Both the position numbers and the translations under genes were made by a program. DNA of 64,000 nucleotides from Pseudoclavibacter caeni (GTDB lineage: Bacteria > Actinomycetota > Actinomycetes > Actinomycetales > Microbacteriaceae), in the NCBI RefSeq assembly GCF_008831125.1, contig NZ_WBKA01000001.1:62001-126000 (forward strand). Direction: 5' to 3'. Under the pieces are notes generated by a model. It did not search any database. It was not told the DNA's origin and saw only the letters and a program-made list of their open reading frames with translations. The stretch's first letter is position 1; each line of letters opens with the position of its first letter. Positions 1-64,000 of this stretch are shown piece by piece.

Positions 1-611
1 AGCACCACGGTCAGCGGCGTGCTCAGCCCGGAGCCGGCGCGCACCGAGGCGATGCCAAGTTCCTGGGCCAGCTGCTGCGCGGCGTCCTGATAGCGACTGT
101 TCGTGTAGTAGACCACGGAGTTCTGCCCCGGCCGCAGCGAGCTGGGCGCGTTCGCCGTGCCGGCGACTGTCCACCCGCTGGAGGTCAGGTCGCTGGCCAC
201 CTGGGCCGCCGTGCCCGACCGGCAGCTGCTGCCGGTGCAGCCGTTGTACACGGTCACCTGCAGCGACTTCGCGTTCACCGTGGCGCTCGGCGACGGCGAG
301 GCCGAGGAGGGTTCCGGCGCGGCCGAGGTCTCGGCCGACTCGCTGGCCTCCGGCTCGCTCGAGGTCGTCTCCCCCGGGGTGGCCGACGCTGAGTCGCTCG
401 CCGCGGGCGCGGCGGTGTAGTCGTCGAACACGCTGCCGGAGCGGCTGATCTGCAGCAGCCCGTACACGGCGGCGATGATCACCGCGGTGACGAGGACGGC
501 CCCCAAGACGATCCGCACGGACCGGCCTCCGCGCTGCGCCGCGCGGTGGGCGCCGACACGTCGCGACGCCGGGAGGTCGTCGAACTCGTCCCTCGGGTAC
601 TCCTCAGCCAT
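1..611 (-). CDS. LytR C-terminal domain membrane protein, 3' end off the window
   Basis: The first 203 codons of a minus-strand gene are present; its C-terminus lies beyond the left edge. Residues 1-30 are cytoplasmic and polar, about 33-53 form one membrane helix, and a Ser/Glu/Ala-rich linker follows to about residue 105. Next comes a globular region containing VTVYNGC and GWTV and a stretch reading SVVYYTNSRYQDAAQQLA, typical of the LytR_C (CPSF-like) domain. Inferred role: an extracytoplasmic domain associated with the cell wall. The exact function is unknown. The start ATG is 3 bases after the stop of the DUF3263 gene upstream, so the two form one operon, an arrangement known in Microbacteriaceae. 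Confidence 0.8.
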   Translation of the reverse strand, partial: MAEEYPRDEFDDLPASRRVGAHRAAQRGGRSVRIVLGAVLVTAVIIAAVYGLLQISRSGSVFDDYTAAPAASDSASATPGETTSSEPEASESAETSAAPEPSSASPSPSATVNAKSLQVTVYNGCTGSSCRSGTAAQVASDLTSSGWTVAGTANAPSSLRPGQNSVVYYTNSRYQDAAQQLAQELGIASVRAGSGLSTPLTVV

Positions 612-614
612 CTG

Positions 615-875
615 TCATCCCTCTCGGTCCGAAGTGCCGTCCTGCCGCGCATGGCGGGCCTGCAGCCGGCGTTCGAGCCGGTGCATGACGTCGGGCGCCT
701 CGGCCATCGCCGCGGGCACGCCGATCAGCGAGCGCAGCACCTGCTCGTAGCGCACCGGGCTGATCCCCAGACGGGCGCGGATACGCGCGGTGCGGCCCGT
801 GCGCACACCCTGCAGCTCCCGCTCGCAGTGCAGCACATCCCGCTGCAGCTGCGTGAGTCCGTCCCCCGAGCGCAT
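615..875 (-). CDS. DUF3263 family protein
   Basis: This 86-residue protein contains the pattern [19 protein letters not shown]. That matches the actinobacterial DUF3263 family, small helix-turn-helix-like proteins of unknown function. It has no signal peptide or membrane helix. A TAGACT hexamer on the minus strand (888-883) ends 7 bases before the ATG, so the transcript is probably leaderless. The gene is followed after 3 bases by the LytR_C gene, and the pairing itself supports the family call. A DNA-binding role is inferred from helix content only. Confidence 0.8.
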
Positions 876-882
876 GACAGGC

Positions 883-892
883 AGTCTACGCT
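883..892. promoter_or_regulatory. Overlapping divergent -10 elements (DUF3263 / msrB)
   Basis: On the minus strand TAGACT (888-883) sits 7 bases before the DUF3263 ATG. On the plus strand TACGCT (887-892) faces msrB. The two hexamers share the TA step at 887-888, so both polymerases would melt the same bases and probably exclude each other. This is inferred from TANNNT matches and spacing; no convincing -35 elements were identified. Confidence 0.5.
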
Positions 893-933
893 ACCGGATG
901 AGCGCGCCGGATGCACGCCGAGAGGAGCCTGCC

Positions 934-1353
934 ATGAGCGATCACGCCGACCCTGACGTCCCGCTGCCCGCCGACGAGGCGGGCTGGCGCCGCCGGCTGC
1001 CGCCGGAGGCCTACGCGGTGCTGCGCGAGGCCGCGACCGAGCGCCCGTGGAGCGGCGCGCTGCTCGACGAGCACCGCACAGGCGTCTATCGCTGCCGGGC
1101 GTGCGGGGCCGAGCTGTTCCGCTCGACGGCGAGGTTCGACTCCGGCTGCGGGTGGCCCAGCTTCTTCAACCCCCGCGACACTGACGCGGTCACCCTGCAC
1201 GAGGACGACTCGCTGGGGATGCGCCGCGTCGAGGTGCGCTGCGCCCGCTGCGGCTCGCATCTCGGCCACGTCTTCCCGGACGCCCCGCAGACGCCGACGG
1301 GGCTGCGCTACTGCATGAACTCGGTGGCGCTCACGTTCGACCCGGAGGAGTGA
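934..1353 (+). CDS. msrB: Peptide-methionine (R)-S-oxide reductase
   Basis: This 139-residue cytosolic enzyme reduces methionine-R-sulfoxide in proteins, using thioredoxin as reductant. Two CxxC pairs (CRAC near residue 51 and CARC near 100) would bind structural zinc, SGCGWPSF is the family fingerprint, and the catalytic Cys lies in the C-terminal RYCMNS motif. The start at 934 is preceded by GAGGAG at good spacing. An in-frame ATG at 898 would add 12 residues and sits 5 bases after a TACGCT hexamer, so a longer leaderless form is possible. Length is normal for single-domain MsrB. Confidence 0.93.
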
Positions 1354-1365
1354 GCGCAGCTCTCG

Positions 1366-1438
1366 AGCCGACTGCGGGTCTCGAACCCGCCACCTCCTGT
1401 TTACAAGACAGGTGCTCTACCGGATGAGCTAAGTCGGC
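1366..1438 (-). tRNA. tRNA-Thr (anticodon TGT)
   Basis: The minus strand folds into a 73-nt cloverleaf: acceptor stem GCCGACT/AGTCGGC, D-arm, anticodon stem CCTGT/ACAGG around loop CTTGTAA (anticodon TGT, reads ACA), and a T-arm with GGTTCGAGACC. The discriminator base is T and CCA is not encoded. It lies between msrB and the DsbA-like gene. Confidence 0.96.
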
Positions 1439-1539
1439 ATGCCGCCCGGCTGACGGGCGACCGGAGACATCCTACCGGGTCGCCCGCCGAGCCGGGCAGT
1501 GGATGCCGCCGGACGCCGCGAGCGGCCGGCGGCATCCGG

Positions 1540-2457
1540 TCACTGCTGCGTCGTGTCGGACTCGCCCGAGGTCTCGGCGTCCGCCGCCGCGTCCGGATCG
1601 ATGCCGCTGGCCCGCAGCCGCTCGTCGATGACCTCCGTCAGATCACCGCTCATGTCCCACTCCTCGCCGTCGAGCTTCACGGTCGGCGTGGCGGAGAGGT
1701 TCGCCGCCTGCGTCGCCTGTGCCACCCACTTCTGGAACTCGCCGTTCCGGATCGACTTCTCGACCTGGTCCTGCACCTCGGGCTGGTCGTCGCCGACGGC
1801 CTGCCGCGCGTACTCGACCAGCTGGTCGTCGGTGAGCCCCGTCGTGTTCTCGGAGGGCTGCACCCCGTCCTGGAAGAGCGTGGTGAAGAAGTCCATGAAG
1901 TGATCGGGCGCGTAGTTCGCGACGGACGCGGCGGCCGCCGCGGCGCGCGTGGAGTACTTCGATCCGGACGAGTACCTGTCAAGCAGGCCGACCGGGTGGA
2001 TCTCGAGATCGATGTTGCCCGCCTGCGCCTGCGTGCTGAGGTACTGCCCGTACGTCTGCTCGAAGCTCCCGCAGGCCGGGCACATGAAGTCCGCGTAGAC
2101 GGTCACCACGAGGCGCCCGTCGACGGACTCGTACGGCTCGGGGTCGCTGCCGGCGGCGCGGGCGTCCGTGCGCACCGGCTCCAGCCCCTTGGTCACCACG
2201 AGGCCGTCACTGGCCATGTTCGCGGGCACCGCGCCCGGCCCCTTCGACCGGTTGACCTGCTGGATCACGACGAAGACGCCGACGACCACGAGCACGGCGA
2301 CGAGGATGACCGACAGCTGGATCAGCAGCCGCTTCCGGCGGGCCCGCCGCTCCCGCTCCTCGCGGAAGGCCCGTGCCTTCTCCCGCGCCGCCTCGCGACG
2401 CTCGCTCTTCGTCGGGCGCGAGCCCGGCCCCTTCGACGAGGTGGTGCTGCCAGCCAT
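1540..2457 (-). CDS. Membrane-anchored DsbA-family thiol-disulfide protein
   Basis: This is a 305-residue protein. Residues 1-43 are strongly basic and cytoplasmic, 44-66 form a membrane anchor, and the rest is an extracytoplasmic thioredoxin-fold domain. The active-site CPAC motif is at residues 126-129 (YADFMCPACGSFEQ), and the cis-proline loop is SATPTV near residue 265. Actinobacteria use such proteins to form or isomerise disulfides in exported proteins. The tail is acidic and low-complexity. The ATG is preceded by GGGAG. The gene diverges from the ABC ATPase across about 210 bp. The DsbA-like fold is secure; the redox partner is not known. Confidence 0.87.
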   Translation of the reverse strand: MAGSTTSSKGPGSRPTKSERREAAREKARAFREERERRARRKRLLIQLSVILVAVLVVVGVFVVIQQVNRSKGPGAVPANMASDGLVVTKGLEPVRTDARAAGSDPEPYESVDGRLVVTVYADFMCPACGSFEQTYGQYLSTQAQAGNIDLEIHPVGLLDRYSSGSKYSTRAAAAAASVANYAPDHFMDFFTTLFQDGVQPSENTTGLTDDQLVEYARQAVGDDQPEVQDQVEKSIRNGEFQKWVAQATQAANLSATPTVKLDGEEWDMSGDLTEVIDERLRASGIDPDAAADAETSGESDTTQQ

Positions 2458-2656
2458 GGTCTCCCTGTCGTCCGGGCGCCCCGAGGACGCCGATGGTTGT
2501 CACTGCAACGGTACCGTCCGCCCGGCGCGGCCGCCAGCCACGGCGCGGGCCGTGCGCCATGGTGCCGCCCCTGCCTGTGTCGGGCCTGTGCCCGCGCCGG
2601 ACCGGCCGCCTGACTCGGCACGGCGGCGCAGCGCACGGCACGCCGGCACCGTCGCG

Positions 2657-2669
2657 CATAATTGAGGAT
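2657..2669 (+). promoter_or_regulatory. Candidate -10 element of the ABC ATPase gene
   Basis: CATAAT (2657-2662) lies 7 bases before the ATG at 2670, so transcription could begin on or next to the start codon. The intervening bases contain GAGGA, which could alternatively act as a ribosome binding site on a longer transcript. Confidence 0.45.
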
Positions 2670-3749
2670 ATGCCCTGTCTCGAGCTGGATCACGCGTGCT
2701 GCACCTACCCCGGTGCAGCACGCCCTGTGCTGCAGGATGTGAGCCTCGCCGTGCCCCGCGGCGCGTTCCTCACTCTGCTGGGCCCGGCGAACGCGGGCAA
2801 GTCGACGCTGCTGCGGATGATCGCCGGGCTGGAGGAGACGCAGTCGGGCGTCGTGCGCATCGACGGCCGGGACGTCACCCGGCTGCCCCCCAAGCACCGC
2901 AACGTCGCCATGATCTTCCAGAACTACGCCCTGTACCCGCAGATGACCGTGGGTGAGAACATCACCTTCGCCCTGCGTGTGGCCGGCGTCCCCGCCGCGG
3001 AGCGCCGCCGCCGCATCGCCCCGATCACCCGGGCGCTGCGCCTCGACGCGCTCGTCGACCGGCAGCCCGGCGCGCTGACCGGGCACGAGCGCCAGCGGGT
3101 CGCGGTCGCCCGGGCGCTGGCCCGCATCCCCGACCTGCTGCTGATGGATGAGCCGTTCACCGGCCTCGCCCCCGAGGAGCGCCTCGACCTGCTCGCCCGC
3201 ATCCACGACATCGCCGCCGGCCTCGGCATCACCGTGGTCTCGGCGACCAGTCGGCTGGCCGAGACCGAGGGGATCGACGCGCCCGTCGCCGTGCTCGCCG
3301 GCGGGCGCCTCCGGCAGTCCGCGCCGCTGGCCGAGCTGCGCCGCGCCCCGGCCGATCTGGCCGTCGCCCGGGCCGTCTCGCCGCGGCCACTCGTCGTCTG
3401 GAGCGCGACCGTCGAGGACGGCGCGATCGCCCTGGGCGCGCGCCGCCGCCCTGTCCCCGGGGTCGCGCATGCGGACGTGCTGCTCGCGGTGGCCGACACG
3501 CGCGCGCGGGTGCGCCCCGAGGGCGCGCTCCCCGCCACCGTCGAGCACACGCGGACGGTCTCGACCGAGGGGCCTGGTGCTCAGGAGCTCGTGCTGCGGC
3601 TGGCCGACCGCGACCGCACGGAGTGCCGACAGACGGTGCCCGGGGTGCGGTACCAGCCCGGCGACCGCACCGGCGTCGACGTCGACCCGGCCGAGGCCTG
3701 GGTGTTCGCCGCCGCCGACGGCGCGCTGCTCGACGCGCCGCGCGCGTGA
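2670..3749 (+). CDS. Degenerate sugar-type (UgpC/MsmX-like) ABC ATPase
   Basis: This 359-residue protein has the length and layout of carbohydrate-importer ATPases: an ATPase domain to about residue 235, then a C-terminal TOBE/MOI-like region. Walker A GPANAGKST (38-46), Q-loop Gln84 and Walker B LLLMDEP (156-162) are present. The signature is LTGHE (136-140) instead of LSGGQ, the D-loop Asp is Ala (GLAPE, 165-169), and the H-switch region reads VVSATSR (189-195) without His. No permease or binding protein gene is nearby. It may be a regulatory or inactive ATPase, or one that pairs with a normal subunit; that is inference. Confidence 0.8.
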   Translation: MPCLELDHACCTYPGAARPVLQDVSLAVPRGAFLTLLGPANAGKSTLLRMIAGLEETQSGVVRIDGRDVTRLPPKHRNVAMIFQNYALYPQMTVGENITFALRVAGVPAAERRRRIAPITRALRLDALVDRQPGALTGHERQRVAVARALARIPDLLLMDEPFTGLAPEERLDLLARIHDIAAGLGITVVSATSRLAETEGIDAPVAVLAGGRLRQSAPLAELRRAPADLAVARAVSPRPLVVWSATVEDGAIALGARRRPVPGVAHADVLLAVADTRARVRPEGALPATVEHTRTVSTEGPGAQELVLRLADRDRTECRQTVPGVRYQPGDRTGVDVDPAEAWVFAAADGALLDAPRA

Positions 3750-3759
3750 CGCGCCCGGT

Positions 3760-4773
3760 TCAGCCCGCGGCGCCCCGGTCGCGCGCCACCTCGTAGAGGG
3801 CAACCGCCGCCGCCACCCCGGCGTTGAGGCTCTCCACCCCGTTGACGATCGGGATGGACACGATCTCGTCGCAGGTCTCGCCGACGAGCCGCGAGAGCCC
3901 CTTCCCCTCGGAGCCGACGACGATCACGAGCGGCTCGGTGGCGAGCTCCAGCCCGGGCAGCGACACGCGGCCGCCGCCGTCGAGGCCGATGACGAACAGC
4001 CCCTCCTGCTTCAGCTCGCGCAGCGCCCGGGTGAGGTTCGGCACCATCGCGACCCGGGTGCGCAGCGCGGCGCCGGCGGAGGTCTTCCACACCGCCGCGG
4101 TCACCCCGGCGCTGCGCCGCTCGGGGATGATCACGCCGTCGGCGCCGAACGCGGCCGCCGAGCGGATGATCGCCCCGAGGTTGCGCGGGTCGGTGATCCC
4201 GTCGAGCGCCACGACGAGCGGGGCGGCCGCGGACCGGCCGCGGTGCTCCCGGGCCCCGGCGACGATCTGCTGCAGGGTCGCGTATCGGTAGGGCGGGATC
4301 TGCAGGGCGATGCCCTGATGCACCGCGCCCTCGCCGACGAGGGTGTCGAGCTCGGCCCGAGTCACGGTCTGCACGGGGATGCCGCGGCCCGCGGCCCGCG
4401 AGAGCGCGTCACGCACGCGGTCGTCGGCCTCGACCCGCTCGGCCACGTACAGCGTGGTTGCGGGCACCCGCGCGGCGAGCGCCTCGACGACCGCGTTGCG
4501 GCCGCCGATCACCTCGGTGCCGCGCCGCTTGTGCACGGTCGGGCGCCGCTCGCCGCGCGAGGCCGGCTCGGTCTGCTGGTGTCGCGGCCGGGGTGCCGCG
4601 GCCGCCTGCCGCTCGGCGCGCTCCCGCGCCCGCGCGGCGGGGTGATGCGGCCGATCCTCGGCGCGCGGGGTCGGCCCGCGCCCCTCCAGCCGGCGCCGTC
4701 CCTGGCCGCCGGATCCCGCCGCCGGTGCCTTCCGCTTCCGGCGCCCCGCGCCGGGTCGACGTCCCTCAGTCAT
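3760..4773 (-). CDS. rlmB: 23S rRNA (guanosine-2'-O)-methyltransferase, RlmB/TrmH family
   Basis: This 337-residue SPOUT methyltransferase is predicted to 2'-O-methylate 23S rRNA (G2251 in E. coli numbering). Residues 1-85 are a basic, disordered Arg/Gly/Pro-rich extension, followed by a substrate-binding domain from about 88 ([15 protein letters not shown]). The SPOUT motifs are [28 protein letters not shown] and the C-terminal [22 protein letters not shown]. The ATG at 4773 overlaps the end of cysS by 8 bases, indicating translational coupling. An upstream extension of the frame runs through cysS and is a shadow, so 4773 is the sensible start. Confidence 0.92.
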
Positions 4774-6187
4774 CGTCCACGCTCCATCTCGCCCCGTCCG
4801 GGGTGTCGTCGATCCGCACCCCGGCCGCCGCGAGCTCGTCGCGGATGCGGTCGGCGGTGGTGAAGTCCCGTGCCGCGCGGGCGTGGGCCCGGCTGTCCAG
4901 CCGCTCGGCGACGAGCCGGTCGAGCGCCTGCGTCGCCGCGTCGTCCGCGCGCCCCTGCCGCGCGAACGCGTCCGGGTGCAGGCCGAGCACGCGCAGCATC
5001 GCGCCCACCGCGTCCGCCGCGGCGACCGCGGCGTCCCGATCGCCCGCTGCGAGCGCCGCGTTGCCCTGCCGCACCCGCTCGTGCACCACGGCGAGCGCAC
5101 GCGGCACGTTGAGGTCGTCGTCCATCGCCCGGGCGAACTCCGCCGGGACGTCGTCGCGGGTGACCGTCGCGGGCGTCGGCACGGCGCCCTCGGACGCGGC
5201 GCGGGCGAGGAACGCGTCGATGCGCTCCACCGTGTGCCGGGCCTCGTCGAGCCCGGCCGGGGAGTACTCGAGCGTCGACCGGTACTGCGCCGAGCCGAGC
5301 AGATAGCGCACCGCCTGCGCGGGGGCGCGGTCGAGCAGGTCGGCGGCGAACACGGAGTTGCCGAATGACTTGCTCATCTTCTGGTCGCCGACCGACACCA
5401 GGCCGTTGTGCACCCAGATGCGCGCGAACCCGTAGCCCGCCGCGGCGGACTGGGCCAGCTCGTTCTCGTGGTGCGGAAAGCGCAGGTCGCGCCCGCCGCC
5501 GTGGATGTCGAAGGTCTCGCCGAGGTAGGCGGTCGACATGGCCGAGCACTCGATGTGCCAGCCGGGCCGCCCGCGCCCCCAGGGCGACGTCCACGAGGCG
5601 TCCTCGGGCTCGTCGGGCTTGCGGCCCTTCCACAGGGCGAAGTCGCGGGGGTCGCGTTTGCCGCGCGGGTCCGCGTCGGCCGCGTCGGCCATGTCCTCCA
5701 GCCGCTGGTGGGTCAGCTCACCGTAGGCGGGCCAGGACGCGGTGTCGAAGTAGACGTCGCCGCTGCCGTCGGCGGCCGGGTAGGCGTGGCCGCGTTCGAC
5801 GAGCCGGGAGATCAGGTCGATCATCCGCTGGATGTTCGCCGTCGCGCGCGGCTCGTAGGTCGGCGGCTGCACCCCCAGCCGGTCGTAGGCGTGGGCGAAC
5901 TCCCGCTCGACACGGTAGGCGAGCGCCCACCACGGCTCCGCGGTGCCGGCCGCGCCGGCGAGGATCTTGTCGTCGATGTCGGTGACATTGCGGATGAGCG
6001 TCACCCGGTACCCGGAGGCGGTGAGCCAGCGGCGCATGATGTCGTACACGAGCGCCGAGCGCAGGTGCCCGATGTGCGGGGCGGACTGCACCGTCGGGCC
6101 GCACACGTACAGGCCGACGCGCCCCGGATGCACGGGTCGCAGGTCCTGCAGCGTCTGGGTTCTGGTGTCGTGGAGCCGGATCGTCAC
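4766..6187 (-). CDS. cysS: Cysteine--tRNA ligase
   Basis: This is a 473-residue class I aminoacyl-tRNA synthetase. The HIGH motif is in [15 protein letters not shown] is in [10 protein letters not shown], the zinc ligands include Cys29 (LYVCGPTVQ) and the WHIECSAM region, and a C-terminal DALR-like helical domain completes the normal length. A paralogue, MshC of mycothiol synthesis, shares much of the fold, but the C-terminal domain and linkage to rlmB favour CysS. The GTG start is 7 bases after TAGACT (6200-6195), whose TAG is also the ispF stop, so the transcript is probably leaderless. Confidence 0.93.
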
Positions 6188-6194
6188 GCGAGAC

Positions 6195-6200
6195 AGTCTA
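6195..6200 (-). promoter_or_regulatory. cysS -10 hexamer built on the ispF stop codon
   Basis: Minus-strand TAGACT begins with the TAG that terminates ispF and ends 7 bases before the cysS GTG. This is the leaderless spacing seen at several other genes in this window. Supported by position and recurrence only. Confidence 0.55.
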
Positions 6201-6734
6201 CGCGGGCCGGGCCGGGTCGCCGGGGCGGACGAGCGTGGCCACGGCCTGCGCGAGCAGACCGTCCCCCTCGCCGAGCGCGCCCAGCCCGTCGGTGGTGGTC
6301 GCGGCGAACGACACGGGCGCGCCGACGAGCTCGGTCAGGCGCGCCTCGGCCTCGCGACGGCGCGGGGCGATGCGGGGACGCCTGGTGACGACCTGCACGG
6401 CCACGTGCATCACGCTCCAGCCGGCGTCGCGCACCATCCGCAGCGTCGCGGCGAGGAAGTCGGCGCTGCGGCGGCCGGCGTGCTCGGGGCGGTCGACACC
6501 GAAGTGCTCCCCCATGTCGCCGAGGCCGGCGGCGGAGAGCAGGGCGTCGCAGATCGCGTGCAGCGCGGCGTCGCCGTCGCTGTGCCCCGAGAGTCGGGGC
6601 GCGCCCGCCCAGTCGAGATCGGCCAGGCGCAGCGGCCCCGGATCGTCGACGGCGAACGCGTGGACGTCAGCGGCGATGCCGGTGCGGATCTCCGGCCAGT
6701 CGGCGCGTGACGCGGGTGCGGCCGGCGCGCTCAG
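6198..6734 (-). CDS. ispF: 2-C-methyl-D-erythritol 2,4-cyclodiphosphate synthase, unusual start
   Basis: IspF closes the cyclodiphosphate ring in the MEP isoprenoid pathway, as a zinc-dependent trimer. The family metal site DVHAF is present, followed by [23 protein letters not shown] and the C-terminal [19 protein letters not shown]. Upstream of the internal Met at 6515 there is no in-frame ATG, GTG or TTG, yet the essential DVH and HSDGD motifs lie there. The coordinates assume CTG at 6734, which overlaps the carD TGA and has GAGG about 10 bases upstream. An ATC at 6689 would better match usual family length. No ispD is adjacent. The family is certain; the start is not. Confidence 0.82.
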
Positions 6735-7213
6735 GAGGCCAGCACCTCGTCGAGCCGCTGGCCGGCGTGCTCCTCGTCGGTCTTCTCGGCAAGCGCGAGC
6801 TCGGAGACGAGGATCTGGCGGGCCTTGACGAGCATCCGCTTCTCGCCCGCGGACAGGCCGCGATCCTGGTCACGGCGCCACAGATCGCGCACGACCTCGC
6901 TGACCTTGATGACATCACCCGAGGCGAGCTTCTCGACGTTCGCCTTGTACCGCCGGGACCAGTTCGTGGGCTCCTCGGTGAACGGCTCGCGCAGCACCGC
7001 GAACACCTTCTCGAGGCCCTTCTCGTCGATCACGTCGCGGACGCCGACCTCCTCGACGTTCTCCGCGGGCACCTGGATCTTCAGATCGCCCTGCTTCACC
7101 TCGAGAGTGAGGTAGAGCTTCTCCTCGCCACGAACCGTCCGGTTCTTCACCTCGGTGATCTTCGCGGCACCATGGTGGGGGTACACGACGACCTCGCCGA
7201 CTTCAAAACGCAT
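6731..7213 (-). CDS. carD: CarD-family RNA polymerase-binding regulator
   Basis: This is a 160-residue CarD. The N-terminal Tudor-like RNAP-interaction domain begins [19 protein letters not shown], and the C-terminal helical DNA-binding domain contains [17 protein letters not shown] and [19 protein letters not shown]. In actinobacteria CarD contacts the beta subunit and stabilises open complexes, notably at rRNA promoters. The ATG is preceded by GGAGGGC inside a short hairpin. It is first in a likely carD-ispF pair, which overlaps or abuts at the carD stop. Confidence 0.95.
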
Positions 7214-7222
7214 GTGTGAATC

Positions 7223-7266
7223 GCCCTCCGTAGAGGGCAAGGATAGCACAGAGGGGATCGATTCAA
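7223..7266 (-). promoter_or_regulatory. carD promoter and hairpin over the ribosome binding site
   Basis: On the minus strand TTGAAT (7266-7261) and TATCCT (7245-7240) form a possible -35/-10 pair with a short 15-bp spacer. Just downstream, GCCCTC and GAGGGC (7238-7223) form a 6-bp stem with a 4-base loop that takes in the GGAGG sequence used to start carD. The hairpin could limit ribosome access, but this is inferred from base pairing alone. Confidence 0.45.
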
Positions 7267-7308
7267 CCATAGCCCATCCACCGTGACGAGTGATGCACAG
7301 AATCGCGA

Positions 7309-7314
7309 TAGACT
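7309..7314 (+). promoter_or_regulatory. Candidate -10 element of the lipoprotein gene
   Basis: TAGACT here lies 60 bases before the GTG at 7375. The transcript would carry a leader of about 50 bases ending in GGAGG, unlike the leaderless genes elsewhere in the window. Confidence 0.4.
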
Positions 7315-7374
7315 GTGCGGGTACGTCCAGAACTCCCGCCGCGTGCAGCGGCGTGGCATTACCGCGGAGGAAAC

Positions 7375-7935
7375 GTGAGCATTCGCAGAGCATCCCTGGC
7401 CGCCGTCATCGTCGCCAGCGTCGCAGCCGGCACATCAGGCTGCGCCTTCGTCACCCCGGTGGCCACGGAGCGCAGCTACAACGCCTCCGACGGCATCGTG
7501 ATCAGCGTCGGCGACGTCAAGCTCGACAACATCGCCCTCGTCGCCGACGACCAGGGCGAGCGGGGTCGGCTGATCGGTCAGGTCTCCACCACGAGCGACA
7601 CCGCGCGCGACGTCACCCTGACCATCGAGGGTCAGGATCCGCTGCACTGGACGGTCGACGCACACACGCCGATCGATCTCGAGCAGACCGACACCGTGCT
7701 CGCCGACCTCGGCGCGCAGCCCGGCGCGACCCTGACCGCGACGGCCACCGCCGCCGGGCAGTCCGAGTCCGACAAGACGATCCCCATCATCGGCGGCGAC
7801 CTGGCGGAGTACTCGACGCTCGTCCCGAGCGCCCCGGCCTCGGCCAGCGCCAGCGCCGAGAGCGAGGAGTTCGGCGCGACCGCCGAGCCCGACGCCTCGA
7901 CCCTCGCGCGCACCTCGGCGACCCCCGCGGCCTGA
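7375..7935 (+). CDS. Predicted lipoprotein of unknown function
   Basis: This 186-residue protein has a short signal peptide ending in a lipobox (AAGTSGC, lipidated Cys23). The mature part has beta-strand-like alternation, with phrases such as [22 protein letters not shown], and ends in a Ser/Ala/Glu-rich low-complexity tail from about residue 150. It looks like a small immunoglobulin-like extracytoplasmic domain, but I do not recognise a named family. GTG is preceded by GGAGG. It diverges from carD and converges on regX3, with a hairpin right after its stop. Confidence 0.7.
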
Positions 7936-7936
7936 C

Positions 7937-7958
7937 CGTCGGTCGAGCCCGACCGACG
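7937..7958. terminator. Hairpin between lipoprotein gene and regX3
   Basis: CGTCGGTCG and CGACCGACG form a perfect 9-bp stem with loop AGCC, starting one base after the lipoprotein stop. There is no clear T-tract, which is common for GC-rich actinobacterial terminators. It could serve both convergent genes. Confidence 0.6.
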
Positions 7959-8013
7959 CGACCCGCCCCGACGAGACGACCCTCCCCTGCGGGACCTCCG
8001 CCGCATCCTCGGC

Positions 8014-8700
8014 TCAGACGTCCTCGAGCTTGTAGCCGAGCCCCCGCACGGTCACCAGCCGGGCCGGGTGCCGCGGATCGGCCTCGATCTTCGAGCGGAT
8101 CCGCTTCACGTGCACGTCGAGGGTCTTCGTGTCGCCGAAGTAGTCCGGCCCCCACACCTGGTCGATCAGCTGCCCGCGGGTGAGCACCCGCCCGACGTTC
8201 TCGGCCAGGTACGTCAGCAGCTCGAACTCCTTCAGCGGCAGATAGGTCTCCCGCCCGTCGACCCGCACCACGTGCGAGTCGAGGTCGATCGTCACCCCGC
8301 CGGCGTGCAGCACCGTCTCCGCGGTCTCGTCGCCCTCCCCGCCGACCCGGCGCAGCACCGCGCGGATGCGGGCGAGCAGCTCCTGCGACGAGTAGGGCTT
8401 GGTCACGTAGTCGTCGGCGCCGGCCTCGAGCCCGAGCACGGTGTCGAGCTCGGTGTCCTTCGCCGTGAGCATGATGATGGGCACGTCCGAGCCGGACCGC
8501 AGCTGCCGACAGACCTCCATGCCGCTCAGCCCGGGGAGCATGAGGTCCAGCAGCACCAGGTCCGGCCGCCGGGCGTCGAAGGAGGCCAGGGCCTTCACCC
8601 CGTCCTCGACGACCGTCACCTCGTACCCCTCGCGTCGCAGCAGGAACGCCAGAGGCTCGCTGATCGCCTCGGCGTCCTCCACCAGCAGCAGATGCGTCAC
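8014..8700 (-). CDS. regX3: OmpR/PhoB-type response regulator of phosphate response
   Basis: This is a 228-residue response regulator. The receiver domain carries phosphoacceptor Asp52 (LVLLDLMLPG) and conserved Lys101 (YVTKPYS); the winged-helix domain ends TVRGLGYKLED. It is downstream of a SenX3-like kinase, next to phoU and gpmA, the arrangement known for RegX3 in mycobacteria. There it activates phosphate-starvation genes by binding 11-bp direct repeats. Repeats of that form occur at three sites here. The chosen GTG (VTHLLLVED) has GGAGA upstream. The frame extends further 5' but would add a nonhomologous tail. Confidence 0.9.
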   Translation of the reverse strand: MTHLLLVEDAEAISEPLAFLLRREGYEVTVVEDGVKALASFDARRPDLVLLDLMLPGLSGMEVCRQLRSGSDVPIIMLTAKDTELDTVLGLEAGADDYVTKPYSSQELLARIRAVLRRVGGEGDETAETVLHAGGVTIDLDSHVVRVDGRETYLPLKEFELLTYLAENVGRVLTRGQLIDQVWGPDYFGDTKTLDVHVKRIRSKIEADPRHPARLVTVRGLGYKLEDV

Positions 8701-8759
8701 GCCGTCTCCTCCATTCGATCTGTCTCCGCCCGCCGGGCCCTCCGTCATGAGCATGCCGT

Positions 8760-9947
8760 TCAGCGCACCACCACGGCACGCGATCGATCGGCATCCGGCT
8801 CGCTGGCCAGCACGTCGGCCGCCTGCTCGCGCGGCAGCCGCAGGGTGAAGCTCGAGCCGACCCCGACCTTCGACCACAGGCTCACGCTGCCGCCGTGGCG
8901 CAACGCCACGTGCTTGACGATGCTGAGGCCGAGCCCGGTGCCGCCCGTGCCGGACTCGCGCGAGCGGGCCGGGTCCACCCGGTAGAAGCGCTCGAACACA
9001 CGCTCCTGCTTCGCCTTGGGGATGCCCTCTCCCTGGTCCGAGACGATGACGGTCACCCCGTCGGCGTCGCCGGTCGCCTGCACCCCGACGTCGGCGCCGT
9101 GCGGCGAGTGCTCGATCGCGTTCGACAGCAGGTTCGTCACCGCCGACTCCAGCGCGTCGGCGTCGCCGCGGACGACGAGGTCGCCCTGTGTGCGCACGGT
9201 CACGCTGATGTTCCGGCCCTCGGCGGCGACCCCGGTGGCCGAGACCGCACCGTCGACGATGCTTCGCAGGTCCACGGGCGCGAACGTCTCAGGCTCGTCC
9301 AGCTCGCTCTCGATGCGGCTGAGCGCGAGGATGCCGCCGACCATCCTGCGCAGCCGGTCCGCCTCCTCGCCGAGCCGGTCGGCGAAGTGCCGCACCGCCT
9401 CCGGATCGTCCGCGCTGTCGTGGATCGCCTCGGCGAGCAGCAGCACGGCCGAGATCGGGGTCTTGAGCTCGTGACTGACGTTGGCGGTGAAGTCCCGTCG
9501 CATCGTCTCGGCGAGCACCGCGCGGGTGCGGTCCTCCACGACGACGAGGATGTAGCGGTTGCCGAGCACGGAGACGTGCACGGTGACGTGCCGGTCGGCG
9601 CGCTCGCCACGTCCCCGGTGCAGCACGAGCCGCTCGGTGAGCGGGCTGGCCGTGCTCCGGGCCTCGTCGATGTCGGCCGTGATCTCCGGCAGCAGCACCC
9701 GCCGACCGTCGACCAGGCGCAGCGCGTCGAGCGTGGGTGTGGTCAGCAGCACCTCGTTGGACGCGTTGACCACGAACGCGGGGAACGGCAGCGCCGCCAG
9801 CGACTGCACGACGCCGTCGGGCAGGGTCTGCGCCACCAGAGTGCGGCTCGTCTGGCCGCGTCGCCACGAGCGGAAGAGGAGGAACCCGCCGACCCCGCCG
9901 ATCACCACGCCGACGAGCACGCCGAGGATCACCGCCCAGAGTCCCAT
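8760..9947 (-). CDS. senX3: Sensor histidine kinase
   Basis: This 395-residue kinase has one N-terminal membrane helix (about 5-25), a PAS-like region (about 45-140), a HisKA dimerisation helix with phosphorylated His159 (NVSHELKTP), and a HATPase domain with N (NLLSNAIEH), G1 (DQGEGIP), F and G2 (GTGLGLSIVKH) boxes. It is the partner of the regulator 59 bases downstream. With only one membrane helix and no extracellular domain, it fits the mycobacterial SenX3 model in which kinase activity is set by the Pst transporter through PhoU. A repeat array interpreted as a PHO box lies upstream. Confidence 0.9.
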   Translation of the reverse strand: MGLWAVILGVLVGVVIGGVGGFLLFRSWRRGQTSRTLVAQTLPDGVVQSLAALPFPAFVVNASNEVLLTTPTLDALRLVDGRRVLLPEITADIDEARSTASPLTERLVLHRGRGERADRHVTVHVSVLGNRYILVVVEDRTRAVLAETMRRDFTANVSHELKTPISAVLLLAEAIHDSADDPEAVRHFADRLGEEADRLRRMVGGILALSRIESELDEPETFAPVDLRSIVDGAVSATGVAAEGRNISVTVRTQGDLVVRGDADALESAVTNLLSNAIEHSPHGADVGVQATGDADGVTVIVSDQGEGIPKAKQERVFERFYRVDPARSRESGTGGTGLGLSIVKHVALRHGGSVSLWSKVGVGSSFTLRLPREQAADVLASEPDADRSRAVVVR

Positions 9948-9995
9948 GCCCTCCAGCGTAGCGTGGCCGACCAGTGCGCTCCGGGCACTGGCCCC

Positions 9996-10052
9996 ATGGT
10001 AAACTGCCCGCCCATCGGCGTTCAGCCGCTGGTCACCCGTTGTTCACCCGGC
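9996..10052. promoter_or_regulatory. Three-unit PHO-box-like array between senX3 and phoU
   Basis: Three consecutive 11-bp direct repeats start at 10020 (GTTCA), 10031 (GGTCA) and 10042 (GTTCA); each continues with a C-rich half. This matches the 11-bp direct-repeat design of actinobacterial PhoP/RegX3 sites. The repeats read toward phoU. On the other strand TACCAT (10001-9996) could be the senX3 -10, with the array over its -35 region, so one array could control both genes. Confidence 0.7.
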
Positions 10053-10099
10053 GCCGCAAGGATCGGGCTGACTGCCAGCACCGCAACCAGAGGAGATCC

Positions 10100-10762
10100 G
10101 TGCGCATCGTCTTCCAGCAGGAGCTCAGAGAGGTCCAGGACCGTCTGGTCGAGATCTCGACCCTCGTCGCCGAGGCCGTGGACCGCGCGGTCATCGCGTT
10201 CAACGAGTCCGACATCCACCTCGCCGAGGAGGTGATCGGCGGCGACGACCGCATCGACGAGCTCGCCAGCGACCTCACCGAGCTCGCGATCACGATCCTC
10301 GCCAAGCAGCAGCCCGTCGCCCGCGACCTGCGGACGGTCGTGAGCACGCTGCGGATCAGCTCGTCGGTGGAACGGATGGGCGACCTCGCCGCGCACATCG
10401 CCCAGCTCGCCCGGTATCGCTTCCCCGACCGGGTCGTGCCCGGCGACCTGCGCGAGACCTTCGCCCGCATGGGCGCGCTCGACGTCGCGGTGGCGCGGAG
10501 GGTGACCGAGCTGCTGCGCACGCAGGATCTCGCGATCGCCGAGGACATCCGCGCCACCGACGACCAGGTCGACGCCCTGCACAAGCACGTGTTCGACACC
10601 GTGCTCTCCGACGACTGGCACAACGAGGCCCTCGACACCGTCGACGTCACGCTCGCCAGCCGCTACCACGAGCGGTTCGCGGACCACGCGGTGAACATCG
10701 CGAAGACGGTCACCTACCTGGCCACGGGCGACTGGGAGACCGGCGAGGACGCCGAGGACTGA
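10100..10762 (+). CDS. phoU: Phosphate signalling protein PhoU
   Basis: This 220-residue all-helical protein has two PhoU repeats, each ending in an E/D-rich metal-cluster motif (SSSVERMGDLAAHIAQ near 90 and ASRYHERFADHAVNIA near 190). PhoU links the Pst transporter to the histidine kinase and keeps the phosphate regulon off when phosphate is plentiful. GTG is preceded by AGGAG. It is divergent from senX3 under a shared repeat array and convergent with gpmA, with a strong hairpin between. Confidence 0.94.
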   Translation: MRIVFQQELREVQDRLVEISTLVAEAVDRAVIAFNESDIHLAEEVIGGDDRIDELASDLTELAITILAKQQPVARDLRTVVSTLRISSSVERMGDLAAHIAQLARYRFPDRVVPGDLRETFARMGALDVAVARRVTELLRTQDLAIAEDIRATDDQVDALHKHVFDTVLSDDWHNEALDTVDVTLASRYHERFADHAVNIAKTVTYLATGDWETGEDAED

Positions 10763-10766
10763 CGAC

Positions 10767-10801
10767 GCGGGCCGGGTGATCGACGATCACCCGCGGCCCG
10801 C
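10767..10801. terminator. Bidirectional terminator between phoU and gpmA
   Basis: Outer arms GCGGGCC/GGCCCGC and inner arms GGGTGATC/GATCACCC form a 15-bp stem with a 2-base bulge and a 3-base loop. It starts 4 bases after the phoU stop and lies 18 bases from the gpmA stop. Confidence 0.75.
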
Positions 10802-10818
10802 GGTCGTGTGCGACGGCC

Positions 10819-11574
10819 TCAGCCCTGACGGCCCTGGGCGGCGACCGCGGCGGCGCCCGCGGCGGCGGCCTCCGGATCCAGGTACTCCCCGCCCGGCACG
10901 ACCGGGCGCAGCTCGGCGTCGAGCCGGTAGACGAGCGGGATGCCCGTCGGAATGTTCAGGCTCGAGATCTCGTCGTCCGGGATGCGATCGAGGTGCTTGA
11001 CCAGCGCGCGCAGCGAGTTGCCGTGCGCGGTGACGAGCACGGTGCGCCCGGCGGCGAGATCCGGCACGATCGCATCCTGCCAGTACGGCAGCAGGCGGCC
11101 GAGCACGTCTTTGAGGCACTCGGTGCGCGGCACGGACTCGAGCAGCCCGTAGCGCGGGTCGGCGGCCTGCGACCACTCGTCGTCATCGGCGATCGCGGGC
11201 GGCGGCACGTCGTAGGAGCGCCGCCAGGTCATGAACTGCTCCTCGCCGTACTTCTCGCGGATCTCGGTCTTGTTCTTGCCCTGCAGCGCGCCGTAGTGCC
11301 GCTCGTTGAGCCGCCAGGAGCGGCGCACGGCGATCCAGTGCCGATCGCACGCGTCCAGGGCGAGATTCGCCGTCCGGATCGCGCGCCGCAGCACGGAGGT
11401 GTGCACGACATCCGGCAGCACGCCGGCCTCGGCCAGCAACTCGCCGGCGTGCCGGCCCTCGGCGACACCCTGCTCGGAGAGGTCGGCGTCGACCCAGCCG
11501 CAGAACAGGTTCCGTCGGTTCCATTCGCTGTTGCCATGGCGCAGCAGCACCAGGGTGCGAGTGTCTTCAGTCAT
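10819..11574 (-). CDS. gpmA: 2,3-bisphosphoglycerate-dependent phosphoglycerate mutase
   Basis: This 251-residue glycolytic enzyme interconverts 3- and 2-phosphoglycerate. The phosphohistidine motif is [10 protein letters not shown] near residue 13, with [13 protein letters not shown], the second active-site His in [15 protein letters not shown], and the family C-terminal [10 protein letters not shown]. It ends with an Ala-rich tail. The ATG lies 6 bases after TAGACT (11586-11581), whose TAG is the stop of the ygfZ gene upstream; this suggests a leaderless internal transcript. Its closeness to senX3-regX3 mirrors the mycobacterial order. Confidence 0.95.
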
Positions 11575-11580
11575 GCCACC

Positions 11581-11586
11581 AGTCTA
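11581..11586 (-). promoter_or_regulatory. gpmA -10 hexamer built on the ygfZ stop codon
   Basis: Minus-strand TAGACT starts with the TAG stop of the YgfZ gene and ends 6 bases before the gpmA ATG. It repeats the arrangement at ispF/cysS. Confidence 0.55.
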
Positions 11587-12660
11587 CCGGGCCGCGCGCC
11601 GGGCCCGGCGCAGCTCGCGCACGCGGTCGGCGGCGAGGCCGCCGGCCTCCGCGGGAACGACGATCTCCTGGGCCGCCTGCAGCGTCTCGTCGCCGTGGCG
11701 CACTTCGATGGATGCGCCAGCGGGGACGGTGCGGCGCACAACGGCGAGCGCGACCCCGCCCATCTCCCAGTGCACGCCGCCGGCGGTCACCCGGCCGACC
11801 TCGGCGCCGTTGAGGAGGACGGGGTCGCCATGCTCGACCCACACGTCAGCGGTCTCCAGCTGCAGCAGCACGAGCCGGCGCGGCGGATGCCCGAGATTGT
11901 GCACCTTGGCGACAGTCTCCTGCCCGGGATAGCAGCCGCGGTCCAGCTGCACCGCGGTGCGCAGCCAGTCGAGCTCGTGCGGGATCGTCCGCTCGTCGAC
12001 GTCGTCGGCCTGCCGCGGCCGGACCGCGGCGATCCGCAGCGCCTGCCAGGCGTCGCCGCCCGCGCGGCCCACGCCCGCCTCGCGGAGCACGTCGCGCACC
12101 GCGGTGCGCTCGGCAACCGGGGTGAGGGCGATGCGCCAGGTCCACGCCGCGCGGTCGCCCACCGTCGCCGCGGAGTACTGCCAGCCGTCGGGCCGGGCGA
12201 CGGCCCACGGATCGACCCAGACGGCCGCGGCCAGGCGGGTGATCCCCGCGACCCAGGCGGGTGGCTCCGCGCCGTCCTGCGACCAGGGGGCGAACCAGCC
12301 GATCTGGTCCCACTGGTCCGTCTCGTCCCGCGCCTCGACGCGCAGCATGAAGCGCATGCGGCCGACCCAGTCGACCGCCTGCACGGCACGGCCGCGGTCG
12401 GGCAGCAGCAGCACCGCGTCCTCGCGCACGAGCACGCCCAGGGCGAGGACGATGTGGCCGGCTGCGTCGAGCAGCAGCGCCTCGCCGCCGTCACCGACGG
12501 TCTCCACCCGCCGGGAGAGCAGGGCGTCCAGGAAGCGCAGCCGATCCGGCCCGGTCACCCGCACGACGTCGCGGGTGGGGATCGTGAGCACGGCGCGCCC
12601 GGCCGCGAGCCGACGCTGCTCACCGAGCGGATCGCCGAGCTGGCGTGGCTCGAGGGTCAT
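11584..12660 (-). CDS. ygfZ: YgfZ/GcvT-domain folate-binding protein
   Basis: This 358-residue protein is of the YgfZ (IBA57-like) family, folate-dependent factors that help repair or assemble certain Fe-S clusters. The diagnostic motif is DRGCYPGQETVAK, with the conserved Cys in the K/R-G-C-Y-x-G-Q-E signature. The C-terminal beta-barrel domain includes RRLVLLQLE and GRVTAGGVHWEMG. The ATG overlaps the stop of the nitrobindin gene upstream (ATGA), so the two are translationally coupled. Confidence 0.9.
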   Translation of the reverse strand: MTLEPRQLGDPLGEQRRLAAGRAVLTIPTRDVVRVTGPDRLRFLDALLSRRVETVGDGGEALLLDAAGHIVLALGVLVREDAVLLLPDRGRAVQAVDWVGRMRFMLRVEARDETDQWDQIGWFAPWSQDGAEPPAWVAGITRLAAAVWVDPWAVARPDGWQYSAATVGDRAAWTWRIALTPVAERTAVRDVLREAGVGRAGGDAWQALRIAAVRPRQADDVDERTIPHELDWLRTAVQLDRGCYPGQETVAKVHNLGHPPRRLVLLQLETADVWVEHGDPVLLNGAEVGRVTAGGVHWEMGGVALAVVRRTVPAGASIEVRHGDETLQAAQEIVVPAEAGGLAADRVRELRRARRAAR

Positions 12661-13307
12661 CGGCCCGTGGACTCCGCGCCGGCGACCGGGTCGTCAGCCC
12701 CGCGGCGCACGAGCACCGCGGAGGCCATCGAGGCGAGGGGGTGCCCCAGCGCGGCGACGTCCCACGCCCACATGAGCTGACCCTCGACGAGGCCGTACAT
12801 GCGCTCGGCGGCGGTGTACAGCCGGGCGTCGGCGGGGCGCAGCACGGCGTCGGTGCCGAGCTGGATGCGCGGGCCGTTCACGGCGCCGAGGTAGAGCTCG
12901 CTGATGCCGTCCGGGTGCACGATGCTCACCTCGAGCGGGAAGCCCTGCTCGCCGCGCAGCCGGTCGACGTCCTCGATCGTGCGCGGGGCGGCGGCGCCGC
13001 CGGCGGCGGCGAGGGCGCTCCCCGGCAGCAGCGCCGGGCCGTGGTCCTCGGGCCGTGGCTCGGCGGCGAGGCGCCAGTACCCCGTCTCGGTCGTCAGCGG
13101 GGTGCGCTCGTCGTCGAGAAGCCAGTAGTACGCGTTGTAGTGCAGGTGCGGCAGCCCCTCATCGGTGAAGCTCACCCGCTGCCCGAACTCGAACTCGACA
13201 TGGTCGTCGTCCGAGCCGTAGCTGACCACGCCGGTGCCCTCCCAGACGCCCAGCAGCCAGCACAGGGGGTTCACCTCGGCGGGAAGCCCCTCCGGGATGT
13301 CGAACAC
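12657..13307 (-). CDS. FABP-family (nitrobindin-like) beta-barrel protein
   Basis: This 216-residue protein has the nitrobindin fingerprint GVWEGTG (20-26) and the pattern LTTETGYWRLA. Nitrobindins are haem-binding ten-strand barrels that isomerise peroxynitrite in homologues such as Rv2717c, where a His in PLQDHLAAVL near the C-terminus ligates iron. Here the aligned segment reads PLASMASAVL, with Met194 in place of that His. The haem state is therefore uncertain. An insertion of about 25 residues (EPRPEDHGPALL onward) is also present. GTG start. Between a tiny membrane protein and ygfZ in one operon. Confidence 0.85.
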   Translation of the reverse strand: MFDIPEGLPAEVNPLCWLLGVWEGTGVVSYGSDDDHVEFEFGQRVSFTDEGLPHLHYNAYYWLLDDERTPLTTETGYWRLAAEPRPEDHGPALLPGSALAAAGGAAAPRTIEDVDRLRGEQGFPLEVSIVHPDGISELYLGAVNGPRIQLGTDAVLRPADARLYTAAERMYGLVEGQLMWAWDVAALGHPLASMASAVLVRRGADDPVAGAESTGR

Positions 13308-13308
13308 G

Positions 13309-13425
13309 TCAGCGCTGTCCCTTGAACAGCTTGACGAGCACGGTGACGCCGACGAAGGCGATGGCCGCAGTGGCGAGGGTCAGCAGGCCGACGAAGAAGA
13401 TCTCGAGAGCAACGATTCCGTCCAT
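13309..13425 (-). CDS. 38-residue single-helix membrane protein
   Basis: This short frame encodes MDGIVALEIFF followed by a hydrophobic stretch to about residue 30, ending VKLFKGQR. It is a single transmembrane helix with a basic cytoplasmic tail. It is supported as a real gene by operon position (its TGA is one base before the nitrobindin GTG), by the ATG 6 bases after TAGACT (13437-13432), and by codon use like its neighbours. Function unknown. Confidence 0.65.
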   Translation of the reverse strand: MDGIVALEIFFVGLLTLATAAIAFVGVTVLVKLFKGQR

Positions 13426-13460
13426 GCCGACAGTCTACCGGTGTGCGGCGCCCGCCCGTC

Positions 13461-13466
13461 TATGAT
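13461..13466 (+). promoter_or_regulatory. Candidate glnR -10 element
   Basis: TATGAT lies 31 bases before the glnR GTG, giving a short leader that carries a purine-rich AGGGAAGG sequence. No clear -35 or GlnR self-binding site was recognised. Confidence 0.4.
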
Positions 13467-13497
13467 GGGGCTAACTTTCGCGAGGGAAGGGTCGTGC

Positions 13498-14169
13498 GTG
13501 TCCAAGCTCGTCGTACTCACCACCACCGATGACGGCGTGCTGCCCGCGCTGGGACTGCTCAGCCATCAGATCACGACGGTCGAGCCCTCTCAGGACAGCA
13601 TCATGGCCTGTCTTGACGCTGACGTCGTGCTGTTCGACGCCCGCGGCGACCTCGCCGGGGCGCGGCAGTTCTGCTCGCTGGCGGCCGCCTCGCACCTGGT
13701 CGTGCCGATCCTGCTCGTCGTCACCGAGGGCGGGCTCGCCGCGCTGAGCGTCGACTGGGGCATGTCCGACTTCATCCTCGCCGACGCCGGGCCGGCCGAG
13801 ACCGACGCGCGCATCCGGCTGTGCCGCCGCCACGTCGACGAGGCCCTCGACGAGCGTCCCTCGGTGATCCGTGCCGCGGGGCTCGTCATCGATGAGGCGA
13901 GCTACTCGGCCAAGATCAATGGCAAGCCGCTCGACCTCACCTACAAGGAGTTCGAGCTGCTGCGCTTCCTCGCCGGCCGCCCGGGCCGCGTGTTCACCCG
14001 CGAGCAGCTGCTCAGCGAGGTGTGGGGCTACGACTACTTCGGCGGCACCCGCACCGTCGACGTGCACGTGCGGCGCCTGCGCGCGAAGCTCGGCGACCTC
14101 GACTCGCTGATCGGCACCGTGCGCAACGTCGGCTACCGGTTCAACCCGGTCGAGCCGGGCGCGGAGTGA
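13498..14169 (+). CDS. glnR: GlnR-type nitrogen regulator (atypical OmpR family)
   Basis: This 223-residue protein has an N-terminal receiver-like domain (VSKLVVLTTTDDGVLPALGLL) with Asp47 in VVLFDARGDL, and a winged-helix domain. The phrases GGLAALSVDWG, PLDLTYKEFELL and VFTREQLLSEVWGYDYFGGTRTVDVHVRRLRAKLG closely match GlnR of mycobacteria. GlnR is an orphan regulator that dimerises without phosphorylation and controls nitrogen assimilation. No partner kinase is adjacent. Its place beside the phosphate genes fits known nitrogen-phosphate cross-control in actinobacteria. GTG at 13498 is the first plausible start. Confidence 0.88.
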   Translation: MSKLVVLTTTDDGVLPALGLLSHQITTVEPSQDSIMACLDADVVLFDARGDLAGARQFCSLAAASHLVVPILLVVTEGGLAALSVDWGMSDFILADAGPAETDARIRLCRRHVDEALDERPSVIRAAGLVIDEASYSAKINGKPLDLTYKEFELLRFLAGRPGRVFTREQLLSEVWGYDYFGGTRTVDVHVRRLRAKLGDLDSLIGTVRNVGYRFNPVEPGAE

Positions 14170-14172
14170 CCC

Positions 14173-14208
14173 CGCGGGCGGCCCGGACGTCTCTTGTGGA
14201 CGCCCGCG
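14173..14208 (+). terminator. Hairpin after glnR
   Basis: CGCGGGCG (14173-14180) and CGCCCGCG (14201-14208) form an 8-bp GC stem around a 20-base loop, beginning 4 bases after the glnR stop. Confidence 0.5.
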
Positions 14209-14313
14209 CCACGCGGTGACGACGGACGCCACGGCACGATCCCGACGCCCGGCCGCCCCGCGGCGCGCATCCCGCGGACGCCGCCGCGCGCTCCCGGTGA
14301 CGCTCCGGCGCGG

Positions 14314-14346
14314 ATTCACGAGACGTTCACACGCAGGTGAGATAAT
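14314..14346 (+). promoter_or_regulatory. PHO-box-like repeats and -10 of ppk1
   Basis: Two 11-bp direct repeats, starting ATTCAC (14314) and GTTCAC (14325), are followed after 5 bases by GATAAT (14341-14346). The ppk1 ATG is 6 bases further on, so the transcript is probably leaderless and the repeats occupy the -35 position. That is the expected layout for an activator that replaces -35 recognition. In mycobacteria RegX3 is reported to control ppk1. Confidence 0.65.
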
Positions 14347-14352
14347 CAGAGA

Positions 14353-16572
14353 ATGAGCGAATCGTCACAGCAGAACACACGGACGAGCAGATCGCGCAGG
14401 GGACCCCAGGGGAACGGCGAGGAACAGGCCGAGGAGCGCCCGAGCACGACGAGCACGAGCACGCCGGAGGATGACGCCATCCTCCCCGCGGACCGATACC
14501 TCGATCGCGAGCTGTCCTGGCTGCGCTTCAACGAGCGCGTGCTGGAGCTCGCCGACGACCCCGACCTGTACCTGCTGGAACGAGCCTCCTTCCTGGGCAT
14601 CTTCTCCAGCAACCTCGACGAGTTCTTCATGGTGCGCGTCGCCGGCCTAAAGCGCCGGGTGGCCCTCGGCATCGCCGTGCCCGCGGTCAGCGGGTACGCG
14701 CCGCTCGAACTGCTCAGCGCCATCTCCGCGGAGGCGCACCGCCTGCAGGAGCGCCAGGCGGCGATCCTGCACGACAAGGTGCTGCCGGATCTCGAGCGCG
14801 TGGGCATCGGCATCACGCACTTCGCCGACCTCGACGCCGCGACGCGGGAGCGCCTGCGCCGCTACTTCGACGAGAAGGTCTTCCCGATCCTCACGCCGCT
14901 GGCGGTCGACTCGGCCCACCCGTTCCCCTACATCTCGGGGCTGTCGCTGAACCTCGCCGTGATCGTGCGCAACCCGGCCACGGACAAGCGCGAGTTCGCC
15001 CGGGTCAAGGTGCCCCAGTCGCTGCCCCGGTTCATCCGCGTGGGCGACACGGGCGAGGAGCAGACGCACTTCGTCCCGCTCGAGGAGCTCATCGCCGCCC
15101 ACCTCGACGAGCTGTTCCCCGGCATGGAGGTCGTCGAGTCGCACACCTTCCGCGTCACCCGCAACGAGGATCTCGAGGTCGACGAGGACGAGGCCGAGAA
15201 CCTGCTGCAGGCGCTCGAGAAGGAGCTGCTGCGCCGCCGCTTCGGCCCGCCGGTGCGCCTCGAGGTCGCCAGCGACATCAACCCGGCCGTGCTGGAGCTG
15301 CTCATCAGCGAGCTCGGCGTCCAGGACGAGGACGTCTACAAGCTGCCCGAGCCGCTCGACCTCACCGGGATGTTCGCCATCGCCGGCATCAAGCGTCCCG
15401 AGCTGCACTACCCGGTCGCGGTGCCCGTGACGAACCGGTACCTGCAGGACATTGAGCCCGACCAGCACGCCGAGTTCTTCGGGGCGATCCGCAAGCAGGA
15501 CATCCTGCTGCACCACCCGTACGAGTCGTTCGCGACGAGCGTGCAGGCGTTCCTAGAGCACGCGGCCGCCGACCCCCAGGTGCTCGCCATCAAGCAGACG
15601 CTGTACCGCACCTCGGGTGACAGCCCGATCGTGCAGGCGCTCATCGACGCCGCCGACGCCGGCAAGCAGGTGCTCGCCCTCGTCGAGATCAAGGCGCGCT
15701 TCGACGAGGCGAACAACATCTCGTGGGCCCGCAAGCTCGAGCGCGCGGGCGTGCACGTGGTCTACGGCCTGGTCGGGCTGAAGACCCACTGCAAGCTCTC
15801 GCTCGCCGTGCGCGAGGAGGAGGGCCGGCTGGTGCGCTACTGCCACGTCGGCACCGGCAACTACAACCCCAAGACCGCGCGCCTGTACGAGGATCTCGGC
15901 CTGCTCACCGCGAGCACCGACGTCGGCGACGACCTCGGCCGGCTGTTCAACCACCTCTCCGGCTACTCGGCCGAGTCGGAGTACCAGCGGCTCCTCGTCG
16001 CGCCGAAGACGATCCGCAGCGGGCTGATCGAGCTCGTCGACCGCGAGATCGCCCACGCGCAGGCGGGCCGGCCGGCACGCATCCGCATCAAGGTCAACGC
16101 CTTGGTCGACGAGCAGGTCATCGACTCGCTGTACCGGGCGAGCCGCGCCGGCGTCGAGGTCGAGGTGTGGGTGCGCGGCATCTGCGCCCTGCGCCCCGGT
16201 GAGCCCGGGCTGAGCGAGCACATCACCGTGCGCAGCGTGCTGGGCCGGTTCCTTGAGCACTCGCGTGTATTCTGGTTCGCCAACGACGGAGACCCGACCG
16301 TCTACATCGGCAGCGCCGACATGATGCACCGCAACCTCGACCGCAGGGTCGAGGCGCTCGTGCGCATCACCGACCCCGCTCAGATCAGCGAGCTGACCGA
16401 GCTGCTCGAGATGGGCCTGGCCGACACGACCTCCTCCTGGCACCTGGGTCAGGACGGCGTGTGGACCCGGCACCATCGCGACGCCGAGGGGCGTCCGCTG
16501 CTCGACGTGCAGGAGGAGCTGCAGCACATCGCCGAGCAGCGCAAGCAGCAGGCGCGGGCGAAGCGCAAATGA
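14353..16572 (+). CDS. ppk1: Polyphosphate kinase 1
   Basis: This 739-residue enzyme reversibly makes long-chain polyphosphate from ATP. After a disordered Ser/Thr/Glu-rich N-terminus (about 45 residues) come the N domain ([19 protein letters not shown]), head domain and two phospholipase D-like catalytic domains. The autophosphorylated His is predicted as His498 in [14 protein letters not shown], and the second conserved His is near 659 ([10 protein letters not shown]). Full length. The ATG follows a probable PHO box and -10 directly, and the 3' end overlaps the NUDIX gene by ATGA. Confidence 0.96.
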
Positions 16573-17522
16573 TCGTCGCCGCAGGGGTGCTGTGCTGGCG
16601 GCGGATCGCCGGGGAGCCCTACATCCTCGTGATCCACCGCGCGGCGCATGACGACTACTCGTTCCCGAAGGGCAAGCTGGATCCCGGTGAGTCCGTGCCC
16701 GAGACCGCGATCCGCGAGCTGGGCGAGGAGACCCGGCTGCGCACCGCGCTGGGCCCCTACCTCGGCGAGGTGCACTACAAGGTCGGCAGCCGGCCGAAGG
16801 TCGTTCACTACTGGACAGCCCACGTCGACGACGGCCAGGTGAAGGCCAGCCTGAAGCGCTTCGCGCCGAACCACGAGGTCGACGAGCTGCTGTGGCTGCC
16901 GTTCCCGGAGGCCCGCCGCCTGCTCAGCTACGCGTTCGACCACGAGCTGCTCGACCGGCTGCAGGCGATGCTGCCCGCCCTCGACCGGCCCACGTTCACG
17001 CTCGCCGTGCTGCGACACGCGAAGGCGGTCTCCCGCGCCGACTGGGGCAAGGGTGAGACCACACGGCCGCTGACCGAGCACGGCGGGCGGCAGGCGGCCC
17101 ATCTGGCGCCGCTGCTGGCCTGCTGGGGCACGTTCGACCGGGTCGTGACGAGCCCCTGGGCCCGCTGCGTGCAGACCATCGCCCCCTACGCGTCCGTCCA
17201 CGACCTCGCCCCCGTGACCGCCGAGACGCTCACCGAGAGCGCGTATGCGGCGGATCCGGCCGCGACGGAGCGGTTCATCGCCGGTCTGGCCCGCGAGGGC
17301 CGCAGCACGCTCGTGTGCTCCCACCGGCCGGTGCTGCCCGCGGTGCTCTCCGCGATCGGCAGCGTGCTCGACGAGGAGGCCCGGGCCAGGCTCGTCGCAC
17401 AGGCGACGCTGGCCCCGGCGCAGACCGTCATCGTGCAGATCGCCCGCACGGACGACCCGGAGCGCCCTCTGGAGCTCGTCACCACGGCGACCTACACCCC
17501 GTTCGACGAGGACGCCGCATAG
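16569..17522 (+). CDS. NUDIX hydrolase fused to a SixA-like histidine phosphatase domain
   Basis: This 317-residue protein has the MutT1 architecture of actinobacteria. The N-terminal NUDIX domain (1-135) has the box [21 protein letters not shown]. The C-terminal histidine phosphatase domain (from about 140) has the LRHAKA motif and a second His in VCSHRP. Mycobacterial MutT1 hydrolyses 8-oxo-(d)GTP and diadenosine polyphosphates. The ATGA overlap with ppk1 couples translation and suggests a link to nucleotide or polyphosphate turnover; that link is inference. The last NUDIX-box Gly is Arg here. Confidence 0.88.
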
Positions 17523-17675
17523 CGCCGCACCCCGCCCACGGGCTCGACGCCGACCCACGACGCGGCCGGCGTCGAGCGGTTCGCCGCGCCGGCGCCGGAG
17601 GCGTCGCCCCCGGAGCAGGCCGCACGGAGACGGTGGCGGCGTCCGCCCGCACGCCGGGAGCCGACCTCCCTCCCC

Positions 17676-17730
17676 GTTCACCTCGTGTTCAACATCACGT
17701 GGGCTCCCGGTCATCCTCGCTGCCTACGTT
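17676..17730 (+). promoter_or_regulatory. PHO-box-like repeats and -10 upstream of pstS
   Basis: Two 11-bp direct repeats start GTTCAC (17676) and GTTCAA (17687). TACGTT (17725-17730) is a candidate -10, so the repeats lie just upstream of the expected -35. The leader to the pstS GTG/ATG region is about 60 bases and ends in AAAGG. Confidence 0.65.
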
Positions 17731-17795
17731 GTGAATCGACCGGCCGCGGAGCGACTGCGGCCGACGACTCGCACCACACCTGAAAGGGTTCACCA

Positions 17796-18902
17796 GTGAA
17801 GAAGACCCGCCTCATCCAGGCCGCCAGCCTGCTCGGCATCGCCGCCATCGCGCTGAGCGCGTGCTCCTCGGCCGGCTCCGATTCCGATTCCTCGACCAGC
17901 TCGCTGAGCGGCACGATCACCGCCGGCGGCTCGAGCGCCCAAGCGAACGCCCAGGCCGCGTGGACCTCCGCGTTCACCGCGACGAACTCCGGCGTCACCA
18001 TCAACTACGACAAGTCCCAGGGCTCGGGCGGCGGCGTGACGAACTTCACCAACGGCAGCTACGACTTCGCGGGGTCGGACGCCGCGCTCACCGACGAGCA
18101 GTACACGGCCGCGAAGGCCGCCTGCGGCGACGGCGGCGATCCCATCAACCTGCCGGTCTATCTCGACGGCGTCTCGATCATCTACAAGCTCGACGGCGTC
18201 GACGATCTGAAGCTCGACGGCGAGACGATCGCGAAGATCTTCGCCAAGCAGATCACCCAGTGGGACGACCCCGCGATCAAGGCGCTGAACCCCGACGCGA
18301 CCCTGCCCTCGAAGGCGATCACGACGGTCAACCGGTCGGATGGCTCGGGCACCACCGCCAACTTCACGAACTACCTCAGCCAGGTGGCGCCCTCCGTCTG
18401 GACGTACAAGCCCGGCACGAAGTGGCCCACGGAGATCTCCACGGAGAACGCGAGCGCCCAGCAGGGCGGCTCCGGCGTGGTGAACACGGTCAAGGCCGGC
18501 GACGGCACGATCGGTTATGCCGATCACAGCGCCATCGGCGACCTGAGCTCCGCCTCGATCAGCGTCGACGGCGGCAGCGTGGCGTTCTCGCAGGACGCGG
18601 TGACCAAGGCGTTCGGCACCGGCGCGGAGCTGACTCCCCGCTCCGGCGTCGCGAACGACATGACGGTGAAGATCGACTACACCAAGCTCACCTCGCAGGA
18701 CACCTACCCGATCCCGCTGCTCAGCTACGCGATCACCTGCAGCGTGTTCAAGGACTCCGCCAAAGCCGAGCTGACCAAGGGGTACCTGTCGTTCATCACC
18801 GGCTCCGAGGGCCAGCAGGCCGCTGCGGCCAACGCGAAGTCGTCACCGCTGCCCGACGAGTACCAGTCGAAGCTCGCCGACGCGATCTCGGCCATCAAGT
18901 AA
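17796..18902 (+). CDS. pstS: Phosphate ABC transporter substrate-binding lipoprotein
   Basis: This 368-residue protein binds inorganic phosphate outside the membrane and delivers it to PstCA. The signal peptide ends in a lipobox (IALSAC, Cys23) and is followed by a Ser/Asp-rich linker. The phosphate-site loops are GGSSAQAN, GSDAAL, NRSDGSGTTANF and QQGGSGVVN, and the C-terminal TCSVFKD region is family-typical. It is the first gene of pstSCAB, preceded by a PHO-box-like repeat pair, so it is predicted to be induced on phosphate limitation through SenX3-RegX3. Confidence 0.96.
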   Translation: MKKTRLIQAASLLGIAAIALSACSSAGSDSDSSTSSLSGTITAGGSSAQANAQAAWTSAFTATNSGVTINYDKSQGSGGGVTNFTNGSYDFAGSDAALTDEQYTAAKAACGDGGDPINLPVYLDGVSIIYKLDGVDDLKLDGETIAKIFAKQITQWDDPAIKALNPDATLPSKAITTVNRSDGSGTTANFTNYLSQVAPSVWTYKPGTKWPTEISTENASAQQGGSGVVNTVKAGDGTIGYADHSAIGDLSSASISVDGGSVAFSQDAVTKAFGTGAELTPRSGVANDMTVKIDYTKLTSQDTYPIPLLSYAITCSVFKDSAKAELTKGYLSFITGSEGQQAAAANAKSSPLPDEYQSKLADAISAIK

Positions 18903-18955
18903 CCCCGTCCCTCTGTCGAGCTGGCGACCCCGGCTCGTGATCCGTGAAGGCTCTC

Positions 18956-20035
18956 GTGAACACCAGCACATCATCGAACGGCCCCGACCGGCACGGGGCC
19001 GCCAGCCGGCAGACCGGCGCCGCACGTCGACGGGCCACCACGGTCCACGACACGACGCTCACCTCAGGAGGGGCCCGAACCTCTGACCGGGTCTTCCTCG
19101 GGCTCTCCACCGGCGCGGCGGGGATGATCATGGTCATCCTCGCCGGCGTCGCCCTCTTCCTCATCATCCAGGCCATCCCGGCGATCACCGCCGACTGGCA
19201 AGCCACCAGTCTCGCCCAGGGCGTCACCCAGGGCTACGACAGCTTCTGGAGCTACGTCGGCCCGCTCGTCTGGGGCACGCTGTGGTCAGCGTTCCTGGCG
19301 CTGATCATCGCCACCCCGATCTCGATCGGCATCGCGCTGTTCATCTCGCACTACGCGCCCCGCCGGCTCGCCGGCTCGCTCGGCTACCTCGTCGACCTGC
19401 TCGCCGCAGTGCCCTCGATCGTGTTCGGCCTGTGGGGCATCATCGTCATCCGCCCACTGCTCATCCCCATGTCCGACTGGCTCAACGCGCACATGGGCTG
19501 GTTCCCGCTCTTCTCCGGCGCCGTCACCTCGACGGGCTCGACGATGCTGGCCGGCGCCGTGGTGCTGGCGGTCATGGTGATCCCGATCATCACCTCGATC
19601 ACCCGCGAGATCTTCCTGCAGACCCCGCCGCTGCAGGAGCAGGCGGCGCTCGCCCTGGGCGCGACCAAATGGGAGATGATCCGTCTGGCGGTCTTTCCTC
19701 ACGCCCGCAGCGGCATGATCAGCGCGATCCTGCTCGGCCTCGGCCGCGCACTCGGCGAGACGATGGCCGTGGCGATGATCATCAGCCCGAACCTCGTCTA
19801 CTCGCTGCGCATCCTCACCGACGGCGAGAACTCGCAGACGATCGCCGCGAACATCGCCCTGAACTTCCCGATCGCCGATGACCTGCAGCGCCGGGCCCTC
19901 ATCGGCACGGGCCTGCTGCTCTTCGCGGTGTCTCTGGCGGTGAACATCATCGCCCGGCTCATCGCCACCGGAGAGCTGTCCCGCCGCATCGCCGCCCGGC
20001 GGCGTCGCCGCACCACCGTCGAGGAGACCGCCTGA
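18956..20035 (+). CDS. pstC: Phosphate ABC transporter permease PstC
   Basis: This inner permease subunit has about six membrane helices after an N-terminal basic region of about 45 residues. The EAA loop reads EQAALALGATKWEMIRLAVFPHARSGMISA, followed by LGLGRALGETMAVAMI, the standard PstC signature. The GTG at 18956 is chosen because GAAGG lies 5 bases upstream; an in-frame GTG at 18944 would add 4 residues and has no such site. The stop overlaps the pstA ATG by one base. Confidence 0.93.
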   Translation: MNTSTSSNGPDRHGAASRQTGAARRRATTVHDTTLTSGGARTSDRVFLGLSTGAAGMIMVILAGVALFLIIQAIPAITADWQATSLAQGVTQGYDSFWSYVGPLVWGTLWSAFLALIIATPISIGIALFISHYAPRRLAGSLGYLVDLLAAVPSIVFGLWGIIVIRPLLIPMSDWLNAHMGWFPLFSGAVTSTGSTMLAGAVVLAVMVIPIITSITREIFLQTPPLQEQAALALGATKWEMIRLAVFPHARSGMISAILLGLGRALGETMAVAMIISPNLVYSLRILTDGENSQTIAANIALNFPIADDLQRRALIGTGLLLFAVSLAVNIIARLIATGELSRRIAARRRRRTTVEETA

Positions 20036-21135
20036 TGTCGCAGACCACCACCGCCCCGACCGTCCGGTCGCTCGTCGCCGGACAGCTGCCCCGCCGCAAC
20101 GAGCTGTGGCTCTGGCTCGCCAGCGCGGCCGTCTCCGCGGCCATCCTCGGACTCGGCGCGGCCGCCGGCGCCGGCTTCAGCGTCATCGGCTGGATCGTGT
20201 TCGCCACCGTCATCCAGCTGATCGCCATCGGCATCGCCTCCGGCGTCGTCGAGGGACGCCGGCGTGCGGTGGACCGCATCGTGCGCACGCTCGTGACCAT
20301 CGCCTTCGCCCTGGCGATCATCCCGCTGATCTCGACGCTGTGGACCGTGATCGTCAACGGGATCGGCCAGCTGAACTGGACGTTCATCAGCCAGGCGACG
20401 CACTCGGCGTACGATCCCAAGACCTTCATGGTCGAGACGGTCACCGGGTCGCTGCAGGCGACGGTGGGCACGCTCATCATCACCGGCATCGCGACGGTGA
20501 TCTCGGTGCCGATCGGTATCCTCACCGCGATCTATCTGGTCGAGTACTCTCGCCCGAACCAGTGGATGGCCCGCACCGTGACCTTCCTGGTCGATGTGAT
20601 GACGGGCATCCCCTCGATCGTCGCCGGCCTGTTCGCGTTCTCGCTGTTCAGTCTCATCGTCGGCCCGAAGGCCTTCAGCGGGTTCTCCGCCGCCATCGCC
20701 CTGTGCGTGCTGATGATCCCCACGGTCGTGCGATCGAGCGAGGAGATGCTGCGGCTCGTCCCCGCCGACCTGCGCGAGGCGTCCCTCGCCCTCGGGACGA
20801 GCAAGTTCGTGACGATCACCCGCGTGGTGCTGCCGACCGCGATCGCCGGCATCATCACCGGCGTGATGCTCGCCATCGCCCGGGTGATCGGCGAGACCGC
20901 CCCGATCTTCATGGCCGCGAGCTTCACCGACAACTTCAACGCGAATCCGTTCGACGGGCCCATGCAGACCCTGCCGGTGATGGCGTACACGGGCTACAAG
21001 TTCCCCAGCTCCGACATCGCCGCCTCGAACGCCGCCGCTTGGGGTGCGGCTCTGCTGCTCGTCATCCTCGTCGTCATTTTCAACCTCATCGCCCGCATCG
21101 CCTCGCGCGCGCTGCGCCCGAAGGGGATGCGATGA
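20035..21135 (+). CDS. pstA: Phosphate ABC transporter permease PstA
   Basis: This 366-residue second permease subunit has about eight hydrophobic segments, the first two in an N-terminal extension before the conserved six-helix core. The EAA loop reads [30 protein letters not shown] with the following [11 protein letters not shown]. It starts on the last base of the pstC stop (TGATG), so the two permeases are made in step. A 12-codon frame overlaps its end before pstB. Confidence 0.94.
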
Positions 21136-21170
21136 GCGACACATCCGCGGCACCCGGCACAGCAGCCTGA
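21132..21170 (+). other. 12-codon mini-ORF between pstA and pstB
   Basis: An ATG overlapping the pstA stop (ATGA) opens a frame of 12 codons, [12 protein letters not shown], that stops 80 bases before pstB. It could keep ribosomes moving from pstA toward pstB, or be a decayed former gene start. No homology is claimed. Confidence 0.3.
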
Positions 21171-21250
21171 CCCGCACCACCGCGGCCCCACCGCACCGAC
21201 CCGTCCACACCACACCGCCCACGAGCGGCACGAACACACAGGGGAACCAC

Positions 21251-22030
21251 ATGGCCAAGCGCATCGAGACTCGGGATCTCAACATCTTCTACGGCGACTT
21301 CCGCGCGGTCGCCGACGTCAGCATCGACATCGAGCCCCGCTCGGTCACCGCGTTCATCGGGCCGTCCGGCTGCGGCAAGTCGACCGTGCTGCGCACGCTC
21401 AACCGCATGCACGAGGTGATCCCGGGCGCACACGTCGAGGGGCAGGTGCTGCTCGACGGCGACGACCTGTACGCTCCCGAGGTCGACCCCGTGCTCGTGC
21501 GTCGCCAGGTCGGCATGGTCTTCCAGCGCGCCAACCCCTTCCCCACCATGTCGATCCGAGAGAACGTGCTGGCGGGCATCCGGCTCAACAACCGCCGGAT
21601 CTCCAAGTCGGAGGCCGACGACATCGTCGAGCAGAATCTGCGCGGCGCGAACCTCTGGAACGAGGTCAAGGACCGCCTCGACGCACCGGGATCCGGGCTC
21701 TCCGGCGGCCAGCAGCAGCGCCTGTGCATCGCCCGTGCGACCGCGGTGCGCCCCGACGTGCTGCTCATGGACGAGCCCTGCTCCGCGCTCGACCCCATCT
21801 CGACGCTCGCGATCGAGGACCTCATCGAGGAGCTCAAGAGCGACTACACGATCGTGATCGTCACCCACAACATGCAGCAGGCCTCACGTGTCTCCGACAG
21901 GACGGCCTTCTTCAACATCGCCGGCACCGGCAAGCCCGGCCGGCTCATCGAGTACGACGACACCCGGAAGATGTTCTCGAATCCGACGAAGAAGGAGACC
22001 GAGGACTACATCTCGGGCCGCTTCGGCTGA
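21251..22030 (+). CDS. pstB: Phosphate ABC transporter ATP-binding protein
   Basis: This 259-residue ATPase drives phosphate import. Walker A is GPSGCGKST, signature [14 protein letters not shown], Walker [12 protein letters not shown], and the H-switch [13 protein letters not shown]. The PstB-specific phrase [16 protein letters not shown] confirms the subfamily. All catalytic motifs are intact, in contrast to the degenerate ATPase at 2670. The ATG follows GGGGAA. It closes the pstSCAB operon; PhoU, the usual last gene of pst operons elsewhere, is instead about 9 kb upstream beside senX3. Confidence 0.97.
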
Positions 22031-22166
22031 TCGGCTGCCGAGACGTCGAGCAGGGGGAGAAGAAACGGCCAGGCCGCGAACGCCTCTCGGCGGAAGGCCG
22101 CTCGAAGCGGCAGAAGTTGGAGCCCGGGGTTACACGACCTGGCCGGCCCTCACGCGGAGAGCGTTG

Positions 22167-22793
22167 TCACTCTAGCGCATCTCGCTGCCACAGCGCAGCC
22201 CCGCGACGGAGCACCCTGGCCATGTCCGTCAGCCTGCCGGCCTGCTCGGCCAGTCGACGGGCGACCTCGGGATACGTCGCATCGACCGCGTCCGCGTGCT
22301 CGAGGCACCCGGACGCCACCACCATGCAGAACGCCGCGGCTCGCATGAGCGCGAGGTGCATGTCGCCGCTGAACACACCCCGCAGCACCCGCTCGGTGAA
22401 GTCCTGCACCTCGAGCACCCCGGCCGGCACGCCGAGCCCGGTCACGATCGGATCGGCTGTGGGTAGCCTGCGCACGCCGAGGTCGTACAGCGCCGTCATC
22501 TCCATGGTGCGTGACATGACGAGCGCGCGCAGCACCCACACCCGCCACAGCACGCCCGGCAGGGTGTCCGAAGCCGACGCCGCCCAGAGCTCGGCGATCG
22601 TCTCGAGCCCGTGCTCGTCGGTGTAGTGCGTGAGCCGCTTGAGGACGTTCTCATCCGCCTCGCCTCGGGCGCGTGAGAGCAGCGTGCGCGCCGTCTCGTG
22701 GGCGATGCGGTGCGTGACGGCGGGGTCCGGGGCGCCGACGAGGCGCTCGAACTGCCCCTCGCCGAACAGGACCGGCCGATGATGTTCACGCAC
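22167..22793 (-). CDS. Helical protein of unknown function
   Basis: I do not recognise this 208-residue protein. It is predicted mostly alpha-helical, without signal peptide or membrane helices, and contains phrases such as RPVLFGEGQFERLVG, HETARTLLSRARGEADENVLKRL and GVLWRVWVLRALV. The start VREHHRP at 22793 is chosen because the GTG lies 6 bases after TACACT (22805-22800). The open frame extends upstream, but only with Arg-rich unlikely sequence. It converges on pstB and follows the MFS gene after an intergenic gap. Confidence 0.7.
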   Translation of the reverse strand: MREHHRPVLFGEGQFERLVGAPDPAVTHRIAHETARTLLSRARGEADENVLKRLTHYTDEHGLETIAELWAASASDTLPGVLWRVWVLRALVMSRTMEMTALYDLGVRRLPTADPIVTGLGVPAGVLEVQDFTERVLRGVFSGDMHLALMRAAAFCMVVASGCLEHADAVDATYPEVARRLAEQAGRLTDMARVLRRGAALWQRDALE

Positions 22794-22932
22794 CGGATCA
22801 GTGTATCGATCCCTGCGGCCGCGACCTTCCGCCCGCGGCGAACGCTGGGAGAGGGATGACCGTGCGCGCGGCCGCGAGCGCCGTCTGCGGCCGTCTGGGC
22901 AGGCACACACCCCGCATCCCTCCGGCGGGACG

Positions 22933-24318
22933 TCACCTGGGGTCGCCCCGGCGCCGCCCGCGCAGGGCATCAGTGTCGATGACCGCGATCTCCGTCGTCA
23001 TCGTCGCGATGGGCTGGGTGATCGGCTCCGGGGTGGCGCCCGGCTCGTCCGGCAGGTCGAGCACGAGCGGATGCCGCAGTCCGCCCTCGGGATCCCGGTG
23101 GAGACGCCCGCCCCGGGTGAGGAACAGCCACCAGGCCGCCACGCCGACGGCGCTGAGCCCGGCGATCGCCGACACGCCCATGGCCCAGCGGGGACCGAAC
23201 GTGTTGGCCACCCAACCGGCGAAGGGCGCCCCGATCGGCGTGCCGCCCATGAGCACGGCCATGTAGACGGCCATCACCCGGCCGCGCACGGCCGGGGCGC
23301 AGCCGAGCTGCACGAAGCCGTTCGCGCTGGCGAGGATCGTCAGGACGAACATGCCCTGCACGACGAGCGCGATGGCGAACGTGCCGAGCCCGGGAGCGAC
23401 CGCAGCCCCGATCGACGCGAGGCCGAATCCCAGCGCCCCGCCGACGATCGTGCGCAGCCGGGGACGCGACCGCGCCGCGCTGAGCAGGGCGCCGGTGAGG
23501 GATCCCACACCCATCACCGATGACATCACCCCGTAGACCTCGGCCTGCTGGTGGAAGGTGAGCGTGACCATCGCCGAGAGCACCACCGGGAAGTTCAAGC
23601 CGAGGGTGGAGATGATGAAGACCATGACCATGACCAGCCGCAGGTCGGAGCGGTCGCGCAGATACCGCAGCCCGTCGAGGAAGCCGACCCTCCGGGTCGT
23701 GCGGGCCCTGGGCGCACCGGAGCCGATCAGCTCGTCCGGCCGGATCGCGAGCACCGCGGCGATCACCGCGACGAAGGTCACCCCGTTGATGAGGAACACC
23801 CACCCCGAGCCCACGGCGGCGACCAGGAGGCCGGCGATGGCCGGGCCGGCCAGTCGGGAGAGGTTGAACGACGTCGAGTTGAGCGCCACCGCGTTGCCCA
23901 CCAGATCGCGCGGCACAAGATCGCTCACGAACGTCTGGCGCACCGGGGTGTCGAACGCGCTGACGATGCCCAACGCGAGCGCGAACCCGTACAGATGCCA
24001 CAGCGTCGGATGCCCGAGCAGCACGAACGCTCCGAGCAGGAAGGCGAGCACCCCCATGAGCGCCTGGGTGACGAGGAGCACACGGCGCCGATCGAATCGG
24101 TCGTTGACCATGCCGGCGACCGGGGTGAGCACGAGCTGCGGGCCGAGCTGCAGCGCGGTGACGACGCCCACCGCCGCGGCGTCATGGTCGGTCAGCTCGG
24201 TGAGCACGATCCAGTCCTGGGCGGTGCGCTGCATCCACGCACCGATGTTCGACACCAGCGCGCCGGCGAACCAGTACCGGTAGTTGCGGACGGCGAGCGA
24301 GCGGAAGACGGCGCTCAT
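22933..24318 (-). CDS. MFS transporter (enterobactin-exporter/DHA3-like)
   Basis: This 461-residue permease has about 12 hydrophobic segments. It starts FRSLAVRNYRYWFAGALVSNIGAWMQRTAQDWIVL, the N-terminal signature of the DHA3/EntS-like MFS branch, and has the loop motif GMVNDRFDRRRVLL between helices 2 and 3. The C-terminal 60 residues are polar and cytoplasmic. Its ATG overlaps the MarR stop, so the regulator and transporter form one unit and a drug or toxicant efflux role is likely. The substrate cannot be named. Confidence 0.88.
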   Translation of the reverse strand: MSAVFRSLAVRNYRYWFAGALVSNIGAWMQRTAQDWIVLTELTDHDAAAVGVVTALQLGPQLVLTPVAGMVNDRFDRRRVLLVTQALMGVLAFLLGAFVLLGHPTLWHLYGFALALGIVSAFDTPVRQTFVSDLVPRDLVGNAVALNSTSFNLSRLAGPAIAGLLVAAVGSGWVFLINGVTFVAVIAAVLAIRPDELIGSGAPRARTTRRVGFLDGLRYLRDRSDLRLVMVMVFIISTLGLNFPVVLSAMVTLTFHQQAEVYGVMSSVMGVGSLTGALLSAARSRPRLRTIVGGALGFGLASIGAAVAPGLGTFAIALVVQGMFVLTILASANGFVQLGCAPAVRGRVMAVYMAVLMGGTPIGAPFAGWVANTFGPRWAMGVSAIAGLSAVGVAAWWLFLTRGGRLHRDPEGGLRHPLVLDLPDEPGATPEPITQPIATMTTEIAVIDTDALRGRRRGDPR

Positions 24319-24881
24319 CCCCGGGCCTCGCTCCCTCGCCCGACGCTCTCTCCCGGCGTCGGGGCGAGCGCCTCCAGCAGGGTGACGGCGCGCTCCACCT
24401 CCGCCCGCCGGTCAGCACCGAGCTCGGCGAGACGCCCGGCGAGCCACGCATCCCGCCGCCGTCTGGCACGCATCGCCTCCGTCCGCCCCGCCGGGGTGAC
24501 GGTGGTGAGCACCACTCGCCCATCCGCCACACACGGGTGCCGGTCGACCAGCCCCCGCTCGGCGAGCTGGGCGAGAGTGCGGTTCATGGACGGCGAGCTC
24601 ACCATGGCCCGCTCGGCGAGCCCGGCGAGGGGCAGCTCGCCGCAGCGGTCGAGCAGCAGCAGCGCGGTCAGCTGCGCGGGGGTCACCGCGTCCGTTCCCT
24701 CCTGCCGCAGCCGTCGGTTCAGTCTGGCCACGGCGAGACGCAGCCGGTCTGCGAGGTCGGTGGATGCATCCCCCGGCGCTCCGGCCGGGCTGTCCTGGGG
24801 CGCGGTCGGGCTGGCCGCCGGCCCCGCGGGGAGCACGGCGGATGGGCGGGGACCGCCGGAATGACGAGAGGTGGGGGGCAT
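24315..24881 (-). CDS. MarR-family transcriptional regulator
   Basis: This 188-residue protein has a disordered N-terminus of about 40 residues and a winged-helix domain (LTALLLLDRCGELPLAGLAERAMVSSPSMNRTLAQLAERGLVDR, wing VADGRVVLTTVTPAG). It probably represses itself and the coupled MFS gene and responds to an exported compound. TAGGAT (24895-24890) lies 8 bases before the ATG, so the transcript may be leaderless. The AT-richer stretch upstream, around 24898-24915, is the likely operator region, but no clean palindrome was seen. Confidence 0.87.
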   Translation of the reverse strand: MPPTSRHSGGPRPSAVLPAGPAASPTAPQDSPAGAPGDASTDLADRLRLAVARLNRRLRQEGTDAVTPAQLTALLLLDRCGELPLAGLAERAMVSSPSMNRTLAQLAERGLVDRHPCVADGRVVLTTVTPAGRTEAMRARRRRDAWLAGRLAELGADRRAEVERAVTLLEALAPTPGESVGRGSEARG

Positions 24882-24961
24882 GAGCCCTCATCCTAGGTCA
24901 TTAACGAGGCTAAGGGAATCGAGGTCGGTATCGGCCCGCCCCGACGCTGGCATGCCCTCGA

Positions 24962-26671
24962 TCAGGCGCCGGGCTCAGCCTCCTCGCGCACGAGCCGCTG
25001 CGCCGCCGCGATCGCCTCGGGCGTGGTGTCGAACACCCGTCCGTCGTCCCAGAGACGCCGCAGGCCGGGCACCTGGCGGAGCGCCCGCTCATGCCCCGGA
25101 CGCACCGCCGAGAGCATCACCACGATGCCCCGCTCGCGCAGCTCGGCGACGGCCTCGCCGATCGCCTGCGCACCGGTGGCGTCCACGGCGCTCAGATGTC
25201 CCATGCGCAGGATGACCACCCGCGTCTGGTCGATCGCGGTCAGATCGACCAGGAACCGCCGGGCGACCCCGAAGAAGAGCGGGCCCTCCAGCCGATAGGG
25301 CACGATACGCTCCCGCTGCAGCTCGCGCTCGCGCTCGAAGTCCGCCGCGCTGGCGGTCGGGAGCTCACGGGCCACGCCGTCGTCATCGAGATGCTGGCGG
25401 CGCACCTGCGCGCTGTCCGAGACGGCCTTGAGCGTCAGCAGCGAGGCCAGGGCGAACCCCACTATCACCGCGGTGATGACGTCGATCGCGACCGTGGTGA
25501 CGAACGTGGCGAGGAAGACCCAGGCGTCCCCGCGGGTGGCGCGGACCGTGGCGCGCACGGTGGGCATCGACACCATGCCCACGCAGGTGGCCAGCAGCAC
25601 TCCCGCGAGCACGGCCAGCGGGATCTCGCCGACCACCGCCCCAGCGACCAGCACCACGACCAGTAGCACGAGCGAATGCGTGACGGCGGCGGTGCGCGAG
25701 CGTGCACCGGCGCGGACGTTGACCGCGGTGCGGGCGATGGCGGCGGTCGCGGGCACGCCGCCGAAGAACGGCACGACGATGTTGGCGAGCCCCTGGCCGA
25801 ACAGCTCCCGGTCAGGGTCATGCTGCTCGCCCACGGTCATGCCGTCGGCCACGCTGGCGCTGAGCAGGCTCTCCAGCGCGCCGAGCGCCGCCACGGCGAC
25901 GGCGCTGGGCACCAGCGACCCCAGCACGCCCCAGTCGAGGAAGTCGCCCGACGGGGCGGGCAGCCCGGCGGGCAGCGCGCCGATGCGGGCCGTCTGCAGC
26001 CCGAGCATCCAGCTGAGCGCGGTGAGCACGACGACCAGCAGCAGCGGCCAGGGCAGGCCGCGGCGCAGGCGGTTCAGCGTCAGGATGGCGACCGCGGTGC
26101 CCAGCGCCATCGCCGGCTCGATCCAGGTGGGACTTGCGATCCATCGCATCAGCGCATCCCAGGCGGTGGCCAGCACCTGCTCGTGAACGGGCACCTCGAC
26201 CCCCAGCAGGCTGGGCACCTGCTGCAGCGCGATCACCACCGCTATGCCGGCGGTGAAGCCCTCGAGCAGCGAGGCCGGCAGCATCTGCACGTATCTGCCG
26301 GCTCCGGTGAAGGCGACCACGACCAGCACCAACCCGGCCATCACCCCGACCATGAGCACACCGCCCGCACCATGCTGGGCGATGATGGGCAGCAGCACGA
26401 CCGTCATCGCGCCGGTGGGCCCGCTGACCTGCAGATTGCTGCCGCCGAAGACCGCGGCGACGATGCCGGCGATCACCGCGGTCGTCAGCCCGGCCGCCGC
26501 CCCCAGCCCGGAGGCGACGCCGAAGGCGAGGGCCAACGGCAGCGCGACGACGGCGACGGTGACCCCGGCCAGCAGATCGGTCAGTGGCGCGCGGCGGGCG
26601 TCCCGAAGATCCTTCGGGCCGGGCAGCAGCGCCGCCAGACGGGTTCGGAACGCGGGGGTGTCGGTCGTCAT
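24962..26671 (-). CDS. SulP-family anion transporter with STAS domain
   Basis: This 569-residue SLC26/SulP protein has a membrane domain of about 10-12 helices (to about residue 430) with the family phrases ALPLALAFGVASGLG, GSNLQVSGPTGAMTVVL and GQGLANIVVPFFGGVPATAAIARTAVNVRAGA. A cytoplasmic STAS domain follows (VVILRMGHLSAVDATGAQAIGEAV). Substrates in the family include sulfate, bicarbonate and chloride, and cannot be told here. The start MTTDTP is chosen because the upstream extension is Arg-rich. A palindrome lies in its probable promoter. Confidence 0.9.
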   Translation of the reverse strand: MTTDTPAFRTRLAALLPGPKDLRDARRAPLTDLLAGVTVAVVALPLALAFGVASGLGAAAGLTTAVIAGIVAAVFGGSNLQVSGPTGAMTVVLLPIIAQHGAGGVLMVGVMAGLVLVVVAFTGAGRYVQMLPASLLEGFTAGIAVVIALQQVPSLLGVEVPVHEQVLATAWDALMRWIASPTWIEPAMALGTAVAILTLNRLRRGLPWPLLLVVVLTALSWMLGLQTARIGALPAGLPAPSGDFLDWGVLGSLVPSAVAVAALGALESLLSASVADGMTVGEQHDPDRELFGQGLANIVVPFFGGVPATAAIARTAVNVRAGARSRTAAVTHSLVLLVVVLVAGAVVGEIPLAVLAGVLLATCVGMVSMPTVRATVRATRGDAWVFLATFVTTVAIDVITAVIVGFALASLLTLKAVSDSAQVRRQHLDDDGVARELPTASAADFERERELQRERIVPYRLEGPLFFGVARRFLVDLTAIDQTRVVILRMGHLSAVDATGAQAIGEAVAELRERGIVVMLSAVRPGHERALRQVPGLRRLWDDGRVFDTTPEAIAAAQRLVREEAEPGA

Positions 26672-26747
26672 GAGGCCTCTCCGGACGGTGGATCGTCGCG
26701 CTGGTCGACGCAGCGCCGCGTCGACGCCGGAAAGAGGCGTCACTGGA

Positions 26748-26776
26748 ATGGTACGACACGTACATGTTTTCATGTG
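26748..26776 (-). promoter_or_regulatory. SulP promoter with ACATG-TTTT-CATGT palindrome
   Basis: A perfect inverted repeat ACATG/CATGT with a 4-base AT spacer (26762-26775) sits between a candidate -35 (CACATG, 26776-26771) and -10 (TACCAT, 26753-26748) on the minus strand. A protein bound there would block the SulP promoter. The site stands out as AT-rich in GC-rich DNA. Confidence 0.5.
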
Positions 26777-26854
26777 CCGCCGCCGCACCCCGGAGATCGG
26801 CGACGGCACGAGTATGGTGTGGCAGAATGGGTCTCGGCGCGACGAGCACGCCGA

Positions 26855-26927
26855 GCCCCTCTAGCTCAATCGGAAGAGCAGCGGACTTTTAATCCGCGGG
26901 TAGTGGGATCGAAACCCACGGGGGGCA
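26855..26927 (+). tRNA. tRNA-Lys (anticodon TTT)
   Basis: 73-nt cloverleaf: acceptor GCCCCTC/GGGGGGC with one G-U pair, D-arm TAGCTCAATCGGAAGAGCA, anticodon stem GGACT/AATCC-like with loop CTTTTAA (anticodon TTT), T-arm GTGGGATCGAAACCCAC, discriminator A, no encoded CCA. A TATGGT hexamer about 37 bases upstream (26813-26818) may be its -10. Confidence 0.96.
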
Positions 26928-27145
26928 CTGATCGTGGGGTTCTCTCCCCGGGGGTCACGCCCGGGCAGAGCCTCAGCATCGCCGCCGTCACCGGCCGTCT
27001 CAGGGCCGTGCAGCCGATGGACGCCTGACGAGATCGGAACGCGTCCGTGCTCGCGCATCGCGCCGCCCCGGCCGACCGCTGACGAGCCGCGGGGAGCCAC
27101 GTCGTCCCCTCTCCACCAGAGCGTCAACCCGAACCGGAGGACACC

Positions 27146-27715
27146 ATGACCACCCCGCCGCCGAACCCCGGCCATCAGGGCCAGCCCGACGGGCAGCCCC
27201 AGTACGGGCAGCCCCAGTACGGGCAGCAGGGTGGGCCGTCCCGTGGCACGACCGACCCGAACGATCTGACGCTGCCCCTGTACGGCGCGACCTTCCCCCA
27301 GGCGATCACCCGCTGGCTGCTCAACTACGTGAACTTCTCCGGCCGGGCGAGCCGCAGCGAGTTCTGGTGGGTCGCGCTGCTGAACGTCGGCGTCAGCGTC
27401 GTGCTGCAGTTCCTCATCGATCTGGGCACCACGACGACCGGCGCCTCTGCCTACAGCGCGTACAGCACCACGCAGACGACCGGGCCGCTCGCCGGTCTCG
27501 GCTACACCCTGCTCGCGCTGTATGCCCTGGTCACGTTCCTGCCCTCGCTGGGGCTCGTCTGGCGACGGCTGCACGACACCGACCGCTCGGGCGGGTTCTA
27601 CTTCCTCACCCTCATCCCGATCGTCGGCGGCATCATCGTAATCGTGCTGCTCGCGCTCGACTCGAGGCCCGGCGGCGTGCGCTTCGACCGCCCAGCCCGC
27701 GGCGGCGTCCGCTGA
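27146..27715 (+). CDS. DUF805 membrane protein
   Basis: This 189-residue protein has an N-terminal Pro/Gln/Gly-rich cytoplasmic region with YGQP repeats (about 1-35), then the DUF805 core: WLLNYVNFSGRASRSEFWWVALLN, three to four membrane helices, and the conserved LVWRRLHDTDRSGGFYFLTLIPIVGGIIVIVLL. Function is unknown; DUF805 proteins are small inner-membrane proteins. The ATG follows GGAGG. It converges on prpC, with a strong shared hairpin between. Confidence 0.9.
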   Translation: MTTPPPNPGHQGQPDGQPQYGQPQYGQQGGPSRGTTDPNDLTLPLYGATFPQAITRWLLNYVNFSGRASRSEFWWVALLNVGVSVVLQFLIDLGTTTTGASAYSAYSTTQTTGPLAGLGYTLLALYALVTFLPSLGLVWRRLHDTDRSGGFYFLTLIPIVGGIIVIVLLALDSRPGGVRFDRPARGGVR

Positions 27716-27763
27716 CCCGTCTCGTCTCGCCCACCGGCTGACGGCGCGACGAGGTGAGCACGC

Positions 27764-27812
27764 GAACGGGGCGGAACACCACATCCGCATGGATGTGTGT
27801 CCCGCCCCGTTC
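27764..27812. terminator. Bidirectional terminator between DUF805 gene and prpC
   Basis: GAACGGGGCGG and CCGCCCCGTTC form the outer stem. The inner AACACCACATCC/GGATGTGTGTCC halves extend it with mismatches around the loop GCAT. It lies between convergent stops at 27715 and 27871. Confidence 0.8.
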
Positions 27813-27870
27813 CGTCAGCCGAGCCGGCCTGCGGATGCCTCACGATACCGCCGGCCGGTCCGCGAGTGAC

Positions 27871-29001
27871 TCAGCCCTCGAAGCCGGGCACGTGGCGCTC
27901 GTCGACGCCGTTGTACAGCGACAGCGGCCGGATGAGCGCGTTGTTCGCGCGCTGCTCGATGATGTGCGCCGTCCAGCCCGTCACGCGAGCGGCGACGAAG
28001 ATGGGCGTGAACGTCGGGATGTCGAAGCCGAGCAGGTAGTACGCCGGCCCAGCCGGGTAGTCCAGGTTCGGCTTGATGCCCTTCGCCTCGTCCATCTCCT
28101 TCGCGAGCGCCTCGTACAGACGCTTGATCTCGGGACGGTCGTAGCGCTCGATGAGCTCGTAGGTCGCCTTCTGCATCGTCGGGACGCGCGAGTCGCCCTT
28201 CTTGTACACGCGGTGACCGAAGCCCATGATCTTCTTCTTCTCGGCGAACGCGGCCTGCAGCCAGTCATACGCCTTCTGCTCGACGTCGCCGTCGTAGCCG
28301 ATCTCCTCGAACTCGTGCAGCACCGCCTCGTTCGCGCCACCGTGCAGCGGGCCCTTGAGAGCGCCGATCGCACCGGTGACCGCCGAGTACAGGTCGCTCA
28401 GCGTCGAGGTGATCACCCGCGCGGTGAACGTCGACGCGTTGAACGAGTGCTCCGCGTAGAGGATGAGCGACACGCGGAACGCGTCGACCTCGAAGTCGTC
28501 GGGCTTGCGACCGAAGGTCTGCCACAGGAAGTTCGCCGAATAGTCGAGCTCCGGATCCGGGGTCACGAACTCCTCGCCACGGCGACGGCGCTGGTCGTAT
28601 GCGACGATCGACGGAAGCTTGGCGAACAGGTTGATCGCCTTCTCCAGCTCGGCCTCGGGCGACTCGTCCGCGGTCTTCGGGTCGTTCGCGCCGATCACGC
28701 TGACGGCGGTGCGCACCACGTCCATCGGGTGGCAGTCGGTCGGCAGCGAGTCGATGACGGCCTTGACGTTGGCGTCGAGGCCGCGCAGCGAGCGCTCGGT
28801 CGACTCGAACTCACCGAGCTGCTCCTCGGTGGGCAGCTCGCCGTGCCACAGCAGATAGGCGACCGACTCGAACGGCTGCGTCGCCGCGAGCTCCTGCACC
28901 GGGTAGCCCCGGTACAGCAGCGAGTTGGTCTCCGGGTTCACTTTCGAGATGGCGGTGTAGTCGACCGGCACCCCGGCCAGGCCCTTGTAGATCTCGCTCA
29001 T
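27871..29001 (-). CDS. prpC: 2-methylcitrate/citrate synthase
   Basis: This 376-residue citrate-synthase-fold enzyme condenses propionyl-CoA with oxaloacetate. It has catalytic His residues in LKGPLHGGANEAV and IMGFGHRVYKKGDSR, and the Asp-bearing C-terminal region LDYPAGPAYYLLGF. It begins MSEIYKGLAGVPVDYTAISKVN, typical of actinobacterial methylcitrate synthases. Last gene of the minus-strand prpD-prpB-prpC run, 26 bases after prpB, with a GGAGAGACG ribosome site. Sequence alone cannot exclude dual citrate synthase activity, but the operon decides for propionate. Confidence 0.93.
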   Translation of the reverse strand: MSEIYKGLAGVPVDYTAISKVNPETNSLLYRGYPVQELAATQPFESVAYLLWHGELPTEEQLGEFESTERSLRGLDANVKAVIDSLPTDCHPMDVVRTAVSVIGANDPKTADESPEAELEKAINLFAKLPSIVAYDQRRRRGEEFVTPDPELDYSANFLWQTFGRKPDDFEVDAFRVSLILYAEHSFNASTFTARVITSTLSDLYSAVTGAIGALKGPLHGGANEAVLHEFEEIGYDGDVEQKAYDWLQAAFAEKKKIMGFGHRVYKKGDSRVPTMQKATYELIERYDRPEIKRLYEALAKEMDEAKGIKPNLDYPAGPAYYLLGFDIPTFTPIFVAARVTGWTAHIIEQRANNALIRPLSLYNGVDERHVPGFEG

Positions 29002-29027
29002 TGGCGTCTCTCCTTCGAATGCTGGAA

Positions 29028-29939
29028 TCAGTGGTAGTTGTCGCGCTCGACGTCGAAGTTGAACACCGACGTGTCGAACTCGTTGTAGGCGGCGTAGTCG
29101 ACGAGGTCGTACAGATCCGCGCGGGTCTGCATGCTCTCGACCTGCGAGCGCAGGCTGCCCTCGGCGATGATCGTGTCGAGCCCGCGCTCGGCGGCGCCCA
29201 GAGCGAGCCGCTGCAGCGACACCGGGTAGATCACCAGGTTGAACCCGAGATCCTCCAGCTGCTGGTTGGTGAACAGCTCGCTCTTGCCGAACTCGGTCAT
29301 GTTCGCCAGCAGCGGGGCGTCGACGGCCTTGCGGAAGGCCTCGAACTCGCCCAGGTCGCGCAGCGCCTCTGGGAAGATGCCGTCGGCGCCGGCGTCGATG
29401 AGTGCCTTGGCCCGGTCGATCGCCGCCTGCAGCCCCTCGGAGCCGCGGATGTCGGTGCGGGCGAGGATGACGAGGTTGTCGTCCCGGCGCGCGTCGACGG
29501 CCGCCTTGATGCGGTTGACCGCGGTGGCCTGGTCGACGACCTGCTTGCCGTCGAGGTGGCCGCAGCGCTTCGGGTTGACCTGATCCTCGATGTGGATGCC
29601 GGCCACGCCGGCGTCCTCGAGCTCCTGCACGGTGCGTGCGACGTTCATCGCCTCGCCGAAGCCGGTGTCGGCGTCGACGAGCACGGGCAGGTCGGTGGCC
29701 CGCGCGTAGGTGTGCACGCGACCGGCCACCTCTGTGAGCGTGGTCAGTCCGATGTCAGGCAGCCCCAGGTCGTTGGCGAGCACGCCGCCGGAGGCGTAGA
29801 CGCCTTCGAAGCCCTTCTTCTGGATGAGCTTCGCGCTCAGGGCGTTGAACGCGCCGGGGAAGCGCAGCAGCCGGCCGCTGGTCAGCCCCTCGCGGAAGGC
29901 GCGGCGTTTGGCCTCGGGTGTGGTCTTGGAGTACAGCAT
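29028..29939 (-). CDS. prpB: 2-methylisocitrate lyase
   Basis: This 303-residue isocitrate-lyase-superfamily enzyme cleaves 2-methylisocitrate to pyruvate and succinate, the last step of the methylcitrate cycle. The catalytic Cys126 is in NPKRCGHLDGK, the Mg-binding region is VLVDADTGFG, and the family segment GADGIFPEAL is present. Normal length. Its ATG overlaps the prpD stop by one base (TGATG). Confidence 0.95.
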   Translation of the reverse strand: MLYSKTTPEAKRRAFREGLTSGRLLRFPGAFNALSAKLIQKKGFEGVYASGGVLANDLGLPDIGLTTLTEVAGRVHTYARATDLPVLVDADTGFGEAMNVARTVQELEDAGVAGIHIEDQVNPKRCGHLDGKQVVDQATAVNRIKAAVDARRDDNLVILARTDIRGSEGLQAAIDRAKALIDAGADGIFPEALRDLGEFEAFRKAVDAPLLANMTEFGKSELFTNQQLEDLGFNLVIYPVSLQRLALGAAERGLDTIIAEGSLRSQVESMQTRADLYDLVDYAAYNEFDTSVFNFDVERDNYH

Positions 29940-31477
29940 CAGAAGATTCCCTTCGGATCGGCGACACTCTCGAGCAGGCCGGGCTTCGCCACGATGGTGA
30001 GCTGCCCGAGCTCCTCGGGTTTCAGCGTGTCGAGACGCTGGGCGACGTCGAGGAACCGCTCAATCTCCTCGGCCTCGAGCACCGGCTCGGCGAGCGTCTT
30101 GAACTTGGCGATGTAGTTCGCGCGGGCGAACGGGCGGGCGCCCAGCGGGTGAGCGTCGGCGACGGCGATCTCCGCGGAGATGTGCGAGCCGTCCGTCAGC
30201 TCGATCTCGGCGCGACCGCCGAACGCCTTCTCCTTCGGGTCGAGCGAATGGTAGCGGCGGGTCCACTCGGGATCCTCCGTGGTGGTGATCTTGTGCCATA
30301 GCTCGACGGTGTCGGGCCGGCCCGCGCGCTCCGGCGTGTAGGAAGCGACGTGATCCCAGCCACCATCCTGCAGGGCGACGGCGAAGATGTACGGCACCGA
30401 GTGGTCCAGCGTCTCGCGCGTCGCCGTCGGATCGTACTTCTGCGGGTCGTTCGCGCCCGAGCCGATCACGACGTGCGTGTGGTTCGAGGTGTGCAGCACG
30501 ATCGACTTGACGTTCTTCGGATCGGCCAGCTCCGGGTGCTCGTTGTGCAGCCGGCGCGCCAGATCGATCCACGCCTGCGCCTGGTACTCTGCCGAGTGCT
30601 CCTTGGTGTAGGTGTCGAGGATGCCCCGCTTCGCCTCGCCGGGCTCGGGCAGCGGCACCGAGTAGTGCGCGTCAGGGCCGTCGAGCAGCCACGCGATCAC
30701 GCCATCCTCGCCCTCCCAGATCGGCTCCGGGCTCGTCTGGCCGCGCATCGCGCGGTCGACGGCCTCGACCGCCTGCTTGCCGGCGAACGCCGGGGCGTGC
30801 GACTTCCAGGTCGAGATCTGCCCCTTGCGAGACTGGCGCGTCTGGGTGGTGGTGTGCAGCGCCTGACCGATCGCCTGGAAGATGACCTCCGGGTCGAGGT
30901 GCAGCAGCGTGCCGAGCCCGGCCGCGATCGACGGGCCGAGGTGCGCGATGTGGTCGATCTTGTGCGAGTGCAGGTCGATGGCCTTGGTCAGGTCGACCTG
31001 AATCTCATAGCCGGTGGCGATGCCGCGCACGACGTCGTGCCCGGTGACCGGCTGGGATCCGCGGCCCGACATGTGCTGCGCCACGGCGATCATCGCCGGG
31101 ATGTTGTCGCCGGGGTGCGAGTACTCGGCGGCGAGGAACGTGTCGTGGTAGTCGAGCTCACGCACGGCCACGCCGTTGGCCCAGGTGGCCCACTCCGGCG
31201 AGAAGCGCTGCGGCACGGGCAGGCCGAAGACGGTCGAGCCGCCGCCATCGGTGATCGGATGCGCCTTCGCCTGCGAGCGCGCGGCGATGATCGGACCGCG
31301 CATGAGCGACGCGGCGGCGACCGAGGCGTTGTCGATGACCCGGTTGATGACCTGGTCGGTGACCTCCGGGGTCACCTCGACGGGGTCTGCGGCGACCTCG
31401 GCAATCTTCCAGGCCAGCTGCTGCGTGCGAGGCAGGTTCTCCTCGCTGCGGTACACACGGACGTCATGCTGTTTCAC
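29939..31477 (-). CDS. prpD: 2-methylcitrate dehydratase
   Basis: This MmgE/PrpD-family enzyme, about 512 residues, dehydrates 2-methylcitrate. Recognisable segments are [58 protein letters not shown] and the C-terminal [18 protein letters not shown]. The GTG at 31477 is preferred because AAGGAG lies 6 bases before it. ATGs at 31483 and 31492 are also in frame; the latter overlaps the GntR gene further and has no good ribosome site. It overlaps the 3' end of gntR and is coupled to prpB. Confidence 0.93.
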
Positions 31478-32159
31478 GAGCATCTCCTTCATCTGGGCTG
31501 ACGGCGTCAGCGGTGTGACCCTCGAGGCTGACGGCCTTCGCCAGCCGATGGGACAGACTGTTGTACAGGTGCACGTGCGTGGCGTGCGCGGCGAGCTCGC
31601 CGTTGCCCTCGATGATCGCGTGCACGATGAGCGCGTGCTCGCGCGCGGCGTCGAGCAGCCGCGAGCGATCCGACCGGGCCATGTGGCGGATTCGGGCCAG
31701 ATGCGTGCGCACCGTGCGCATCGCCGCCACCAGGTAGGGGTTGTCGACGGCGTCGTCGATCGCGTCGTCGAACCGGGCGACGAGCGCGTAGTAGTCCCGC
31801 CGGAGTCCGTCGCGGTCGTCGAGCAGCCCGCTGACGTCGTCGAACGCCGCCTCGAGGGTCTCGAACACCTCGGGATCCCGGTTGCGCGCGGCCAGTCGGG
31901 CGGCCTGGCACTCCAGCGCGACGCGGACGTCGTACAGCTCGCGGATGTTGTCGAGCGAGACCTCGGTGACCTCGACGCCGCGCTCGCGGCGGACGGCCAG
32001 CCCCTCGCCGATCAGCCGGCGGATGGCCTCTCTGACCGGGGTGCGGGACACCCCGAGACGGGTGGCCTGCTCGACCTCGCCGAGCACCGTGCCCGCCGGC
32101 AGATCTCCGTTGGTGATCTCCTCCCGAAGGGTCACATAGGCCCGGTCTCCGGCGCGCAT
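31464..32159 (-). CDS. GntR-family (FadR/FCD) regulator of the prp genes
   Basis: This 231-residue regulator has an N-terminal winged helix (residues about 5-70, [24 protein letters not shown]) and a C-terminal FCD ligand-binding domain ([42 protein letters not shown]) whose His/Asp residues often bind a metal or organic acid. GAGGGGAG precedes the ATG. It is first in the gntR-prpDBC operon and divergent from prpE. Three near-identical palindromes in the intergenic DNA are its likely operators, making it a local sensor of a methylcitrate-cycle metabolite (inferred). Confidence 0.9.
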
Positions 32160-32198
32160 GCGCTCCCCTCTCGGTCGGCGGTGATCGATTGCGCCTTC

Positions 32199-32231
32199 AG
32201 TGTATACACAAACGTCGTCCGATGTATACAT
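32199..32231. promoter_or_regulatory. Two palindromic GntR operators at the gntR promoter
   Basis: GTGTATACAC (32200-32209) and ATGTATACAT (32222-32231) share the core TGTATACA and are spaced 22 bp centre to centre, about two helical turns. On the minus strand TACACT (32204-32199) is a candidate -10 of gntR, so operator 1 covers the -10 and operator 2 lies at about the -35. Confidence 0.75.
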
Positions 32232-32424
32232 CACCGACACACTCGTCGGAGAAGCGCCTCTCGACGCCCCGACGCGTCCTCCAGCCGGTGCGACACGCCG
32301 AGAGGACCGCCCCGACACGCCGTGGCTGACGGTTCGATGCCCTCTCCTCACCCCCGACGACCCCGATCCCCCGCCACAGGCGAACTGGAGACGGTCGATC
32401 CGCGAACCCCGCGCGCCGTCAGGG

Positions 32425-32454
32425 TTGCAGCTGTGTATACACCGTCGGTATAGT
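32425..32454 (+). promoter_or_regulatory. prpE: prpE promoter with an operator in the spacer
   Basis: TTGCAG (32425-32430) and TATAGT (32449-32454) are separated by 18 bp. A third perfect copy of GTGTATACAC (32433-32442) sits between them, so a bound GntR dimer would block polymerase. The leader to the prpE ATG is about 78 bases. Confidence 0.75.
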
Positions 32455-32537
32455 GAGTCCCACGCTCCGAGGACGCAGCGCGACAGAGCCGTCGTGTCGT
32501 CATCCTCGCAGTGCAGCACTCAATGAGGAGGCACACG

Positions 32538-34553
32538 ATGAACATCACGCGAGAGCAGGTGCGCGAGGGCGCCTATGGCCGCGCGTACCGACAGAGCATC
32601 GAGGATCCGGAGACCTTCTGGCTCGACGCAGCGAAGGGCATCGACTGGGTGTCCGAGCCCACCCAGGCCCTGGACTCGTCCAACGCACCCGAATACCAGT
32701 GGTTCCCCAACGGCACACTGAACATGTCGTACAACGCGCTGGACCGGCACATCGAGGCCGGCCGGGGCGACCGCCAGGCCCTCATCTATGAATCCGCGGT
32801 GACGAACAAATCGCGTGTGTACACGTTCAACGAGCTGCGTGACGAGGTCGCCCGCTTCGCCGGTGTGCTCGCCTCCCACGGCGTCGGCCTGGGCGACCGG
32901 GTCGTCATCTACATGCCGATGATCCCCGAGGCACTCATCGCATCCCTCGCCTGCGCCCGACTCGGCGCCGTGCACTCCGTGGTGTTCGGCGGGTTCGCCG
33001 CCAAGGAGCTCGCGTCACGCATCAACGACGCGAAACCGAAGGTCATCGTCACCGCCGACGGCGGCATCGAGCCCAACCGCATCGTCGAGTACCTGCCCAT
33101 CGTCGCCGAGGCGCTCGCCCTCTCCGACGCGTTCGTCGACGCCGTCATCGTCAAAGACCGCCCCGAGATCCCCGGCGGTGCGAAGGACGGCACTGAGTGG
33201 GTCGCCGACATCGTCGACGTCGACTGGTACGACTGGGATCAGGAGATGACCCAGGCCGCGCCGCACGATCCCGTCCCCGTCGTCGCGACGCATCCGCTGT
33301 ACATCCTGTACACCTCGGGCACCACCGGCGCTCCGAAGGGCGTCGTGCGCGACACCGGCGGCTATGCGGTCGCGCTGTCGTGGTCGATGAGGAACCTGTA
33401 CAACATCGAGGCCGGCCAGGTCATGTGGACGGCCTCCGACGTCGGCTGGGTCGTCGGCCACAGCTACATCATCTACGGCCCGCTCATCGCCGGCGCCGCC
33501 ACCCTCGTCTACGAGGGCAAGCCCGTGGGCACCCCGGACGCCGCCCAGTTCTGGCGCATCATCGAGAAGTACAAGGTGCGCTCGTTCTTCACCGCGCCGA
33601 CCGCCATCCGCGCCGTCCGCAAGGAGGACCCGCAGGGCGAGCTGATCAAGAAGTTCGACATCTCGTCGCTGCAGGCGCTGTTCCTGGCCGGCGAGCGCAC
33701 GGATCCGGACACGTACCACTGGGCCGTGGCCAACGTCCACCCGAAGGTCGTCGACCACTGGTGGCAGACGGAGACCGGCTGGGCGATCACCGGCAACTTC
33801 ATCGGCCTGCAGTCAGTCGAGTCGCGCGCCGGCTCGGGCGGCCTGCCCACCCCGGGATTCAACGTGCAGATCCTCGACGATGAGGGCAACCCCGTGCCGA
33901 CGCTCGGCGAGGGCAACATCGTCATCAAGCAGCCGATGCCGCCGGGCACGCTCACCACACTGTGGCGGAAGCACAAGCGCTACTTCCGCTGCTATCTCAA
34001 GCCGTTCCCCGGCTACTACCTCACCGGCGACTCGGGCTACATCGACCGTGAGGGCTACGTCTATGTAATGGGCCGCACGGACGACGTCATCAACGTCGCC
34101 GGCCACCGGCTGAGCACCGGACAGATGGAAGGCATCCTGGCCGCTCACCAGGCCGTCGCCGAGGCCGCCGTCATCGGCGCGGCCGACGCCCTCAAGGGCG
34201 AGAAGCCGTTCGGGTTCGTCGTGCTCAAGCACGGCGTGGACACCCCGGAGCCAGTGCTGCGCAAGGAACTCATCCAGAAGGTGCGCGGGGAGCTCGGCGC
34301 GGTCGCGTCGTTCAAGGACGTCGTGGTCGTGCACGGCCTGCCCAAGACCCGCTCCGGCAAGATCCTGCGCAAGAACCTGCGCCAGCTGGTCAACGGCGAG
34401 AAACTCATCGTTCCGCCCACGATCGAGGACACCGCGGTGCTCACCCAGGTGCAGATCGCGGTGCACACCTACCTGCGCGAGAAGGAGGAGGCCCAGCAGG
34501 CCAGGGCTCAGGCCGCGGCCGCGGAGCCCGCTCAAGAGGCCAGTCCGGCCTGA
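32538..34553 (+). CDS. prpE: Propionyl-CoA synthetase
   Basis: This 671-residue AMP-forming acyl-CoA synthetase activates propionate to propionyl-CoA. Motifs: A3 YTSGTTGAPKGVV, A5 WWQTETGWAI (PrpE-like, where acetyl-CoA synthetases usually read TETGG), A7 YLTGDSGYIDREGYVYVMGRTDDVINVAGHRL, and the acetylation-regulated Lys608 in RSGKILRK. The ATG at 32538 has AGGAGG 8 bases upstream. Divergent from gntR-prpDBC under shared operators, so propionate activation and breakdown are switched together. The Ala/Glu-rich tail is extra to the family core. Confidence 0.94.
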   Translation: MNITREQVREGAYGRAYRQSIEDPETFWLDAAKGIDWVSEPTQALDSSNAPEYQWFPNGTLNMSYNALDRHIEAGRGDRQALIYESAVTNKSRVYTFNELRDEVARFAGVLASHGVGLGDRVVIYMPMIPEALIASLACARLGAVHSVVFGGFAAKELASRINDAKPKVIVTADGGIEPNRIVEYLPIVAEALALSDAFVDAVIVKDRPEIPGGAKDGTEWVADIVDVDWYDWDQEMTQAAPHDPVPVVATHPLYILYTSGTTGAPKGVVRDTGGYAVALSWSMRNLYNIEAGQVMWTASDVGWVVGHSYIIYGPLIAGAATLVYEGKPVGTPDAAQFWRIIEKYKVRSFFTAPTAIRAVRKEDPQGELIKKFDISSLQALFLAGERTDPDTYHWAVANVHPKVVDHWWQTETGWAITGNFIGLQSVESRAGSGGLPTPGFNVQILDDEGNPVPTLGEGNIVIKQPMPPGTLTTLWRKHKRYFRCYLKPFPGYYLTGDSGYIDREGYVYVMGRTDDVINVAGHRLSTGQMEGILAAHQAVAEAAVIGAADALKGEKPFGFVVLKHGVDTPEPVLRKELIQKVRGELGAVASFKDVVVVHGLPKTRSGKILRKNLRQLVNGEKLIVPPTIEDTAVLTQVQIAVHTYLREKEEAQQARAQAAAAEPAQEASPA

Positions 34554-34605
34554 CGCGCACCCACAGACCGCGCTAGGGCTTCGGGGGAGGCTCCAGCGCG
34601 CCCAC

Positions 34606-34645
34606 ACCGGCCCGGCTCATCTCGGGGGACATGAGCCGGGCCGGT
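34606..34645 (+). terminator. Terminator after prpE
   Basis: A perfect 15-bp inverted repeat (ACCGGCCCGGCTCAT and its complement) flanks a 10-base loop about 50 bases after the prpE stop. It is followed by a short pyrimidine run. Confidence 0.75.
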
Positions 34646-34893
34646 TCCTCATGTCCGCAGGCCTTTCCCCATCTCCTCTCCGTCGGCCGGGCGCACAGCT
34701 CGTCGTACAGCCGGTGCTCCGGTCGGACCGGTGACGGCAGCGGGACACGGATCGACCGGGATCCCGCCGACCGCATGGCCGGTCTCGGGGTGCTCATCGA
34801 TTCCGGCCACGCCTCTGTGGCATCCTCGTGGGCGTGAGCGCGGGGCCGTGGCACTGATTGATCAGCTGTCCGGTGCAGTGGCTGGAGACGGGA
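34646..34893. other. Gene-free stretch between prpE terminator and tRNA-Thr
   Basis: No reading frame here has plausible codon use, ribosome site or recognisable product. Short plus-strand frames (34631-34837, 34731-34991) are low-complexity and unsupported. It is bounded by two strong hairpins and looks like spacer DNA. Confidence 0.5.
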
Positions 34894-34923
34894 ATCGCCC
34901 CCGCCGAGAACGGCGGGGGCGAT
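34894..34923 (-). terminator. Terminator after tRNA-Thr(CGT)
   Basis: ATCGCCCCCGCCG and its complement form a perfect 13-bp stem with the 4-base loop AGAA, 6 bases beyond the tRNA 3' end. On the minus strand it is followed by ATTCCC. Confidence 0.8.
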
Positions 34924-34929
34924 CAGGAG

Positions 34930-35002
34930 AGCCACCTGCGAGAATCGAACTCGCGACCCCTTCATTACGAGTGAAGTGCTCTACCGACTGAGCTAAGGTG
35001 GC
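34930..35002 (-). tRNA. tRNA-Thr (anticodon CGT)
   Basis: 73-nt minus-strand cloverleaf with acceptor GCCACCT/AGGTGGC, anticodon stem CTTCA/TGAAG around loop CTCGTAA (anticodon CGT, reads ACG), T-arm with AGTTCGATTCT, and discriminator T as in the Thr-TGT tRNA at 1366. CCA is not encoded. Confidence 0.96.
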
Positions 35003-35095
35003 CGAGTGTCTGCGGCACAGTCCAGTATCCTACCAGACCCCGACGCCCCACGCACATCCACGCGGCACGGCATGGCCCGTCGTCACCGGTCGGCG

Positions 35096-36622
35096 TCAGG
35101 AGCAGCGCAGGCCCTCCTCGGGGCGCGTCCCGTCGACGAGGAAGCGCTCCACCGCGTCCGTGACGCAGGTCGAGGCCGTCGCCCGGTAGGCGGTGTGTCC
35201 CTCGCCGACGTTCGTGACGAGGAAGCCCTCGTCGAGCTGGTCGGCCAGCGACTGGGCCCAGGCGTACGGCGTCGCTGGATCGCCCGTCGTGCCGATGACC
35301 ATGATCGGCCCGGACCCCGTCGCGCTGATGCGATGGGGACTGCCCGTCGCGGCCACCGGCCACTGGTCGCACATCGGCGTGCCGTCGGCGGAGAGCTCGC
35401 CGAACACCCCGCCGGCCTCGCGCAGCCGCTCATCGAGCCGCTGCACCCCGACCTCGGTCTGGTCGGTCGGCAGATCGATGCAGTTGACGGCGGTGAGCAC
35501 CTCCGTGCTGTTGTCCTCGTACGTGCCGTCCGCATCCCGTGCGTAGTACGAGTCGGCGAGCGCCATCGCGCCGGTCGGATCCCCGTCGCGCACGTCGGTG
35601 AGCGCCTGGGACAGCGTGGACCACTGGGTGCGCGCGTACAGCGCCGCCGAGATCGCCGTGAGCATCGTGGCGGAGCCGAGGCGGCGTCCGTCGGACGCCG
35701 TGAGCGGATGCGCGTCGAGACCGGCCACGAGGTCGGCGAGCTGCTGCTCGGCCTCGTCGGTCGTGCCGGTGAACGGGCAGGCGCGCTGGGCGACGCAGGA
35801 GTCGAGGTACGACCGCGCGGCCTGCGCGAATCCCTCGGTCTGCTCCACGGCCATGTCCTCCGCTGACAGCGACGGATCGACCGCGCCGTCGAGGACGAAC
35901 GAGCCGACCCGCTGCGGGAACAGGTCGGCGAAGACGGCCCCGATGCGGGTGCCGTACGAATACCCGAGGTAGTCGAGCGTCGACTGGCCGAGCACGGCGC
36001 GCAGGGCGTCGAGGTCACGCGCCACGCTGACAGTGTCGACGTGCTCCAACAGCGCGCCCGTGTTCGACTGGCACGCCGCGCCGAAGGCCTTCGCGTCGGC
36101 GTCGGCCTCGGCCCGGTACTCGGCGGTGCCGCGGGCGTGCTGGGGCAGATCGTACAGGTAGTGGTCCATCTGCTGCGCGTCGTAGCAGCGCACGGCCGAG
36201 GACTCGCCGTGCACCCCGCGGGGGTCGATGCTCACCAGGTCAAACGCGTCCTGCAGCGCGTCGCCGAAGAAGTAGTCGCGGTACTGCGCGTCTCGCACGT
36301 AGTCTAGCGCGGGGGCGCCGGGGCCGCCCGGGTTCATCACGAGCGCCCGGCCGGTGCCGTGCGCGGCGCGGTGTCGGGTGACCGCCACCGTGATCGTCTC
36401 GCCCTGCGGGTCGTCCCAGTCGAGCGGCACGGTGAGATCGGCGCACTGCGCGTCGTCGCCGCAGGCCGCCCAATCGAGCGTCTGCTCGTAGAACGGGCGC
36501 AGCTCCTCGGCGACGGCGTCGTCGACGAGCGGCCCGTCGTCCGTCGTCGCACAGCCGGTCAGCACGAGCACGGCCGCGGAGAGGATCGCGAGCACCCGGG
36601 CGATCCGCCTCCCGGCGGTCAC
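35096..36622 (-). CDS. Secreted alpha/beta-hydrolase, tripeptidyl aminopeptidase-like lipoprotein
   Basis: This 508-residue protein of the SlpD/TAP family trims short peptides from N-termini outside the cell. The signal peptide ends in lipobox LVLTGC (Cys23). The oxyanion region is VMNPGGPGAPALDYV, nucleophile Ser222 lies in LGYSYGTRIG, the catalytic Asp is near TTGDPATPYAWA and the His in EGHTAYR, followed by the TAP-like C-terminal domain with paired Cys (CVTDAVERFL, LRCS). Its GTG overlaps the holB stop (GTGA), so it is the last gene of topA-tmk-holB. Confidence 0.9.
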   Translation of the reverse strand: MTAGRRIARVLAILSAAVLVLTGCATTDDGPLVDDAVAEELRPFYEQTLDWAACGDDAQCADLTVPLDWDDPQGETITVAVTRHRAAHGTGRALVMNPGGPGAPALDYVRDAQYRDYFFGDALQDAFDLVSIDPRGVHGESSAVRCYDAQQMDHYLYDLPQHARGTAEYRAEADADAKAFGAACQSNTGALLEHVDTVSVARDLDALRAVLGQSTLDYLGYSYGTRIGAVFADLFPQRVGSFVLDGAVDPSLSAEDMAVEQTEGFAQAARSYLDSCVAQRACPFTGTTDEAEQQLADLVAGLDAHPLTASDGRRLGSATMLTAISAALYARTQWSTLSQALTDVRDGDPTGAMALADSYYARDADGTYEDNSTEVLTAVNCIDLPTDQTEVGVQRLDERLREAGGVFGELSADGTPMCDQWPVAATGSPHRISATGSGPIMVIGTTGDPATPYAWAQSLADQLDEGFLVTNVGEGHTAYRATASTCVTDAVERFLVDGTRPEEGLRCS

Positions 36623-37833
36623 GCCAGCACCCCCGGCACGAGCGCGGCGAGGAAGGCGTCAAGCACGAGCGCGGGCGACACGTTGCGGGCGAGCTGCGCG
36701 CGCGCCTCGTCGGCGGCGTCGATCATCCGCAGCAGCTGCACGCTCGTGTACCGGGCACGGAAGGCCGCGAGATCGGCGGCGAGATCCGCGTTGACGAGGT
36801 CGCGACCGGGGTCGAGCACGGTAACGAGCGCGTCGCGCAGCAGACTCTGGGCGTCGGTGAGCACCCGGTCGACGCCGTCGACGAGAGCGCGCTTCGCCCG
36901 CCGCTTCCACCGGTCCTCGGCCTCCCGCAGCTGGGAGCGCAGGCGGGGCGGCACCGTGTCGTCCGGGCCGAGGCCCATCTGACGCAGCAGCCGGGTGCGC
37001 TCCTGTCGTTCCTCGTCGCCGACGAGGGCGTCGGCGTCGGCGCGGGCGATCGCGAGCAGGTCACGGGAGACCCCCATCGCGCCGGCCAGCGAGCGCACGC
37101 CCAGCAGCGCGGTGAGCGAGTCGTGCCGTCGCTGCCTGGCCTCGGCGTTCGTGGCCAGCCGGCGGGCCATGCCGATGTGGCACTGTGCCGCCCGGGCGCA
37201 CTGGAAGGCGAGCGCCGCGTCCACCCCGCTCTCCCGCTGCAGCAGCTCGGCGATCGCCTCCGGCGCGGGGGTGCCGAGGCGGACGACGCGCACCCGGGAG
37301 CGGATCGTCGGCAGCAGGTCGGAGGCGGCCGGTGCGCAGAGCATCCAGACCGTGCGCTCGGGCGGCTCCTCCAGCGACTTCAGCAGGGCGTTCGAGGTGT
37401 ACTCGGTCATCCGGTCGGCGTCCTCGATGATCTGGATGCGCCAGCGGCCGACCGAGGGCGACAGCTGTGCCTCGCGCACCATGCGGCGCACGTCGGCCAC
37501 CGCGAGAGTCATCGCCTCGGTCGCGAGCACCTGGACGTCGGGATGCGTGTCAGCGTCGACGAGCGCGCGCTGCCGGTCGGGGTCGGCCGCGCCCGCGGCC
37601 TGCAGCTCCGCGGCGAACGCCCGGGCGGCGACGGAGCGCCCCGAGCCGGCCGGGCCCGTGAACAGCCAGGCGTGCGTCATGACGCGTGGGTCGTCGGCGT
37701 GGGCGATGGTGCGCGCGAGCCCGGCCACGACCTCCGGCTGGCCGACCAAGGCGCGCAGCCGGCTGGTCGACGGCAGCTCGGGCTCGGCCGCGTGGGACGC
37801 GGCAGGCGCGGCGGCGTGGAGATCGGTCGTCAT
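36619..37833 (-). CDS. holB: DNA polymerase III clamp-loader subunit delta'
   Basis: This 404-residue AAA+ protein loads the sliding clamp with tau/gamma and delta. The segments RLRALVGQPEVVAGLARTI, THAWLFTGPAGSGRSVAARAFAAEL, IIEDADRMTEYTSNALLKSLEEPP and LLPTIRSRVRVVRL are family-typical. The P-loop Lys is Arg (GPAGSGRS), in keeping with delta' subunits that do not hydrolyse ATP. The zinc-finger Cys cluster of E. coli delta' is absent and SRC reads SRV. It lies 9 bases after tmk. Confidence 0.92.
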   Translation of the reverse strand: MTTDLHAAAPAASHAAEPELPSTSRLRALVGQPEVVAGLARTIAHADDPRVMTHAWLFTGPAGSGRSVAARAFAAELQAAGAADPDRQRALVDADTHPDVQVLATEAMTLAVADVRRMVREAQLSPSVGRWRIQIIEDADRMTEYTSNALLKSLEEPPERTVWMLCAPAASDLLPTIRSRVRVVRLGTPAPEAIAELLQRESGVDAALAFQCARAAQCHIGMARRLATNAEARQRRHDSLTALLGVRSLAGAMGVSRDLLAIARADADALVGDEERQERTRLLRQMGLGPDDTVPPRLRSQLREAEDRWKRRAKRALVDGVDRVLTDAQSLLRDALVTVLDPGRDLVNADLAADLAAFRARYTSVQLLRMIDAADEARAQLARNVSPALVLDAFLAALVPGVLA

Positions 37834-37842
37834 GGCAGCAGC

Positions 37843-38499
37843 CTAGCGGCCGCCGCTGACGCCGTGCGCCGCGTCTGACGCGGGGTGGAGAGCGTGGACG
37901 CGGTCGAGGGCCCGTGCCGCGATGCGATCGGCGCTCTGGCGCGCGTCGACCACGAGGAATCGCTCCGGCTCGGCGTCGGCGAGATCGAGGAACGCCCGCC
38001 GCACGCGCTCGTGGAACGCGCCGTCCTCCCGCTCGAGCCGGTCCGGGGCCTCGCCCTTGCGTGCGCGCCGCACGCCTGCCTCGGCGACGGGCAGGTCGAG
38101 CAGCACGGTCAGGTCAGGCAGCCGTCCCCCGGTGGCCCACAGCGACAGCCCGCGGATCTCGTCGGCGGAGAGGCTGCGCCCGGCGCCCTGATAGGCGATG
38201 GACGAGTCGAGGTAACGGTCGCAGAGCACCACCGCCCCCGCGGCGAGCGCCGGGTCGATGACCCGGGCGACGTGCTGGGCACGATCGGCCGCGTACAGCA
38301 GCGCCTCGGCGCGCGCGTCGACGGGGCCGTCCGTATGCAGCAGCAGCTCGCGCAGCGCGCGGCCGAGCGCCGTGCCCCCGGGCTCGAGTGTCTCGACGAC
38401 CTCCCGTCCCTCGGCGCGGAGTGCCGCGGCGAGCCGACGCACCTGGGTCGACTTGCCAGTCCCGTCAATGCCCTCGACAGTGACGAAGAGCCCGCTCAC
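37843..38499 (-). CDS. tmk: Thymidylate kinase
   Basis: This 218-residue enzyme phosphorylates dTMP to dTDP. The P-loop is [11 protein letters not shown] (10-20), the DRY motif is [17 protein letters not shown], and the LID region is [16 protein letters not shown]. The family REPGGT reads LEPGGT, with Leu38 in place of the usual Arg. The GTG overlaps the topA stop by GTGA. Confidence 0.94.
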
Positions 38500-41285
38500 G
38501 CGTCCTCGCCGGCCCCGGTCGACCCCGCAGCGGACTGCTTCGCCGGCGCCTTCTTCGCGGCCGACCCCGCGGTCTTCCTCGCGGTCGACCCCGCCGTGGC
38601 CTTCTTGGCCGTGGCCTTCTTGGCCGTCGCCTTCTTGGCCGTCGCCTTCTTGGCCGTGGCCTTCTTGGCCGTCGTCTTCTTGGCCGTGGCCTTCTTCGCG
38701 GTGCGCCGCTTCGCCGGGCCCTTCTCTCGTTTGATCGCGAGCAGCTCGACGGCGCGCTCGAAGGTGAGGTGCTCCGCATCCTCGGCCTTCGGCACGGTCG
38801 CGTTGACCTCGCCGTCGGTCACGTAGGGGCCGAAGCGCCCGTCCTTGACCACCACCGCGCCGCCGCTGACCGGATCCGGGCGGTCGAAGGCCACCAGCGG
38901 CGGCTTCGCCGTGCGACGGCCGCCGTACTTCGGCTGGGCGAGGATCTCCTTCGCCTGGTCAAGCGTTGTGGTGAAGATCGCCTCCTCGTCAGGCAGCGAC
39001 CGGGTCTCCTTGCCGTGCTTCAGGTACGGTCCATAGCGGCCGTTGAGCGCCTGGACGGGCTCGCCGTCGAGCTCGCCGATCGTGCGGGGCAACGCGAGCA
39101 GCCGCAGCGCGTCGGGCAGTCCCACCGTCGCGGGATCCATGCTGCGGAACAGCGAGGCGGTCGGGGCCTTCTCGCCCTTCGGCCACTCCTCTCCCTCCGG
39201 CAGGGTCTCGGTCACGTAGGGGCCGAACCGCCCGGAGCGGACCACGACCGCGTGCCCGGTGACCGGGTTCACCCCGAGCTCGCGATCGCCGCTGGGTCGG
39301 TCGAGGATCTCGCGGGCCGTCTGGGGCGTCAGCTCGTCGGGCTCCATGCCCTCGGGCAGGCTGACCCGGCGCGGCTGGTCGGCGCCCTCGACCGTCTGCT
39401 CGAGATACGGCCCGAACCGCCCCATGCGCAGGGCGATGTCATCGGTGATGGGCGTCGTGTTGATGGCTCGCGCGTCGATCTCGCCGAGGTCGTCGATCAC
39501 CGACCGCAGCCCCGGATGGTCGCCCTCACCGAAGTAGAACTGGTGCAGCCAGTGCCGACGGTCCTCCTCGCCGGCGGCGATGCGGTCGAGGTCGCTCTCC
39601 ATCTCGGCGGTGAAGTCATAGTCGACCAGCGACCCGAAGTGCTGCTCGAGCAGGCGGATCACGGAGAACGCCACCCAGGTGGGCACGAGGGTCTGGCCCT
39701 TGCGGGTGACGTACCCCCGGTCGACGATCGTGGAGATGATCGCGGCGTACGTCGAGGGGCGGCCGATCCCCAGCTCCTCGAGGGTCTTCACCAGGCTCGC
39801 CTCGGTGTAGCGCGGCGGCGGCAGCGTCTCGTGCCGTTTCGGGGACGCCTCGGTCACCCCCGTCCACTGCCCCGCGACGAGTGCGGGCAGGCGCCGCTCG
39901 CGGCCGCGCTCCCCGTCGGCGTGACGGGAGGCGTCCTGCCCCTCCTCGTATGCGTCGAGGAACCCGCGGAACGTGATGACCGTGCCGGACGCGGTGAAGC
40001 CCGCCTGGAGCCCCCGGCCGTCGTAGCGCAGCTGCGCGGTCGCGGTGGAGCCGGTGGCGTCGGCCATCTGCGAGGCGACGGTGCGCTTCCAGATCAGCTC
40101 GTACAGGCGCAGCTCATCGCCGCGCAGGGTGCCGGCGAGCTCCCTGGGCAGCCGGAAGTGATCGCCCGCAGGGCGGATCGCCTCGTGCGCCTCCTGCGCG
40201 TTCTTGGCCTTGCCGGTGTACACCCTGGGCCGCTCCGGCACCGACTGCTCGCCGTACAGGGCGCGGGCCTGCGTGCGCGCCGCCTCGACCGCCTGGTGGG
40301 AGAGCACCGGGGAGTCGGTTCGCATGTAGGTGATGTAGCCGTTCTCGTACAGCCCCTGGGCGAGACTCATCGTCTGGCGGGCGGAGAAGCGCAGCTTGCG
40401 CGCGGCCTCCTGCTGCAGCGTCGAGGTGGTGAACGGCGCCGCCGGACGCCGCCGGTAGGGCTTCGCCTCGACGGACGCGACCTCGAGTCGCGCGTTCTCG
40501 AGCGCGTCGGCGAGCCCGGTCGCCTCCGCCTCGGTGAGCACGTGGGCGGCGGACTTCAGCTGCCCCTGGTCGTCGAAGTCGCGCCCGGTGGCGGTGCGCA
40601 CGCCGCCGTACGAGACCAGACGCGCCTCGAACGACTCGGCGTCGTCCGTGGCCGCCTGCACGGTGACGTCCCAGTACTCGGCGGGATGGAAGGCCATCCG
40701 CTCGCGCTCACGCTCGACCACGAGCCGCGTCGCCGCGGACTGGACGCGGCCGGCGGACAGGCCGGGGCCGACCTTGCGCCACAGCACCGGGGAGATCTCG
40801 TAGCCGTAGAGCCGGTCGAGGATGCGCCGGGTCTCCTGCGCGTCGACCAGGGCCGTGTCGAGCTCGCGGGTGTTCTCCTTCGCCCGGTCGATGGCCTCCT
40901 TGGTGATCTCGTGGAACACCATGCGGTGCACCGGGACCTTCGGCTTGAGCACCTGCAGCAGGTGCCAGGCGATCGCCTCTCCCTCGCGATCCTCATCAGT
41001 GGCGAGGTACAGCTCGTCGGCGTCCTTGAGCGCCCGCTTCAACTCGGCCACGGTCTTGCGCTTCGAGGCGCTCACCTCGTAGTACGGTTCGAACCCGTTG
41101 TCGACGTCGACCGAGAACTTCCCGAGCGACCCCTTCTTGAGCTCCGGCGGCAAGTTCTTCGGCTCGATGAGGTCGCGGATGTGCCCCACCGAGGCGAGCA
41201 CCGTGTATCCGTCGCCCAGGTATCGGCCGATGGTCTTCGCCTTCGCCGGGGACTCGACGATGACCAGTCTCTTCGTGTGTGCCAC
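38496..41285 (-). CDS. topA: DNA topoisomerase I
   Basis: This 929-residue type IA topoisomerase relaxes negative supercoils. The TOPRIM domain starts [18 protein letters not shown] and contains [17 protein letters not shown]. Catalytic Tyr is about residue 320 ([11 protein letters not shown]). Four topoisomerase C-terminal repeats each carry a GRFGPY or GRYGPYLK motif in place of zinc fingers. The tail is a Lys/Ala-rich DNA-binding segment of tandem KKATA pentads. GTG at 41285 has GGGAG 6 bases upstream. It heads a GTGA-coupled topA-tmk-holB-hydrolase series. Confidence 0.96.
38594..38700 (-). repeat. Tandem 15-bp repeats encoding TAKKA pentads in topA
   Basis: About seven near-identical 15-bp units encode seven Thr-Ala-Lys-Lys-Ala/Thr pentads in the TopA tail. 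The units differ mostly at third codon positions, so copy number could vary by slippage while the frame is kept. Confidence 0.85.
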
Positions 41286-41518
41286 TTGCACTCCCTTGAG
41301 TCCGCGCCGTGCGCGGTGTCGCATTCCGACGGTCGGCTCGCGCGCCGCCGCCACGAGTCGGAGCGACGACGATCGGTGCCCGGCGGACGCATCCCGGCGA
41401 CCGGCCCGGACGGTGCCTGTCGCCTCCCCAATATAGGGGAGCGCCCGGAGGACGGCCAAAGCGGCCCGGTTCGTCCGCCGCTCGGCCGCAGGGGCTCCGG
41501 TTGCACGCCCGCCACACG

Positions 41519-42025
41519 TCAGTCCGCCCCGCCGCTCGCCCGCCAGCGCCTGCCGCACGCCCCGGACGTCGCCATCAGGTCGCCCGGCGGATCCCCCGCC
41601 GCGGATCGCTCGCCGCCGGTATCGGGTCGCCCGGCGTGCGCGGTCGACTCCGCCCCGCCGAACGGGGTGTCGATCCGGACCGTCACCAGCATGCCGCGAT
41701 CCGTCTCGTCGCACGCCATGACCGTGGCACCATGCGCGGCGGCCACCTGCTGCGCCCGGCCGCAGGGATCGTCGGCCACCAGCCCGCGCTGGGCGTGCGA
41801 GGCCTGCAGCGCGGCCACGCCCGCCACCGCCCGAGCCAGGCCGTGCCGTCGTTGCAGCGGCACCACCGCCGCGATGGTGACGGCGAGCAGCGCGGCGGCG
41901 ACCAGCAAGGCCACGGCGACGGGGACGCTGCCCCGCTGCCCGGCGCCCGACGCCCGACCGGAAGCCGACACACCGGCGGACATGGTCGTCTCCCCGGGCG
42001 GGCGCCCCGGTCGCCGCGCGGTCAT
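41519..42025 (-). CDS. TadG-like pilus/secretion-cluster membrane protein (Rv3654c-like)
   Basis: This 168-residue protein has one membrane helix (about 35-58, SVPVAVALLVAAALLAVTIAAVV) and a short extracellular part with two Cys (DDPCGRAQ, VMACDETD). It fits the small TadG/helicase-secretion-neighbourhood proteins at the end of actinobacterial Flp clusters. The frame opens further upstream, but the ATG at 42025 overlaps the TadE stop (ATGA). The C-terminus is disordered. Confidence 0.72.
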   Translation of the reverse strand: MTARRPGRPPGETTMSAGVSASGRASGAGQRGSVPVAVALLVAAALLAVTIAAVVPLQRRHGLARAVAGVAALQASHAQRGLVADDPCGRAQQVAAAHGATVMACDETDRGMLVTVRIDTPFGGAESTAHAGRPDTGGERSAAGDPPGDLMATSGACGRRWRASGGAD

Positions 42026-42375
42026 CGTCCGTCTCCCGGCACGCACACCCGCTCGTCGATCCGGGCCACCGGCACCCCCAGCAGTCGTGCGGGCGCCGAC
42101 ACCCGGGCACACCGCAGATCGCCGGATCGCTCGAAGCCGATCTCCGCGCCGGGCAGCACCTGCCGGGCGATGGCCCCCGCCCGCGTCTCGCCCTCGCCAC
42201 GGCCGAGACTGCGCGCGGCGGCGGCCGCCGCCTCGGCCACCACCGGCACCGAGGCGGCGATCGCGCCCGTGCCCACCACCACGGCGAGCACGAGCACGAG
42301 CACCGGCAGCACGACCGCCAGCTCCGCGGTCACGGAGCCCGCCTGCCGAGCATGCCCGGCGACCGCCCGGCTCAT
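42022..42375 (-). CDS. TadE-family pilus assembly protein
   Basis: This 117-residue minor-pilin-like protein has the TadE N-terminal pattern QAGSVTAELAVVLPVLVLVLAVVVGTGAIAA: a Glu at the start of a long hydrophobic helix, as in pre-pilin substrates. Two Cys follow in the exported part (LRCARVS, ERVCVPG). It starts within the stop of the DUF4244 gene and its own stop overlaps the next gene, so the cluster is tightly coupled. Confidence 0.83.
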   Translation of the reverse strand: MSRAVAGHARQAGSVTAELAVVLPVLVLVLAVVVGTGAIAASVPVVAEAAAAAARSLGRGEGETRAGAIARQVLPGAEIGFERSGDLRCARVSAPARLLGVPVARIDERVCVPGDGR

Positions 42376-42653
42376 GGCGCCGAGGTGAGCGCGCCGCGGA
42401 CCAGATCCGTGAGGATCTGCCGCACCTCATCCCCGCGCAGGATCAGCACGAGCACGCCGGCGAAGCCGACCGCGCCGAGCATCGCGATCGCGTACTCCGC
42501 CGTCGCCGCTCCGCGCTCCAGACCCGCCGCGCGCAGGCGGCCCGCCGTCCACGCCGTCAGCCGCAGCGCCCCCGATCGCCATCGAGCACGGGTGACCCCC
42601 GCGCTCCTGGTGCTCCCTGCCTCGATCACCGGCTTCTGTTCTCTCGCCCTCAT
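42372..42653 (-). CDS. DUF4244 Flp-pilin-like protein
   Basis: This 93-residue protein has a basic N-terminus of about 45 residues and then ERGAATAEYAIAMLGAVGFAGVLVLIL, a pilin-like segment in which a processing site before a Glu-bearing hydrophobic helix is likely. DUF4244 proteins occupy the Flp-pilin place in actinobacterial Tad loci. GGAGAGGAG lies upstream of the ATG. Probably the main structural subunit (inferred). Confidence 0.8.
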   Translation of the reverse strand: MRAREQKPVIEAGSTRSAGVTRARWRSGALRLTAWTAGRLRAAGLERGAATAEYAIAMLGAVGFAGVLVLILRGDEVRQILTDLVRGALTSAP

Positions 42654-42950
42654 GATCGTCGCTCCTCTCCGCCGCGATGCGGCACTCTCCGGCCCGGCGG
42701 TCCGGGCCGGTCACGCCTCCATCGTGTGAGACGGAGGATGGCCCGCTCCATCCCGCATGGACCGCTGTGCAGGGCGTCGGTCGTCCCCGCCGCCTGTGCA
42801 GAGTCCGCCCCGGCGCCCATGGCCGGCGCCCCGGGCTCGGGCGGCGTGCCGAGGCTCGGGCGATGTCGGCGCACCGTACGAGAGGTCTCGGGGGGTGCAC
42901 GGCGGTCCACCCGGCGCTCGCCGGCTCGAGCCCCATGAGCCCGGGGCGGA
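42654..42950. other. Non-coding gap inside the Tad cluster
   Basis: About 300 bp separate the TadB/C gene from the pilin-like gene. No frame here is supported. The space may hold a promoter for strong pilin expression, but I see no clear hexamers. Confidence 0.4.
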
Positions 42951-43928
42951 TCAGCCGAGCACCGCGAGGGTGTCGCCCAGGACGGCGGCGATCATGGGCA
43001 ACACGCTCAGGATGATGAAGGCGGGCAGCGCGCACACCCCGAGCGGCAGCAGCAGCCTGGTCTCGAGGCTCGCCGCGATCTGCCGCAGCCGCGTCGATCG
43101 CTCCCGTTCCAGCCGACGCCGCTCGCCGTCGAGTAGACCGACCAGCGGGACGCCGCTGCGCCGCCACAGCCGCAGCAGCCGGTCGAGCCTGGCCCGTTCG
43201 ACCGCACGATCCTCGCGCAGCCCCGCCCGATGCAGCATCCGCACGGCGAGGGCCACCGCGCCGTCGGCGTCCCGCCCGGCCCGCACCCCCAGCTCGACGG
43301 CGAGCAGCAGCAGACCGTCGGAGGCATCGGGCGGACGCAGCGCCCGCAGCATCCGCCGCTGCCACCGCGCCCCGGCGGCGGCGAGCGCCCCGCCCGCGAC
43401 GAGGCACCCCCAGCCGAACGGCGTCGTGAACAGCACGCCGAGCACGTCGGCGCCCACGAGCGCGCCGAGCGCGACACCGGCAACCGGCAGCCACTGCAGC
43501 AGCCGAGCGGTCGAGCGGGGGCCCGCGGCGACGCCGTGCTCCTCCTCCACCGCCCGCGCCATCCCCTCGAGCCCGGCGGCCAGCCGGCGCAGCGCGTCCA
43601 CGAGTGGGGCGCCGCTCGCCTCAGCCACACCCCAGATCGCGGCGACCCGCCGCCAGGCCGCGACCAGCGCGCCGAACCCCGCGGCGCGCTCCGCGCCGAA
43701 CCGGCGCGGCTCCCGCTCCAGCCGGGCGAGCTCATCGGTCAGCGCCGCCGCGACCCCCTGTCGGTGCGCCGCGTCGCGGACCGGTGCGAGCAGACGCCGC
43801 CCCGCGTCCTCGCCCTCGTCGACCAGCAGCTCGATCGCCCTGGGCACCGGGACCCCGGCCCCCAGCAGCCCCGACAACGCGACCAGCAGACCGGCCGCCT
43901 CACGCAGGCGGGCGGGCTCGTCGTTCAC
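42951..43928 (-). CDS. Type II/Tad secretion F-family membrane protein (TadB/TadC-like)
   Basis: This 325-residue protein looks like two T2SSF-type modules in one chain: helical cytoplasmic domains around 1-110 and 175-285, and membrane segments near 120-165 and at the C-terminus (LLLPLGVCALPAFIILSVLPMIAAVLG). Such proteins form the inner-membrane platform on which the TadA ATPase works. The GTG (VNDEPARL) overlaps the TadA stop. Confidence 0.82.
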   Translation of the reverse strand: MNDEPARLREAAGLLVALSGLLGAGVPVPRAIELLVDEGEDAGRRLLAPVRDAAHRQGVAAALTDELARLEREPRRFGAERAAGFGALVAAWRRVAAIWGVAEASGAPLVDALRRLAAGLEGMARAVEEEHGVAAGPRSTARLLQWLPVAGVALGALVGADVLGVLFTTPFGWGCLVAGGALAAAGARWQRRMLRALRPPDASDGLLLLAVELGVRAGRDADGAVALAVRMLHRAGLREDRAVERARLDRLLRLWRRSGVPLVGLLDGERRRLERERSTRLRQIAASLETRLLLPLGVCALPAFIILSVLPMIAAVLGDTLAVLG

Positions 43929-44905
43929 GGCCGGCTCCCCGCCCCCAGTCGCCGCGCGTGCAGCCGCCCGTCGACGCCGACCTCCAGCCGGCCGACCGCC
44001 TCGAGTCGGCGGCGTCCGCCGTGCCGGGTGACGTGCAGCAGCGCATCGAAGGCGCTCGCCGCCTGGCGGGCGAGCGCGCGCTCCCCCACGCCGGCCAGCA
44101 GCGCCATCGCCTCGAGCCGGGCGGGGACGTCCTCGATCGAGTTCGCGTGGAGCGTGCCGGCGCCGCCGCGGTGCCCGGTGTTCAGCGCGGCCAGCAGGAG
44201 CATCAGCTCCGGTCCGCGGCACTCCCCGACGACGATGCGGTCCGGGCGCATCCGCAGCGACTGGCGCAGCAGCGCCTCGAGGCCGACCTCGCCGCGGCCG
44301 TCGGCATTCGCTTGACGCGCCTCCAGCTGCACGACGTGCGGATGACGCACCGCCAGCTCGGCGACGTCCTCGACGCAGACGATGCGCTCGTCGGCGGGGA
44401 CGCGCTCGAGCAGCGCGCGCAACAGGGTGGTCTTGCCCGCGGCGGTGCCGCCGCTGATGAGCAGGCTGGCGGAGTCGGCGACGAGCCGTTCGAGCAGCGC
44501 CCGCTGGGTGGGATCGATCATGCCGGCGGCGGCGAGCGCGTCGAGGCCGTGGAGCCCGGCCCGGGGCACGCGGATGGACAGCTGCACGTCGCCCACCGCG
44601 ATCGGCGGCAGCACCGCGTGCACGCGCAGCGACCCCAGCCGCACGTCGGCGAAGGGAGTGGCGTCGTCCAGATGCCGGCCGCCGGCCGCGATGAGCGCCG
44701 TGGCGAGCGCCCGCAGGCGATCCGGGCCGCCCAGCCCCAGCGGCACCCGCTCCATGCCGCGGCCGCGATCGATCCACACCCGGCCGGGCCCGGTGACGAG
44801 CACATCCGTCACGTCGGGCAGCTCGACGAGGGTGCGCAGCGGCCCCAGCAGCCCCAGGACGCCCCCGGCCCCCGCCGTGCCGTGCCGTCTCTCCGCGTCG
44901 CTCAT
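43925..44905 (-). CDS. TadA/VirB11-type secretion ATPase
   Basis: This hexameric ATPase powers Flp pilus assembly or secretion. Walker A is ISGGTAAGKTTLLRAL, the Asp box is IVCVEDVAELAVRHPHVVQLEAR, Walker B is RPDRIVVGECRGPELMLLLAALNTGHRGGAGTLHANS, including the conserved His box. The start ATG at 44905 (MSDAERRHG) gives 326 residues with GGAGG very close upstream; a GTG at 45025 would give 366 residues. No septum-site (Ssd) homologue precedes it, unlike the mycobacterial locus. Confidence 0.88.
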   Translation of the reverse strand: MSDAERRHGTAGAGGVLGLLGPLRTLVELPDVTDVLVTGPGRVWIDRGRGMERVPLGLGGPDRLRALATALIAAGGRHLDDATPFADVRLGSLRVHAVLPPIAVGDVQLSIRVPRAGLHGLDALAAAGMIDPTQRALLERLVADSASLLISGGTAAGKTTLLRALLERVPADERIVCVEDVAELAVRHPHVVQLEARQANADGRGEVGLEALLRQSLRMRPDRIVVGECRGPELMLLLAALNTGHRGGAGTLHANSIEDVPARLEAMALLAGVGERALARQAASAFDALLHVTRHGGRRRLEAVGRLEVGVDGRLHARRLGAGSRP

Positions 44906-45078
44906 GCCCTCCAGTGCAGCGGACGGCGCGTCACGACGCCCGGTCGGTGCGGAGGCTGTGGACGGCGCGGGTGCTCGCGCCGCCCTGTGCACGGTGACGT
45001 CGCGCACGAGGCGGCGGGACGTCACCGGCGCGGTGGCCGAGACCCCTGGACGACCGGATGCTCAGGGGATCGGTTCGC

Positions 45079-45549
45079 TCAGGCGGCGACCTCGACGGTG
45101 ATCTCCACCTCGACCGGGGCGTCGAGCGGCAGGACGGCCACGCCGACCGCGCTGCGCGCGTGCGCTCCGTCGTCGCCGAACACCTTGCCGAGCAGCTCGC
45201 TCACCCCGTTGACGACGCCGGGCTGACCGGTGAACGAGGGATCCGAGGCGACGAAGCCGACCACCTTGACCACGCGGACGATCCGGTCGACGCCGCCGGC
45301 GGCGTCCGCGGCCGCGGCCAGGGCGTTGAGGCCCGCGATGCGGGCGAGGCGCTTCGCCTCCTCCGGCGAGACCAGCCCCGCGCCCTCGCCGACCTTGCCC
45401 GTGGCGGGCAGGGCGCCGTCGACGAACGGCAGCTGCCCTGAGGTGTGCACGAGGTCGCCGCTGCGGCGTGCGGGTACGTACGCGGCGACGGGGGCCGCGA
45501 CGGGTGGCAGGGTGACGCCGAGCTGTTGGAGACGGGTGGTGACGGTCAT
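45079..45549 (-). CDS. RidA-family protein
   Basis: This 156-residue YjgF/YER057c/UK114-fold protein hydrolyses reactive enamine/imine intermediates in canonical members. The segments LVHTSGQLPFVDG and HARSAVGVAVLPLDAPVEVEITVEVA are recognisable, including the Arg that binds substrate carboxylate in active RidA proteins. An N-terminal extension (LQQLGVTLPPVAAPVAAYVPA) is typical of the subgroup in actinobacteria. AGGAGG precedes the ATG. A small DUF4177 gene lies upstream on the same strand. Confidence 0.9.
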   Translation of the reverse strand: MTVTTRLQQLGVTLPPVAAPVAAYVPARRSGDLVHTSGQLPFVDGALPATGKVGEGAGLVSPEEAKRLARIAGLNALAAAADAAGGVDRIVRVVKVVGFVASDPSFTGQPGVVNGVSELLGKVFGDDGAHARSAVGVAVLPLDAPVEVEITVEVAA

Positions 45550-45598
45550 GAGAACCTCCTGGCTGTATGGATGCGGACGCGACCGGGTGTCCGCCGGC

Positions 45599-45754
45599 TC
45601 ACCCCTCGACGGGGCGCTTGAAGTAGGCGACGAGCCCGCCGGTGGGGCCCGGCACGACCTGCACGAGCTCCCAGCCGTCAGCGCCGAAGTTGTCGAGGAT
45701 CTGCTGGGTGTTGTGGATGATGAGCGGTGCGGTCAGGTACTGCCAGCGGGTCAT
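45599..45754 (-). CDS. DUF4177-like small protein
   Basis: This 51-residue protein (MTRWQYLTAPLI ... GADGWELVQVVPGPTGGLVAYFKRPVEG) contains the DGWELV motif of DUF4177 proteins, small beta-rich proteins of unknown function. GGAGGAGAG precedes the ATG at 45754, so this start is preferred over the longer open frame. Probably in one unit with ridA downstream. Confidence 0.8.
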   Translation of the reverse strand: MTRWQYLTAPLIIHNTQQILDNFGADGWELVQVVPGPTGGLVAYFKRPVEG

Positions 45755-45802
45755 CTCTCCTCCGATCGTGAACGCGCGGGGCTGCCTCACAGCCACATCG
45801 CG

Positions 45803-45815
45803 TAGCATCTACCCT
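45803..45815 (+). promoter_or_regulatory. -10 element of the class A PBP gene
   Basis: TAGCAT (45803-45808) lies 7 bases before the ATG at 45816, with no purine-rich ribosome site between. A leaderless transcript is likely. Confidence 0.5.
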
Positions 45816-48251
45816 ATGTCCTCTCATCTGACCGCACCCGGACGGCATCTGGGGCGCTCCATCCTGCGCTTCATCGCCGCCTCGACCGCACTCGGACTCG
45901 CCACCGTGGGGCTGCTGACCCCGGTCGCCGCCATCATCAGCGTCTATGGCGCGGACATGGTCAACATCGCCAAGACGCTGCCCGCCTCGCTGGCCAACGT
46001 GGAGATGCAGAGCCCCTCGACACTGTACGGCAAACTTGACGGAAAGGACGTGGCCTTCGCCACCTTCTACGAGAAGAACCGGGTGCCGCTCACCGCCGAG
46101 GAGATCCCCGATGTGGTCAAGAACGCCGTGGTCTCGATCGAGGACCCTCGCTTCTACGAGCACGGCGGCGTCGACTTCGCCGCGGTGATGCGCGCGGTGC
46201 TGCAGAACCAGAGCAGCGGCTCGACGCAGTCGGGCGCCTCGACGATCACCATGCAGCTCGTGCGCAACCTGCGCATCGAGAGTGCCGAGTGGAAGGACGA
46301 CGAGGACGCCATCGACAGCGCCCGCGAGGAGACCGCCTCGCGCAAGCTGCTCGAGATGCGCTACGCCATCGGGCTCGAGCACAACTACACGAAGGAGCAG
46401 ATCCTCACCAGCTACCTCAACTACGCCTCCTTCGGCGGCAATGTCTACGGCATCGGCGCCGCCGCGCAGTACTACTACGGCAAGGATGCGAAGGACCTGA
46501 CCCTGCCGGAGGCGGCCCAGCTGGTCAGCGTGTTCCCGTCGCCGAACAGCTACCGCGTCGACGTGGCCGACAACCTCGACCGTGCGAAGGCCCGACGGGA
46601 CCTGGTGCTGCAGCGCATGGTCGACCGCGGCTACATCGACCAGGCTGCGGCAGACGAGGCGATCGCCACGCCGATCACCCCGCACATCACCCAGCAGCCG
46701 CGCGGCTGCGAGGTCGCCGAGCACAACGCGGCGTACTTCTGCGACTACGTCGTCAACCTCATCCGCAACGACAGCACGTTCGGCGACACCGCCGACGACC
46801 GCACCGCCCTGCTGCGTCGCGGCGGCCTGCAGATCTACACGAGCATCGACCTCAGCCTGCAGGACGAGGTGCAGGCCGACATCGACAAGCACATCAACCG
46901 ATCGGACAAGATCGGCGCGGCGTCGACCGTGGTCCAGGTGGGCACCGGCCGCGTCCTCGCCATGGCGCAGAACCGCACCTACTCGCAGACGAACGGCGAT
47001 GGGACGGATCTGAGCCGCACGGCGGTGAACTACAACACGAACTACGACGAGGGCGGCTCCTCCGGCTTCCCCGGCGGCTCGACCTACAAGGCCTTCACCC
47101 TCATCGACTGGCTGAAGCAGGGGCACACGCTCGACGAGCGCGTCTACGCCCCGGCCGGCACGTACTACCAGAAGAACTTCCCGGACCGCTGCAAGTCCGG
47201 CGGCTGGGCAGGCACCTGGTCGCTCGAGAACGCCGAGAGCTTCCCCTCCTCCTTCGACGTGCGCTACGCGACCAAGCACTCGATCAACTCGGGCTTCGCG
47301 GCGATGGCCGAGCAGCTCGACCTGTGCGACATCCGTGACACCGCGGTGTCGTTCGGCATCACCACCCAGGCCAACGGTGAGGAACTCGATCACCAGCCCG
47401 CGAGCGTGATCGGCACGAACAACGTCTCGCCGATCCAGATGGCCTCCGCGTACGCAGGCATCGCCAACGACGGCACGTACTGCACGCCCCAGGCGATCCT
47501 GCGCGTCGTCGACGGCAGCAACGGCAGCGAGCGCCCGGTGACCGCCTCGCAGTGCTCGCAGGCGACGACAGCCCAGGTCGCCCGGACCGCGACGAGCGCC
47601 CTGACCGGGGTGTTCGGCAGAGACGGCACCGCCGCGAAGGCCGCCACCGGCGACGGCTCGGCCATCGCCGGCAAGACCGGCTCCACCGACAACTACCATC
47701 AGACCTGGCTGGTGGGCTACACGACGTCGACGGCCCAGGCCACCTGGGTCGGCAACGGCACGGGGCTGGCGAAGTCCGACCTGCGCTACTACTCCATCAA
47801 GGGCACCGCCGGGTGGAACGTCCGCTACGCGCTGTTCAAGGACATCCAGACCGACATCCACACCTCCTATCCCGGCGCGGCGAGCTTCCCCGACCCGAAC
47901 GACACCTCGGCCACGGCGCGCACGCTGCCCGTGCCGGACGTGACCGGCCAGGACCCCGAAGCCGCGCGCGGCACGCTCGAGCAGGCCGGCTTCCAGGTCG
48001 CGATCTCGCCGGAGCAGCGCGCCTCGACCGCCGCGGCCGGCACGGTCGCCGAGACCGATCCGCCCGCGAACACGATGGCCGGCGCGAACGCGCTGATCAC
48101 CGTGTACCTCAGCAACGGGCAGACGCCGACCGCGACCCCGTCACCGACGCCCTCGACGAGTTCGGCCTCTCCGTCGGCCTCGGCGAACTCCCAGCGCCGC
48201 TCGTCTGGCTCATCCTCGTCGAAGACCAAGACCTCCACGACGGGACGCTGA
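45816..48251 (+). CDS. ponA: Class A penicillin-binding protein with PASTA domain
   Basis: This 811-residue bifunctional peptidoglycan synthase has a membrane anchor (about 18-43), GT51 glycosyltransferase with catalytic Glu109 in VSIEDPRFYEHGGVD, and a transpeptidase domain with SxxK at Ser422-Lys425 (GGSTYKAF), SxN in HSINSG near 489, and KTG in AGKTGSTD near 619. A C-terminal PASTA domain (VPDVTGQDPEAARGTLEQAGF) is followed by a Ser/Thr-rich tail. It makes and cross-links cell wall outside the membrane. Its stop overlaps the next ATG. Confidence 0.96.
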   Translation: MSSHLTAPGRHLGRSILRFIAASTALGLATVGLLTPVAAIISVYGADMVNIAKTLPASLANVEMQSPSTLYGKLDGKDVAFATFYEKNRVPLTAEEIPDVVKNAVVSIEDPRFYEHGGVDFAAVMRAVLQNQSSGSTQSGASTITMQLVRNLRIESAEWKDDEDAIDSAREETASRKLLEMRYAIGLEHNYTKEQILTSYLNYASFGGNVYGIGAAAQYYYGKDAKDLTLPEAAQLVSVFPSPNSYRVDVADNLDRAKARRDLVLQRMVDRGYIDQAAADEAIATPITPHITQQPRGCEVAEHNAAYFCDYVVNLIRNDSTFGDTADDRTALLRRGGLQIYTSIDLSLQDEVQADIDKHINRSDKIGAASTVVQVGTGRVLAMAQNRTYSQTNGDGTDLSRTAVNYNTNYDEGGSSGFPGGSTYKAFTLIDWLKQGHTLDERVYAPAGTYYQKNFPDRCKSGGWAGTWSLENAESFPSSFDVRYATKHSINSGFAAMAEQLDLCDIRDTAVSFGITTQANGEELDHQPASVIGTNNVSPIQMASAYAGIANDGTYCTPQAILRVVDGSNGSERPVTASQCSQATTAQVARTATSALTGVFGRDGTAAKAATGDGSAIAGKTGSTDNYHQTWLVGYTTSTAQATWVGNGTGLAKSDLRYYSIKGTAGWNVRYALFKDIQTDIHTSYPGAASFPDPNDTSATARTLPVPDVTGQDPEAARGTLEQAGFQVAISPEQRASTAAAGTVAETDPPANTMAGANALITVYLSNGQTPTATPSPTPSTSSASPSASANSQRRSSGSSSSKTKTSTTGR

Positions 48252-49192
48252 TGCTCTCGTCCGCCTCCCCGGCACGCGCCGCCGGACGCGTTCTCGCCGG
48301 TGCCGCGGCCGCCGGCGGCGCGCTGCTCGCGTACGGCTCGCTCGTCGAACGCCGTGCGTACACCGTGCGCGAGGTGACGGTGCCCGTGCTTCCCGCGGGA
48401 GCCGCATCCCTGCGCGTGCTGCACCTGTCGGATCTGCACCTGGCGCCCTGGCAGCACGACCGGGTCGCCTGGGTGCGCGGGCTCGCCCGGCTGCACCCGG
48501 ATCTCGTGATCGACACCGGCGACAACTTCGGCCACGTCGACGCGCTGCCGGCGATCCTCGAGGCGCTCGGCCCGCTGCTCGCGCTGCCCGGCGGCTTCGT
48601 GTACGGCTCGAACGACTACTTCACCCCGCTGCCGAAGAACCCGCTGGCGTATCTGCTGCACACCAGCCGGGTCGAGCGGGAGCGGCCGGACATCGACACG
48701 GCGGCGCTCACCTACCGGCTCGTGGAGGCAGGCTGGCACCGCCTCGACAACCGGTCGGCGGTGGTCACCGTCCACGGGCTGCGCATCGGCCTGGTCGGCA
48801 CCGGCGACGCGCATCTGCGCGAGGACGCCCCGCGCACGCTGCGCCGCAACCTCACCTCGCTGCCCGCCGACGTCGACCTCGTGCTCGGTGTCACCCACGC
48901 CCCGTACCGTCGCGTGCTCGACGGCTTCGCGTCGATGGGCGCCAACCTCGTGCTGGCCGGGCACACGCACGGCGGTCAGGTGCGCGTGCCCGGCGTCGGC
49001 GCGCTCACCGCGAACTGCGACCTGCCACCCGCGCTCGCCCGTGGGCTGCACGTGTGGCGCTGGCGCGACCGGCGGATGCCACTCAACGTGAGCGCCGGCG
49101 TGGGCACCTCGATCTACGCGCCGATCCGCTTCGCCTGCCGCCCGGAGGTGACACTGCTCACGCTGGTGCCGCGGCAGGACGCGGCACGCTGA
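48251..49192 (+). CDS. Metallophosphoesterase
   Basis: This 313-residue calcineurin-like phosphoesterase has the motifs LHLSDLHLA, VIDTGDNFGH, YGSNDYFTP (the usual GNHD reads GSND), VTHAPYRRVLDGFA and LAGHTHGGQVRVP. An N-terminal hydrophobic stretch (about 10-30) may anchor it to the membrane. TGATG coupling to the PBP gene is conserved in actinobacteria (PonA plus YkuE-like enzyme) and suggests a cell-envelope substrate, which is inference. Confidence 0.9.
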   Translation: MLSSASPARAAGRVLAGAAAAGGALLAYGSLVERRAYTVREVTVPVLPAGAASLRVLHLSDLHLAPWQHDRVAWVRGLARLHPDLVIDTGDNFGHVDALPAILEALGPLLALPGGFVYGSNDYFTPLPKNPLAYLLHTSRVERERPDIDTAALTYRLVEAGWHRLDNRSAVVTVHGLRIGLVGTGDAHLREDAPRTLRRNLTSLPADVDLVLGVTHAPYRRVLDGFASMGANLVLAGHTHGGQVRVPGVGALTANCDLPPALARGLHVWRWRDRRMPLNVSAGVGTSIYAPIRFACRPEVTLLTLVPRQDAAR

Positions 49193-49302
49193 GCCGCATC
49201 CACCCGGGGCCCGCCGGGCGGACGGATCGCCGGGGCGAGGCGAGGCCGGTCGAACGGGTGCCGACACCGTGGGGTCGCCCCGGCGCCCCCGGGACGGCGA
49301 GG

Positions 49303-49332
49303 TTGCCGCGCCTCCGCGAGAGGGGCTACACT
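49303..49332 (+). promoter_or_regulatory. tRNA-Pro promoter
   Basis: TTGCCG (49303-49308) and TACACT (49327-49332) are separated by 18 bp and lie 45 bases before the tRNA. Confidence 0.55.
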
Positions 49333-49376
49333 GGAGCAGTTGCCGCCACGGCCGCGAGGTCGGGGCTCGGTGACAT

Positions 49377-49450
<74 letters not shown>

Positions 49451-49497
49451 CAGCAAGGCCTCCCGGGCCGACCGCCAGGTCGCCAGAGGGGTGAGAC

Positions 49498-49529
49498 ACC
49501 CGCCGGGTCTCTGCACAGCCCCGGCGGGT
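49498..49529 (+). terminator. First hairpin after tRNA-Pro
   Basis: ACCCGCCGGG and CCCGGCGGGT form a perfect 10-bp stem with a 12-base loop, 48 bases after the tRNA. Confidence 0.6.
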
Positions 49530-49571
49530 CAGACCTGACACCCAGGCCCGGCACCCAGCCCTTGACACAGA

Positions 49572-49615
49572 GAACGCCCCGGCGTCCGCGGATCTCCGCG
49601 AGCGCCGGGGCGTTC
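49572..49615. terminator. Long hairpin downstream of tRNA-Pro
   Basis: GAACGCCCCGGCG and its complement form a 13-bp stem; the loop itself holds CGCGGA/TCCGCG. It lies between tRNA-Pro and the convergent HdeD-like gene and could terminate either. The remaining bases to 49785 hold no supported gene. Confidence 0.65.
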
Positions 49616-49785
49616 CGCGTCTGTGCCCGTGGCGGACATGCTGGACCGTGGCAGACGTGCGTGACGCGTGCGACGCCGGCCGTGTGGCGCCATCCTGCGG
49701 GTTCCGGAGCCTCGCCGCCGCGTCCGGCCGGCCGCCCGGCGGGCGGGCGCACGACGCGTGCCGGCGCCCGCCCGCTCCGGGCCGC

Positions 49786-50355
49786 TCAGTCCTTGAGCAC
49801 CCGGCCGACCTGGAACGCGCGCACGATCTGCACGATGCCGAGCACGAGCGCGAGTGCCCCGCCCCACACCCACAGCGCGAGCCCGCCCAGTCCGGGCAGG
49901 GAGAGCATCAGGACGCCCGCGATGATGCTCAGGATCGCGAACAGGATCGTCCACGCCTTCACACCGGTGCTGCCGATCAGGGTGAGCGAGAGCACGCCCT
50001 CGAAGATCCACGCGATGCCGACCATGATGCCGATGACGATGGCGAACGCCTCGGTTCCCGCCTCGATGTTCGTGAACGCCAGCACACCGGCCACGATGAA
50101 CAGCAGGCCGAGCAGGGCGTCACCGACCCGCGCCCAGCCGCTCTGCACCTGCGAGAAGATGCCGATCCCGAGCAGCACGAGCCCCTGCAGCACCGCGTAC
50201 GCGGCGACGAGCGCGAACAGTACGGCGAACGTCGCCCCCGGCCGCCACAGCACCGCCACGCCGAACAGCGTCAGCAGCACACCGCCGATGCCAAGGGCGG
50301 TGCGGACGGTGCTCACCGCACCGGTGATGGGATCCACCGTGTTCCGATCGGACAT
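49786..50355 (-). CDS. HdeD-family (DUF308) membrane protein
   Basis: This 189-residue protein has six regular hydrophobic segments with repeated Gly-rich patterns (GIGGVLLTLFGVAVLWRPGAT, GLLFIVAGVLAFTN, ALVLGIVQIVRAFQVGR), the DUF308 repeat. HdeD is linked to acid stress in E. coli; the role here is unknown. The ATG at 50355 is chosen for its AGGAGGAAG site. The same frame opens at 50421, where an ATG sits about 10 bases after TAGACT (50437-50432), so a longer N-terminus is possible. Confidence 0.88.
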   Translation of the reverse strand: MSDRNTVDPITGAVSTVRTALGIGGVLLTLFGVAVLWRPGATFAVLFALVAAYAVLQGLVLLGIGIFSQVQSGWARVGDALLGLLFIVAGVLAFTNIEAGTEAFAIVIGIMVGIAWIFEGVLSLTLIGSTGVKAWTILFAILSIIAGVLMLSLPGLGGLALWVWGGALALVLGIVQIVRAFQVGRVLKD

Positions 50356-50574
50356 GTCTTCCTCCTGCGTTCCACCCGCCGTCAGGCGGGGTCCTCGCCG
50401 CACAATCCGGTCGCGCGGCATCGTTCAGCCCAGTCTATGGGTGCGCTGTGCCGGGTGGGCGATGGATCTCGCGGACGGGGACCGGTGCCGCGGGACCCGC
50501 GTGGCAGGGGCCGCGACCCGTGCCGGGGGGCTGGCGCGCCCCGCCGACCGGTGGACGCGGGGCGGGGCGCCGAC

Positions 50575-50586
50575 TAGACTCGGCAG
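50575..50586 (+). promoter_or_regulatory. -10 element of the DEAD-box helicase gene
   Basis: TAGACT (50575-50580) lies 6 bases before the GTG at 50587, with no ribosome site between. The gene is probably leaderless. Confidence 0.55.
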
Positions 50587-52617
50587 GTGCCTGACCTCTC
50601 TGACGTCCACTCCTCCTCTCCCTCCGCCGCCGACCCCACGACCGCCGTCGATCCGACCGACGCGCGTCCCGCGACCGCGGACGCCCCCGGAGCAGACGTC
50701 ACGCCTGCATCCTCGACCAGTGCCCCGGAGCCGGCTGAGGCCCCGGAGTCGACCGGTGCCGGTGCATCCGCGCCGGTGACTGACACCCCGTCCGCCGCCG
50801 ACGACGCATCCGCCGACGAGGCGACCCCGGCGTTCACCGACCTCGGCCTGCCCGCCCCGCTGCTCGAGGCGCTCGACGCCATCGGCTACGAGTCACCCTC
50901 GCCGATCCAGGCCGCGACGATCCCGACCCTGCTCGCCGGCCGCGACGTGGTCGGCCAGGCGCAGACCGGCACCGGCAAGACCGCCGCGTACGCGCTGCCC
51001 ATGCTCGCCGCGATCGACCCGGCCGTGCGCACCCCGCAGGCCCTCGTGCTCGCCCCGACCCGCGAGCTCGCCTTGCAGGTGTGCGAGGCCGTCGAGCGCT
51101 TCGCCGCGCGGCTGCCCGACATCCGCATCCTGCCCGTCTACGGCGGGCAGGGGTACGGCACCCAGCTGGCGGCGCTGCGGCGCGGCGTGCACATCGTTGT
51201 CGGCACGCCCGGCCGTGTCATGGACCACATGCGCCGCGGCACCCTCGACCTGACCGGCCTGCGCATGCTCGTGCTCGACGAGGCCGACGAGATGCTGCAG
51301 ATGGGGTTCGTCGACGACGTGGAGACGATCCTCGCCGAGACCCCCGACACCCGACAGATCGCGCTGTTCTCGGCGACGATGCCGAAGCAGATCCGCCGGC
51401 TGGCGAAGACGCACCTGCACGACCCCGCCGAGATCACCGTGCGCTCGAAGACCCAGACGAGCACGAACGTCGCCCAGCGGATGCTCGTCGTCGCCGGACG
51501 CCAGAAGCTCGACGTGCTCGCCCGCGTGCTCGAGGTCGAGCGCACCGAGGGCGTGATCGTGTTCGTGCGCACTCGCGGCGACACGGAGACCGTCGCCGAG
51601 CGGCTGCGCGCCCGCGGGTTCTCCGCGGCGGCGATCAACGGCGACGTGCCCCAGGCGCAGCGCGAGCGCACCGTGGAGCAGCTGCGCAACGGGCAGGTCG
51701 ACATCCTCGTCGCCACCGACGTTGCCGCCCGCGGCCTCGACGTCGACCGCATCACGCACGTGATCAACTACGACATCCCGAGCGACCCCGAGTCGTACGT
51801 GCACCGCATCGGCCGCACCGGCCGCGCGGGCCGCACCGGCACGGCGATCAGCTTCATCACCCCGCGCGAGCGGCGGCTGCAGACCCTCATCGAGCGCACC
51901 ACGCGCCAATCGATGGAGCGCATGTCGCTGCCGAGCGTCGACGAGGTCAACGAGACCCGGCTCGCCCGCTTCGACGAGCGCATCACGCAGGCGCTCGAGC
52001 GCGAGGACGAGATCGCCGAGCTGCGCGACGTGATCGATCACTACGTGCGCCACCATGACATCCCCGAGACGGACGTCGCCGCGGCGCTGGCCCTCGTCGC
52101 CCAGGGCGACCGGCCGCTGCTGCTCGACCCTGTGGCCGACCGCCTCGAGGCGGTGCCCAGGCGGCCGCGCGAGGACCAACGCGGCGGCGACCGACGCGGC
52201 GGCTGGGACCGCGGTCGCGGTCGGGACCGCAACCACGGTCGAGGTGGCCGGGGCGACCGGGGCGGGCACTGGAACCGCGACGACCGACGCGGCGGCCGGG
52301 ATGATCGCGAGCGCCGGGACGACCGCGGGCGTTCCGAGCATGATGGCCGGCGCGACCGGTGGGATCGCGACGACCGCGGCGGACGCGGCCGCTGGGATCG
52401 CGACGACCGCGGCGGCAGGCGTTTCGACCGCGACGACCGCGGGCAGCGTGGGCGGGGTGAGCACGATGACCGTCGCCGCTCCGGCCAGGAGCGTCCGCAC
52501 GGTCAGGAGGAGCACGGCGCGAGCCGTGCCGGGGGGAAGAAGCCCCGCTGGACGGCTCGCCAGCGTGCCGAGCGTGGTCGTCGACCCGACCGACGCGGCG
52601 ACCGCGACGAGCGCTGA
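50587..52617 (+). CDS. deaD: DEAD-box RNA helicase (DeaD/CsdA-like) with long RGG/RDD tail
   Basis: This 676-residue helicase has an N-terminal Ser/Ala/Pro-rich disordered region (1-80), then the Q motif (FTDLGLPAPLLEALDAIGYESPSPIQ), Walker A AQTGTGKT (about 126-133), PTRELA, DEAD near 231 (VLDEADEML), SAT, and the HRIGRTGRAGRTG motif of domain 2. From about 520 the chain is almost entirely Arg, Gly and Asp (WDRDDRGGR-like units), a low-complexity RNA-binding tail. Likely roles are ribosome assembly and cold adaptation, as in DeaD homologues. Confidence 0.93.
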   Translation: MPDLSDVHSSSPSAADPTTAVDPTDARPATADAPGADVTPASSTSAPEPAEAPESTGAGASAPVTDTPSAADDASADEATPAFTDLGLPAPLLEALDAIGYESPSPIQAATIPTLLAGRDVVGQAQTGTGKTAAYALPMLAAIDPAVRTPQALVLAPTRELALQVCEAVERFAARLPDIRILPVYGGQGYGTQLAALRRGVHIVVGTPGRVMDHMRRGTLDLTGLRMLVLDEADEMLQMGFVDDVETILAETPDTRQIALFSATMPKQIRRLAKTHLHDPAEITVRSKTQTSTNVAQRMLVVAGRQKLDVLARVLEVERTEGVIVFVRTRGDTETVAERLRARGFSAAAINGDVPQAQRERTVEQLRNGQVDILVATDVAARGLDVDRITHVINYDIPSDPESYVHRIGRTGRAGRTGTAISFITPRERRLQTLIERTTRQSMERMSLPSVDEVNETRLARFDERITQALEREDEIAELRDVIDHYVRHHDIPETDVAAALALVAQGDRPLLLDPVADRLEAVPRRPREDQRGGDRRGGWDRGRGRDRNHGRGGRGDRGGHWNRDDRRGGRDDRERRDDRGRSEHDGRRDRWDRDDRGGRGRWDRDDRGGRRFDRDDRGQRGRGEHDDRRRSGQERPHGQEEHGASRAGGKKPRWTARQRAERGRRPDRRGDRDER

Positions 52618-52775
52618 GCGTCCAGGGTTCGAGTGCTGAGGGCGAAGCCGAGGTCGCCGACCCGTTCATGACGTGCGGCTGCTCGCGCCCGCGCGTACGC
52701 GATCGCACACCGAGTCCCTGACCTCGCCTCGGCCCGCCGCCCCCTCGTACCGCGGGGTGCGAGGCGCCCGACGCC

Positions 52776-52788
52776 TAGGCTGAGAGGC
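52776..52788 (+). promoter_or_regulatory. -10 element of the M3 peptidase gene
   Basis: TAGGCT (52776-52781) is 7 bases before the ATG. The intervening GAGAGGC is purine-rich but very close to the start, so either leaderless or short-spaced initiation is possible. Confidence 0.45.
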
Positions 52789-55134
52789 ATGAACACGCCC
52801 GCCGATCCATCCGCACCCCGCCCGCTGATCGATCGGCTGGTCGACAGCGGCCTGCCGTACGGTCTGCCCGACTTCGCCCGGGTGCGCGAGGAGGAGATCG
52901 AGCCCGCCATCCGCGCGGGCATCGATCGACATGACCGCGAGATCGCCCGGATCATCGCCGATCCCGCGCCCGCCACGTTCGAGAACACGATCGTCGCGCT
53001 CGAGCGCAGTGGCCGCGCGCTCGGCCGCGCCACCGCGCTGCTGTACACGCTCGTCTCGGCGGCGAGCACACCCGGGCTGCTCGCACTGGAGGAGCGTCTC
53101 GCCCCCGTGCTCGCCGCCCATGACGACGCGGTGCTGCTCGATGAGCGGCTGTTCGCCCGCGTCGACGCGGTGCATCGATCCCTCGCCGGCGACTCGACCA
53201 ACGCCAGCACGCGGGCCGCCCCCGACACCTCGACCGCCCCGGCCACCCCGGCCGGCCTCGACCCCGAGTCGCGTCGCCTCGTCGAGCACACCCACCGCGA
53301 CTTCATCCGCGCGGGCGCCGCGCTCGACGCGGCCGGACGGGCCCGGCTGCGCGAGATCGACGCCGAGCTCGCCACGCTCTCCTCCCGATTCGGCACTCGG
53401 CTGCTGGACGACACGAACGCCCTGGCCGTGCGGTTCGCCCATCCCGAGGAGCTCGCCGGACTCACCCCCGCCGAGATCGCCGGGCTCGGCGACCCCGAGC
53501 ACGGCTGCACGGTGCGTCTGCCTCTGCCGAACGGCCACCCCTGGCTCGCCCGCCTGCGCGTGCGACGCACCCGTGAGCGCATCCTGCGCGCCTCGCTCGC
53601 CCGCGGCGCCCACGGCGGCGAGCACGACACCCGGGCGATCGCCCTGCGGATGGCCCGGCTGCGCGCCGAGCGCGCCGAGCTGCTCGGCTGGCCCGATCAC
53701 GCCACGCTGGTGCTCGCCGACGAGGACGCCGGATCGCCGGAGGCGGTCGAGGCGCTGCTCGCCCGGGTCACCCCGGCCGCGGTGCGGCGGGCGCGCGCGG
53801 AGGCGGACGAGCTGCAGCGGCTCGCCGACGTCGGGGGACTCGGCGACGAAGAGCCCGCAGACGAGGTGACCACGGACGACGCCCCCGACGAGGATGAGAA
53901 GCCCCGGGCGGAGACGACACCCGAGGACGGTGGCTCCGGCGGCACGACCGCGAGCGCACCCGCCCCTGCAGACGCCCCCTCCCCCGCGATCGCCGCCTGG
54001 GACTGGGCCTGGCTCGCCGCCCGCCGCCACGACGCCTGCGTCGACGTCGATCCCGAGGCGCTCCGCGAGCACTTCGAGTTCGATCGCGTGCTCCGTGACG
54101 GGGTGTTCCGCACCGCCCGGCTGCTGTACGGCGTGCGGGTCGTCCCCCGGCCGGATCTCGCCGGCTGGCACCCGGACGTGCGCGTGTTCGAGACGAGCCG
54201 CACCGATGCGTCCGGACACACCCGGCCGCTGGGCCTCGTGCTCATCGACCCGTTCGTCCGCCCGGAGAAGCAAGGCGGCGCGTGGATGGACACCCTCGTC
54301 GAGCAGTCCCGCCTGTTCGACGAGCACGCCGTGGTGACGATGGTGCTCGACATCCAGCCGCCCGCGCCCGGCGAGCCCGCGCTGCTCACCCTGGACGACG
54401 TGCGCACGGTGTTCCACGAGTTCGGCCACGCCCTGCACGCGCTGCTGAGCGACGTGACGTACCCGCGCTTCGCCGGCACGAACGTGCCCCGCGACTTCGT
54501 CGAGATGCCCAGCCAGTTCAACGAGACGTGGGCGCTGCACCCGCAGGTGCTGCCCCACTATGCACGCAGCGTGCGCACCGGGACCCCGCTGCCGGAGGCG
54601 GTCGCCGACCGGCTGCGCGCCGCGGAGCGCCTCGACCAGGGGTTCCGGGCGGTGGAGTACCTCGAGGCGTGCGCGATCGACCTCGCCTGGCACCGGCTCT
54701 CCCGGGCCGACACCGACGCGCTGGTCGAGGAGGCGGGGCGCACGTCGGCCGCGCAGGTCGTCGACGCGGTGGAGCAACGCGCCCTCGCCCCACTCGGCCT
54801 GGCCGGGGACGCGGGGGCCGCCGACCTCGCCGCCCTCATCCCGCCTCGCTACCGCACCGCGACCTTCCAGCACGCGTTCGCCGGCGGGTACGCGGCCGGG
54901 TACGCGTCGTACCTGTGGAGCGAGGTGATCGACGCGGACATCGAGGCGTGGTTCGCCGCGCACGGCGGGCTCGACCGGGCGGCCGGGGAGCGCTTCGCCC
55001 GGATGCTCTCCCGCGGCGGGGCGGAGGAGCCCCGTCGGCTCGTCGTGGACCTGCTGGGTCGACAGCCGGATCCGCACGCGCTGCTCGTGCGCCGGGGGTT
55101 CGCCTCGGACCCGGAGGACGCGACAGGCGCCTGA
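52789..55134 (+). CDS. M3-family zinc metallopeptidase (Dcp/oligopeptidase A-like)
   Basis: This 781-residue cytosolic peptidase cleaves short peptides. Zinc-binding HEFGHALH (543-550) is in DVRTVFHEFGHALHALL, with the downstream ligand Glu in DFVEMPSQFNETWAL. The C-terminal YRTATFQHAFAGGYAAGYASYLWSEV is characteristic of Dcp. Two low-complexity inserts stand out: a Thr/Ala/Pro linker near 145-160 and an acidic Asp/Glu/Thr-rich stretch at about 353-402 that homologues generally lack. Otherwise full length. Confidence 0.92.
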   Translation: MNTPADPSAPRPLIDRLVDSGLPYGLPDFARVREEEIEPAIRAGIDRHDREIARIIADPAPATFENTIVALERSGRALGRATALLYTLVSAASTPGLLALEERLAPVLAAHDDAVLLDERLFARVDAVHRSLAGDSTNASTRAAPDTSTAPATPAGLDPESRRLVEHTHRDFIRAGAALDAAGRARLREIDAELATLSSRFGTRLLDDTNALAVRFAHPEELAGLTPAEIAGLGDPEHGCTVRLPLPNGHPWLARLRVRRTRERILRASLARGAHGGEHDTRAIALRMARLRAERAELLGWPDHATLVLADEDAGSPEAVEALLARVTPAAVRRARAEADELQRLADVGGLGDEEPADEVTTDDAPDEDEKPRAETTPEDGGSGGTTASAPAPADAPSPAIAAWDWAWLAARRHDACVDVDPEALREHFEFDRVLRDGVFRTARLLYGVRVVPRPDLAGWHPDVRVFETSRTDASGHTRPLGLVLIDPFVRPEKQGGAWMDTLVEQSRLFDEHAVVTMVLDIQPPAPGEPALLTLDDVRTVFHEFGHALHALLSDVTYPRFAGTNVPRDFVEMPSQFNETWALHPQVLPHYARSVRTGTPLPEAVADRLRAAERLDQGFRAVEYLEACAIDLAWHRLSRADTDALVEEAGRTSAAQVVDAVEQRALAPLGLAGDAGAADLAALIPPRYRTATFQHAFAGGYAAGYASYLWSEVIDADIEAWFAAHGGLDRAAGERFARMLSRGGAEEPRRLVVDLLGRQPDPHALLVRRGFASDPEDATGA

Positions 55135-55236
55135 GTCGCCGGGGGCTCGCCACGATGCCGGCGGGCCCGGACGCCCGGCACGAGTCTGACGAGCCTCGGG
55201 CCCCTCATGGCTCCAGGTGGGCCGCCTGAGCCGCCC

Positions 55237-55950
55237 TCAGCCCGCGGCCGGCGCGCGCAGCCCGGCGACGACCGCGTGGCGTCCGTCAGTCGGCTGCCGC
55301 CCGGCGAGGAACTCGCTGTGCGAGAAGAACCGCGGGTCGGTCACCGTGTCCCACCCGCTCGGCCGCAGGTGCTCCGACCGCACGCCCGCCTCCCGCAGCT
55401 GCTCGGGCACGACGTCGGCGAACGCGCGGTCGCCCAGCGCGTGCAGCGGGTACGCGGCGCCATTCGGGGCCGGGCCGAGCCAGGCGAGGATGTTCCCCGG
55501 ATCGGCGCCGAAGCGCTCGGCGAGCCAGCGCACGGAGGTCGCCCCGCCCCGCTGCTCGACGCTGTGGCGGCCGAGATGGGTGAGCATCACGACGCGCACG
55601 ACCGGATCGAACAGCACGACCGGCATGCAGTCGGCGACCGGCAGCAGCAGGCCGACGCCGGACGCGCGGGTCGCGAGGGCGTCCACGGGCTCGGCCGCGT
55701 CATCCGGGAAGCGAGCGGCGATCGTGTGATCGTCCGGTCCAGCCGCGGTGACCTCGCGGTAGCGGCGGTAGTCGTCACGTCCGTAGGTGATGCGCACGTG
55801 CGCGGTGCGTTCAGGGGTGAACCCGGCCGCGCGGGCCAGCCGGGCGCGGTTCGCGCGGACGCGGTCAGCGTCCTCGGCCAGGCGCATGGAGCCGTCGCGC
55901 ACCTCGGCGACGGCGATGACGAGCTCGGGATGCAGGGCGACGGTCAGCAC
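55237..55950 (-). CDS. Polyphenol oxidase/PgeF-family protein (laccase domain)
   Basis: This 237-residue YfiH/PgeF-fold protein has the segments LLLPVADCMPVVLFDP, MLTHLGRHSVEQRGG and LGPAPNGAAYPLHALGD, which carry the conserved His-Cys-His metal cluster pattern. Family members act as purine nucleoside phosphorylases or in correcting peptidoglycan precursors. The N-terminal region is shorter and more divergent than usual. GTG at 55950 is 6 bases after TAGGCT (55962-55957), so the transcript is probably leaderless. The DCMP and HLGRHS pattern differs slightly from the usual DCLP and HAGWRG, so activity is less sure. Confidence 0.8.
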   Translation of the reverse strand: MLTVALHPELVIAVAEVRDGSMRLAEDADRVRANRARLARAAGFTPERTAHVRITYGRDDYRRYREVTAAGPDDHTIAARFPDDAAEPVDALATRASGVGLLLPVADCMPVVLFDPVVRVVMLTHLGRHSVEQRGGATSVRWLAERFGADPGNILAWLGPAPNGAAYPLHALGDRAFADVVPEQLREAGVRSEHLRPSGWDTVTDPRFFSHSEFLAGRQPTDGRHAVVAGLRAPAAG

Positions 55951-56002
55951 CCGGCCAGCCTACCCGGGTCGACGCCGACGCGAGGAGACGCGCAGACGCG
56001 AC

Positions 56003-56040
56003 GAGGCCCCGCGCACGTCGGGTGACATGCACGGGGCCTC
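56003..56040 (-). terminator. Terminator after rplL
   Basis: GAGGCCCCG and CGGGGCCTC pair in a stem extended by imperfect inner pairs, about 60 bases beyond the rplL stop. It marks the end of the rplJ-rplL transcript; no rpoB follows. Confidence 0.75.
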
Positions 56041-56098
56041 GATCTCATCGCGAGGCGAGCGGGCCGGCGGACCGGCCGCGTTCAGACGCGGGGAGTGG

Positions 56099-56479
56099 TC
56101 ACTTGAGGGTGACCTTGCCGCCGGCGGCCTCGATGGCCTCCTTGGCCTTCTCCGCGGCCTCCTTGTTGACGCCCTCGAGGACGTTGGCCGGGGCGCTCTC
56201 GACGAGCGACTTGGCCTCGCCGAGGCCCAGGCTAGTCAGCGAGCGGACGGCCTTGATGACCTGGATCTTCTTGTCGCCGGCGGCCTCAAGGACCACGTCG
56301 AACTCGGTCTTCTCCTCCTCGGCGGGGGCGTCGCCCGCGGCCGGGGCGGCGGCCACGGCGACCGGGGCCGCGGCGGTGACCTCGAAGGTCTCCTCGAACG
56401 CCTTGACGAAATCGTTCAGCTCGATGAGGGTGAGCTCCTTGAACGCGCTGATGAGCTCCTCGGTGGACAGCTTGGCCAT
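56099..56479 (-). CDS. rplL: 50S ribosomal protein L7/L12
   Basis: This 126-residue stalk protein recruits translation factors to the ribosome. N-terminal dimer domain ([32 protein letters not shown]), Ala-rich hinge, and C-terminal domain ([43 protein letters not shown]). Normal length. It follows rplJ by 87 bases in the same transcript. Confidence 0.98.
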
Positions 56480-56566
56480 GATTGTTCCTTTGCTTCTTCA
56501 GTGGATGTCTGATGGGTCGAGACGATGGTCGTCTCAGGTGGTGACGGATGCGCGCGCAGGGAGACC

Positions 56567-57082
56567 CTACGCGGCCTCCTCCTGCTTCTGCCGCAGGGCG
56601 TCGACGGTGCGGACCGTCTTCGACAGCGGCGCCTTGAACAGGTACGCGGCACCGAACAGCGAGGCCTTGAACGCGCCGGCCAGCTTCGCCAGCAGCACGT
56701 CGCGGGTTTCGAGATCGGCCAGCTTCTGCACTTCCTCCGGGCTGAGAGCGGCACCGTCGAAGTAGCCGTTCTTGAGCACCAGAAGCGGGTTCTCCTTGCT
56801 GAAGTCACGCAGCGCCTTGGCCACGGTGACGACGTCACCATGCACGAAGACCAGCGCGCTCGGCCCGACGAGGGTGTCATCGAACGCGTCGATGCCCGCC
56901 TGCTTCGCGGCGATCCTCGCCAGCGTGTTCTTCACCACGGAGAGGGTCGCATGCTCACGGATGGAGTCGCGGATCCGCTTCAGATCCGCCACCGTGAGGC
57001 CGCGATACTCGGTCAGCAGCACGGCGCTCGAGTCGCGGAACCGATCCGCGAGCTCGGCGATTGCGGCTTCCTTGTTCGCCAT
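56567..57082 (-). CDS. rplJ: 50S ribosomal protein L10
   Basis: This 171-residue protein anchors L7/L12 dimers to 23S rRNA. It starts MANKEAAIAELADRFRDSSAVLLTEYRGLTVADLKRIR and ends with the L7/L12-binding helix (FKASLFGAAYLFKAPLSKTVRTVDALRQKQEEA). In many bacteria L10 represses its own mRNA through the leader. A structured leader of about 190 bases precedes it here. Confidence 0.97.
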   Translation of the reverse strand: MANKEAAIAELADRFRDSSAVLLTEYRGLTVADLKRIRDSIREHATLSVVKNTLARIAAKQAGIDAFDDTLVGPSALVFVHGDVVTVAKALRDFSKENPLLVLKNGYFDGAALSPEEVQKLADLETRDVLLAKLAGAFKASLFGAAYLFKAPLSKTVRTVDALRQKQEEAA

Positions 57083-57276
57083 TGCACTCCTCGTGTGATT
57101 CTGCCGGCGGCCCGAGGAGCCCGTGAACGAGAACGAGCCCCGACGCGGATGTCGGAGCTCGGCGGCGCCGGATGCTCGCGCACTCCGACTGCCTTGTTCG
57201 TTCACCTGCGCAGGTCGTCACTCACGTGCCCTTCGCCCGCGTCTCGAGGACGCGGGAACCGGCGGTCTATGGCCAG
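57083..57276 (-). promoter_or_regulatory. L10-leader-like structured 5' region of rplJ
   Basis: The minus-strand leader between the predicted start of transcription and rplJ contains several hairpins, including CCCGCGTC/GACGCGGG with a short loop (about 57240-57260) and a CGAGC...GCTCG extended stem (about 57135-57162). The position and size match the L10 leader, where L10(L12)4 binds to repress translation. I did not verify the consensus internal-loop bases. Confidence 0.5.
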
Positions 57277-57282
57277 CAGCCA

Positions 57283-57311
57283 ACACTACCCGATCAGTGC
57301 ACCCGGCACAA
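57283..57311 (-). promoter_or_regulatory. rplJL promoter
   Basis: On the minus strand TTGTGC (57311-57306) and TAGTGT (57288-57283) are separated by exactly 17 bp, placing transcription start near 57276. Confidence 0.6.
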
Positions 57312-57523
57312 CCACCGCAGCCCCTCGGACACAAACCGTGCATAGGCCCTCCACTGGTTATCCACAGTCGCCCCGCCTCGCTCGCCCCGGCCGATGTGGT
57401 GGCGCAGACTGAGAACCGGCTCGGTCTGCGTCATCCAGCCCCGGCGCCCAGCACCGCCACCCGGCTTCGACGCCCCGGCCCCGCCACGGCATCCCGCCCC
57501 GGCCGGACCGCGAGGAGGAGCAC

Positions 57524-58087
57524 ATGATCGAGGCCTACTGCCCACGCTGCCGACTGCCCCGCAGCGTCCACCGCCCCTCCTGCCCGGCGACCCACGTCGC
57601 CCGGCTCGGCCCGGACCGACTCGCCCGACTCGCGCTCGAGCACGTCGACCGCGTGGCGCTGCGGCACCTGGAGCGCTGGGGCATCGGCCGCGAGCGCGAG
57701 GTCGCCCTCGATCTCGACCGGGGACGACTCGTGTGGCGCTTCGAGGAGGGCCCCGCGCTGCGACTGCCGGCCCAGCTCATCGGTGCCTACCACCACGCCG
57801 ACGGCCTGTTCCGCTGGGCCTGGTCGATGGCGCTCGACACCCCGGCGACCGTGGTGAGCACGCGCCTGCGCACGCTCTCCCTCCGCCGCCGCTGGCCGGC
57901 CTTCGTCCAGCCGTCCCTGCCCGCCACGCATCGAGAGGCGCTCGCGCGCACCGGCGTGGCGATGCTGCTCAGCCGCGCGCACGGCGTGCTCGAGGTGCCG
58001 TTCAGCACCGGGTGCTCGTGGTACGCGATCTACTCCGTCCGCGGGCAGGGGGCCGGGCGGTCGGGCCGGCCCGGCGGTCACCTCTGA
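57524..58087 (+). CDS. Unknown protein with N-terminal Cys cluster (possibly DUF6882-like)
   Basis: This 187-residue protein opens with YCPRCRLPRSVHRPSCPA, a possible zinc-knuckle with three Cys and a His. The middle has ADGLFRWAWSMALDTPATVVS, reminiscent of the W-A-W patterns in DUF6882 proteins, and the end has VPFSTGCSWYAIYSVRG. No membrane helix. The ATG has GGAGGAG upstream, which supports the start. The family assignment is tentative. It lies among ribosomal protein genes but on the opposite strand. Confidence 0.65.
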   Translation: MIEAYCPRCRLPRSVHRPSCPATHVARLGPDRLARLALEHVDRVALRHLERWGIGREREVALDLDRGRLVWRFEEGPALRLPAQLIGAYHHADGLFRWAWSMALDTPATVVSTRLRTLSLRRRWPAFVQPSLPATHREALARTGVAMLLSRAHGVLEVPFSTGCSWYAIYSVRGQGAGRSGRPGGHL

Positions 58088-58224
58088 CGACTGCCGCGTC
58101 GCCCCGCGCCCGACACACCTCGCGCCGCCGCGCCCGACGGGTCTCGCGCCGCTCCCACCGAGCTGCCGCCTCAGCCGCGCGCCGGACGGGGCGCGCACCC
58201 CCCCGCCGGACTACGCTGGGCGAC

Positions 58225-58845
58225 GTGTCCAGCGTCCCCGATTTCCTGCGCGACCGCGTCGTCGCCGACAGCCATGACCGGCCCGCCTGGCTGCGGGCCC
58301 GCGCGATGGGCATCACCGCGACCGACGCGGCCCATCTGGCCACACCTCGCTCCGTGGCCGGGCTAGTGCGGGCGAAATGCGACCCGTTCGGGTTCGCCGG
58401 CAACGCGTACACACAGTACGGGCGCGATCGCGAGCCGGTGATCGCCGAGTGGATGCGCCAGCGCTTCGGCCTGCACTCGAGCACCGTGCTCTTCCGCGCC
58501 CTCGCGAACCCCCGCCATCTGGCCACGCCGGACGGTCTCAACGACTGCACCGACGGCGGCGACCTGCTGCTCGCCGAGATCAAGACGAGCACCCGTCCGC
58601 TCGAGCGCGCGCCGCGCTCGTACCTGCGCCAGATCTGGTGGCAGCAGCACGTGATGGGCGCCCGGCGCACGCTGCTCGTGTGGGAGCAGCACGAGGGCTT
58701 CCACCCGCTGGGCGAGCCCCGGGTGCGGTGGGTCGAGCGGGACGACGCGCAGATCGCCCGCCTCGTCGAGCTGGCGGATGCGACCCTCGCCCGCCTCGAC
58801 CGCATCGGCACCGATCAGGCCGGTTCGCCCGCCGGCCGGCGCTGA
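58225..58845 (+). CDS. YqaJ-type (lambda-exonuclease-fold) nuclease
   Basis: This 206-residue protein matches the YqaJ viral recombinase fold: RPAWLRARAMGITATDAAHLA, QYGRDREPVIAEWM (catalytic Glu), CTDGGDLLLAEIKTSTRPL (catalytic Asp and E-x-K), and YLRQIWWQQHVMGARRTLLVWEQH. All core PD-(D/E)xK residues seem present, so it may be an active exonuclease. No phage neighbours or single-strand annealing partner accompany it, so it is a resident gene. GTG lies 7 bases after TACGCT (58212-58217), suggesting a leaderless transcript. Confidence 0.82.
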   Translation: MSSVPDFLRDRVVADSHDRPAWLRARAMGITATDAAHLATPRSVAGLVRAKCDPFGFAGNAYTQYGRDREPVIAEWMRQRFGLHSSTVLFRALANPRHLATPDGLNDCTDGGDLLLAEIKTSTRPLERAPRSYLRQIWWQQHVMGARRTLLVWEQHEGFHPLGEPRVRWVERDDAQIARLVELADATLARLDRIGTDQAGSPAGRR

Positions 58846-58913
58846 GCGAGGCCCACACGCTCAGACACCGCAGTGCTCCAGCGTCCGACCGCGCTCGCTC
58901 GCGGCGCCTCGGT

Positions 58914-59648
58914 TCAGTCCCGCTCGCCGGTGATGGGCCGGTAGAGCAGCCCGGCGACGACGGCGCCGAGCACCGGGGCCAGGATGAACAGCCACAGCTG
59001 GACGATCGCGTCCCCGCCGACGAACAGCGCCGGGGCGATGGAACGCGCGGGGTTCACCGAGGTGTTCGTCACCGGGATCGAGATCAGGTGGATGAGCGTG
59101 AGTGTCAGGCCGATCGCGAGCGGTGCGAAGCCGGCGGCGGCACGGCGCCCGGTGACGCCAATGATGACGAGCAGGAACACCGCGGTGAGCACGAACTCGG
59201 TGACGAACGCGGGCAGCACCCCGTAGCCCTCCGGCGAGTGGGCGCCGTAGCCGTTCGTGGCGAAGCCCGCGGAGAGGCTGAAGCCAGCCCGGCCCGAGGC
59301 GATGACGAGCAGCACCGCGGACGCGGTGATCGCGCCGACGAGCTGCGCGGCGATGTAGGCCGGCACGCGGCGCCAGGGGAAGCGCCCGGCGGTGGCGAGC
59401 CCGATCGACACGGCCGGGTTGAAGTGTCCGCCGGAGACGGGGCCGAAGGCGTACGCGCCGACGACGACCGTCAGGCCGAAGGCCAGCGCGACGCCGAGAT
59501 AGCCGACCCCATGGTCGACCGTCGCGGCGAGCACCGCCGTGCCGGTGCCGCCGAGCACGAGCAGGAACGTGCCGAGGAACTCCGCGCCGAGACAGCCGGC
59601 GAGCCTCGGCTGTGCCTCGTCGGTCTGGGTCGTGGTCTTCGTGTCCAT
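58914..59648 (-). CDS. aqpZ: Aquaporin Z-type water channel
   Basis: This 244-residue MIP channel has six membrane helices and both NPA boxes ([12 protein letters not shown] and [12 protein letters not shown]). The selectivity filter appears His/Thr/Arg ([19 protein letters not shown]), which fits a water-specific rather than glycerol channel. The N-terminus is polar. The ATG is preceded by GAGAGGAAGGGGA. It is read toward the YqaJ gene's 3' end and interrupts the usual rplA-rplJ order. Confidence 0.92.
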
Positions 59649-59941
59649 GTGCGGTCCCCTTCCTCTCGTCCGCGTGCCGGCCAGCCCCGGGCAGCATGAC
59701 GTCAGGCGGATGCGTCAGCCGCGTCCGGCGGCAGCGGCCGCCTCCCGCATCGGTCACGGGCGCGATCTCCCGCCAGCGTAGCGGTCGGTGTGGTCCGGGC
59801 GCGGACCCGCCCGCGTGTCCGGGCCACGTGGACGACGAGAGCACGCGGAGCCGCAGCTCGGGCAGCCTCCGCTCTCCGCCGCAGAGGGACGCCACGATCT
59901 GCGGGACCGTCCCGGCACTCGACGCCGTCCCATGACACGAC
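59649..59941. other. Gene-free stretch upstream of aqpZ
   Basis: About 290 bp without a supported gene. It must contain the aqpZ promoter; no confident hexamers were identified. Confidence 0.4.
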
Positions 59942-59978
59942 GAGCGCCCCGCCCGGATCTCTCCGGGGCGGGGCGCTC
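59942..59978 (-). terminator. Terminator after rplA
   Basis: GAGCGCCCCGCCC and its near-perfect complement form a 13-bp GC stem about 20 bases after the rplA stop, ending the secE-nusG-rplK-rplA run. Confidence 0.8.
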
Positions 59979-59997
59979 GAGCGTCGGGGTGACGCGA

Positions 59998-60702
59998 CTA
60001 CTTGACCGGGGCGGCCAGCGCGTTCACGTCCAGCGGCACGCCGGGGCCGAAAGTCGTCGAGACGACGCCCTTGGTGATGTACCGACCCTTCGCCGCGGCG
60101 GGCTTGAGGCGATTGACCTCGTCGAGCGCAGCCTGGAGGTTCTGCGCGAGCGCCTCGGCGGTGAACGACGCCTTGCCGATCACGAAGTGCACGTTGGCGT
60201 GCTTGTCGGTGCGGAACTCGATCTTGCCGCCCTTGATGTCCTTGACCGCCTTGGCCGGGTCGGTCGTGACGGTGCCGGTCTTCGGGTTCGGCATCAGACC
60301 GCGGGGGCCGAGGACCTTGCCGAGGCGGCCGACCCGCCCCATCAGATCCGGCGTGGCGACGGCCGCGTCGAAGTCGGTCCACCCGTCGGCGACGCGCGCG
60401 ATGAGCTCGTCGCTGCCGACCTCGTCGGCGCCCGCGGCAGCCGCGGCGTCGGCCGCGTCACCGTTGGCGAAGACGATCACGCGCGCGGTCTTGCCGGTGC
60501 CGTTCGGCAGGCTGACCGTGCCGCGGACCAGCTGGTCCGCCTTGCGGGGATCGACGCCGAGGCGCAGGACGACCTCGACGGTGGAGTCGGTGTTCTTCGA
60601 CCCCGTCTCCCGGACGACGGCCGCAGCCTCCTCCGGGGTGTAGAACTTGCCGGGCACGATCTTCTCGGCCGCGGCCACATAGGCTTTGGAACGCCTCTTC
60701 AT
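59998..60702 (-). CDS. rplA: 50S ribosomal protein L1
   Basis: This 234-residue L1-stalk protein is identified by [40 protein letters not shown] and the RNA-binding [25 protein letters not shown]. Full length, 145 bases after rplK; GGAGAGAG precedes the ATG. L1 commonly represses translation of its own operon. Confidence 0.98.
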
Positions 60703-60847
60703 CTGCTCTCTCCTGTCGGTTCTCCACGGGTGCCGATCACAGCCGGCGAGCCCGCTCGCGGGTCACAGCCCGCATTCCCGGGGCGCCTCCCGGGCGGTGC
60801 AGTCGTGGTTGTCGGGTCGGCGCGACCCTCCCACTCCTGTGCGGACG

Positions 60848-61276
60848 CTACTTGACGACGATGCCCATCGAGCGCGCGGTGCCCTCGATGATGCGGGTGG
60901 CGTTGTCCAGATCGTTCGCGTTGAGGTCGGCCATCTTCGTCTTGGCGATCTCGCGGGCCTGGTCCTTGGTGATCGAGCCGACCTTGTCGGTGTGCGGCAC
61001 GCCGGAGCCCTTGGGGACGCCGGCGGCCTTGAGGATCAGCTTCGCCGCGGGCGGCGTCTTGAGCACGAACGTGAACGAGCGATCCTCATACACGGTGATC
61101 TCGACGGGGACCACATTGCCACGCTGCGACTCGGTCGCCGCGTTGTAGGCCTTGCAGAACTCCATGATGTTCACGCCGTGCTGGCCCAGGGCGGGGCCAA
61201 TCGGCGGGGCGGGGTTCGCCGCACCAGCCTCGATCTGAAGCTTGATGAAGCCCACCGCTTTCTTCTTCGGTGCCAT
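60848..61276 (-). CDS. rplK: 50S ribosomal protein L11
   Basis: This 142-residue protein shapes the GTPase-associated centre. It has the signature [37 protein letters not shown] and the rRNA-binding C-terminal domain ([34 protein letters not shown]). It is also the thiostrepton-binding region in actinobacteria. Follows nusG by 93 bases. Confidence 0.98.
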
Positions 61277-61369
61277 TTCTCTTTTCCTTCTTGCCTATGT
61301 TCTCTCCGCGTTCTGCACGGAAAGCCTGTGGGGATGGCCCGTTCCCGGCACGCGGGACGCGGAGCCGTC

Positions 61370-62212
61370 TCAGAGCTGCTTGGTGACCTGGTCGAACGAG
61401 AGCTCGACCGGCGTCTCGCGCTCGAACAGCGAGACGAGCACGGTGAGCTTGCCGCTGGTCGTGTTGATCTCGCTGATCGTCCCGGGCAGGCCGGCGAACG
61501 ACCCCTCCTTGATGGTGATCGTCTCGCCGATCTCGAAGTCGACGTCGACCGGCACCGGGCGCGCCTGCGCCTTCTTCGCGCCGCCGCGAGGCGTCGCGCC
61601 CGCCGCGGCCTGCGCCTGCTTCTCGGCCTCGGACTGCGCGGCCTGCAGCACGGTGGTCTTCAGCATGTCGAAGACCTCCTTGCGGCGCAGCGGCAGCGGG
61701 TCGTGTGCGTTGCCGACGAAACCGGTCACGCCCGGGGTGCGGCGCACGAGCTCCCAGGAGTCCTCGTTGAGGAACATGCGCACGAGCACGTACCCGGGGA
61801 TGCGCACGCGCTTGACCAGCTTGTACTGGCCGTTGCGCACCTCGCGGACGGTCTCGACGGGCACCTGCACCTCGAGCACGTCGTCTCCGCCGTCCTGGGT
61901 CTCGCGACGCTTCAGGATGGAGTTGCGGACGCTCTTCTCGTAGCCGGCATAGGTGTGGATCACGTACCACGAGCCCGGCGCACGGCGCAGCTCGCGACGG
62001 AACTCGCGCAGGACGACCTCGTCCGGATCCTCGGGCTCGGCCTCCTCCGCCGCGCCCTCGGCCGGCTGCTCGCCGTCCTCCGGACGTGCCTCGAGGCTCT
62101 CGGCCGCGGTGCGCTGCACCGTGTCGACGACCGCCTCCGGGGCGTCGGTCGCGGCCGCCTCGGCCGCCTCGGCCGGGGCGGTCTGCTCGAGCTGTGTCTC
62201 TTCTTCTGCCAC
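61370..62212 (-). CDS. nusG: Transcription elongation/termination factor NusG
   Basis: This 280-residue factor starts with an acidic Glu/Ala-rich extension of about 85 residues typical of actinobacteria. The NGN domain binds RNA polymerase ([47 protein letters not shown]) and a C-terminal KOW domain contacts Rho or S10 ([46 protein letters not shown]). GTG at 62212 has GAGGAAC upstream; the frame extends further but without family residues. Between secE and rplK as usual. Confidence 0.96.
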
Positions 62213-62259
62213 GATCGTTCCTCGAATTCCTGCTGTCTGGCGAGTGCGCCGGGGCGGCG

Positions 62260-62532
62260 TCACGCGCCGCGGTCGAACACGAAGGTCACCCCGGTGCCGA
62301 ACGCGAAGTCGAGCACCGTGATGACCCCCATCATGATCAGCACGAAGACGAGGACCACGAGCGTCTGCGTAGTCAGCTCCCGCCGGGTCGGCGTGATGAC
62401 CTTCCGCAGCTCGCGGAACACCTGTCGGAAGAACAGGATCATCCGTCCGAGCGGGCCACGCGCCCGGGCGCGATCCGCCCTGGCGTTCTCGACCAGGTGC
62501 GCGTTCAGCTCGTCGCCCGACGCTGCGGCCAT
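62260..62532 (-). CDS. secE: Preprotein translocase subunit SecE
   Basis: This 90-residue single-helix subunit of the SecYEG channel has an amphipathic segment [25 protein letters not shown] followed by the membrane helix [23 protein letters not shown]. Start at the ATG 62532 with AGGAGAGG about 10 bases upstream; a GTG three codons earlier is less well placed. 47 bases before nusG, after tRNA-Trp, the standard order. Confidence 0.95.
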
Positions 62533-62593
62533 CGTGGTCACCCTCTCCTCGCTGTGCCGGTGTGCTTGGGCATCCCGTTCACACGGAGATGTG

Positions 62594-62666
62594 CAGGGCG
62601 GACAGGACTCGAACCTGCAACCTGCGGTTTTGGAGACCGCTGCTCTACCAATTGAGCCACCGCCCT
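62594..62666 (-). tRNA. tRNA-Trp (anticodon CCA)
   Basis: 73-nt minus-strand cloverleaf with acceptor AGGGCGG/CCGCCCT, D-arm TGGCTCAATTGGTAGAGCA, anticodon loop CTCCAAA (anticodon CCA), T-arm with GGTTCGAGTCC, discriminator G, CCA not encoded. Likely cotranscribed into secE. Confidence 0.97.
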
Positions 62667-62727
62667 TCACGCGTCGTCCCCGACGCGTGCACTCCCGCGG
62701 CGCACCGACACGTGGCACCACCGCAGG

Positions 62728-62754
62728 GGCATAGTTCATCTTGGTGTCTGTCAA
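62728..62754 (-). promoter_or_regulatory. Candidate tRNA-Trp/secE promoter
   Basis: Minus-strand TTGACA (62754-62749) is a perfect -35; TATGCC (62733-62728) is a candidate -10 with a short 15-bp spacer. The leader to the tRNA is about 55 bases. Confidence 0.4.
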
Positions 62755-62930
62755 CACCGCGTGCCAGTCTAGCGCCTCCCCGGGCCGGTGTCCACAGCGG
62801 GGCGCCGCCACCCGCCGGCCCGGGCATCCATCGGCCACCCGGGAGATCCCCCGTCGCGCATCCGCCACGCCGGACAGCCACGCGACGCCACGGCCAGCGA
62901 TCCGCCTCTGGCGCGCGGCACGCCCGACGG

Positions 62931-62943
62931 TAGACTCGTCGCC
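62931..62943 (+). promoter_or_regulatory. -10 element of the aminotransferase gene
   Basis: TAGACT (62931-62936) lies 7 bases before the GTG at 62944, with no ribosome site between. A leaderless start is likely. Confidence 0.55.
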
Positions 62944-64000
62944 GTGAGCAGCGAACTTCCCCTCTCTCCGCGCATCCTGTCCATCCACGAGTCAGCCACG
63001 CTCAAAGTCGACGCCAAGGCGAAGGCCCTGAAGGCACAGGGCCGACCCATCATCAGCTACGGCGCCGGCGAGCCCGACTTCCCCACGCCGGCGAACATCG
63101 TCGACGCCGCCCGGCGCGCCCTCGGTGACCCGACCAACTTCCGCTACACCCCGGCCTCGGGCCTGCCCGAGCTCAAGCGGGCCGTCGCCGCGAAGACGCT
63201 GCGCGACAGTGGAGTCGAGGTCGACCCGGCGCAGGTCGTCATCACCAACGGCGGCAAGCAGGCCGTGTACGAGGCCTTCGCCACGCTCGTCGGCGAGGGC
63301 GACGAGGTCATCGTCCCGGGCCCGTACTGGACGACCTACCCCGAGGCCATCCGCCTCGCCGGCGGCCGCCCGGTGACGGTCTTCGCCGGCGCGGACCAGG
63401 GCTACCGGGTCACCGTCGACCAGCTGGAGGCCGCCCGCACCGACCACACCCGGCTGCTCGTGTTCGTCTCGCCCTCCAACCCCACCGGCGCCGTGTACTC
63501 CCCCGAGGAGACCGCGGCGATCGCCCGCTGGGCCGTCGAGCACGACATCTGGATCCTCGCCGATGAGATCTACCAGAACCTCACCTACGACGGCGTCGAG
63601 GCGCACAGCATCGCCTCGGCGATCCCGGAGGCGGCCGCGAACACGGTGCTCGTCAACGGCGTCGCGAAGACGTACGCGATGACCGGCTGGCGCGTCGGCT
63701 GGCTCGTCGGGCCGCGACGGGTGGCGAAGGCCGCGTCGAACATGCAGTCGCACCTGACCTCGAACGTGTCGAACATCTCGCAGCGCGCCGCGATCGAGGC
63801 CCTCACCGGCCCTCAGGACGCGGTGGCCGCCATGCGCGCCGCCTTCGACCGGCGACGGCGCACGATCGTCGCCGAGCTGTCGCGCATCGAGGGATTCACC
63901 GTGCCGACCCCGCAGGGGGCGTTCTACGCCTACCCCGATGTCACCGGCGTGCTCGGCCGCACCTGGCACGGCGTCACCCCGACCACCTCGCTCGAGCTGG
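62944..64000 (+). CDS. aspC: Pyridoxal-phosphate aminotransferase (aspartate aminotransferase-like), 3' end off the window
   Basis: The first 352 codons of a class I/II aminotransferase are present; the gene continues past the right edge. Typical segments are [72 protein letters not shown] and the PLP-Lys region [20 protein letters not shown], with Lys in [10 protein letters not shown]. It matches the AspC/AspB-I subgroup that makes aspartate from oxaloacetate and glutamate. The specificity could also be to aromatic or prephenate substrates. Confidence 0.9.

Follow-up and report, generated by a model that had tools for sequence, protein, structure and literature searches.

Helically phased operator pairs with a rotational A/T pattern accompany a predicted VanR-group regulator of methylcitrate genes in Actinobacteria

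In Pseudoclavibacter caeni, the control region between gntR-prpDBC and a divergent prpE-like gene carries palindromic sites whose counterparts in relatives form pairs set five, six or seven helical turns apart, with spacer DNA that alternates between A/T and G/C in step with the helix. The three sites found in the window (the whole 64,000-nucleotide stretch analysed here) are real, conserved and almost certainly functional operators and, judging from their sequence and setting, they very probably serve the neighbouring repressor of propionate (methylcitrate) genes. The explanation that best accounts for the whole, in which we have considerable confidence, is that these are VanR-group operators which would be bridged by a tetramer with the promoter DNA bent between them, and that the window's genus would use an expanded form of this arrangement. 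A more specific proposal, which we find probable but hold with clearly less assurance, is a nucleosome-like microloop, with selected spacing of 5-7 turns and a bending code running through the whole spacer, in at least nine actinobacterial families. The motif is known, but its conserved phasing and the bending code are undescribed as far as searches of the open-licence literature show, and the initial annotation of this DNA had overlooked both of these informative features.

The genes concerned form a minus-strand block (27871-32159) that faces away from the prpE-like gene. The regulator gene gntR (31464-32159, minus strand) encodes a 231 aa predicted VanR-group FCD GntR protein, with an N-terminal winged helix (PF00392, 3.3e-13) and an FCD domain (PF07729, 4.3e-23), both above their cut-offs. 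On the same strand lie prpD (29939-31492), a predicted 2-methylcitrate dehydratase of the high-GC Gram-positive type (NF042438, with a score of 840 bits that is below the curated cut-off of 950), prpB (29028-29939), a predicted methylisocitrate lyase (TIGR02317, above cut-off), and prpC (27871-29001), a predicted 2-methylcitrate/citrate synthase (NF010636, above cut-off). The divergent gene (32538-34553, plus strand) encodes an acyl-CoA synthetase that matches PRK10524 at 1.1e-211 but below cut-off, and PRK00174 above cut-off; it falls under both propionate-ligase cut-offs and just above the acetate-ligase subfamily cut-off. 'prpE' is thus a name by neighbourhood, and the predicted ligase could be specific for either propionate or acetate.

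Between these two arms, as initially claimed, there are three near-identical operators, that is, 10 bp palindromes with the core TGTATACA that are listed here without strand. Operator 1, proximal to gntR (GTGTATACAC, 32200-32209), has its core 49 bp from the gntR start codon, operator 2 (ATGTATACAT, 32222-32231) follows 22 bp away, start to start, as had been noted, and operator 3 (GTGTATACAC again, 32433-32442) lies a further 211 bp on, start to start, which corresponds to 20.1 turns. Operators 1 and 2 are both conserved upstream of gntR orthologues. A chance origin can be rejected, with 100 dinucleotide shuffles of the window giving a mean of 0.02 copies and at most one, compared to the three real ones. 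So can the existence of many unrelated copies: a genome-wide search for such palindromes, which the initial annotation had suggested as a check, covered 2,059,739 bases (2.06 Mb in 11 contigs, with a completeness rating of 100%) and found TGTATACA only three times, always at the prp locus, while the reversed control pattern occurred twice. A one-mismatch site, GTGTGTACAC, is seen at 32815-32824 within the prpE coding region, ~380 bp past operator 3.

One of the copies was said to sit in the prpE promoter spacer, and this fits a predicted plus-strand promoter read from the sequence (TTGCAG-18-TATAGT, 32425-32454), whose boxes at 32425-32430 and 32449-32454 enclose operator 3 in their 18 bp spacer. 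Direct reading of a related locus (L010) reveals a similar layout, TTGCAT-18-TATATT, again with the operator inside the spacer. The placement of another copy on the gntR -10 fared less well: the candidate box at that operator, TATACA, is plausible, but it has no convincing -35 alongside, and a stricter consensus promoter scan of 32100-32600 returned no promoter, not even the prpE candidate. Among relatives, the same kind of scan matched a promoter in the gntR direction in only 14 of 43 and 18 of 83 loci, and promoter assignment inside the interval between operators is clear in some lineages only.

Conservation ties the sites to the regulator. Of 398 family genomes, 189 contain a relative of GntR (E up to 1e-30), and 150 of these matches were examined as loci, leaving out the 39 weaker-scoring ones. 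In 148 of the 150, prpD is directly downstream of gntR on the same strand, while a divergent PrpE is found within 400 bp in 31. An exact TGTATACA is present within 400 bp upstream of gntR in 127 of these loci, at least two exact copies in 84, and at least two sites with one mismatch allowed in 131. The sites therefore track gntR-prpD rather than prpE alone, which is what one would expect of operators for the gntR-encoded regulator. The paired pattern TGTATACA-N38-68-TGTATACA was found in 83 of 398 genomes and its reversed control in 2 of 398. A large TGTATACA regulon seems unlikely, because, across 60 sampled family genomes, the motif and its reversed control have total counts of the same order.

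The spacing of the paired sites is quantised. All 79 exact pairs that are 40-80 bp apart fall within 1.5 bp of a multiple of 10.5 bp, at 5, 6 or 7 turns (52-53 bp, n = 21; 62-64 bp, n = 57; 73 bp, n = 1), as do 128 of 129 pairs when one mismatch is allowed; uniform spacing would place ~3 in 10 pairs within these limits. Shared descent does not explain this, because more than one spacing class occurs within each of nine genera and the class switches about 15 times on a GntR+PrpD tree (an approximate number, since this is a quick FastTree), compared to an average of 37 for shuffled labels; with exact pairs only, there are 7 switches. When prpE is divergent, 27 of the 28 classed loci belong to the 6-turn class. 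Twenty-three family loci have no pair at 5-7 turns; in 15 of them a partner with two mismatches is located at exactly 52, 53 or 62 bp, and the other eight comprise three of the window's genus, one whose partner is 86 bp away and four that lack a clear partner.

The spacers carry a second signal that is locked to the operators. Genus-weighted A/T content swings from ~0.1-0.2 to 0.7-0.9 with a period of 10.2-10.5 bp in both the 5-turn class (43 loci from 20 genera) and the 6-turn class (83 loci from 23 genera), with maxima half a turn off the operator dyad (phase 0.48-0.49 turn) and G/C in step with it. The amplitudes, 0.236 and 0.233, were matched by none of 2000 genus-wise circular shifts, and all 126 loci and all 35 genera have their phase in one half of the circle. 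The signal is carried most strongly by AAA/TTT and AAT/ATT, which sit at half turns, and by GCC/GGC, which sit at whole turns, an arrangement of the kind described for nucleosome DNA. The spacer sequences themselves vary widely among genera. Even the 22 loci lacking a 5- or 6-turn partner within one mismatch are patterned (amplitude 0.161), which agrees with the presence of degenerate two-mismatch partners. That these genomes simply have a 10 bp periodicity throughout is rejected by random segments, whose amplitude is at most 0.057 in 300 draws, and by the flanks, since there is no A/T periodicity far upstream of the operators. Just outside them, the 5-turn class has no signal and the 6-turn class has a weak one of the same phase (0.065-0.070 within 36 bp), so that in the latter the pattern is not strictly confined to the spacer.

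Both features recur in a held-out set made of all 53 order-level matches outside the family (15 in-family matches were excluded). In these loci, from eight other families, a pair is present in 44 of 53; it is in phase in 43 of the 44, the exception being 76 bp apart (7.24 turns), and has the predicted A/T phase in all 44. Genus-weighted amplitudes were 0.181 and 0.201, matched by 1 and 0 of 5000 shifts. The remaining nine loci (L172, L198, L200, L201, L203, L208, L210, L211 and L215) belong to one genus of another family whose operators have switched symmetrically to TGCATGCA. In eight of these nine, two sites remain, spaced 52, 53 or 64 bp apart, with a weak A/T pattern that has the predicted phase in seven of the eight and the wrong one in the other, and most have a TTGACG-17 promoter wholly between the operators. 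Their recognition helix reads REAF, compared to REAL or REAI in 23 aligned family members, and the Phe is a possible specificity switch.

What kind of protein could hold such sites is suggested by its fold. A structure model of the window's GntR (pLDDT 84.6) has Atu1419, PmiR and TM0439 as its nearest solved structures in Foldseek, which points to a VanR-group-like fold, and the orthologues of two members of the genus group are 81% identical to it. The genome carries five other FCD matches besides this prp-linked GntR. An ScfR-type PrpR, known from Corynebacterium and Mycobacterium and defined by the PF09856 domain, can be rejected as regulator of the locus: this domain has no match in the whole genome, although it was detected in C. 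glutamicum as a positive control. The initial proposal of a local FCD repressor of propionate use is supported as far as gene content goes, with an FCD GntR that adjoins prpDBC and a divergent acyl-CoA synthetase, and with sites conserved together with gntR-prpD.

Comparison with published systems (PMC9765439, PMC7797058, PMC3795714, PMC8517857, PMC13086498 and PMC4494728) is instructive on two counts. Atu1419 of Agrobacterium fabrum is a tetrameric VanR-group FCD GntR repressor of the same fold group as the window's protein, although the two are only 25-29% identical in structural alignments, and its operator, ATGTATACAT, is identical to operator 2. The motif had been put forward as a precise prediction, but it has already been crystallised with Atu1419; what stands is that no other genomic copies compete for the regulator. 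Each Atu1419 dimer contacts one ATGTATACAT in the major groove close to the dyad, the tetramer has its two operator sites ~10 nm apart, and two operators lie in one intergenic region, one of them inside the promoter of the regulator's own gene, between its -35 and -10; looping was proposed for this pair. The window likewise has operators of the ATGTATACAT type, at least two per regulatory region. However, the proposed Atu1419 loop measures ~190 bp and regulates hydroxycinnamate genes, unlike the 5-7 turn prp spacers, and neither 5-6 turn phasing nor a bendable spacer was found described in the accessible parts.

The functional parallel is the FCD GntR methylcitrate repressor PmiR/PrpR of Pseudomonas aeruginosa, which is encoded with prp genes like the window's GntR and binds upstream of its own gene, at one reported site, ATTGTCGACAAT. 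PmiR, which we take to be PA0797, is structurally close to the GntR model (TM-score 0.74-0.76). The window's GntR would work like PrpR/PmiR, and it shares the prp linkage (148 of 150 loci), but it is not classed as a member because its operator is TGTATACA and not ATTGTCGACAAT. By analogy with the Pseudomonas GntR-type regulator, an acid of the methylcitrate cycle is the probable effector; for that regulator, one cited title names 2-methylisocitrate and another paper infers 2-methylcitrate. The effector site may differ from those of Atu1419 and PmiR in this regulator group, because the first metal-ligand His (His141 of Atu1419, in our own reading) is replaced by an Asp131 that is invariant in 23 of 23 aligned sequences (codon 31767-31769); H197 is also invariant and H175 mostly kept, with all positions mapped by eye.

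These elements can be assembled into a mechanism. The adjacent VanR-group FCD regulator would most likely repress gntR-prpDBC, the operon to which its gene belongs, together with the divergent prpE, and a methylcitrate-cycle intermediate would release it from the operators. In the simplest mechanism, a tetramer made of two dimers, as in Atu1419, would hold both operators on the same DNA face, and the 52-73 bp between them, including the promoter where one is visible, would bend around it into a microloop of 5-7 turns. If binding is Atu1419-like, the major groove at the dyad would face the protein and thus the minor groove would do so at half turns; A/T at half turns and G/C at whole turns are then what we would expect of DNA curving toward the protein. 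For an arc of 52 or 62.5 bp on a 10 nm chord, the calculated radius is 5.1-5.4 nm and the bend 38-40 degrees per turn, which is about that of nucleosome DNA. Lambda, lac and gal loops also have their operators on one helix face and a promoter near or inside the loop, as proposed here, but we know of no rotationally coded spacer in any of them.

The window itself lacks a 5-7 turn pair and would represent an expanded form, with a 22 bp pair at gntR and a distant operator in the prpE promoter, a step away from the microloop. Its 211 bp interval has a weak A/T pattern (amplitude 0.13, phase 0.65, p 0.015, as the best of three pairs). One congener has a 63 bp pair (6.0 turns) and two others combine a 23 bp pair with a third operator 94-95 bp (9.0 turns) away. 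Measured from the middle operator, intervals in the genus are whole turns throughout, which in so few cases is suggestive only. Pairs at 22-23 bp are found in the window and in genus g60, which has a 62-63 bp pair too, and may accommodate two adjacent dimers.

Simpler schemes deserve consideration. Each operator alone could be a roadblock on its own promoter, with repressors that make no contact and form no loop: operator 3 between the prpE -35 and -10 and operators 1-2 near gntR would suffice for occlusion, and Atu1419 binds a single palindrome. We find this improbable, since it predicts neither whole-turn spacing with ~15 class switches nor a rotational pattern in register with the two sites. 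Still less probable is that the spacer is lined by dimers or additional subunits whose minor-groove contacts, not bending, account for the A/T pattern. This would likewise put an A/T patch on one face at every turn, and it could draw on the 22-23 bp pairs of the window and g60 as well as on precedents for multi-contact GntR binding, namely NanR with three dimers on a repeat operator and BusR with a 22 bp ruler without looping. However, AAA/TTT and AAT/ATT set against GCC/GGC is the general bending code and not a repeated motif, and spacer sequences differ widely from genus to genus.

Least credible, to the point of being very unlikely, is a promoter by-product in which the boxes make the A/T peaks and RNA polymerase placement sets the spacing. 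In the TGCATGCA genus, the TTGACG-17 boxes are indeed near two A/T peaks, but masking the presumed -10 and -35 columns leaves amplitudes of 0.20-0.22, matched by 0 of 3000 shifts, so that the boxes are rejected as the sole source of the pattern; the stretch between presumed -35 and -10 alone has amplitudes of 0.21-0.31. Spacing classes of 5, 6 and 7 turns without intermediates are not explained either.

If the microloop is true, DNA mechanics would be an inherited part of repression, and Actinobacteria are predicted to control propionate use through a compact regulator-promoter complex. In the window, 'three similar sites' would become a defined regulon whose partner protein has a solved fold. 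Whether the sequence between looped operators matters has been an open question, which well over 100 natural promoters now seem to answer through whole-turn spacing jumps and a nucleosome-type code, and the relatives offer a collection with which the role of spacer sequence in looping could be examined directly; in a study of lac looping in vitro, nucleosome sequence rules were not followed and the authors asked for tests with other, more rigid looping proteins. As for precedents, searches of the open-licence literature found no report on this VanR-group prp regulator in Actinobacteria and no description of helically phased FCD operators. In 29 FadR-type divergons, a near-constant distance between two sites was read as cooperative (Suvorova, Korostelev, Gelfand 2015), and a search of that text gave no relevant passage on helical phase or periodicity.

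The motif also occurs at a second place in three genomes of genus g80 (L227-L229, ~2500-2555), with two TGTATACA 47 bp apart (4.5 turns) and a TGTACA-type site between them, which was left out of the phasing analysis as a different regulon. This pair adjoins another FCD GntR-like regulator and, by eye, apparent TRAP-transporter genes, and is probably a separate regulon that uses the same motif.
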